IMG/VR virus record: IMGVR_UViG_3300046820_000717
Coordinates: 1 to 28,628 of that record
Strand: one strand, 5' to 3'
Length of the DNA stretch: 28,628 nt
Source: a virus
Below, one piece after another: positions 1 to 28,628 of the stretch. The notes under the pieces are model-generated. The model ran no database searches. It was not told the DNA's origin and saw only the letters and a list, made by a program, of their open reading frames with translations. Within the stretch, counting starts at the first letter, position 1, and each line of letters starts with the position of its first letter. The position numbers were made by a program, and so were the translations under genes.

Positions 1-50
1 GGATTATATAGGCGTTTTGGCAAGAGGTTTAGAACTTTTTTTTAAAAAAA

Positions 51-560
51 TTAAACTTTTTTCCAACCAATTTCACATTTTTCTATAGGTGCATCTGGGT
101 TTATAATTTCCTCAAATACGTTCCATAATTGTTGTTTGACAACATACTTGGTAAAAAGCCCAGGTTCTAAACTGTATGCTTCCATTTCCCATGGATGTAA
201 ATAGTAATCCAAGTTGTCTGAATCGATTGGTGTACCTTTCCACTTTGAAAGTGTTTCGTTGGTTTCACCATTAACAAACTGTTTGATATGCACCATTTCA
301 TGTGCTAGAGTTTTGATGATACTTTTTGCACCAATCCAAGGATGCATTTCAATCAAAAACTGTCTTGGTTTATTTGAAGCATTGTAATCTTCAATGGATG
401 CTAGACCCCAGAAATCTAACTTTTCGTTGAACTTTACGGTTAGATGTACGTTGTTTCTAAGTCTTTTGCTGGGAATAAGTTGTTCCGCATAGAAAAGAAC
501 CGAATCTTTCACATAGAATTTAAAGTCTTTATCGGGACAATTCAGTATGCTTAGTTTCAT
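51..560 (-). CDS. SprT-like zinc metallopeptidase
   Basis: Probable zinc-dependent protease or peptidase of the SprT-like type. With the start at 560 it is 169 residues. The zinc-binding HEMVH motif is at residues 87-91 within LAHEMVHIKQF, and a downstream PWEMEAY segment (about 123-129) supplies acidic residues that could be the third zinc ligand. A longer reading adds six residues, but the ATG at 560 has a GGAG ribosome binding site at ideal spacing in the leader, so I prefer it. The gene is the last of the leftward run dCMP deaminase-SprT. An AT-rich stretch (about 35-60) follows the stop. The family motif is clear, but the substrate is unknown. Bacterial SprT and eukaryotic Spartan act on DNA-protein crosslinks, and transferring that role to this phage protein would be inference. 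Confidence 0.75.
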   Translation of the reverse strand: MKLSILNCPDKDFKFYVKDSVLFYAEQLIPSKRLRNNVHLTVKFNEKLDFWGLASIEDYNASNKPRQFLIEMHPWIGAKSIIKTLAHEMVHIKQFVNGETNETLSKWKGTPIDSDNLDYYLHPWEMEAYSLEPGLFTKYVVKQQLWNVFEEIINPDAPIEKCEIGWKKV

Positions 561-587
561 TGTTTTTCTCCGGCACAACGTTAAAGA

Positions 588-597
588 TATTTAGGAA
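588..597 (-). promoter_or_regulatory. Possible late promoter (CCTAAATA variant)
   Basis: The minus strand reads TTCCTAAATA 28 bases before the SprT-like start. The same ten bases occur upstream of the tail-tube-like gene at 19182-19191. It differs from the NATAAATA late octamer at the second base, so it is either a weak variant or a coincidence. Confidence 0.3.
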
Positions 598-620
598 TAC
601 AAACATTTCACCTTATGAAA

Positions 621-1049
621 TTAAATCTTCTCTACATTTACTCCTGCTTTTCTGAGAAATTCAATCCCTTGCACACTGCGATAATCGTTACGATAATAAA
701 CAGAATTAATCCCACTTTGATAGACCAATTTGGCACAGTCAATACAGGGAGCATGAGTAACAAACATTGTAGCACCATCGCTAGATACGGTAGATTTTGC
801 CACTTTAGCAATTGCGTTAGTTTCTGCATGAAGCACCTCGGGTTTTGTCCTTAGAACGGGTTTATCATTTTCATCAAGGAATTCAGATTCGCAATTGTTG
901 TCCCAACCGGAAGGCATTCCATTGTAGCCAATGGAGATGATGCGATCATCTTTTACAATAATCGCACCAACATGTAGTCTACGAGCCGTGGATAGTTCTG
1001 CGAACACCTCGGCCGTTTTCATATAAGCATCACGAAATTTTTGTTTCAT
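621..1049 (-). CDS. cd: dCMP deaminase
   Basis: Zinc-dependent deaminase that converts dCMP to dUMP and so feeds dTMP synthesis during phage replication. Counting from the ATG at 1049 (142 residues), the zinc and catalytic motif HAE is at 74-76 and the PCxxC motif, with Cys 102 and Cys 105, completes the zinc site. The N-terminal RRLHVGAIIVKDDRIISIGYNG block is typical of the ComEB/T4 Cd family. The start overlaps the ahpD stop as ATGA; the codon just upstream is TTG and is less likely to be used. No strong Shine-Dalgarno is visible, so translation is probably coupled to ahpD. Family assignment is secure. Allosteric control by dCTP/dTTP is known for relatives but cannot be read here. Confidence 0.93.
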   Translation of the reverse strand: MKQKFRDAYMKTAEVFAELSTARRLHVGAIIVKDDRIISIGYNGMPSGWDNNCESEFLDENDKPVLRTKPEVLHAETNAIAKVAKSTVSSDGATMFVTHAPCIDCAKLVYQSGINSVYYRNDYRSVQGIEFLRKAGVNVEKI

Positions 1050-1555
1050 CAACTATTCAAAACTTTAGCGGCACTATTCATTACTGCCGCAATTCGACCA
1101 ATATCACGGAGTTGTTCAACCGTGTAACCCATTTTTTTCAATCCATCATAGTGTGCTTTCACACAGAAATGACATTTACCAACAATACTTGCGGCTAAAC
1201 TATATGCTTCAAAACGTTCTTTAGTTGTACCACCATGCGTAGAAATTGCATTCATACGCAACTGAGCAGGCAAACCTTCTAGTTGAGGATCATTAGTCAT
1301 TTCAACATAAGGATACCACACGTTGTTTTGAGCCATAAGACTTGCTGCTGTCATAGCCGCATTAGCTTCAACAGGTGCATCAGCAAGAAGTACACCCAAT
1401 AGTTTTCCATTACCAGTTGCGGCAAGAGCGGCTACAGCACAACCCATAGCCGTGTCAACGTCAAGGGAACTACGCAAAAGAACCGCATCAAGGTTTAACT
1501 TGGTATCTTTTGCGTAATCCGGCAACGCTTGTTTTACAGCGTCAATGAATGCCAT
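1049..1555 (-). CDS. ahpD: AhpD-like alkylhydroperoxidase
   Basis: 168-residue carboxymuconolactone-decarboxylase/AhpD fold protein. The redox motif CHFC spans residues 128-131. Glu 116 and His 135 flank it at the same spacing as the Glu-Cys-Cys-His proton relay of mycobacterial AhpD (12, 3 and 4 residues apart). The segment LRMNAIS before the active site matches the family LRMN block. In Mycobacterium AhpD reduces AhpC and is itself recharged through dihydrolipoamide-linked enzymes; here the gene directly follows ahpC with a TAATG overlap, so the two products are expected to work as a pair in the cytoplasm. It ends in an ATGA overlap with dCMP deaminase. The source of reducing power in the infected host is inference. 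Confidence 0.88.
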   Translation of the reverse strand: MAFIDAVKQALPDYAKDTKLNLDAVLLRSSLDVDTAMGCAVAALAATGNGKLLGVLLADAPVEANAAMTAASLMAQNNVWYPYVEMTNDPQLEGLPAQLRMNAISTHGGTTKERFEAYSLAASIVGKCHFCVKAHYDGLKKMGYTVEQLRDIGRIAAVMNSAAKVLNS

Positions 1556-2112
1556 TACAGTGTTTCTCCACCAACAGTACGGTTACATGCACACAATTCA
1601 CCAGTTTGTAGTGCATCGAGTACACGCAGGGTTTCTTCTGGTGAACGACCAACGTTCAAGTTGTTTACAGTAACGTGTTGAATGACGTTATCTGGATCAA
1701 CAATGAATGTTGCACGGAGTGCGGCACCAGCTGGAGCATAAAATACTCCTAGTTGTTCCATCAAGCTCTTGCTTTCGCAGGTAGCTGAATCGAAACGTTG
1801 CGTATCGGCAAATTGTGTGTGAGTGATTTTCTGTAGGTCGGGATGTGCCTTTTGCCATGCAACCTTACAGAACTCGTTATCTGTGCTGCCAGTCAAAAGG
1901 ACGGCATCACGATCTTCAAAGTCCTGTGTAAGTTTATCATATGCAACAATTTCAGTTGGACAAACAAACGTAAAATCTTTAGGGTAATATACAATTACCT
2001 TCCACTTACCTTCAAAACTTTTTTCTGTAATATCGAAAAAAGCATCCGCAGGTTGACCAGGTTTAACACCAGTTACAACGAACGGTTCAAGAGTATCACC
2101 AACTGTTTTCAT
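1555..2112 (-). CDS. ahpC: AhpC-type 2-Cys peroxiredoxin
   Basis: Thiol peroxidase that reduces hydrogen peroxide, organic hydroperoxides and, in relatives, peroxynitrite. The 185-residue protein has the peroxidatic cysteine in FTFVCPTE (Cys 51). Its C-terminal GELCACNR places two cysteines at 174 and 176. This Cys-X-Cys tail is the arrangement of mycobacterial-type AhpC, which uses AhpD rather than AhpF as reductant; E. coli-type AhpC ends differently. The downstream partner ahpD overlaps by TAATG. The start ATG at 2112 has a good AAGGA site eight bases upstream. It lies directly downstream of the tRNA gene and may share its promoter. Length and motifs look intact, so the enzyme is probably active. 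Confidence 0.93.
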   Translation of the reverse strand: MKTVGDTLEPFVVTGVKPGQPADAFFDITEKSFEGKWKVIVYYPKDFTFVCPTEIVAYDKLTQDFEDRDAVLLTGSTDNEFCKVAWQKAHPDLQKITHTQFADTQRFDSATCESKSLMEQLGVFYAPAGAALRATFIVDPDNVIQHVTVNNLNVGRSPEETLRVLDALQTGELCACNRTVGGETL

Positions 2113-2136
2113 TTTATTTCCTTTTATATTAAAAAA

Positions 2137-2211
2137 TGGTCCGGGGTAGAGGAATCGAACCTCTATTAAGGGCTTAGAAGACCCCTGTATTATCCATTAT
2201 ACGAACCCCAG
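2137..2211 (-). tRNA. tRNA-Arg (anticodon UCU)
   Basis: A complete 75-base cloverleaf folds on the minus strand. The acceptor stem CTGGGGT pairs with ACCCCGG (one G-U pair), followed by discriminator A and an encoded CCA at 2137-2139. The D stem is GTAT/ATAC, and the anticodon stem GGGGT/GCCCT closes the loop CTTCTAA. The variable loop has four bases, and the T arm is AGAGG-TTCGATT-CCTCT. Anticodon TCT reads AGA and AGG arginine codons, which are frequent in AT-rich phage genes; T4 carries the same isoacceptor. A NATAAATA-type octamer lies six bases upstream. Confidence 0.95.
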
Positions 2212-2216
2212 AAGTT

Positions 2217-2224
2217 ATATTTAT
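2217..2224 (-). promoter_or_regulatory. Late promoter candidate GATAAATA before tRNA-Arg and ahpC
   Basis: The minus strand carries GATAAATA, which fits the NATAAATA late consensus reported for T4-like cyanophages. It lies at the stop codon of the metallophosphoesterase gene and six bases before the tRNA 5' end. It could drive the tRNA and the ahpC-ahpD-cd run at late times. Start-site distance is short, so this is tentative. Confidence 0.4.
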
Positions 2225-3075
2225 CAAACTTCAATGAATTGAAGCTCAAAGATATCTGCTTGATGTTCGTATTTGTGATAACCACGAGGGTTAGCAACAA
2301 TACGAGTACCACCAATCATGTAATCGAAATTGTGATGTGTGTGACCATGTGTCCAAAGTTTGATCTGAGGATGATTCAAAATGAATTCAGACAAATCAGA
2401 ACTGTATGCACCATTGACCATCACATCATCTTCATATTCTGGTTTGGTGGACAATTTACTTGGAGCATGGTGACCAACGACAACCCACTTATCGGTAGGA
2501 CGATAAGAAATTGCCTCATGCAACAACTTCAAGGTTTCTTTGTGTTCACGAACACTTTCCTCAGGACTGAATTTACCTGTACGAGTGTGAAAGTTTCCAT
2601 CTTGGTCACGGTAATGAACGTCATTATCTGCATCAGTGATGACACGATAATCATTCATGTAACCTTTGATACCATAAAGCGTGTTAGGATCTTCCTTGTT
2701 CATGTCTGTCCACAGTGTAGCACCAAAGAACATTGTATCACCAATTTCTAGAAATGCTTTTTCTAAAATATGAACATTAGTGAAATCAGAAAGCCCACTA
2801 CGGAGAGTTCCAAGAGTAAAACGAAAATCACCGTGATAATGTTCATGATTCCCGGCGATGTAAATAACATGGGGAAACCTTTCGCTACATTCTTTGAAAA
2901 AATTGTAAATACGAACCATTCTCTCAGAATCATTGATTCCGTACATATCGGGAGCATTGATATCTTTGGCAACACAAATGTCACCAGATAGAAGTAGAAC
3001 CTCTGCGCCTTCAGTATTTTCCAAAGAAATGGTACCAAACTCAAGGTGAAGGTCAGAACAAAGTGCAACTTTCAT
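2224..3075 (-). CDS. Calcineurin-like metallophosphoesterase
   Basis: 283-residue two-metal phosphoesterase. All family blocks appear in order: DLH at 8-10, GDI with Asp 32, GNHEH at 75-79, GHHAPS in the second half and the final THGHTHH near residue 245. These residues bind two metal ions (usually Mn or Fe) and activate water on phosphomono- or diesters. It is distinct from the Mre11-type gp47 found later in this window and lacks that protein's C-terminal extension. The ATG overlaps the stop of the tiny membrane ORF upstream (ATGA), so translation is probably coupled. The natural substrate (nucleic acid, cyclic nucleotide or nucleotide) cannot be told from sequence. Confidence 0.85.
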   Translation of the reverse strand: MKVALCSDLHLEFGTISLENTEGAEVLLLSGDICVAKDINAPDMYGINDSERMVRIYNFFKECSERFPHVIYIAGNHEHYHGDFRFTLGTLRSGLSDFTNVHILEKAFLEIGDTMFFGATLWTDMNKEDPNTLYGIKGYMNDYRVITDADNDVHYRDQDGNFHTRTGKFSPEESVREHKETLKLLHEAISYRPTDKWVVVGHHAPSKLSTKPEYEDDVMVNGAYSSDLSEFILNHPQIKLWTHGHTHHNFDYMIGGTRIVANPRGYHKYEHQADIFELQFIEV

Positions 3076-3221
3076 TTTTTTCTTTCAGCATTAACCAACA
3101 ATAAAATAGTTAGAAGAAACCACCAAGGACTCCAATCATAAAACACAATCAAATATACTGTGCCTGCAACAAGAGCAAAATTATACAGTAATACTAAAAG
3201 TGCAACAACTGCATAACTCAT
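3072..3221 (-). CDS. Small two-helix membrane protein, 49 aa
   Basis: A short frame with ATG at 3221 and TGA at 3072-3074, tied by ATGA overlaps to the genes on both sides. Residues 2-28 (SYAVVALLVLLYNFALVAGT onward) form one hydrophobic helix. After a short DWSPWW turn, a second helix FLLTILLLV is followed by a charged ERKK end. This predicts a hairpin in the inner membrane with a positive C-terminus. No family is recognised. The exact coupling to both neighbours and the non-random hydrophobic pattern argue that it is real. Possible roles include membrane modulation or superinfection exclusion, but nothing in the sequence decides. Confidence 0.6.
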   Translation of the reverse strand: MSYAVVALLVLLYNFALVAGTVYLIVFYDWSPWWFLLTILLLVNAERKK

Positions 3222-3418
3222 TTTACTCTTTCCAAAGAATCTTTGCGAATGTAATGAATTTGCTGTGTGCTTGTATGTGTTGGATAATTTTTGTTGACAG
3301 GCAAAAACTGAACGCCATCAATCTCTTTAATACCCCATTGTGGGAAAGTGTAATAGATTTCTGACGGACTGAATTTGTTCCGCATCTTGATAGGTTGTGT
3401 CAATACGTTCTTTTTCAT
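3218..3418 (-). CDS. Small hypothetical protein, 66 aa
   Basis: Not recognised. A 66-residue soluble, basic protein starting MKKNVLTQPIKMRNKFSPSE and ending SLERVK, with several aromatic residues and no signal peptide or membrane span. It overlaps the preceding 41-residue frame and the following 49-residue frame by ATGA at both ends. It therefore belongs to a translationally coupled cluster of tiny genes between hsp20 and the metallophosphoesterase. No function is offered. Confidence 0.6.
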   Translation of the reverse strand: MKKNVLTQPIKMRNKFSPSEIYYTFPQWGIKEIDGVQFLPVNKNYPTHTSTQQIHYIRKDSLERVK

Positions 3419-3540
3419 TTTAGCACCATCATAACAATCATGGCAACCGCCATAACACCAAAGGTTACAATACGACCAACCAGCGCACCAAGAAATGCGC
3501 CGGTTGCAAATAAAGCTACGTTTGTGAAAATTAGTTCCAT
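3415..3540 (-). CDS. Tiny single-span membrane protein, 41 aa
   Basis: Frame with ATG at 3540 and TGA at 3415-3417. The protein is almost entirely hydrophobic: MELIFTNVALFATGAFLGAL, then VGR, then a second stretch rich in Val and Met ending in Lys. The glycine spacing (GAFLGALVGR) could support helix packing. It ends in an ATGA overlap with the 66-aa gene. A 9-bp inverted repeat sits just upstream of the start codon and no strong ribosome binding site is visible, so expression may be low or structurally controlled. No family is recognised. Confidence 0.5.
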   Translation of the reverse strand: MELIFTNVALFATGAFLGALVGRIVTFGVMAVAMIVMMVLK

Positions 3541-3542
3541 GA

Positions 3543-3571
3543 TAGAATTCAATTGATATGACTGAATTCTA
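3543..3571 (-). repeat. Perfect inverted repeat between hsp20 and the tiny-gene cluster
   Basis: TAGAATTCA (3543-3551) and TGAATTCTA (3563-3571) are perfect complements separated by 11 bases. In the leftward transcript the hairpin ends three bases before the ATG at 3540. It has no U-tract, so it is not a classical terminator. It could hide the start codon region, act as an RNA-processing site, or be a protein-binding palindrome. Confidence 0.6.
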
Positions 3572-3582
3572 CCTTATCTACG

Positions 3583-4032
3583 TCAACCTGTCAAGTGGTC
3601 TGTTGTATTTTTACCAATCTGGATTTTCCTAGGCTTTTTTTCCTCAGGAATTTGATTCACCAAGTTGATAACCAGCAAACCGTCCACAATATCCGCACCT
3701 TTCACGATAACAGTATCGGAAAGTGTATACTTATGTGCGAAGTTTCTTGTACCAATACCTTTATGCAGGTAGTCTTTTGTGTCGGAATGTGTGGTTTTAA
3801 TAGCCCCATTTACATACAGTTTGTTACCCTCTGTAGTAATTTCAATTTCATCACGTTTGAAACCAGATACAGCAATTTCGATTGTGTATTCGGTATCATT
3901 TTCTTTGATGATGTTGTAAGGGGGATATGTTTGTACTTTTGCACCTTCAAACATTTTGTCGAATTCTTCCATGGTGGAAAGAAAGCGGTCAAAACCAACG
4001 GTTGCAGGAAGTAGTGATCTACCATAGTTCAT
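3583..4032 (-). CDS. Hsp20/alpha-crystallin small heat-shock protein
   Basis: 149-residue ATP-independent chaperone that holds unfolding proteins in oligomers. Residues 38-60 (YNIIKE...EYTIEIAVSGF) begin the alpha-crystallin domain, which continues through KDYLHKGIGTRNFAHKYTLSD and VDGLLVINL. The C-terminal KPRKIQI contains the I-X-I type anchor used for oligomer assembly. Overall it resembles the IbpA branch; T4 itself lacks one, whereas many marine T4-like phages carry one. The start has a clean AAGGAG site at about 4037-4042. A separate promoter candidate lies at 4099-4126, and the leader is predicted to fold. It probably protects virion or replication proteins, or the host, during infection; that role is inferred. 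Confidence 0.93.
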   Translation of the reverse strand: MNYGRSLLPATVGFDRFLSTMEEFDKMFEGAKVQTYPPYNIIKENDTEYTIEIAVSGFKRDEIEITTEGNKLYVNGAIKTTHSDTKDYLHKGIGTRNFAHKYTLSDTVIVKGADIVDGLLVINLVNQIPEEKKPRKIQIGKNTTDHLTG

Positions 4033-4036
4033 AGAG

Positions 4037-4088
4037 TTCTCCTTGAAAAGCGAGTTAATGTTTTGCTACCCAAACGGCATAGCATTAA
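4037..4088 (-). promoter_or_regulatory. Structured hsp20 leader, possible RNA thermometer
   Basis: In the minus-strand transcript, TTAAT-GCTA (4088-4080) can pair with TAGC-AAAA-CATTAA (4068-4055), a 9-bp stem with a 4-base bulge. Just downstream, CTTTTCAAGGAG lets the U-run pair with the GGAG ribosome binding site across a UCAA loop (four pairs, two of them G-U). Short U-runs masking the ribosome site are the basis of fourU thermometers in bacterial small heat-shock genes. Here this is a suggestion from pairing by eye only. Confidence 0.3.
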
Positions 4089-4098
4089 TCCAGCTTAC

Positions 4099-4126
4099 CT
4101 TATACTGGTCTGAACTTACGTGTCAG
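4099..4126 (-). promoter_or_regulatory. Sigma70-type promoter candidate for hsp20
   Basis: The minus strand shows CTGACA as -35 (4121-4126) and TATAAG as -10 (4099-4104), each matching five of six consensus bases, with a 16-base spacer. Initiation would fall near 4092, giving a leader of about 60 bases before the hsp20 ATG. A perfect 12-base palindrome GTGTAATTACAC (4129-4140) lies immediately upstream and could be an operator. Confidence 0.45.
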
Positions 4127-4246
4127 AGGTGTAATTACACGGACGCCTTTTGCCGTAGCATCAAACAGGCCCTAAGGTGGGCAGAATTGGCGATGGTTTT
4201 TTACAAGGTTACCACCGACCTTGTTCCCATCTCGATTGGGATAAAA
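4127..4246 (-). other. Structured non-coding segment after regA
   Basis: This belongs to the longest gene-free stretch in the window (4033-4246). In the leftward transcript two hairpins abut directly after the regA stop: TCCCA/TGGGA (4241-4225, 7-base loop) and ACAAGGT/ACCTTGT (4224-4203, 8-base loop). A smaller GCCC/GGGC stem follows near 4168-4181, then the palindrome at 4129-4140. No U-tract follows any of them, so an ordinary intrinsic terminator is unlikely. The segment may be a small RNA, an RNA 3' end stabiliser or a processing signal. A plus-strand frame across it looks like chance. Confidence 0.4.
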
Positions 4247-4654
4247 TTATTTAGCCGGTTGTGGCTTTTTTCCGATGTTATATTTCGGTATTAATTGCCA
4301 TTCCGCTTTTTCTTTGTGAGAAATGATCTTAACCTGAGACAAGGAGACAGAGGGTTCCTTTGTTTTTTCCTTATCAACAATCTTAACCAACTCCCAGTCA
4401 GACAACAGATTTGCTACCGTATTTCTACGTGCAATATCATTCTCTGTGAGGTCTGTAGGTTTTCCATCCAAAGAGAATAGCTCTTTAAAATGAACGATAT
4501 AATACTTGCCCTGCTTGTGTAAGATATGACAAGACTGGTATAAGATTTTCTCTTTTTTGGATGCAACACCAATTCTTGTGAGAGTTTCACGCACTTTTAA
4601 AAAGTCGTCTTTTTCTCCTAGTGTCACTTCTACCATATCTTCTACTTTAATCAT
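4247..4654 (-). CDS. regA: RegA translational repressor
   Basis: RNA-binding protein that represses translation of early phage mRNAs by occupying their start regions. The 135-residue product follows the T4 family closely: LKVRETLTRIGVA, LYQSCHILHKQGKYYIVHFKE (about 59-75) and the C-terminal WQLIPKYNIGKK. T4 RegA has 122 residues; the extra length here is a longer N-terminus, a Lys/Glu-rich middle and a few C-terminal residues. It sits at the end of the 45-44-62-regA order as in T4. Its ATG overlaps the gene 62 stop as TAATG. In T4 RegA regulates 44, 45, 62 and itself; the same targets are likely here but not shown. Confidence 0.95.
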   Translation of the reverse strand: MIKVEDMVEVTLGEKDDFLKVRETLTRIGVASKKEKILYQSCHILHKQGKYYIVHFKELFSLDGKPTDLTENDIARRNTVANLLSDWELVKIVDKEKTKEPSVSLSQVKIISHKEKAEWQLIPKYNIGKKPQPAK

Positions 4655-5034
4655 TATTTCTTCACTCCACCTTTTTCTAGTTTTTCTTTTATCAAAGTGA
4701 TTTGTTCATCAGATAGAATACGCAAGGCTTCTTTTGCTTTCTCGTCAGAGTAACCAAAATATTGTTTTACGCAGTCCATGTCCTTAACCGTTGATGCTTT
4801 TTGCCACGGTTGAAATTTCCGTTTTATCGGTCTGATGGTATTTAGAAGATACTGATATTGAAGCTCTGGATCAAGCTGGTGGTTCATGTTCATCTGGTTT
4901 ACATACAAAATGCAGTCCATATGATATGAAAGCGCACGGTTTACCAGAAATGATTTGTAGTCCTTATTGTTGTCCAAGACATTCTTTTTGGTTTGAAGAA
5001 TGCTCGGAACGATATCTTTGAATACGTCTGCCAT
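4654..5034 (-). CDS. 62: Clamp loader small subunit gp62
   Basis: Small subunit of the 4:1 gp44/gp62 clamp loader that opens the gp45 ring and places it on DNA. The T4 family signature YKSFLVNRALSYHMDCILYVNQMN lies at about 26-49, followed by YQYLLNTIRPIKRKFQPW, the counterpart of the T4 PRGKRYGKW segment. At 126 residues it is much shorter than T4 gp62 (187), lacking the N-terminal portion. It overlaps gene 44 upstream and regA downstream through TAATG, so the three are translated as a coupled set. Assignment rests on both motif and position. Confidence 0.9.
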   Translation of the reverse strand: MADVFKDIVPSILQTKKNVLDNNKDYKSFLVNRALSYHMDCILYVNQMNMNHQLDPELQYQYLLNTIRPIKRKFQPWQKASTVKDMDCVKQYFGYSDEKAKEALRILSDEQITLIKEKLEKGGVKK

Positions 5035-5981
5035 TACTTGAACTCACATTCAACCATGAATTCAGTCAAACATGCAACAAGATTGATTTCCTGGTCAGCA
5101 ACAAACGCAGACTGATATTGATACTTAGATAGAATCAAAACAGCAGGAGGAATGCTTTCTGGCTTGAGGAATTCATACAGGCTATCATAGATTTTACGAA
5201 TGATAGCACTTGCATCGGAGTCCAGATTGTTTGTAACCCACTTACGTGCAGTCGCAAAATCTTTGGAAGCCAATGCTTTTACAAGGTCAGTAATATTAAC
5301 ATCCGAAACGGCTGCTAGAATACCACTGTCAATAGTCTTATCGGAGTTAGAAGAATAACGTTGAAGCTCGTTTAGAATACGGCGATTGTCTGGAAAATGC
5401 TTTGTAATTACCGCAGCAACTACCTGCTTATCATAGGTAATTTCTTCTTGTTGGAGAATGTTTTCAACACGTTTAAAGAACTGTGCGGCCATTTTCGCTT
5501 TTTGACCGTTCTGGATTTTGAAGTCCACAACAGAACAACGAGAATGTAGAGGTGCAATGATTTTGTTTTTGAAGTTGCATGTCAGAATGAAAGAGCAGTT
5601 ATTTGAAAACTCTTCCATAAAGTTACGCAACGCTGGCTGAACAGATTCAGCATTGGTGTAATCTGCTTCATCGATAATGACAACCTTTCGGCCGCCAGAA
5701 AGACTCATCGATGATGCATAGTTTTTGATTTTGGTTCGAAAGGTCTCAATAAGGCGGCCTTCATCCGACCCGTTGATAACGATGTAGTCGCATCCGACTT
5801 CTTCACAAAGGGCTCTTGCGATTGTAGTCTTGCCGACCCCTGCGGATCCAGCAAGTAGCAAATTCGGGATTTCTTTTCTGTTAACATATTCCTGAAATGT
5901 AGTTTTAAGATTATCTGGAAGAATACTGTCCTGTACTTTACGAGGACGATACTTTTCTACCCACAACATTTGTTCGCTCAT
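5034..5981 (-). CDS. 44: Clamp loader AAA+ ATPase gp44
   Basis: ATPase subunit of the sliding-clamp loader. The 315-residue protein starts with the clamp-loader signature WVEKYRPRKVQD (7-18). It has Walker A GSAGVGKT at 45-52, Walker B with DEAD at 104-107, sensor 1 TCN (134-136) and the SRC motif (147-149) that supplies the arginine finger. The C-terminal half is the helical collar that assembles the pentamer. The start has GGAGAAG about five bases upstream. It is the first member of the tightly coupled 44-62-regA run, with 32 bases separating it from the previous gene. Confidence 0.97.
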   Translation of the reverse strand: MSEQMLWVEKYRPRKVQDSILPDNLKTTFQEYVNRKEIPNLLLAGSAGVGKTTIARALCEEVGCDYIVINGSDEGRLIETFRTKIKNYASSMSLSGGRKVVIIDEADYTNAESVQPALRNFMEEFSNNCSFILTCNFKNKIIAPLHSRCSVVDFKIQNGQKAKMAAQFFKRVENILQQEEITYDKQVVAAVITKHFPDNRRILNELQRYSSNSDKTIDSGILAAVSDVNITDLVKALASKDFATARKWVTNNLDSDASAIIRKIYDSLYEFLKPESIPPAVLILSKYQYQSAFVADQEINLVACLTEFMVECEFK

Positions 5982-6013
5982 TCAACTTCTCCATAATATA
6001 AAACATCATTGTA

Positions 6014-6361
6014 TCAGATTTTACGCCAAGTGTCATTCTCTTTGACGTATAGTTTGCCGTCAGGACCTGGTACAATATTAACTGAAACACGTTTTTCTGT
6101 ACCTGGTTTGTAATTTGGACCAGTACCAATAAAAATATAGTTTCCATAAATAGTCTGTTGCGGTGGTAATTCTTCACCATACGTTGCATGTAATTGCAAT
6201 ACGGGTTTACCTTCAAGCTGTTTTTCCAACTCAACGGTTGGTAGTTCGTCTTGCTTATATACAATTCGATCTTTAACTTCTTTATAACCAGCAACACCAG
6301 TCAAAAAAAGGCCTGAGATACCCAGGCCTTTCACAAAATTTCTACGATTGGTATCGTTCAT
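6014..6361 (-). CDS. Unknown protein with twin-arginine-like leader
   Basis: Not a recognised family. The 115-residue protein begins MNDTNRRNFVKGLGISGLFL. The N-R-R-N-F-V-K block matches the twin-arginine (Tat) signal S/T-R-R-x-F-L-K, and a hydrophobic stretch (about 12-25) ending TGVAG follows. The remainder is soluble, with LPTVELEKQLEGKP and a C-terminal PGPDGKLYVKENDTWRKI that reads like a beta-structured domain. There is no cysteine or obvious cofactor motif. It lies between the DsbA-like gene and gene 44, inside an otherwise replicative operon, and overlaps the DsbA-like stop by ATGA. Export or membrane anchoring through the host Tat pathway is inferred from the leader alone. Confidence 0.65.
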   Translation of the reverse strand: MNDTNRRNFVKGLGISGLFLTGVAGYKEVKDRIVYKQDELPTVELEKQLEGKPVLQLHATYGEELPPQQTIYGNYIFIGTGPNYKPGTEKRVSVNIVPGPDGKLYVKENDTWRKI

Positions 6362-6633
6362 TTTGTTTCGGTGACACCAGTATAGAGTGCCTCAAATTCA
6401 TTATCGAGTGTTACTTCTTCCTGGAAAGATTGTTTGTGGTGTGCTTTAGCCATACGGCGAAGAACTTTCTTAGGAATCTTATGTGCATCATACATTGCAT
6501 CCATAATATCCTTAATGGCTTCTTTGTGCGATTCGATGATGGTCATTTCATTGGAAATTTCAGATAGAGAATCACGAATCGACTTCAGATCATCTTCAGA
6601 AAAAGTGCCATAGAGTGTAGTTACTGCTGTCAT
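6358..6633 (-). CDS. DsbA-like dsDNA-binding protein (late transcription)
   Basis: 91-residue, mostly helical protein. Its arrangement recalls T4 DsbA, a small double-stranded DNA-binding protein that enhances late transcription: a helix ending ESHKEAIKDIMDAMYDAH, a turn KIPKKVLRRMAKAHHKQSF, and an acidic tail LDNEFEALYTGV. The central basic stretch KKVLRRMAKAHHK is a plausible DNA contact. The ATG at 6633 has a GAGG site at the end of gene 45; a longer reading starting at 6681 lies wholly inside gene 45 and is unlikely. Location next to the sliding clamp, itself the late-transcription activator in T4, agrees with the role. Similarity was judged by eye, so the family call is moderate. Confidence 0.55.
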   Translation of the reverse strand: MTAVTTLYGTFSEDDLKSIRDSLSEISNEMTIIESHKEAIKDIMDAMYDAHKIPKKVLRRMAKAHHKQSFQEEVTLDNEFEALYTGVTETK

Positions 6634-6634
6634 A

Positions 6635-7315
6635 TTAACCCTCGTACTTAGAACCGCTTTCAGCCATAACCCAGTATTCAACAGGAGTTACAGTGTTTTT
6701 GAAATGTGCAACACCCTTTGCAGAAATCTTAACATCATATGAACCTTCAATGAACTTAAGATTCTCGGTTGCAAAAATCATTCGATAGTTTTTACCAGTA
6801 GAATTTGTACCGATTTCAGTGGTGTTAACGTGAGCAGAATCATCTTTCGCATCATACGATTGAATCTCAACTTTTGTACCGTCTGAAACGAATGCAATGT
6901 TTGGAGAACTGAGTTGATTTGCAACACGGGTAACCCATGCAATTTCTTCTGCGCTAAGTGTGAAAGAGATTTCAGGATTGGTCATGTTCACCTTTTTATC
7001 AGGTGGAACCAAAATCATTTCTTTAGCGGCTTTACGATATTTGATTTGACTCTTACCGGCAAAAGCCTTGATAAGAATGTTTTTGTCATCAAACTCAAGC
7101 TCAGTGCTATCTTTCTGTAGTGATAGTACACCAAGGAAGTTGTTCAAGTCATAGATTCCAAATTCTTGGTCAAAGTTATCAGACAACTCTGCACGTGCGA
7201 GAATGTTCTTCTGCTTAGAAATGGTTTCAATTACATTACCTTTCTTGATGAAGATACCTTCATTGATGACAGAAAAGTTTTTCAATACATTCACAGTATT
7301 TGTGGATAGTTTCAT
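6635..7315 (-). CDS. 45: DNA polymerase sliding clamp gp45
   Basis: Trimeric ring that tethers DNA polymerase and, in T4, activates gp55-dependent late transcription. The 226-residue length matches T4 gp45 (228). The N-terminus MKLSTNTVNVLKNFSVINEG and the block FGIYDLNNFLGVLSLQ (about 52-67) are near-diagnostic. The C-terminal half repeats the clamp fold, ending in GVAHFKNTVTPVEYWVMAE. The ATG overlaps the stop of the dNMP kinase as TAATG, with an AAAGGAG site inside that gene. Genes 45, DsbA-like, Tat-like, 44, 62 and regA form one leftward run. Confidence 0.96.
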   Translation of the reverse strand: MKLSTNTVNVLKNFSVINEGIFIKKGNVIETISKQKNILARAELSDNFDQEFGIYDLNNFLGVLSLQKDSTELEFDDKNILIKAFAGKSQIKYRKAAKEMILVPPDKKVNMTNPEISFTLSAEEIAWVTRVANQLSSPNIAFVSDGTKVEIQSYDAKDDSAHVNTTEIGTNSTGKNYRMIFATENLKFIEGSYDVKISAKGVAHFKNTVTPVEYWVMAESGSKYEG

Positions 7316-7977
7316 TACAATACTCCTTTAAAAGATTCACGAATTGTATCAGCACCAAAGGAACTAATCAAGCATTTTGTTAGGTTTTTCTTTAAGTCTT
7401 CCAGACTTCCATCATTTTCAATGGTGTGGTCGATAGTACCACCAATCCATCTCCATTCGGATTCATGCATTTTGATTTGTTCTAACATGAATTTTTCAGC
7501 CTTTATATCACCACGATTCGCCTTTGCGGCAATATCATACCAGTGAGGGCTAATGCCTCTCTTAATTTCAATTAATACAGCACCTTCTTCATTCAGGAAG
7601 TTAATTTCATTTTGAAATCGAACATCTGTAATAACATAGTTTTGTTGTGGCGCATTTTGAATGTAGTTCTTCAGTTTGATAACCCAAAAATCTTCATGAA
7701 AAACATTACGTCCAACTTCTGTACCCATCAATTGAAGTGCTTCTCTAGGTGTGAAGTCTTTACCAAACTCATTAGACCAAAATGCATCAGGTATTTCTCG
7801 CCACACTCTGGAATGTTGAGTGTCACCTTCCAAAAGGTGACGAGGCCAACCAAACATTTCTGCTGTGACATCCTTAACACCTTTTGCAAAGCTGATAGGG
7901 GTAAATCCCATATCTTTAAGAATGTCACCGGCAGTGCCTTTACCTGAACCTATAAATCCAAGTAAACCAACAATCAT
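7315..7977 (-). CDS. 1: Deoxynucleoside monophosphate kinase
   Basis: Kinase that phosphorylates dNMPs to dNDPs for phage DNA synthesis, in the family of T4 gp1. The 220-residue protein has the P-loop GFIGSGKGT at 7-15, then FAKGVKDVTAEMFGW (the family's lid and substrate region) and LQLMGTEVGRNVFHEDFW. VITDVRFQNEINFL carries the conserved DxR of the family, and the C-terminal block is TIENDGSLEDL. It is joined by TAATG to the glycosyltransferase-like gene upstream and to gene 45 downstream, so it is probably expressed early with the replisome. Confidence 0.92.
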   Translation of the reverse strand: MIVGLLGFIGSGKGTAGDILKDMGFTPISFAKGVKDVTAEMFGWPRHLLEGDTQHSRVWREIPDAFWSNEFGKDFTPREALQLMGTEVGRNVFHEDFWVIKLKNYIQNAPQQNYVITDVRFQNEINFLNEEGAVLIEIKRGISPHWYDIAAKANRGDIKAEKFMLEQIKMHESEWRWIGGTIDHTIENDGSLEDLKKNLTKCLISSFGADTIRESFKGVL

Positions 7978-8795
7978 TACATTTCTCCAACATAATTTGC
8001 CACTGCTGGCATATCACCTTGGAAATGATAAGTACCGATGTGTTGTGTTCTCATCCATGGGCACAACCAAATTTGACCACCTGTTTTACGCCACAACTGG
8101 CAGAACATATAATCTTCACTCAGATAGCGGTCTGAACCACCACCTGTGGCAGAGTCTTTGGTATCAATGATCGTGTCGAAGAAAGCATGAATGTAACGGG
8201 AGCCGTCAAAGTGTGCTTGTCCAACATGGTCTGGTTTGTAACGCAGTTGAGGATATGCTTTTTCCATAGCTGGGAAAACTTCACGTTTAATCATCATGAA
8301 GCCTGTTCCAATTTCCATAACTTCTAGTGGCTCTGAAACAGAAAACTGTGCAGTGCCTTTTACTGGATTGAAAACAAAATCACCTGCAACTTTTTCCAAC
8401 TGACCTGGTTCAACATCAGGATGCAGTTGTACAGCCTTCTTGACTGAACGCCATTTGATAGCTTTCTTTGGATAAGGACCACCAATGATTTCTTTATCCA
8501 ATGCAAGCATAGCAATTACATCTTGTGGATTAAAATTGATATCTGAATCGATGAAAAGCATGTGTGTGCAATCTGAACGATTCAAGAATTCATCAACCAG
8601 ATAATTTCTTGCTCTAGTGATTAGTGATTCGTTGAAAAGAAAAGAAAACCTGATATTGATTCCATATTGAATACACATCCCTTGTAAGTCAAGGCAGGCT
8701 TTCATGTAGAGTCCATGGTTCATGCCACCATACATTGGTGTAGCCACAAATAGGCTTTTCTTTCTTAGTTCTTCTGTTTTAATTTCGATTTCCAT
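7977..8795 (-). CDS. GT-A-type glycosyltransferase-like protein
   Basis: Probable nucleotide-sugar-dependent transferase. From the ATG at 8795 it is 272 residues. A Rossmann-like start (SLFVATPMYGG) leads to THMLFIDSDINF, in which DSD is the expected metal-binding DxD motif of GT-A enzymes. YLSEDYMFCQLWRKTGG then gives the typical later acidic/aromatic block, and HIGTYHFQG closes the domain. An alternative start at 8828 is rejected because it lies within the upstream terminator hairpin and lacks a ribosome site, while 8795 has GGAG five bases upstream. It might modify DNA, virion or host surface; the acceptor is unknown. Confidence 0.75.
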   Translation of the reverse strand: MEIEIKTEELRKKSLFVATPMYGGMNHGLYMKACLDLQGMCIQYGINIRFSFLFNESLITRARNYLVDEFLNRSDCTHMLFIDSDINFNPQDVIAMLALDKEIIGGPYPKKAIKWRSVKKAVQLHPDVEPGQLEKVAGDFVFNPVKGTAQFSVSEPLEVMEIGTGFMMIKREVFPAMEKAYPQLRYKPDHVGQAHFDGSRYIHAFFDTIIDTKDSATGGGSDRYLSEDYMFCQLWRKTGGQIWLCPWMRTQHIGTYHFQGDMPAVANYVGEM

Positions 8796-8810
8796 TTGTA
8801 CTCCAAAATA

Positions 8811-8846
8811 AAAAAAAGGAGAGACCACTCGAAAGTGGTACTCTCC
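8811..8846 (-). terminator. Intrinsic terminator after the winged-helix gene
   Basis: The minus-strand transcript forms GGAGAG-ACCACT around a UUCG loop (one bulged base), followed by seven U residues and an AU-rich tail. The stem is 12 bp. It lies between the winged-helix stop and the glycosyltransferase ATG and would end most transcripts from the promoter at 9182-9210. Confidence 0.92.
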
Positions 8847-8862
8847 TCAGGTCAAGCTATAC

Positions 8863-9132
8863 TCAAACGGCTTGAGGGCGAACACCATTAGCACGGCATT
8901 GTGCTTTGAAAGTCTTGGAGGGAGTACCAAGGCGATAAACGGAAACTTTAGTACCGTTACCACGAGTTTTCGTGTTGGTGTAAATAGCGTAACCTTCTTG
9001 ACGTAGCTCGGAAATACGAGCAGATACGTTCTTGATTCCAAAACGGGCACGTGCTTGAGCAGTGCTGAATGTGTTGTAACCATCATTCTTGGTCAAGAAA
9101 GCTAGAAGGCGTTGTTTAGCAGATTGTTTCAT
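8863..9132 (-). CDS. Winged helix-turn-helix protein
   Basis: 89-residue basic protein with a predicted winged helix-turn-helix: helix 1 KQRLLAFLTKND, helix 2 TAQARARFG, recognition helix NVSARISELRQEG (about 36-48), then a beta wing YAIYTNTKTRGNGTKVSVYRLG and a basic tail. The pattern is that of small phage DNA-binding regulators. The ATG at 9132 has GGAG at five bases; the GTG two codons upstream is not needed. It is a single-gene unit: a sigma70-type promoter with inverted repeats sits upstream and an intrinsic terminator directly downstream. Autoregulation through those repeats is a reasonable inference. The target genes are unknown. Confidence 0.8.
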   Translation of the reverse strand: MKQSAKQRLLAFLTKNDGYNTFSTAQARARFGIKNVSARISELRQEGYAIYTNTKTRGNGTKVSVYRLGTPSKTFKAQCRANGVRPQAV

Positions 9133-9160
9133 AATCACTCCATAATTTAAGGTTAAAGGA

Positions 9161-9174
9161 CTCGCAACTGCGAG
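9161..9174 (-). repeat. Inverted repeat at the start of the winged-helix transcript
   Basis: CTCGCA-AC-TGCGAG is a perfect 6-bp palindrome with a 2-base centre, located at about +1 to +15 of the predicted transcript. It could be an operator or a 5' protective hairpin. Confidence 0.6.
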
Positions 9175-9181
9175 AATTCAT

Positions 9182-9210
9182 ATCATACTATTATGTATCT
9201 CTTTTGTCAA
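9182..9210 (-). promoter_or_regulatory. Strong sigma70 promoter for the winged-helix gene
   Basis: The minus strand has a perfect TTGACA -35 (9205-9210), a 17-base spacer and TATGAT -10 (9182-9187). Initiation is expected near 9175, leaving a leader of about 43 bases. This is the best host-type promoter in the window and suggests early expression. Confidence 0.8.
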
Positions 9211-9221
9211 CAGAAAAAGAG
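9199..9221 (-). repeat. Inverted repeat overlapping the -35 box
   Basis: CTCTTTT (9199-9205) and AAAAGAG (9215-9221) are perfect complements flanking the -35 hexamer. In the leftward transcript of the DruA-like gene this would be a hairpin just after the stop codon. In DNA it would place a dyad across the promoter. Confidence 0.5.
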
Positions 9222-9231
9222 GTACAAATGA

Positions 9232-10551
9232 TTATCTACCAACCTGGGTTAGGTACTTTTCTTTTGTCTCTTCCCAGGAAAGGTAAATAAGGTCATCGTA
9301 GAACAGTGATTCATAAGAAACATTGTTCTTCTTTTGCAGTTGGCGAATACGACCTTTTGCATACTTGGCTTTCCAAATATCCGAAAGTGCTTTTTCGCTT
9401 GTATCAAAAGACTTGACCAGGTCTTTTTCTGCAATTTCACCACGTAGGAATTCACAGGTGTTATCATACAATGGTGAAAAATAGATACCTCGTTGGTGAT
9501 CGGTACGTGTCAGTTCTTTGGGAATACCCAGTTTAGGATATGCAAAGTGTAAAGAACGGTTTTTGTGGTCACGTTTGAAAGGAAGACCATTCTCTTTCTT
9601 TGCTTCCCACCATTCGAAATACTTTTCAGGATGGTTTTCTTTCAACCATTCCCAGATCAGGTTGAGAGTTGACTTTCGTGGTTCAAACGCAACAGATCCA
9701 CTAGAGAATCCCATTTTTTGCCAGTATTCAAGATTGTCATACTGTGATAGACCGTTGGACTTTGTGTTACCATATAAAGAAGTGGTAGTAACACCGACAA
9801 GAATATCTCCATATTTTTCCTTCCATAGACGTTGAACAGTATCAGATAAGCACAGAAGTGCAAGAAGTTTTCCACCCATGTAATTATAACCGAGCGGCTG
9901 TAGAGGAACAATCGATGAACCAATGGCAGTATAATTAATCATACCACCTTGCGTTTTCTTTTCACGTTCCCAACCAATGTACTTATCACGTGGAGTAAGG
10001 TCAAGAAAATCAGATGAAATGCAAACGACACCAAGGTATTTACCGGTGACTTTATCGGCAACCATGAAGTTGAGATTTCGACCGATGTTTGAATTGTTTT
10101 TCATTGTCGAAATGAATGTGCGAACGGTGTTCCAACGTTCAGGTAGATCAGAACGTTTTGTCTTTTGTTTCGCAGTAGTACCATCAAGCAAAAGACGTTC
10201 GATTTCTTCCGAATCATCGGTAAAAATCATAGTCGGTTCTAGCTTTTCGAAATCATCAGGAGATTCTGGAATCCAAATGTTAGATTTAACTTGACGAATC
10301 ATGTCACCTTGTTCAGGATTGTCCAGTGTTTTACCTTCAAAAAGGTCATCATGTGCAGGATATTTTTCCTGAATTTCACACCATTTCTGATACAGTGTGT
10401 ATTCTTTAACATCCATGCTGGACGCATACGTCAAATCTTTGATAAGTATGTTCTTCAGTTCGGCTTCATCTACATTTTTTGTGGGTGGGTTTTGCTCTTT
10501 CCACTTTTCCCAATCTTTTTTAACGTAGTCCGGCCAGTTGTTTAGAGACAT
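9232..10551 (-). CDS. DUF4338/DruA-like protein
   Basis: Large protein, 439 residues from the ATG at 10551. The central region carries blocks I associate with DUF4338, the domain of DruA in the bacterial Druantia defence system: KYLGVVCISSDFLDLTPRDK, then YIGW, a downstream NY...SSIVPLQP...GGKLLALL segment, VTTTSLYG, and SQYDNLEYWQKMGFSSGS. The first 130 residues are charged and helical, with Trp/Lys-rich LNNWPDYVKKDWEKWKEQ; the C-terminal third is unassigned. Starts at 10599 or 10551 both overlap the deformylase gene; the latter is preferred because it overlaps less, but neither has a convincing ribosome site. Family assignment is from memory of conserved blocks and should be read as probable. 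Biochemical function is unknown even for the family. Confidence 0.55.
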   Translation of the reverse strand: MSLNNWPDYVKKDWEKWKEQNPPTKNVDEAELKNILIKDLTYASSMDVKEYTLYQKWCEIQEKYPAHDDLFEGKTLDNPEQGDMIRQVKSNIWIPESPDDFEKLEPTMIFTDDSEEIERLLLDGTTAKQKTKRSDLPERWNTVRTFISTMKNNSNIGRNLNFMVADKVTGKYLGVVCISSDFLDLTPRDKYIGWEREKKTQGGMINYTAIGSSIVPLQPLGYNYMGGKLLALLCLSDTVQRLWKEKYGDILVGVTTTSLYGNTKSNGLSQYDNLEYWQKMGFSSGSVAFEPRKSTLNLIWEWLKENHPEKYFEWWEAKKENGLPFKRDHKNRSLHFAYPKLGIPKELTRTDHQRGIYFSPLYDNTCEFLRGEIAEKDLVKSFDTSEKALSDIWKAKYAKGRIRQLQKKNNVSYESLFYDDLIYLSWEETKEKYLTQVGR

Positions 10552-11173
10552 GTTTCGTTTTTTCCATGAGTTGTTTTTGTAACTTTCGGCGCTTATCAAT
10601 AAGTTTGCTACGCCTTTTCATTGCCATTTGAAGCGCTAACGGCTTTACAAGGTGAGTATACACCTTTCCGTTTAGATGGTCAAGCTCATGTTGGAAACAA
10701 CGTGCAGTTAAACCGGTATATTTGGCTTGCTTAGTCTCTCCGGTGAAGTCTTGGTATTCTACCAAAATTTCACTAGGTCTTTCCACAGAAAGGAAAAGAT
10801 CAGGATAAGTTAAACATCCTTCTTCCATTTTATCAATATTCTGGGAAGTCTCAATAATCCTAGGATTAAAGAAAGCAACATAACTGTCATCGTTACCCAT
10901 AACAAATACACGATGCTCATAGCCACACTGATTGGCAGAAAGACCAAGTGCGCCATGCTTCCTGCAAGTTTCAACAAGTGAACTGGCAAATTTGTTAGGG
11001 TCCACTGGTGGATTCGTAAAGTTAAATTGCGGCAAAGACTTACGCAATGCTGGATGAGTTTCCGGCACCAAAGGAAAAACTTCAATTTCTACTTTCTGTA
11101 TTGTCGTATCAGTCTTATATGGATTTGTGTCGATACGTATTACACTTAAATCATTTTTAAATTCATTATTCAT
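10520..11173 (-). CDS. def: Peptide deformylase
   Basis: Metalloenzyme that removes the N-formyl group from nascent proteins at the ribosome exit. All three family motifs are present: GLSANQ (77-82), EGCLTYP (118-124, Cys 120 as metal ligand) and HELDH (162-166). The N-terminal 35 residues are extra relative to short phage deformylases, and a basic helical C-terminus (MAMKRRSKLIDKRRKLQKQ) follows the catalytic core; such a tail could contact rRNA as in bacterial enzymes. It overlaps gene 46 by four bases. Deformylases are frequent in marine phages, where faster processing of phage or photosystem proteins has been proposed. Confidence 0.96.
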   Translation of the reverse strand: MNNEFKNDLSVIRIDTNPYKTDTTIQKVEIEVFPLVPETHPALRKSLPQFNFTNPPVDPNKFASSLVETCRKHGALGLSANQCGYEHRVFVMGNDDSYVAFFNPRIIETSQNIDKMEEGCLTYPDLFLSVERPSEILVEYQDFTGETKQAKYTGLTARCFQHELDHLNGKVYTHLVKPLALQMAMKRRSKLIDKRRKLQKQLMEKTKHVSKQLAGLR

Positions 11174-12885
11174 TTTGCTACCTGTGAAAAGTTACCTTTT
11201 TTCTCAAATCGAATCACACTTCTAAATTTATCAAACAACTGGTCACCTTTATGAGAAATGACAAATACGTTTGTATTCTTATCTAGGCTATTCAAAAGTT
11301 TCATAAATTCTTCCATACCAACACCATCAAGTGATGAATCGAATACCTCGTCCAAAATAAGCAGATTGGTGTTGGTAGAATTTTTCATCTTTGCTATCTG
11401 TCTCCAAGTGAATAGCAAGGATAAGTCAATACGCATTTTCTCACCTTCGGAAAAAGATGCATAACTGAATTCATCACGGTGCCTAGACTTAATTGTTTCT
11501 TCAAAGTTTTCATCGAGGTTGAAGTTGACAAAGAAGTCCATTGCTGTCAAATATTTGTTAATCAACTTGTTCATGATCGGCAAATATTGCTTGATGATTT
11601 TTGTTTTTATTCCTGTATCTCTCAAAAGAGTTGCTGCATATTCGTAGTATTGTTTTTCTAGTGCCAAATCTTCCGCAGATTTATCTGCTTTAATAAGTTC
11701 AACATTCAACTCTTTAAGTTTTTCATTGTCGTTACCATTGGATTCTGTAGTTTTCTTCAACTCACCGATTTCATCCAACAACTTTCTGGAACGCTTAGAC
11801 ACTTCTTTTACTTGTGTATTCAAACGAACCATTTCAGAATTGTGTTCAGAAATATGTTTCTGAATTAATCCAATTTGATTTATTCTAGCCAATACTTTGT
11901 TCAGTTCTTCATTGAGTTTAGATGTTGCAGTTTCAATTTCACCGATCTTTGTTTTCTTTTCATCGATTTGTTTACTCTTGGTTTCTTCCATAATTGTTTG
12001 ATGACATGTAGGACAGTTATCGTTTGTTTCATAAAAAGAAATCTCTTTATTCAACTTGCGTACATTATCTTCAAACTTTGATTGTAGAGTCAACAGTTTC
12101 GTATTGCGTTTATTTTGCTCTTGTTCATCAGCGATTTGTTTATTCAAAGCATCAACGTGTTTCTGAATCAACTCCAGGTTTGTTAAAGTTTTGGTGATGA
12201 ATTCTTCATTTCTACCAATCTCAACATTCTTCTTTTCGATTTCAAGTTCGTAATTCTTTTTGTGTTCTTCGATATGAGTTTTTTGCATCTCAATTTTTTC
12301 TTTGAGAAGTTTTATTTTGTAATCGAAATCTTTTTGATTGTCTTTGATCGCACTTATGTGTGTCTTTACGACACTATTCATAGAAGAAAAGATACCAATG
12401 TCCAACAATTCTTCGATGATAGTCCTTCTATCACCAGCAGACAGTTGCATAAAGGGTACAAAGGAAGCGGAACCAAGAATAACAACCTGTGTAAAGGACT
12501 TATAGTTGAGTTTCAAAATGAAACGCTCAAGGTGTTCCTGATAATCGGTTGCCTTAGCATCCTGATTGACAAGTTTGTTGTCGCAGTAAATTTCAAATAC
12601 GTTGGGCTTTATACCACGAACGATCTTATACTCTTTCTTACCAATCGAAAGCTCAATCTCAACCACACACTTACCATCATTGATGGTGTTAATCAATTGT
12701 GGTTTGTTAATCTTACGATAAGGTTTACCAAAAAGACCAAATGTCAGTGCGTCCAAAATAGTGGACTTGCCTGCACCGTTGTGTCCAACAATAAGTGTAT
12801 TTGTTGAACGTGTTAAGTCAATTTCCGTAAAACTGTTTCCTGTAGAAAGAAAATTTTTCCATCTAATTTTTTTAAAAATAATCAT
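11170..12885 (-). CDS. 46: Recombination nuclease ATPase subunit gp46
   Basis: Rad50/SbcC-like subunit of the gp46/gp47 nuclease that resects DNA ends for recombination-dependent replication and degrades host DNA. The 571-residue protein has Walker A GHNGAGKS at 34-41, a Q-loop region near FTQVVILGSA, and long coiled-coil arms (about 175-285 and 300-400) with the zinc hook CPTC at 291-294. The signature motif FSEGEKMRIDLSLLF and Walker B LLILDEVFD near residue 510 follow. It overlaps gene 47 upstream and def downstream by four bases each. Complete and typical in size for T4 gp46 (560). Confidence 0.97.
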   Translation of the reverse strand: MIIFKKIRWKNFLSTGNSFTEIDLTRSTNTLIVGHNGAGKSTILDALTFGLFGKPYRKINKPQLINTINDGKCVVEIELSIGKKEYKIVRGIKPNVFEIYCDNKLVNQDAKATDYQEHLERFILKLNYKSFTQVVILGSASFVPFMQLSAGDRRTIIEELLDIGIFSSMNSVVKTHISAIKDNQKDFDYKIKLLKEKIEMQKTHIEEHKKNYELEIEKKNVEIGRNEEFITKTLTNLELIQKHVDALNKQIADEQEQNKRNTKLLTLQSKFEDNVRKLNKEISFYETNDNCPTCHQTIMEETKSKQIDEKKTKIGEIETATSKLNEELNKVLARINQIGLIQKHISEHNSEMVRLNTQVKEVSKRSRKLLDEIGELKKTTESNGNDNEKLKELNVELIKADKSAEDLALEKQYYEYAATLLRDTGIKTKIIKQYLPIMNKLINKYLTAMDFFVNFNLDENFEETIKSRHRDEFSYASFSEGEKMRIDLSLLFTWRQIAKMKNSTNTNLLILDEVFDSSLDGVGMEEFMKLLNSLDKNTNVFVISHKGDQLFDKFRSVIRFEKKGNFSQVAK

Positions 12886-13943
12886 GCTTCTTCGTTCAAG
12901 GCTTCAACATATAGTTGTTTCATAATATCTTTAAGTTTAGACTTATCCAAATCAGTTGTCAAGTTTTCAACATACTTATTCAGAATTGTTACCGTATCTT
13001 CTGCTTGATCGACACCATCTTCTGTTTCGTCATCCTGTTCAGACAAATCTTCCGCTATGGTAATATCCAAAGTACCAACCTCATAGAGTTTGTTGATGAA
13101 CATATCAAACACATAAGGGTTTGTTTTATTTACTACCACAACTTTGACATACGTATTTTTATATACACTCAAATCCATTCCTGCGATTGTTTTGATATCG
13201 TTGGACTTGTCATCGTAGGTAATTTTATGGAAAATTGAGTTAGGATTTTTGATAAAATCAAGTTTTCTTGTAGTAGTATCAAAGATGTGAAAACCACGGC
13301 TATCACCATAGTCTTGCCAGGTGAGTTCGTAAGGATTGCCCAAGTAATGTATATCCCCATTACTAGATTTATGGTGATAGTGCCCACTAAAAGTAAAATC
13401 AAAGCGCCTGAATAGATCACGCTCAAGTCCTTCTTCTGATTTCATGCCACGATACATGGCGAAACCTGCAATTTCAAAGTGTCCCATACAAATATCTGCT
13501 TTGGCAGTTTTCAACATGTTCAGAGATTCTTCGTGATTTTCTGAACAAATCCAGGGCATCATCAAAATATTTGTACCACCAACATCAATAACACAAGGAG
13601 AAGAAATGGGGTTGATGTTACCATAATCTTCAAGAACCAACTCAGGTGAGTTAACTTCGTTGGTGTTTCGGTAATAAGTATCGTGATTACCGATCAACAT
13701 GTAAACCTGTATACCTCTCACAGCCAAAGGATCAAAGAACATTCTTTTGGCTCTATGTAGCGAATAGAAGTTCACATACTTTCTGCGGTCAAAGGTATCT
13801 CCAAGAATCAATACTGTTTTAATGCCCTCTTTTTCCAATGTGGGAAAAAAGGTGCCAGAATAAAACTTCTCATAGAAGTCTAGAAAATGGATAGAATCGT
13901 TACGTGCGCCAAAATGTTGATCGGTAATGAGTGCAACTTTCAT
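12882..13943 (-). CDS. 47: Recombination nuclease subunit gp47
   Basis: Mre11/SbcD-like two-metal nuclease partner of gp46. The 353-residue protein shows the phosphoesterase motifs in order: TDQHFG (7-12), GDTFDRR (48-54), IGNHDTY (about 83-89), MGHFE and SGHYHHKS. The C-terminal third has an acidic segment (EDLSEQDDETEDGVDQAED) before the likely gp46-binding helices. The length is close to T4 gp47 (339). The stop overlaps the gene 46 start by ATGA, and the cytidylyltransferase stop lies directly before its ATG, so the set is co-transcribed. Confidence 0.96.
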   Translation of the reverse strand: MKVALITDQHFGARNDSIHFLDFYEKFYSGTFFPTLEKEGIKTVLILGDTFDRRKYVNFYSLHRAKRMFFDPLAVRGIQVYMLIGNHDTYYRNTNEVNSPELVLEDYGNINPISSPCVIDVGGTNILMMPWICSENHEESLNMLKTAKADICMGHFEIAGFAMYRGMKSEEGLERDLFRRFDFTFSGHYHHKSSNGDIHYLGNPYELTWQDYGDSRGFHIFDTTTRKLDFIKNPNSIFHKITYDDKSNDIKTIAGMDLSVYKNTYVKVVVVNKTNPYVFDMFINKLYEVGTLDITIAEDLSEQDDETEDGVDQAEDTVTILNKYVENLTTDLDKSKLKDIMKQLYVEALNEEA

Positions 13944-14405
13944 TTATTCTTTCAAATCTTGTATTTTTTTAGGTGCATCCAAAACACGTTGACGCAGTTC
14001 CGTAGTGGAGAAACTGTGCTGACGGCTGTTGAAGTACACCTCCATTGATAAATTATAACCAGTGAACTGTTTGTCACGGTATTCCTCACCAATGATCCTA
14101 ACATCAATAGGATAAGAAGTCAATATGTCCAACAACTCTTTTTCCGTTGCATATGGTACAATTTCATCCACATACTTACATGCATCTAGTTGTACGTATC
14201 TTTCAAATACCGTTTGAATGGGTCTATTCTTCCATTCCCTGTCGATAGTGGGGTCGGTTTGTAATCCCACAATCAAATAATCACACTGCTCTTTGGCTTC
14301 TTTTAACATCATAACATGTCCAGCATGAAACAAGTCAAAACAAGAACAAGTGAATCCTACTTTTGGATTACCTCTAATAGCACCTAACTGTGTTTTCAAC
14401 ATCAT
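13944..14405 (-). CDS. Cytidylyltransferase-like nucleotidyltransferase
   Basis: 153-residue single-domain nucleotidyltransferase of the TagD/glycerol-3-phosphate cytidylyltransferase type. GFTCSCFDLFHAGHVMML contains the HxGH motif at 27-30; DYLIVGLQTDP and RPIQTVFERYVQL follow; and FSTTELRQRV near the C-terminus corresponds to the family's STT-x-x-R signature. These bind CTP or ATP and the phosphate chain. The ATG at 14405 has GGAG at five bases; a GTG two codons earlier overlaps the gp55 stop and is less likely. The partner substrate could be glycerol-3-phosphate or a sugar or choline phosphate, implying surface or lipid modification. It is inserted between genes 55 and 47. Confidence 0.85.
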   Translation of the reverse strand: MMLKTQLGAIRGNPKVGFTCSCFDLFHAGHVMMLKEAKEQCDYLIVGLQTDPTIDREWKNRPIQTVFERYVQLDACKYVDEIVPYATEKELLDILTSYPIDVRIIGEEYRDKQFTGYNLSMEVYFNSRQHSFSTTELRQRVLDAPKKIQDLKE

Positions 14406-14407
14406 AA

Positions 14408-14956
14408 TCACTCCAAGAAATTTTCTATACCTTTTTTAGCTTGCTTTTCTTCCTTTTTCTTCCTTTTCGTTTCTTCAAAGTTTTCGATAAATTCGGAAAT
14501 GTTATCATACATTTCAAACTGTCTACCTGTTGCTTCTTCGAAACCTAGAAGTTCATGTTCATCTAGAATACCAAACTGTTCAGTAGCTTTGTACTTGACA
14601 TACAGTTGTTTCTTTTCTTTCTGTATCCTTCTAAGGAAGGCATAGTAGATAATCTGTGTAAAGTATGCAAACGCATTGCTTGATTTGGTAGTATCAAAAT
14701 TTTCAAAGTACATCAAGCAGTTCTCTATACCATCTGCAACCATTTCTTCTCGAAATGGATAATTGATGAAGTTTGGTTTGTGTGACAAGCCTTCAGCAAT
14801 CTTGATGAAACACTCTCCAATGTAGTTGGGAATGTTTGGTTTGGGCTTCTGTTCTTTCTTGGCCTGTTTGACTGCCTCTTTGTATGCACTGAGAGCGGCA
14901 CAGAAGTCTGCGTTGTTAATGTAATGTTTTTTGGTATTTGTTGTCATGTTCACCAT
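14408..14956 (-). CDS. 55: Late-transcription sigma factor gp55
   Basis: Divergent sigma70-family factor that directs host RNA polymerase to the late promoter octamer. The 182-residue size matches T4 gp55 (185). The core block EEMVADGIENCLMYFENFD, then SSNAFAYFTQIIYYAFLRRIQKEKK (about 95-115) is the conserved region 2 equivalent that contacts polymerase and melts the late -10. A Lys-rich acidic/basic C-terminal helix (FEETKRKKKEEKQAKKGIENFLE) ends in a hydrophobic/acidic clamp-binding motif, as in T4. Starts at 14956 and 14947 are both possible; neither has an ideal ribosome site. No gp33 co-activator is seen in this window. Confidence 0.95.
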   Translation of the reverse strand: MVNMTTNTKKHYINNADFCAALSAYKEAVKQAKKEQKPKPNIPNYIGECFIKIAEGLSHKPNFINYPFREEMVADGIENCLMYFENFDTTKSSNAFAYFTQIIYYAFLRRIQKEKKQLYVKYKATEQFGILDEHELLGFEEATGRQFEMYDNISEFIENFEETKRKKKEEKQAKKGIENFLE

Positions 14957-14972
14957 TCTATAGCTTGATTTC

Positions 14973-14985
14973 CACTTGACAAGTG
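14973..14985. repeat. Perfect palindrome upstream of gene 55
   Basis: CACTTG-A-CAAGTG is a 13-base perfect dyad in the short leader (14957-15021) in front of gene 55. It may be a binding site or a small hairpin. No clear promoter accompanies it. Confidence 0.4.
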
Positions 14986-15021
14986 TGTACAGTCCGATAT
15001 GTACCCTCTGTCAGATAATAA

Positions 15022-15426
15022 TTAATGTATGTGTTTAACGTTATCCAGATCAATTAGTTCCAGTAACAAATTCTTATCAGCTTCCGTTAAGTCAGCATCG
15101 CTAGATGCTGATGTGTTATCCGTCTTTTCCTTAAGCTGTCTTGCTTCGTAAAATACCTGAACAGATGTTTCATAGTATTGATTCAATTCAGGTGTAGCTT
15201 CTAGAACAGTTAGAACATCGGAAGATTTGATGATTGCCTCGTTATCTTTTAAAACATAAACTGGAAGCCAATGATCTAGTACGATGGAAACTTTAGAAGT
15301 TTTTTGGTTAATGTGCATTTCAAAAAGCATAGGATCACGAACAGAATATTCATCTGCACCATACTGTTCCATATAACAAACAATATCCTCACCAGTTTTA
15401 AGTCTCAGGATGTTGATTGATTCCAT
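15022..15426 (-). CDS. Conserved T4-like protein, possible Sm-like fold
   Basis: 134-residue protein of unknown function. The N-terminus MESINILRLKTGEDIVCYME, then a YSVRDPMLFEMHIN strand and LDHWLPVY, resembles a small beta-barrel of Sm/Lsm type often seen beside uvsW or gene 55 in marine T4-like phages; this is by recollection and not certain. The C-terminal 45 residues are acidic and disordered (TDNTSASSDADLTEADKN) ending in a leucine-rich helix. It overlaps the 3' end of uvsW by 29 bases, so it is expressed with it. If the Sm-like call is right, RNA binding is a possible role. Confidence 0.6.
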   Translation of the reverse strand: MESINILRLKTGEDIVCYMEQYGADEYSVRDPMLFEMHINQKTSKVSIVLDHWLPVYVLKDNEAIIKSSDVLTVLEATPELNQYYETSVQVFYEARQLKEKTDNTSASSDADLTEADKNLLLELIDLDNVKHIH

Positions 15427-16927
15427 TTTTTAACCCTATCTTATAAAGTTTATATGTGAACTTCTCCTCATTATATATCTTCGTTCTTTCTACGAAATGA
15501 CGGAGTGTGAAGTTCATATGTTCTTTGTATCTTAAATCATCTGCTATATCGTAAAGAACTGCCTTGTCCTTGTTTTCACCTAAACGTAATGAACGTCCGA
15601 TAGATTGCAAGTTACGTACCCTTGACTTTGATGGAGATGCGAATATGATATTGTGTAGATTTCTAATGTTGATACCAGTAGAAAAGGTACCATAACTTGC
15701 TACGATAATTGCATCATTCAAAGTTTCAGTGATACGGCGTATTTCTTCACGAATCTCAGTATCTGTTTTACCATAAACGAAGAATACTTTTCTATCTCCA
15801 ATATTCTTCGTTTTAGTAATCATATCATATAGGATTTTACCATGTTTGTCAACGTATTGATAAAGAATCAGTGTGTTTCCTTTTAAAGATACCGAAAGAT
15901 TTTTGATAAACTTGTTTCTAGTTTCATTCAGAATTAGATATTCTATTTCTTCTTGATAGGTTTTCTTTTTCATCAGCCCACATATTTCATCGTCATGCTT
16001 TAAAACTAAACATTTGATTGTGAAATCTGCAACCTGTTTGTTGTCCATCAACTCTTTGGTTGTTGTCACACGTAGAACCGGACCAAAAAGACCTTCTAAT
16101 ACCAGTTTGTGTGTTTTTGTTCCGTCCAAAGTACCAGTCAAACCGATTCTATACTTTGTGTTTGTGCATTGAGTCATTATTTTGGTCAATGACTGTGCTT
16201 TGAATAAGTGTGCTTCGTCACCAATAACAAAATCAAACTGTTCAAAGTATTCTTTGGGTTGATTGTAAATCGATTGCCAGGTTGATATGTACACCTTAGC
16301 TGTTTCGGAATCTTTGTCTTTACCTTGGTATATTTTATGCACCGAGGTATCAACATCAAAGCCATTTGCTGTAGAATAATCAGCAAAGTCGGATGTTAAT
16401 TGTTCAACCAAAGATGTGGTGGGTACCACGATCAAACCTTTTTTACAGCCTTTATAGTCAAGTAGCTGTCGTAAGATTAAATAAATGATTAAGGACTTTC
16501 CTGATGCAGTTGGTGATAGAAATAGCCCTCTACGATTACGCATTGCATTTACGAATGCTGTCTTTTGATAATCACGAACACCAATAGGATCACCCCTAGA
16601 ATGTACGTCCAATTCTTTGATGAACTTGTCAGCCAAGTATTCAGAATAATCGTCCGTTAAATCGGGTCTAGGATTACCATACTCAAATTTGTAGCCACGT
16701 TCTTCACAGAAAGTTTCAATGTATGGAAGTAAACCATGATATATTTCAAATGTTCGTAGATCAAATAGGCGTATTTTTCCATCCCAGATTTTGTTTCTGT
16801 ATGCTGGTGTGAATTGAAACCCTGGTACAAAGAACGTGAAAAAGTCTGACAGTTCTTGTGCAAGGCTTCTGTCGCAATTAATTTTTACATGAACATCATT
16901 CTTTTTTGTAATCGTTAAATCAGTCAT
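15398..16927 (-). CDS. uvsW: UvsW recombination helicase
   Basis: Superfamily 2 helicase that unwinds branched DNA and R-loops and so shifts replication from origin to recombination mode. The 509-residue protein has an N-terminal domain (1-110), Walker A PTASGKS at 139-145, motif II DEAH at 237-240, motif III TGT after GLTGTLDG, and motif VI QSIGRSLRLG in the second RecA-like domain. The length is near T4 UvsW (503). It sits two genes after uvsY, whereas in T4 the two are closer. An eight-base overlap with the methyltransferase upstream couples them. Confidence 0.96.
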   Translation of the reverse strand: MTDLTITKKNDVHVKINCDRSLAQELSDFFTFFVPGFQFTPAYRNKIWDGKIRLFDLRTFEIYHGLLPYIETFCEERGYKFEYGNPRPDLTDDYSEYLADKFIKELDVHSRGDPIGVRDYQKTAFVNAMRNRRGLFLSPTASGKSLIIYLILRQLLDYKGCKKGLIVVPTTSLVEQLTSDFADYSTANGFDVDTSVHKIYQGKDKDSETAKVYISTWQSIYNQPKEYFEQFDFVIGDEAHLFKAQSLTKIMTQCTNTKYRIGLTGTLDGTKTHKLVLEGLFGPVLRVTTTKELMDNKQVADFTIKCLVLKHDDEICGLMKKKTYQEEIEYLILNETRNKFIKNLSVSLKGNTLILYQYVDKHGKILYDMITKTKNIGDRKVFFVYGKTDTEIREEIRRITETLNDAIIVASYGTFSTGINIRNLHNIIFASPSKSRVRNLQSIGRSLRLGENKDKAVLYDIADDLRYKEHMNFTLRHFVERTKIYNEEKFTYKLYKIGLKNGINQHPET

Positions 16928-17582
16928 TCTTTTTACATACCCAAAATCTTCTGGTTGCTACCGAACCTGGGAAATAACCACCAAGCTCATCGTGTTTACC
17001 CGTTTCTTTCCAAACGTAAGAGTGATATGTACATTCGAGATCCATGTCATCATATCTTGTGAAAGAAAATCCATTTTTGCGTATAACACTTTCTACATAT
17101 TTTGCTGAAGGTCTAACTGCAAACTCATATGTATTCAATGCCTGGTCGTAACCTCCACCATCCCTTGCATTGTAATGACCATCTTCTTTGATAGAATCTA
17201 GAATTTCGGTTTCAAGTATTACGGTATCGGAGTGTTTGAACGCACACTCCAAGTCTTGTTGCCAGTTTGTTAAGTGATATAACAATCCAAAATGAATGAC
17301 CACATCGAATCTTTTGTTTAGATTCCATGTATCGTTATGATTGATATGGTGTACTGTGCAACCTGGATTGTTTTCTCTTATGTGTGGCAGATGTTCTTCT
17401 CTGCCTTCCGTGAACTCAAGAATAGCACCATGTTCCCTGAAGTATTTACCGATGTGACCGTAACCACAGCCAACTTCTAGTATGGTTTTATTTTTAAAGA
17501 AGTCTTGACCAAAAATTTTTTCTATTTTGGCTATTCTTTTTTCTCTCCATTCAACATAGTGTTGTTCAAAGTTTTTAATCAT
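16920..17582 (-). CDS. Class I SAM-dependent methyltransferase
   Basis: 220 residues from the ATG at 17582. Motif I LEVGCGYG at 35-42 binds S-adenosylmethionine. The acidic residue after ILEFTEGREEH and the post-motif FDVVIHFGLLYHLTNW (motif IV/V region) are typical of small-molecule or tRNA-type class I enzymes. It lacks the DPPY or NPPY of DNA N6-adenine or N4-cytosine methylases and any PCQ of C5 methylases, so DNA methylation is unlikely. The C-terminal half carries conserved-looking RDGGGYDQALNTYEFAVRPS and TRRFWVCKK. A GTG reading from 17627 is possible but lacks a ribosome site. The substrate may be a sugar or surface group, or RNA. Confidence 0.8.
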   Translation of the reverse strand: MIKNFEQHYVEWREKRIAKIEKIFGQDFFKNKTILEVGCGYGHIGKYFREHGAILEFTEGREEHLPHIRENNPGCTVHHINHNDTWNLNKRFDVVIHFGLLYHLTNWQQDLECAFKHSDTVILETEILDSIKEDGHYNARDGGGYDQALNTYEFAVRPSAKYVESVIRKNGFSFTRYDDMDLECTYHSYVWKETGKHDELGGYFPGSVATRRFWVCKKND

Positions 17583-18219
17583 TCTTTTCTTCAAACTGGT
17601 AAAACCAACTGTCTTGTCCACCAGCACTCCATTTTGAAACGTTTTCGACAGAGTAGACTTGCTTAGAAATTTTGAAGTCTGGTGTTTTCATATCGGGCGG
17701 AACAAGTGAAACGTCATACCACAAACAACGGTTGTTTGGTTGACATGCGAATTGCCCGTTGTCGAGCTTGATAAAGTTATATGATTTATGTTCTTCCACA
17801 CCTTCAGAGAAGCCAGTGTTTAATGTGTTGAAGTCTGGTGAACAGAAATCTATCGTGAATAGATAATCACCATAGTGAAACTTCTTATCTTTACCAAAGT
17901 ATTTTACTTTAAGCCCTCTGAGATTCGACTTCTCTATTACTGCCATGTCATACGATAAACAGTCCCAGATTTGTAAATTGTCGAGAGGTAAATATTCAGA
18001 AGCCTCTTCTTTCCACACATATGCAGAGATGGGTAACTTATCGTACAATGCACCATAGTTGGTCAACATTGACTCAATACGAAATGCTTGACCCTTAATC
18101 GCTTTTGCGCTGATCCAAACACACGGCTCAAGTTCTCCGTGTCCCTTTTCATGATTGTATAGAAATTCTTTTCTAACAAAACATTTAATTGCAGGAATAT
18201 TTGCTACTAAAAATGACAT
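17575..18219 (-). CDS. Conserved hypothetical protein, 214 aa
   Basis: I do not recognise a family. Soluble protein rich in aromatic and beta-forming residues, with no signal peptide, membrane span or P-loop. Features include a cysteine/tryptophan segment EPCVWISAKAIKGQAFRIES, GDYLFTIDFCSPDF and FACQPNNRCLWYDVSLVPPD. It ends DSWFYQFEEKND. It overlaps the methyltransferase start by eight bases, abuts uvsY upstream and may share function with the methyltransferase. Its C-terminal NRCLWYDVSL and KWSAGGQDSWFY patterns look conserved rather than random. A modification or binding role is only a guess from context. Confidence 0.75.
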   Translation of the reverse strand: MSFLVANIPAIKCFVRKEFLYNHEKGHGELEPCVWISAKAIKGQAFRIESMLTNYGALYDKLPISAYVWKEEASEYLPLDNLQIWDCLSYDMAVIEKSNLRGLKVKYFGKDKKFHYGDYLFTIDFCSPDFNTLNTGFSEGVEEHKSYNFIKLDNGQFACQPNNRCLWYDVSLVPPDMKTPDFKISKQVYSVENVSKWSAGGQDSWFYQFEEKND

Positions 18220-18659
18220 TAATTACCACCTATGAATCTTTCCCATGAAATATAATCTTTCAACTGAAATGTCCTGCTTCTCAATTCTTGTAGAATAGAT
18301 TCACAGATTGAAACAGCTTCATCATGGTGAATTTTCTTCTCAAGGATACGAATCAAGTCTTTGTCGGAGTCCAAATATTTTTCAACGCCTGTCTTTGTTT
18401 TGACGTTCAGTAAAAAAGGTTCCCAACCGTATTCTTCCAGTTCTTCTTGTGACAATGAACCATTGTAATATTCTTCTTTGATTCTACGCATCCTAGAATA
18501 TTCAAAGTTCAGCCTCTTGACAGCAAGTTTGTGTTTGACTAAAATCTTCAAATACTTATTATGTAGTGTTGGTATTTTTAGAAGTTCTTTGCCTGGTTCC
18601 GTCGAATCGATAATTGCATCTTGGTCCCAGTTTTTCATAATATCTTCAATTGTTTCCAT
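18219..18659 (-). CDS. uvsY: UvsY recombination mediator
   Basis: Mediator that loads the UvsX recombinase onto single-stranded DNA coated by gp32. The 146-residue, largely helical protein (T4: 137) contains TIEDIMKNWDQDAIIDST at the start, an LHNKYLKILVKHKLAVKRLNFEYSRMR helix, the KEEYYNGSLS turn matching the T4 DYYSGRG segment, and LDSDKDLIRILEK before the C-terminal oligomerisation helix. It is downstream of the head and tube genes and upstream of uvsW, as in T4-like phages generally. An extended -10 candidate lies just upstream. Confidence 0.92.
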   Translation of the reverse strand: METIEDIMKNWDQDAIIDSTEPGKELLKIPTLHNKYLKILVKHKLAVKRLNFEYSRMRRIKEEYYNGSLSQEELEEYGWEPFLLNVKTKTGVEKYLDSDKDLIRILEKKIHHDEAVSICESILQELRSRTFQLKDYISWERFIGGN

Positions 18660-18682
18660 AATTAAATCCAGTTTAAAATTAT

Positions 18683-18691
18683 ATTATATCA
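18683..18691 (-). promoter_or_regulatory. Extended -10 promoter candidate for uvsY
   Basis: The minus strand reads TGATATAAT, a perfect TATAAT with an extended TGn. No -35 is convincing. Transcription would start near 18676, about 17 bases before the uvsY ATG. It overlaps the stop of the tube-like gene. Confidence 0.3.
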
Positions 18692-19162
18692 CACTTCCTC
18701 AATTTCGAAATAGTCATATCGGAAAGATGCCGGACAGGTCATGTGTTCTTCTGCCGATGAGGTGGTGTCGAACTCAATATCTCCCAAAGAAAGTGGAAAG
18801 ATATTGATAAGTTTCACACGCAGTTTTGGGTTGTTTTGATTTGAGTAAATGGTAAGTATTGCTTGACCATTTGTTTTACTATAACCTTTCATGTCTGTAG
18901 TTATTCTTTTGATCCAATTATATAGATCAAGCCAAGCAGACAAATCTTCATTGACGAGAAAGGTAATGTCAAAAGTGTTATACTCTATTTTTGTACCAGC
19001 TACGAATAGGTCTAAGTTTGGTGTTGGATGTGGCAATGCTGCCATTGTTACACCTGGAATATTTGCTTTTTGGCAAAAATAAACAGTGTCTGAAATCTCT
19101 GGAAAAACTACAGAGAATTTTGTTGGTTGTAATAGGTTGGTTGTTTTTGGTTTAATAGCCAT
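18689..19162 (-). CDS. gp19-like tail tube-fold protein
   Basis: 157 residues from the ATG at 19162, which has a GGAG site at eight bases; a longer reading from 19234 runs through the terminator hairpin and is rejected. Pattern and size (T4 gp19 is 163) fit the tail-tube fold: an opening strand (TKFSVVFPEIS), TVYFCQKANIPGVTM, then NTFDITFLVNEDLSAWLDLYNWIKRI, the typical beta-strand followed by the conserved helix, and LRVKLINIFPLSLGDIEFD. It could be the main tube protein or a tube-initiator relative, because it lies alone between gene 23 and uvsY rather than beside sheath and portal genes. It has its own promoter candidate. Confidence 0.8.
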   Translation of the reverse strand: MAIKPKTTNLLQPTKFSVVFPEISDTVYFCQKANIPGVTMAALPHPTPNLDLFVAGTKIEYNTFDITFLVNEDLSAWLDLYNWIKRITTDMKGYSKTNGQAILTIYSNQNNPKLRVKLINIFPLSLGDIEFDTTSSAEEHMTCPASFRYDYFEIEEV

Positions 19163-19181
19163 TTGAAAACTCCTTATACTG

Positions 19182-19191
19182 TATTTAGGAA
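19182..19191 (-). promoter_or_regulatory. Possible late promoter of the tube gene (CCTAAATA)
   Basis: The minus strand reads TTCCTAAATA, identical in ten bases to the site at 588-597 upstream of the SprT-like gene. It lies 20 bases before the tube ATG and right after the gene 23 terminator, where a new promoter is expected. One base differs from the NATAAATA octamer. Confidence 0.4.
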
Positions 19192-19195
19192 CCAT

Positions 19196-19225
19196 AAAAA
19201 AAGAGGAGCATTTCTGCTCCTCTTT
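19196..19225 (-). terminator. Intrinsic terminator after the major capsid gene
   Basis: The minus-strand transcript folds AAAGAGGAGCA-GAAA-TGCTCCTCTTT, an 11-bp perfect stem with a stable GAAA loop and a run of U. A weaker hairpin ACCAC/GTGGT (19230-19247) precedes it. It ends the gp23 message, about 40 bases after the stop. Confidence 0.95.
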
Positions 19226-19265
19226 AAAGACCACTCTTAACGGTGGTTTTATTCCGTAACCGGTA

Positions 19266-20615
19266 TTACATTAAGTTTGCAACACGGAAAATACGGTAGT
19301 AGGTGTTGCGCTTAGAGTACAACTGACCTAGGTCAACGTTTGCGCCGCCTGCAAATGGGTTTGCAACCATGCCGTAACGTGTCTTGAAACCAATCTTAGG
19401 TTGGAATGTATCTTGGTCAACTGCACGAACCATTTGTAGCGGAACGTATGGGCAGTAGAACAGACCAGCGTCATAAGGAGAAGAACCCTTATAACCGATA
19501 GTAACCAATTCTTGGTTGCTTGTGTAACCACCAAAGTATGGGTCGATATAGACCTTGATACGACCGTGCAACAGACCAGCAAAGGTGTTACCAGTGTCAT
19601 CAACTTGTAGGTCAGCAGAAAGAGCAGGTGTGTACTGTAGAACACCAGCCATAGCCATAGCGGAAGCAACGTCTGAAGAAACGATCAGAACGTTACCTTT
19701 ACCTCTACGAGTTTCTTTGGCGATGACGTTAGCATCACGTTCGATTTGGAAAATCAAACCTTTGAAACGTTCAACAGACCAACGACCGTTAGAGTCGGTG
19801 TCAAGGTCGAATACGCCAGCAGTTGTTGTACCAAACTGAGCACCGTTCTTAGCAACAGTGTAGATTGTACGGATAACTTCACGGTTGATTTCAGCTAGAA
19901 TTTCTGTGGACAGAATGTTAGACAATTCTGTTTCAGCGTCCAAGCCATGAATTGCTTTCAAGTCTTGAGCTAGTTCTAGTGAGTATTCAGCCTTCAATGC
20001 ACGGCTTTGTGCAGTAACGGAAACCTTCTCGATAGAGAAAGCCATTTGACCGAAAGCGGTGTTACCGTTAGAGCCAAGGTATTCAGCAGTGCTTGTAGGC
20101 ATACCGATACCAGTTGTGAAGGTGTTAGCTGTTGTGAAACCGTTGCCAACTGGGTTGGTCAATGTGTCACCAGTGGTGTTGTTTGCGAAACCGAAACGGT
20201 TAGTGTCGGAACCAATACCAGCGAACTGTGTGTTAGCTTCGTTGAAGAATGCTTCACGGTTAGCAGCAGTATTGTCTTGACCATACTTGGCACGCATAGC
20301 AAAGATCAGACCTGTAGGTCCGGTCATTGGCTGAACGCCAGCAACGTCATAAGCAATCAGGTTAGGCAGCGCACGGCGAACCAAGCTGATAAGAATTGGG
20401 TCAAAGTTCTGAATGCCAGAACCAGTAGCCATGGAAGGACCTGGACCAGCTTCATTCAACATACCCATTTGAGCACGATCAGATGCCATAGCTTGAGATT
20501 GGTTCTCAAGTACCATAGCAGTAACGGCTTTCTTATATGGATCCTTAATGGAATCTAGTTCTGGGTGTTCCAGAACAGGTTGCCATTTCTTTTGTAGTTC
20601 TTCAGATAGTAACAT
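19266..20615 (-). CDS. 23: Major capsid protein gp23
   Basis: HK97-fold shell protein of the prolate head. The 449-residue precursor (T4: 521) carries the diagnostic block VRRALPNLIAYDVAGVQPM and TGPTGLIFAMRAKYG (about 79-112). A gp21 cleavage site is suggested at LNE-A (Glu 55), in the (I/L)xE form used in T4, which would release a 55-residue propeptide (starting MLLSEELQKKWQPVLEHP) and leave about 394 mature residues. The rest includes the P-domain region near QSRALKAEYSLELAQDLKAIHG and RVANLM at the C-terminus. AAGGAGT lies at an ideal distance from the ATG. The 20652 late promoter and the terminator at 19196-19225 frame it as a single-gene unit. Confidence 0.98.
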   Translation of the reverse strand: MLLSEELQKKWQPVLEHPELDSIKDPYKKAVTAMVLENQSQAMASDRAQMGMLNEAGPGPSMATGSGIQNFDPILISLVRRALPNLIAYDVAGVQPMTGPTGLIFAMRAKYGQDNTAANREAFFNEANTQFAGIGSDTNRFGFANNTTGDTLTNPVGNGFTTANTFTTGIGMPTSTAEYLGSNGNTAFGQMAFSIEKVSVTAQSRALKAEYSLELAQDLKAIHGLDAETELSNILSTEILAEINREVIRTIYTVAKNGAQFGTTTAGVFDLDTDSNGRWSVERFKGLIFQIERDANVIAKETRRGKGNVLIVSSDVASAMAMAGVLQYTPALSADLQVDDTGNTFAGLLHGRIKVYIDPYFGGYTSNQELVTIGYKGSSPYDAGLFYCPYVPLQMVRAVDQDTFQPKIGFKTRYGMVANPFAGGANVDLGQLYSKRNTYYRIFRVANLM

Positions 20616-20651
20616 TTAAGTAACTCCTTGTTAATTTTTTAAATGGTAATT

Positions 20652-20659
20652 TATTTATT
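20652..20659 (-). promoter_or_regulatory. Late promoter AATAAATA upstream of gene 23
   Basis: NATAAATA-type octamer on the minus strand, 37-44 bases before the gp23 ATG and overlapping the gp22 stop codon. The position fits a strong late message for the capsid protein. Confidence 0.6.
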
Positions 20660-21866
20660 TTACCACGGATTTAGAGATTGATTTTGCTACGGCATCAACT
20701 AGAGGATCAGCAGAGACATGTCTTGGCTTATCTTCTGGGATTTCGACGCCTTCTTCTAGGGCAGTTTTTTCGGCTGGTTTGACAGATGAAGGAGCATATG
20801 CCTCTTTCAACGTAGACAACTTCTCAGCGAATTCTTCCTCAGAAGTAAACTCCACACTCTCTGCGAGTGACTTAAGTTTTGCTGCCTGAGTCTGCGTTAG
20901 GCCTTCGCAAACTGTTTGCACGGCCTGGATTTTCTTTGCTTCATTGATTTCTTTTTTGAACTCAATGTTGCGCTGAATTTCTTCGTTTAGACGATCTTCC
21001 AGTTCTTCAACTTTGTCAGCCATTTCCTGAACAACGTCAACTTTTTCTTCTGGAATATCGATATAGTGTTCTGCGAATAGATTGCGTAGACCACCGATGA
21101 AATCTTCAACGATTTCGGCACGTAGACCTGTGTCGATTGCTAGTTGATTTTCTTTCATCCATTCTTCTACCATGTAGTTTAGGTAGTCATCAATCTTTGT
21201 TGCGTAATCTTCTTTCAATTCTTCAACTGCGGCATCAAATTGTTCCTGTAGTTGAGATTGAACTTCTTCAGCAATTTCTTCTACACGAGAAATAACTGCT
21301 GCTTCGAAAATTGTGGTAGCTTTCTTGACGAATTCTTCGGAAAGGTTTTCACCTTGCATCAAAGCGTCAATGTCTTCCTTAAGAGCGTCTTTTTTGACCA
21401 TACCCTTAATCATTTTCTTATCTTCTTTTTCATCTTCGTGGCCTTCTTCTTTTTCTTCGGCAAAGACTTCTTCGTCAGATTCGACTTCTTCGTTCTTTTG
21501 ACCGCCGTAAGATTGGAATGTGGCACCTGGATTCTTTTGCATCAACTGCTTACCTGGCTTACCTTCTGGGTCACCCTGATCGGCAGCATTATCTTCAGCA
21601 GGTTGCTTCTGCAACTTCTTCATTGGCTCAGCACCTACTGGAGGTGTAGCACCTGGAGGTGTAGCTGTTGGTGAACCTTTGGTTGCTTGTGGAGCACCGT
21701 CTGTAGTCTTAGTGACTTCAGTGCCGATATCTCCAACTTCTTTTTGTCCTGGAACAATAGAAGTTGTAAGGCGTTGAGATGACATGTCACCTCTTGAACG
21801 TCCTGTGGCGATGCTCTTGTTTAGAATATCAGCGGCAGCCTCGGACAGATTGAACTTTTTAACCAT
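20655..21866 (-). CDS. 22: Prohead scaffolding core protein gp22
   Basis: 403-residue acidic, largely helical scaffold that fills the prohead and is cut by gp21. The N-terminus LSEAAADILNKS contains a candidate LSE-A cut site (Glu 9). Residues 45-160 are low-complexity: Thr/Pro/Gly-rich (ATPPGATPPVGA), then very acidic with EEVESDEEVFAEEKEE. The rest is coiled coil with many LxE and IxE sequences open to protease, such as VEELEDRLNEEIQ. T4 gp22 has 269 residues, so the extended N-terminal linker is the main difference. It sits between 21 and 23, as in T4. Confidence 0.9.
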   Translation of the reverse strand: MVKKFNLSEAAADILNKSIATGRSRGDMSSQRLTTSIVPGQKEVGDIGTEVTKTTDGAPQATKGSPTATPPGATPPVGAEPMKKLQKQPAEDNAADQGDPEGKPGKQLMQKNPGATFQSYGGQKNEEVESDEEVFAEEKEEGHEDEKEDKKMIKGMVKKDALKEDIDALMQGENLSEEFVKKATTIFEAAVISRVEEIAEEVQSQLQEQFDAAVEELKEDYATKIDDYLNYMVEEWMKENQLAIDTGLRAEIVEDFIGGLRNLFAEHYIDIPEEKVDVVQEMADKVEELEDRLNEEIQRNIEFKKEINEAKKIQAVQTVCEGLTQTQAAKLKSLAESVEFTSEEEFAEKLSTLKEAYAPSSVKPAEKTALEEGVEIPEDKPRHVSADPLVDAVAKSISKSVVK

Positions 21867-21896
21867 TTTGAAAATCTCCTTGGTTTGGTATGTTGG

Positions 21897-21904
21897 TATT
21901 TATA
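21897..21904 (-). promoter_or_regulatory. Late promoter TATAAATA upstream of gene 22
   Basis: Perfect T4 late consensus TATAAATA on the minus strand, 31-38 bases before the gp22 ATG and followed by a good AAGGAGA ribosome site. It is the best late promoter in the window. Confidence 0.8.
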
Positions 21905-21906
21905 TA

Positions 21907-22551
21907 TTAAAGTTTTTTCAGGAAGTTTTCGAAAATTTGCAAACTAACTGTTTCGATTTCTTTACGAGAAGCCTTTCTAACTTGTTGAATTGCTTCTTCA
22001 AGATGTACTTCAGTCCATTTGCCGTCTACTAGCATCCATTCTTTTCCTTCCATAATACCTTGTACAAATGCACCAGGTGCGGAAGGATCAGCTACAATAT
22101 CTGCCGCTGTGGCCAGATAGAAATCGGGTTGAACAACGTTAACGCCGTTGACCATTTTTAGAGAACCCATACCTCTTGACGAAACACCTAACTGTGCGCC
22201 GCCTTCAATAAGGTTTCTTGCAATGTTACCCATTGGCGTATCAAGAATCTTTGCTTTGCCAATCCATTGAGTACCGTCCTCACGCAATGAAGTAATCATA
22301 TGTGATACACGGTCTAAATTGATTGTTGGTGAATCAGGATGACCCAACTCTCCAAAAGCACGGTTCTTATTGATATATTCTTCGTTATAACGAGAGACTT
22401 CTTTACGCATTGTGTTATATTCGTAAAGTCTTCCGTTACGGTTTTTTCTTTCCGCAACCAAAAAAGGTCCTTCAATATGAAGAACTTTTTTTCCTCCGGA
22501 ATCTTCGGTAATATAACTTACCGTTTCTGTAATTTCTTTGATGAGTTTCAT
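21907..22551 (-). CDS. 21: Prohead maturation protease gp21
   Basis: Serine protease that degrades the scaffold and trims gp23 during head maturation. The 214-residue size equals T4 gp21 (212). Catalytic blocks are RAFGELGHPDSP (His 71) and LGVSSRGMG (Ser in the 122-127 motif), with KILDTPMGNIARNL between them as in the herpesvirus-like U9/S77 family. The N-terminus MKLIKEITETVSYITED resembles other marine T4-like phage versions. It overlaps the upstream gene by ATGA and lies 40 bases before gene 22. Confidence 0.95.
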   Translation of the reverse strand: MKLIKEITETVSYITEDSGGKKVLHIEGPFLVAERKNRNGRLYEYNTMRKEVSRYNEEYINKNRAFGELGHPDSPTINLDRVSHMITSLREDGTQWIGKAKILDTPMGNIARNLIEGGAQLGVSSRGMGSLKMVNGVNVVQPDFYLATAADIVADPSAPGAFVQGIMEGKEWMLVDGKWTEVHLEEAIQQVRKASRKEIETVSLQIFENFLKKL

Positions 22552-22970
22552 CTTACACCAAGTGCCCTTCTTTTTCTTAATGAAATCTTTCTCTTGCGGA
22601 GAATTTGACTCATTTTGCCCCTACGTTTAAACTTAGCCCTTCTTGCACCCATTTTGCGGTTTCTGAGTTCACGTGATGACATTCTAACCAGTTTACCACT
22701 TCGAAAAGTATATCCTTTTACAGCAGACACTTTCCTTCTTCTTTGAACTTTTCCACCACGAATACGAACTCGAACGACTTTCGCTCTACCCATACGCATA
22801 ACATTACTGGACTCTTCCAAATAAGGAGGAGCACCTTCTTCAAAATAATCGGCAACTATTTCCTGTTTTCTTACTTCTAATTTTTCTTCAAACAGTTGCT
22901 CGATTTTTTGTTCCATTAACTCTCTGGCTTTTACTAAATCACCAGAGAGCAATGCTTCAACTAAAGTCAT
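22548..22970 (-). CDS. gp67-like prohead core protein with basic tail
   Basis: 140-residue two-part protein. Residues 1-45 (MTLVEALLSGDLVKARELM, then EQLFEEKLEVRKQEI) resemble the short gp67 prohead core type of T4-like phages. From about residue 58 the chain is extremely basic, with blocks RMGRAKVVRVRIRGGKVQRR, FRSGKLVRMSSRELRNRK and KFKRRGKMSQILRKRK. Such a tail may pair with the acidic gp22 scaffold or with packaged DNA. Position beside 21 and 22 agrees with a head role. The gp67 assignment is moderate; the basic tail is a direct observation. A stable signal or membrane segment is absent. Confidence 0.65.
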   Translation of the reverse strand: MTLVEALLSGDLVKARELMEQKIEQLFEEKLEVRKQEIVADYFEEGAPPYLEESSNVMRMGRAKVVRVRIRGGKVQRRRKVSAVKGYTFRSGKLVRMSSRELRNRKMGARRAKFKRRGKMSQILRKRKISLRKRRALGVR

Positions 22971-23503
22971 TATGGAGTTAGACCGTAAGGAGGATAGTTG
23001 AACGCAGCAGGATCATTAAACTGACCACGCTGATAATGTGCGTTATCTTTACGTAGTTCCAAAATGATTGTATAACTGTCGCCTGCGCCCATGCCTCTTG
23101 TAATGATACCAATGTTACCATTAGAGCCTGCTGCACCTGCTGTAGGATTTGGAATCGTAATCCAATTACCTGCGCCATCATACTCACCGTTTGCATTCAA
23201 ATAGAAAATAGTATTTGATGATGTTGCAGACCAAAATAACTCTACGTCAGTATTAGCATTACCTGGTGTGTCGTACCACATTCTGTTTACAGATAAACCG
23301 TAATATGGGAGTGTTGTGTTTGCTGAACCGCCCCATACGTTTGCAACTGGGAATCCGTTGGTTGCCAATGCACCATACAATGTGTTAGCAACGATACGTG
23401 CAGCATTTGATTCTTGACCTGTACCATCAAATCTAGCTGTCAGTTTAATAACTGCATGTTGTGTATCGTCTTTTAATACGTTAATTCCATATACGTTTGC
23501 CAT
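22970..23503 (-). CDS. Conserved virion structural protein, 177 aa
   Basis: I do not recognise a named family. 177-residue, beta-rich protein, low in charge and rich in Gly, Asn and Ala, starting MANVYGINVLKDDTQHAVIK, continuing RFDGTGQESNAARIVANTLYG and containing YDTPGNANTDVELFWSATSS and GNWITIPNPTAG. Composition and neighbours suggest a structural (decoration or head-tail) protein. A GGAATAA ribosome site precedes the ATG at 23503, and the stop abuts the basic gp67-like gene. No catalytic motif or signal peptide is seen. Confidence 0.7.
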   Translation of the reverse strand: MANVYGINVLKDDTQHAVIKLTARFDGTGQESNAARIVANTLYGALATNGFPVANVWGGSANTTLPYYGLSVNRMWYDTPGNANTDVELFWSATSSNTIFYLNANGEYDGAGNWITIPNPTAGAAGSNGNIGIITRGMGAGDSYTIILELRKDNAHYQRGQFNDPAAFNYPPYGLTP

Positions 23504-23505
23504 TT

Positions 23506-24216
23506 TTATTCCTTAGAAAACTTTACTATAGCCTGGAAATGTTTTGAACTAGCTTCTAGCATGTCTGCCAATTTAGCTTTGTTCGCTTCGTTAATTTTTT
23601 TATAAACGTCCATTATCTGTGTTGCAATTTTTGGAGTAATTTCAGAAGTTGATCCGTCTAGATGTTCAACAGTCATAGATTGATTGTTCTCTTTGATCTG
23701 TTTAATTTTGTCTAGAACAGTTTCTTCATTTGCAGACCATTGCATATCTTCATAGGGTACAGTTACATACCTATTGATTTTATCAACATAATAAAGTGCA
23801 ACTCGTTGACCGTTAGGGAACTGGCGAACAGATTTTCTACGCATAATCAAAACGGCAGGAGGATCCAGTTCTTTACCTTCTACTAATTTACCTTCATAAA
23901 CTGGATAAGAAGTGGCTTTTAATGCCATAGAACCAGATTTAATTTTCTTCATAACAGGATCATGTTCACACATTTCCTGCCCTGCTGCATGACGGCGTTG
24001 AACGTCATTGAATTTGTCTATATATGGTGACAAATATTCCGGATGATTTGCATGAAACAGAATGTGTGCAGCATAATCACCCATGTCTACCATACCACGC
24101 TTTTGAATGTCCAAGTGTTGATGCAACTCGGAAGGCGAAAGTATACCGTCTTGGTTCACATCCGGTGAACCATCTTCTTCTATCTTAGACTGTATAAAAT
24201 CTTTTAAACTTTTCAT
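23506..24216 (-). CDS. EF-hand-containing structural candidate, 236 aa
   Basis: Unknown protein with a single clear EF-hand loop near the N-terminus: D-V-N-Q-D-G-I-L-S-P-S-E (about 19-30), with acidic or polar residues at 1, 3, 5, 9 and 12 and the glycine at 6. It is followed by HLDIQKRGMVDMGDYAAHIL. The middle (PAVLIMRRKSVRQFPNGQRVALYYVDK) is beta-rich and the C-terminus is helical. No signal peptide is seen. It sits among head genes and overlaps the upstream 73-aa protein by four bases. A single calcium site could stabilise assembly or sense calcium at infection; that role is speculation. Confidence 0.7.
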   Translation of the reverse strand: MKSLKDFIQSKIEEDGSPDVNQDGILSPSELHQHLDIQKRGMVDMGDYAAHILFHANHPEYLSPYIDKFNDVQRRHAAGQEMCEHDPVMKKIKSGSMALKATSYPVYEGKLVEGKELDPPAVLIMRRKSVRQFPNGQRVALYYVDKINRYVTVPYEDMQWSANEETVLDKIKQIKENNQSMTVEHLDGSTSEITPKIATQIMDVYKKINEANKAKLADMLEASSKHFQAIVKFSKE

Positions 24217-24434
24217 TCTTCGCTTTGTGGTTCTTCGACCTCTGAGTTATCTTCGAATTCGGCCTGCTCAATACCTTTCGCACCGTTCACTAGGTTCTGT
24301 GCGATGTATTGTTTTCTTTGTTCCAATGCATCAAAAATTTTATCATTAATTGCATCATACAATGCATCTCTCATGCCTGACACATTATCATTAAATGCAT
24401 GATTGACCACATTTTGCACGTTTTCATCTTCCAT
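24213..24434 (-). CDS. Small acidic gp67-like/prohead core candidate
   Basis: 73 residues from the ATG at 24434, chosen over a TTG four codons earlier because GGAG lies six bases before it. The protein is helical, with RDALYDAINDKIFDALEQRK (about 21-40) followed by an acidic tail DNSEVEEPQSEE. The helix resembles small prohead-core or scaffold-interaction proteins of T4-like phages, and it opens the head operon. It overlaps the EF-hand gene. Function is inferred from position. Confidence 0.6.
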   Translation of the reverse strand: MEDENVQNVVNHAFNDNVSGMRDALYDAINDKIFDALEQRKQYIAQNLVNGAKGIEQAEFEDNSEVEEPQSEE

Positions 24435-24465
24435 TTTAATCTCCAATTATAATATTAGCAATTAG

Positions 24466-24473
24466 TATTTATG
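24466..24473 (-). promoter_or_regulatory. Late promoter CATAAATA before the head operon
   Basis: NATAAATA-type octamer on the minus strand, 32-39 bases before the ATG at 24434. It probably starts the head-gene message (73-aa protein onward). Confidence 0.6.
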
Positions 24474-24478
24474 TTTAT

Positions 24479-24493
24479 TTTATTGTCAATAAA
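24479..24493 (-). repeat. Perfect inverted repeat after the jelly-roll gene
   Basis: TTTATTG-T-CAATAAA is a 15-base palindrome directly after the stop of the jelly-roll gene. In RNA it is a short AU hairpin without a U-tract. The minus strand also contains TTGACA here, a possible -35 without a convincing -10. Confidence 0.4.
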
Positions 24494-24494
24494 T

Positions 24495-25394
24495 TTATAA
24501 TTCGGTCGTATATGCGTCTTCGGGGAACGCAACCGAAATATCAATAAGCGGATCTATTGCACAATACATAACTTTCAAAACTTCTGGATTCACAAGTATG
24601 TCCGTATTGTTAATAACTTCAAATACGGGTCCAGTTAAAGGATCAGCTAGACCTGATGATGTTGCAAGATTTTGCACCTCATTTGTTGTCAAGACTCTAT
24701 TGAACAGGCATACATGACCCATTGTAAAAAGATTTGTATTTGATGCCATACTAAATACTGAGTAATTGCCCAATGAAAAAACAGCAGCAGCGGATGTTCC
24801 TCCAGCAGGGTTATTGGTATAAGTATTTGTGGATATCAATCTACCATTAATATAAAGTAATATTGTTTTTGTAGCCGAGTCTCTTACGGTGGTAATCTGC
24901 CACGATGTAGTATCAATTAAAGATGAGTTAAGGTATCTAAGGTCGAGTATCGATGAAATATCTACCTGTTCATTTGTACCTCCAGAATATTCCCAGAGAT
25001 AGGTAAAATTTGAAGATGACGGATTAAAAATATGTTGTAAAAGAAAGTTTGTGGCAAGAGTTTCACCAACTGCACCAAATGCGATAGGATACAATAAAGT
25101 GCTGCTTATCGGGTTATTGAATTTAATGATATATGAAATAGACAGTGTTTCTAATGCTCCCGATATATTACCTCTAGTTGCATTTGCTGAAGAACCGGAT
25201 CCAAACTGTAAAAAGCTGGTGTTATCGTTTGGAATTAATTGTTGTCCAGCTGGTGTGAAAGTTCCAGAAGCAATCATTGGTCCAACCGTACTCGATCCCA
25301 ACTGTGCAAATGATGATCCAGAAGTCTCATCAAGTGGCCAATACACCAAAGGTGATAGCGACAGAATATTGGTTTTAAGTGCTTGACTGGACAT
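24495..25394 (-). CDS. LamG/jelly-roll structural protein
   Basis: 299 residues. The layout matches a concanavalin A/LamG-type jelly roll of the phage adhesin kind: SPLVYWPLDETSGS (about 14-27) at the start, a central set of strands, and the classic W-Q-I-T-T-V-R-D-S-A-T-K-T-I-L-L-Y-I-N-G-R block near residue 165, with HVCLFNRVLTTNEVQNL at the end. Such domains commonly bind carbohydrate. A short C-terminal part after GLADPLTGPVFE (about 255-299) is separate. It lies downstream of the collagen-like fibre cluster, so a host-attachment or fibre-accessory role is likely. No chaperone motif is evident. Confidence 0.75.
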   Translation of the reverse strand: MSSQALKTNILSLSPLVYWPLDETSGSSFAQLGSSTVGPMIASGTFTPAGQQLIPNDNTSFLQFGSGSSANATRGNISGALETLSISYIIKFNNPISSTLLYPIAFGAVGETLATNFLLQHIFNPSSSNFTYLWEYSGGTNEQVDISSILDLRYLNSSLIDTTSWQITTVRDSATKTILLYINGRLISTNTYTNNPAGGTSAAAVFSLGNYSVFSMASNTNLFTMGHVCLFNRVLTTNEVQNLATSSGLADPLTGPVFEVINNTDILVNPEVLKVMYCAIDPLIDISVAFPEDAYTTEL

Positions 25395-25396
25395 AT

Positions 25397-26425
25397 TTAA
25401 TATTGCATTGCAACACCAAAGCCGGCGCCAGCATTAAAGAATGTGTAAGTGTCTCCATTAATATCAACAGAGTCTCCACTGACACCAATTTGAGGTGCAG
25501 TCAAATAGATAGGAACTACACCAGTAACGTATTGAACTGGGTAACCAAGCCAACCAATCTGAAAGGATAATGGAGAAACTTGGTATTTTGGCATTCCGTT
25601 AGTTGTGATTGTTGTTTGCCTAAAGTCTGCTGCGTTGTGGAAATATGAACCGGTATTACGTGTTCCGCCAGATGTTATATCTAACGTGCCAAAGAATGTA
25701 CCATTCGAAACGTTATTAACAGCAAATGCTGCACCCATAAAAGCACCAGTTGTTGCAGTAGATGCAATAACTGGTATTATATTCGTACCTCTTGCGAGGT
25801 TGCTAGTGTCACAGTGACAGTATTGAATGACTGGGGCTTCATTATAAAATCTATGTACATCTGTCATTGTAGTTTCGAAAATGGAAGAGATTCCACGACC
25901 CTCATTGATGATTGTGATATGTCTTGGATTAGCGATCAGATGAATAATATCTCCGGCAGCAACTCTAATCGAATTGTAAGTGCCGACTGTTGACGTAGCT
26001 GCTGCGTTATAGGTATATCTTGGACCTTCATTGGTAGCAACTCCAAGAGAATCTACCGATTCTGCTCCGGTCAATTGAAACAATCTATTCGTATTCGTTG
26101 CTGCGTTTCTCCAAGTAAGAGTTAGTATTGCATATTTTAGTGCGCTTCCTTCCAAACATGGAGCCGAAAATGCAAAGTTGAAGTTTGTGTCGTTGGTGTA
26201 TGTTACGCCTGTACCAACAGAAGCAATGGTCGGTCTATCTTGTGAAGATGTGCTTCCGACATAACTCCATCCAGATGCTGTGTTATCAACAATGATTGAG
26301 TTGACTGCATCAAATGCTCCAAGCAAAGACAGTGAAGGTGAAGAAGAAACTATTAACCTTGCAATGTCTCGCATTGCTTGATGTGCAATTAAAGCTGTGG
26401 AGCCTACGACTAATTTTGCATACAT
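25397..26425 (-). CDS. Virion structural protein, 342 aa
   Basis: No recognised family. Beta-rich, Ser/Thr/Asn/Gly-rich, low-charge protein starting MYAKLVVGSTALIAHQAMRD. It includes YTNDTNFNFAFSAPCLEGSA and a later GDIIHLIANPRHITIINEGR, and ends YTFFNAGAGFGVAMQY. The composition, size and place between the jelly-roll and fibre genes suggest a tail or baseplate fibre component. The ATG overlaps the stop of the 62-aa gene. No enzymatic motif, signal peptide or membrane span is visible. Confidence 0.75.
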   Translation of the reverse strand: MYAKLVVGSTALIAHQAMRDIARLIVSSSPSLSLLGAFDAVNSIIVDNTASGWSYVGSTSSQDRPTIASVGTGVTYTNDTNFNFAFSAPCLEGSALKYAILTLTWRNAATNTNRLFQLTGAESVDSLGVATNEGPRYTYNAAATSTVGTYNSIRVAAGDIIHLIANPRHITIINEGRGISSIFETTMTDVHRFYNEAPVIQYCHCDTSNLARGTNIIPVIASTATTGAFMGAAFAVNNVSNGTFFGTLDITSGGTRNTGSYFHNAADFRQTTITTNGMPKYQVSPLSFQIGWLGYPVQYVTGVVPIYLTAPQIGVSGDSVDINGDTYTFFNAGAGFGVAMQY

Positions 26426-26613
26426 TATTCGGGTTCCTTTGCATACATAAGTTCTACTCTAACATCATTAGAAGTTTCTTCAGAAACAAAGTATATTTCA
26501 TTCTGTACAATTATGTAATTTACCGGTATTCCGAGTTCGGATAAACGATCTCTGTTTCCATTGAATCTATAAATGTTGTTGTTTCCGAAATGATCTTTTA
26601 CTATTTGTTCCAT
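26425..26613 (-). CDS. Small hypothetical protein, 62 aa
   Basis: Unrecognised 62-residue acidic protein: MEQIVKDHFGNNNIYRFNGN, then a beta stretch NYIIVQNEIYFVSEET, and a final VRVELMYAKEPE. It lies between two structural genes and overlaps the next ATG by one base. Possibly a small structural or assembly partner; nothing else can be said. Confidence 0.6.
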   Translation of the reverse strand: MEQIVKDHFGNNNIYRFNGNRDRLSELGIPVNYIIVQNEIYFVSEETSNDVRVELMYAKEPE

Positions 26614-26618
26614 AATTA

Positions 26619-27077
26619 TTATCCAGTGTAGTGTGCAACTGTTATTGTGAGGCCTGCGCCTGCGTATATGCTACCAATACTAACTATGTCGAAAAAAAGA
26701 GAATTTCCTTCAGGTATTGATACCGGTAAATTGTGTGTACTTCTTAGTGTACCAACAGGTAAAGTAAGTGTTGAACCCACAACGGAAGAAGTTTGATAAT
26801 TTAATCCTTGTTTAACAACAACTTGAATACCGGATCCTCTTGATACTTTTGAGATAGAAAGTATAATTTGTGTTACAGAGGCTCCTGCTATAAAAAACAT
26901 ACCTTTGCCGCCAACATTTACTGTTGGTCTGATTACAGAATTACCGCCAGTTATTGATCTTGTCGTTAGTCTATTTCCTGCTATAACGTTCACAGAATTT
27001 GATGTGTTAATCGAGGACACATTTCTTAAAATTGTTCCAACTGTTGCATCAATCAATACACTTCTGGTTCTTTGCAT
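26619..27077 (-). CDS. Small beta-rich structural protein, 152 aa
   Basis: Unrecognised family. Neutral to basic beta-strand protein starting MQRTRSVLIDATVGTILRNV and ending GLTITVAHYTG. Many Thr, Ser, Gly and Val, no cysteine and no motif. A GAGGTG ribosome site lies before the ATG at 27077, and the fibre stop is two bases upstream. Probably a fibre or baseplate component, from context. Confidence 0.7.
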   Translation of the reverse strand: MQRTRSVLIDATVGTILRNVSSINTSNSVNVIAGNRLTTRSITGGNSVIRPTVNVGGKGMFFIAGASVTQIILSISKVSRGSGIQVVVKQGLNYQTSSVVGSTLTLPVGTLRSTHNLPVSIPEGNSLFFDIVSIGSIYAGAGLTITVAHYTG

Positions 27078-27078
27078 A

Positions 27079-28628
27079 TTACACCTCTATGGCGGAAAAT
27101 ACCGCTTTCCATGAAATCGTTTTTCCTGAAACGCCTGTTACAAAGACGCCTATACTTCCAGTGGAATTGTTTGCTCTAACGTCAACTAACATATTCGAAT
27201 CTGTTCTGACGATTACAATTTCATAGAGTGAACCAATATCAGAAACCGTGTCGTTTGTATTTGAAACTAATCCTTTAATTGCCCACGAACCATAATCGCC
27301 CGCAGAATCGGTTCTTTTGCATACAACATCCACAGAGTATCCAATTGTTGTATTCAATGCTACTGGTATTCTGAGATTGTTTATACCATCAATGAACAAC
27401 TCAGTTTCATTTTGGTTGTTTGTTGTTGTACTTAAAACGAATACGTTGGAAAAACCTACGCTACCGCTGTTGTTATTTAGCAAGCCTTCGGTATCCGTTA
27501 AATCTGATATGTCTGTTGGTATTGTTGGCTTGTTTGTTAAATTATTATAATCTGTGGTGCCAGATGGTCCTGTTGGTCCTGTCGGACCTTGAGTGCCAGC
27601 GGCACCAGATGGTCCTGTTGGACCTGTTGGTCCGGCAACACCAGAAGGACCTGTTGGTCCTGTTGGACCGCTTACAGTTGAAGCAGCACCAGATGGACCT
27701 GTAGGACCTGTTGGTCCGGCAACACCGGAAGGACCTGTAGGACCCTGAACACCTGCAACACCGGAAGGACCTGTTGCTCCCTGTAAACCTTCAGCACCAG
27801 ATGGACCTGTAGGACCTGTTGGACCGCTTACAGTAGAAGCAGTGCCGGAAGGTCCAGTGGGTCCTGTTGGTCCGGCAACACCGGAAGGACCTGTGGGACC
27901 TTGAGTGCCAGTGGTGCCAGCGGCACCAGATGGACCTGTAGGACCCTGTAAACCTTCGGCACCAGATGGACCTGTGGGACCTGTGGGACCTGTGGGACCT
28001 TGAGTGCCAGCGGCACCAGATGGACCTGTAGGACCTTGTAAACCTTCGGCACCAGAAGGACCTGTAGGACCTTGTAAACCTTCGGCACCAGAAGGACCTG
28101 TAGGACCTTGAGTGCCAGCGGCACCAGATGGTCCTGTAGGACCAGTTGAGCCTCTGGCGCCAGCAACACCAGAAGGTCCTGTGGGTCCTATTGATCCGGC
28201 AACGCCAGAAGGACCTGTGGGTCCTGTTGGTCCCACAGAACCTGAAAATATATTTTCGTTTGAACCTACTTGAGGATTTGCTGCAACCCATTTCTTTTTG
28301 GTTGCGTCATACGTTAGCACCTGTAGATTGGTGGCATTTTTCAAACTTTCTTTATCGGTATCACCTAAATCGTTCAACCAATAAGAACCACCGCCTGTAT
28401 CACCACCCCAACCACTATAAGATTTTGAAACAGATTGAGTTACCTGTTGCTTATATTTCTGTAAATCATTCTTTACAGTATTTTTAAATTCATTAAGAGA
28501 GTTTTCAATTGACTTTAAATCGGCATCTTTTCCAGGATCACCTTTGTCTCCCTTTTCACCCTTTTCTCCTCTATCACCCTTCTCACCCCTATCACCTTTT
28601 TCGCCCTTAAGACCAATTGGACCAATAT
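27079..28628 (-). CDS. Collagen-like fibre protein (5' end outside window)
   Basis: The frame is open to the window edge, so the start lies upstream and the protein is at least 516 residues; a start near 28377 would be a TTG inside a continuous frame and is not real. In order: a charged collagen-like stretch ([16 protein letters not shown], ending near 28531), a helical linker ([20 protein letters not shown]), [20 protein letters not shown], and a second long collagen-like region of about 228 residues built from GPTGPSG units. The fibre-type block [20 protein letters not shown] follows, then a C-terminal beta domain that may fold or bind receptor. Trimeric triple helix is expected. It is probably a tail or head fibre. 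Confidence 0.9.
27559..28242 (-). repeat. Degenerate tandem repeat encoding collagen-like Gly-X-Y
   Basis: 684 bases of short repeats encode G-P-T-G-P-S-G with spacers such as A-E-G-L-Q or V-A-G, and two A-S-T-V-S interruptions. Units of 18-36 bases recur almost exactly, which favours slippage and length change. Frames on other strands are shadows of this repeat. Confidence 0.9.

Follow-up and report, generated by a model that had tools for sequence, protein, structure and literature searches.

What an ahpC-ahpD gene pair could do for a T4-like phage, and where the phage obtained it, are the questions raised by a stretch of 28,628 bases that makes up a whole IMG/VR record (here called the window). 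Both genes lie on its minus strand. ahpC (1555..2112) encodes a typical 2-Cys peroxiredoxin of 185 aa with a peroxidatic cysteine, C51, and two resolving cysteines, C174 and C176, in a C-A-C tail, while ahpD (1049..1555) encodes an AhpD-type dithiol reductase of 168 aa in which E116 is followed by the motif C128-H-F-C131 and by H135. Further cysteines are found at C82 and C112 in AhpC and at C39 in AhpD. The end of ahpC and the start of ahpD, read directly from the sequence, share one base in a TAATG overlap (1553..1557, minus strand; ...CTG TAA/TG), through which translation of the two genes is likely coupled. The end of ahpD meets the next gene of the run, coding for dCMP deaminase (621..1049, minus strand; ATG start at 1049; PF00383, 1.7e-22; phrog_174, 7.1e-52), in a second one-base overlap of the form TGATG (1047..1051, minus strand; ...AGT TGA/TG). 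On the other side, a tRNA-Arg(tct) gene (2137..2211, minus strand; ARAGORN and Rfam) ends 24 bases before the ahpC start. These ORFs, the catalytic residues of both proteins, the TAATG overlap and the run into dCMP deaminase had all been described in an earlier note on this DNA, and each was recovered at the same position. The T4-like setting named in that note was likewise borne out by the window genes for RegA, the clamp loader gp62/gp44, the clamp gp45, gp46/47, a helicase and the major head protein.

Family models place both proteins in their general classes. AhpC matches Pfam AhpC-TSA (2.2e-20; 73.3 bits against a cut-off of 26) and stays below the curated cut-off of TIGR03137, the AhpF-partner type of AhpC (109.9 against 272 bits), indicating that it is not of the enterobacterial AhpC subfamily. 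Its PxxxT/SxxC active site (P44, T48, C51) and distal arginine (R133) are present, and C174 and C176 align with the tail of Mycobacterium tuberculosis (Mtb) AhpC. AhpD exceeds the cut-offs of Pfam CMD (2.4e-10) and of the TIGR00778 core domain, and matches TIGR00777 (AhpD) over its full length (1.8e-32), yet below the curated cut-off (112.6 against 192 bits). The top solved structures by sequence are Mtb AhpC (2bmx, 1.3e-39) and Mtb AhpD (1gu9, 1.8e-20). An AlphaFold model of AhpD built from 15 phage sequences, of moderate confidence (mean pLDDT 75.9, pTM 0.76), gave Mtb AhpD 1knc as its first Foldseek match (E 7.5e-8, TM ~0.75 over 170 columns); as modelled, AhpD has the full-length, two-half, all-helical AhpD fold.

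The earlier note had gone further and assigned to AhpD the proton relay known from Mycobacterium. This relay consists of five residues in Mtb AhpD, E118, C130, H132, C133 and H137, of which the His132 position varies within the family (PMC3141380). Residues E116, C128, C131 and H135 of the phage protein align with E118, C130, C133 and H137, so that four of the five are kept, whereas H132 is replaced by Phe130 (C-H-F-C versus C-S-H-C), with His129 standing one residue earlier. As for the wider label of mycobacterial-type active sites, the nearest solved structures are from Mtb; the sites themselves are those of the general AhpC/AhpD class, and the ancestry of the pair, as described below, lies in the Burkholderiales.

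The pair had been called unusual in a T4-like phage. Its distribution was examined among cultured and uncultured phages. No record in INPHARED (50,697 cultured-phage records) encodes the AhpD of the window, and AhpC finds matches there of no more than 35% identity, short pieces aside; many of these matches are short unannotated records. One such match, annotated as 'peroxiredoxin' in Microcystis phage MaAM05 (MW495066.1), lies beside rplA, rplK, nusG, secE and sugar-acid catabolism genes (35487-45930), and this region is probably bacterial sequence. Scans of IMG/VR, in contrast, gave at least 599 confirmed relatives of AhpC and at least 599 of AhpD, with identities to the window of 86–91% for AhpC and 81–92% for AhpD among the best 80 of each; as relatives were selected for their similarity to the window, divergent or single phage copies may have been missed. 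The pair is thus absent from cultured phages as sampled, but it is common in uncultured ones, and commoner than first thought.

Both genes were found on the same strand, with ahpC first, in 150 of 153 IMG/VR loci, a set in which the piece from the window itself (L001) is counted and some contigs occur twice, once per query. The three exceptions carry one gene in the retrieved DNA, and in two of them it lies near the end. ahpC and ahpD are directly joined in 69 of the 150 loci and are otherwise separated by up to 2.9 kb, mostly of small genes. The commonest intervening gene (21 loci; e.g. L086:10558-11208) is class-II-aldolase-like, as named by eye, and the second commonest (19 loci) encodes a small membrane protein. 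All 109 distinct phage AhpC sequences keep P44, T48, C51, C82, R133, C174 and C176, and E116, C128, C131 and H135 occur in every phage AhpD in which the region is present; no broken copies were found among the loci examined, seven short AhpD frames being ones that run off the end of the retrieved DNA. Scattered single genes with broken active sites, the pattern that the earlier note had named as refuting its reading, were therefore not seen. Contigs carrying the pair reach 358 kb, and a T4 portal gene is present in 14 of 24 records (the window and 23 records of 100 kb or more).

The closest cellular relatives point to the source of the genes. Of 300 genomes sampled from the Burkholderiales, the order to which Undibacterium belongs, 31 had an AhpD match (best identity 60%), as did 24 of 369 from its class and 19 of 299 from its phylum; nearly all of these cellular copies adjoin ahpC. 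In trees, the grouping that the earlier note had proposed to examine, the phage sequences form essentially one clade for each protein. For AhpC, the phage clade has 100% SH-aLRT support and lies within the Burkholderiales pairs; phage AhpD is a single clade that includes one bacterial row, L155 (97% in a quick tree, 93/73 in a careful one). An AU test did not reject a single clade of the phage AhpD rows without L155 (p 0.28), which leaves some doubt about placing L155 in this clade. The row comes from an 8-kb bacterial MAG contig (JAGWWC010000055.1) that ends inside a phage-type AhpD (L155:4992-5470) right after an isc operon. A phage iscS beside ahpD was considered as an explanation and ruled out, as iscS occurs in none of the phage loci examined; L155 reflects either faulty joining of the contig end or genuine transfer of a phage gene to a bacterium.

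The Burkholderiales operons, the nearest relatives in the trees, have the same two-gene order as the phage pair and differ from it in detail. Their copies are ~61–68% identical to the phage proteins for AhpC and ~45–60% for AhpD, and their genes are separated by gaps of 50–280 bases, whereas those of the window overlap. Fixed differences set phage AhpC apart: six residues are lost after G19, the CPC tail is changed to CAC, about a dozen positions are substituted, and a variable insert follows R106. This insert (residues 107-116 in the window) ranges from 0 to 12 residues and is very variable between phages in an AhpC that is otherwise nearly invariant; it is missing from the Burkholderiales AhpC shown in the alignment. 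The M. tuberculosis proteins share the C-X-C tail, the relay glutamate, the two cysteines and the histidine, but are much more distant (77 bits in phmmer for AhpD), and the ancestry of the phage pair is proteobacterial. Judged by these trees, the pair is host-derived and of Burkholderiales ancestry. As host-derived metabolic genes in a T4-like genome, nested in Burkholderiales trees, ahpC and ahpD are phage auxiliary metabolic genes. The hosts are probably Betaproteobacteria, as suggested by the major head protein, whose nearest relatives among named phages are the Methylophilales phages Melnitz (63%), and by betaproteobacterial tmRNA in related phages.

The best characterized of the near relatives offers a guide to function. 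In Burkholderia thailandensis, AhpC (peroxidatic Cys57, resolving Cys171/173) and AhpD (Cys131/134) draw electrons from SucB, Lpd and NADH and reduce H2O2, organic peroxides and peroxynitrite (PMC6626918). By its published residues that system has an N-terminal peroxidatic cysteine, two C-terminal cysteines and a C-terminal CXXC in AhpD, as does the phage pair, and since the corresponding residues are present, the reading with the best support is that the phage pair runs the same cycle. By analogy we infer that the phage pair reduces peroxides. In such a cycle, C51 of AhpC would attack H2O2, an organic peroxide or peroxynitrite and be converted to a sulfenic acid, which C174/C176 would resolve by forming a disulfide. 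That disulfide would in turn be reduced by AhpD through its C128-C131 dithiol, with E116 and H135 as the activating residues, and the lipoylated E2 (SucB) and Lpd of the host would recycle oxidized AhpD, consuming NADH. Coupled as they are, the two genes could supply additional peroxidase to the infected cell beyond the reach of host regulation, and so shield phage replication and thiol enzymes up to lysis.

The pair had also been called a complete peroxide-reducing unit. This description did not hold, since neither Lpd nor a lipoyl-bearing SucB was found in the 24 phage records. A search of these for a phage-encoded Lpd or lipoyl carrier yielded no lipoyl domain and no full-length Pyr_redox_2, only fragmentary matches to the latter with one record over the cut-off, so that the reductant most likely comes from the host; most of the records are fragments, and the missing Lpd and SucB are not proof of absence. 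Host thioredoxin, instead of AhpD, might reduce phage AhpC.

Taken together, we think it probable that in T4-like phages with probable betaproteobacterial hosts (Burkholderiales, broadly taken) ahpC and ahpD form an auxiliary redox module of host origin. What the sequences show directly is the residues, the pairing, purifying selection and ancestry; peroxidase activity, electron source, host and benefit to the phage are inferred. Phage auxiliary metabolic genes are already known, and ahpC itself has been reported as a virus-encoded metabolic gene related to oxidative stress in putative Microcystis viruses of Lake Erie (PMC12542629). Those viruses have a cyanobacterial host, and the accessible part of that report describes neither an AhpD partner nor a phylogeny. 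A literature search returned no paper combining ahpC, ahpD and auxiliary metabolic genes; as a pair, phage ahpC-ahpD is undescribed in the literature searched.

Comparisons among the phage copies bear on how the module is maintained. With a median pS of 0.65, near saturation, dN/dS was 0.072 for ahpC and 0.062 for ahpD, indicating that these are old genes under strong purifying selection. The genes around the pair differ widely between loci, and dCMP deaminase is not a constant neighbour; a fixed neighbourhood such as nrdAB-grx-ahpCD is accordingly not supported. Where pairs of loci share another gene, ahpC and ahpD are the better conserved: RegA is 68% identical against ~85% for AhpC and AhpD, dCMP deaminase 60% against 85% and 83%, and Hsp20 43% against 87% and 89%. 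The phage trees of the two proteins also conflict, the window grouping with L089/L095/L123 for AhpC (95%) and with L002/L003/L005/L032 for AhpD (92%). Varied neighbours, conflicting trees and better conservation of the pair suggest a mosaic but conserved cassette. A fuller version of this reading, which we regard as possible though rather unlikely, is that the pair is a conserved, exchanged peroxide-disposal cassette, most often under a promoter of its own and with a leader hairpin largely restricted to ahpC, that couples electrons from host lipoamide, Lpd and NADH to protection of the infected cell or to quenching of an oxidative response by the host. On this view, infected Betaproteobacteria would be a distinct sink for peroxide.

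The leader named in that reading was seen in most relatives, in which ahpC is preceded by an apparent sigma-70-type promoter (read by eye) with a short hairpin directly behind it, then by an A/C-rich stretch and a ribosome-binding site. The hairpin varies in sequence and lies 24–45 bases before ahpC (e.g. L083:6382-6443, L027:8006-8067, L007:9400-9461). A strict pattern of 3-base arms around GT-N1-3-AAACAC, scanned over 4.5 Mb-strands of phage loci, gave 67 matches, 56 of them at ahpC and mostly 24–27 bases before its start, against ~3 expected by a rough estimate; these counts include overlapping loci from a contig that was retrieved twice. Of 105 distinct ahpC leaders, 83 have a perfect 5-bp stem in the interval from -60 to -20; shuffled leaders gave 28, and among other leaders the stem is found in 245 of 660. 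As a whole, ahpC leaders fold less stably than other leaders do, which limits the claim to a local short stem. Within 48 ahpC leaders chosen for having the hairpin, the arms differ in sequence yet still pair (69% of cells paired, a value reached in 0 of 500 shuffles), and 26 two-sided changes were counted, a number reached in 1 of 500 shuffles. RNAalifold gave no consensus for the same 48 leaders because the hairpins are out of register. The likeliest role of the hairpin would be that of an mRNA 5'-end stabilizing element. A T4 late promoter (TATAAATA) before ahpC was rejected, being present in only 1 of 108 leaders. The ahpC of the window has no leader hairpin, and tRNA-Arg(tct) stands in place of the promoter-hairpin leader of most relatives.

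Two other accounts of the benefit to the phage were weighed. In the first, the pair mainly serves counter-defence, quenching peroxides, peroxynitrite or redox signals from an antiviral or abortive response of the host or of competing phages, and not the peroxide that ordinary metabolism produces. The reduction of peroxynitrite by the B. thailandensis pair (PMC6626918) and the wide, strict conservation of the gene set are in its favour, but with varying neighbours and no defence or anti-defence gene tied to the pair among the loci, we consider this improbable. We would give as small a chance to a role in thiol supply or redox control, in which the pair keeps ribonucleotide reductase, glutaredoxin and other thiol enzymes working, or acts as a chaperone or redox switch, and peroxide removal is secondary. 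Related loci do carry NrdB (41), glutaredoxin (41) and NrdA (37) within ~10 kb, and dCMP deaminase is the next gene in the window; however, glutaredoxin lies within six genes of the pair in only 6 of 103 non-redundant loci, and P44, T48, C51 and R133 are invariant, a full peroxidatic set that a non-peroxidase role would not require.

That the pair is contaminating, mis-assembled bacterial DNA or a recently captured passenger without function is very improbable: although at least one AhpC match in named phage records (MaAM05, for which contamination is accepted) lies in bacterial sequence and L155 is a bacterial contig ending in phage-type AhpD, the window pair sits on one strand amid T4 core genes, hundreds of contigs carry it and more than half of the records tested also have the T4 portal, bacterial AhpD, L155 apart, reaches no more than 60% identity, compared with 81–92% among the best phage loci, and the low dN/dS values argue against a passenger.

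Should the host-derived redox module prove active, uncultured T4-like phages in large number carry a two-enzyme peroxidase plugged into host lipoamide and NADH metabolism, and whether phages manage oxidative stress in infected cells becomes open to direct test, as working assays exist for the bacterial homologues of these two small proteins. The enzyme pair is ordinary-looking, while its setting is unexpected yet common, and collections of cultured phages can miss such a module entirely.

Several other features were observed along the way. A permuted tmRNA gene is present on the ahpC strand in 71 related phage loci (47 distinct sequences; L064:2218-2630, L070:2933-3383, L083:1532-1922, L065:3016-3452, L101:7402-7891 and 66 further loci), nearly always 0.06–6 kb upstream of ahpC; Rfam found none in the window. 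Four of them were recognized by Rfam as betaproteobacterial tmRNA (110–148 bits). Long tags of 23–31 residues, such as ANADTFDFSAMSFTGNTVRGAANESRFALAA, are predicted for 31 of the 47 distinct tmRNAs, and the remainder have ordinary tags, such as ANDEQFALAA. Within the window, a protein with a DruA (Druantia) domain (9232-10599, minus strand; PF14236, 6e-23) is encoded amid the T4 replication genes. A 115-aa protein without a family match (6014-6361, minus strand) starts with MNDTNRRNFVKGLGISGLFLTGVAG, which resembles a twin-arginine export signal. At the window end, a lectin-like protein (24495-25394) comes before a protein (27079-28377, minus strand) with collagen-like Gly-Pro-Thr repeats (PF01391, 1e-32).
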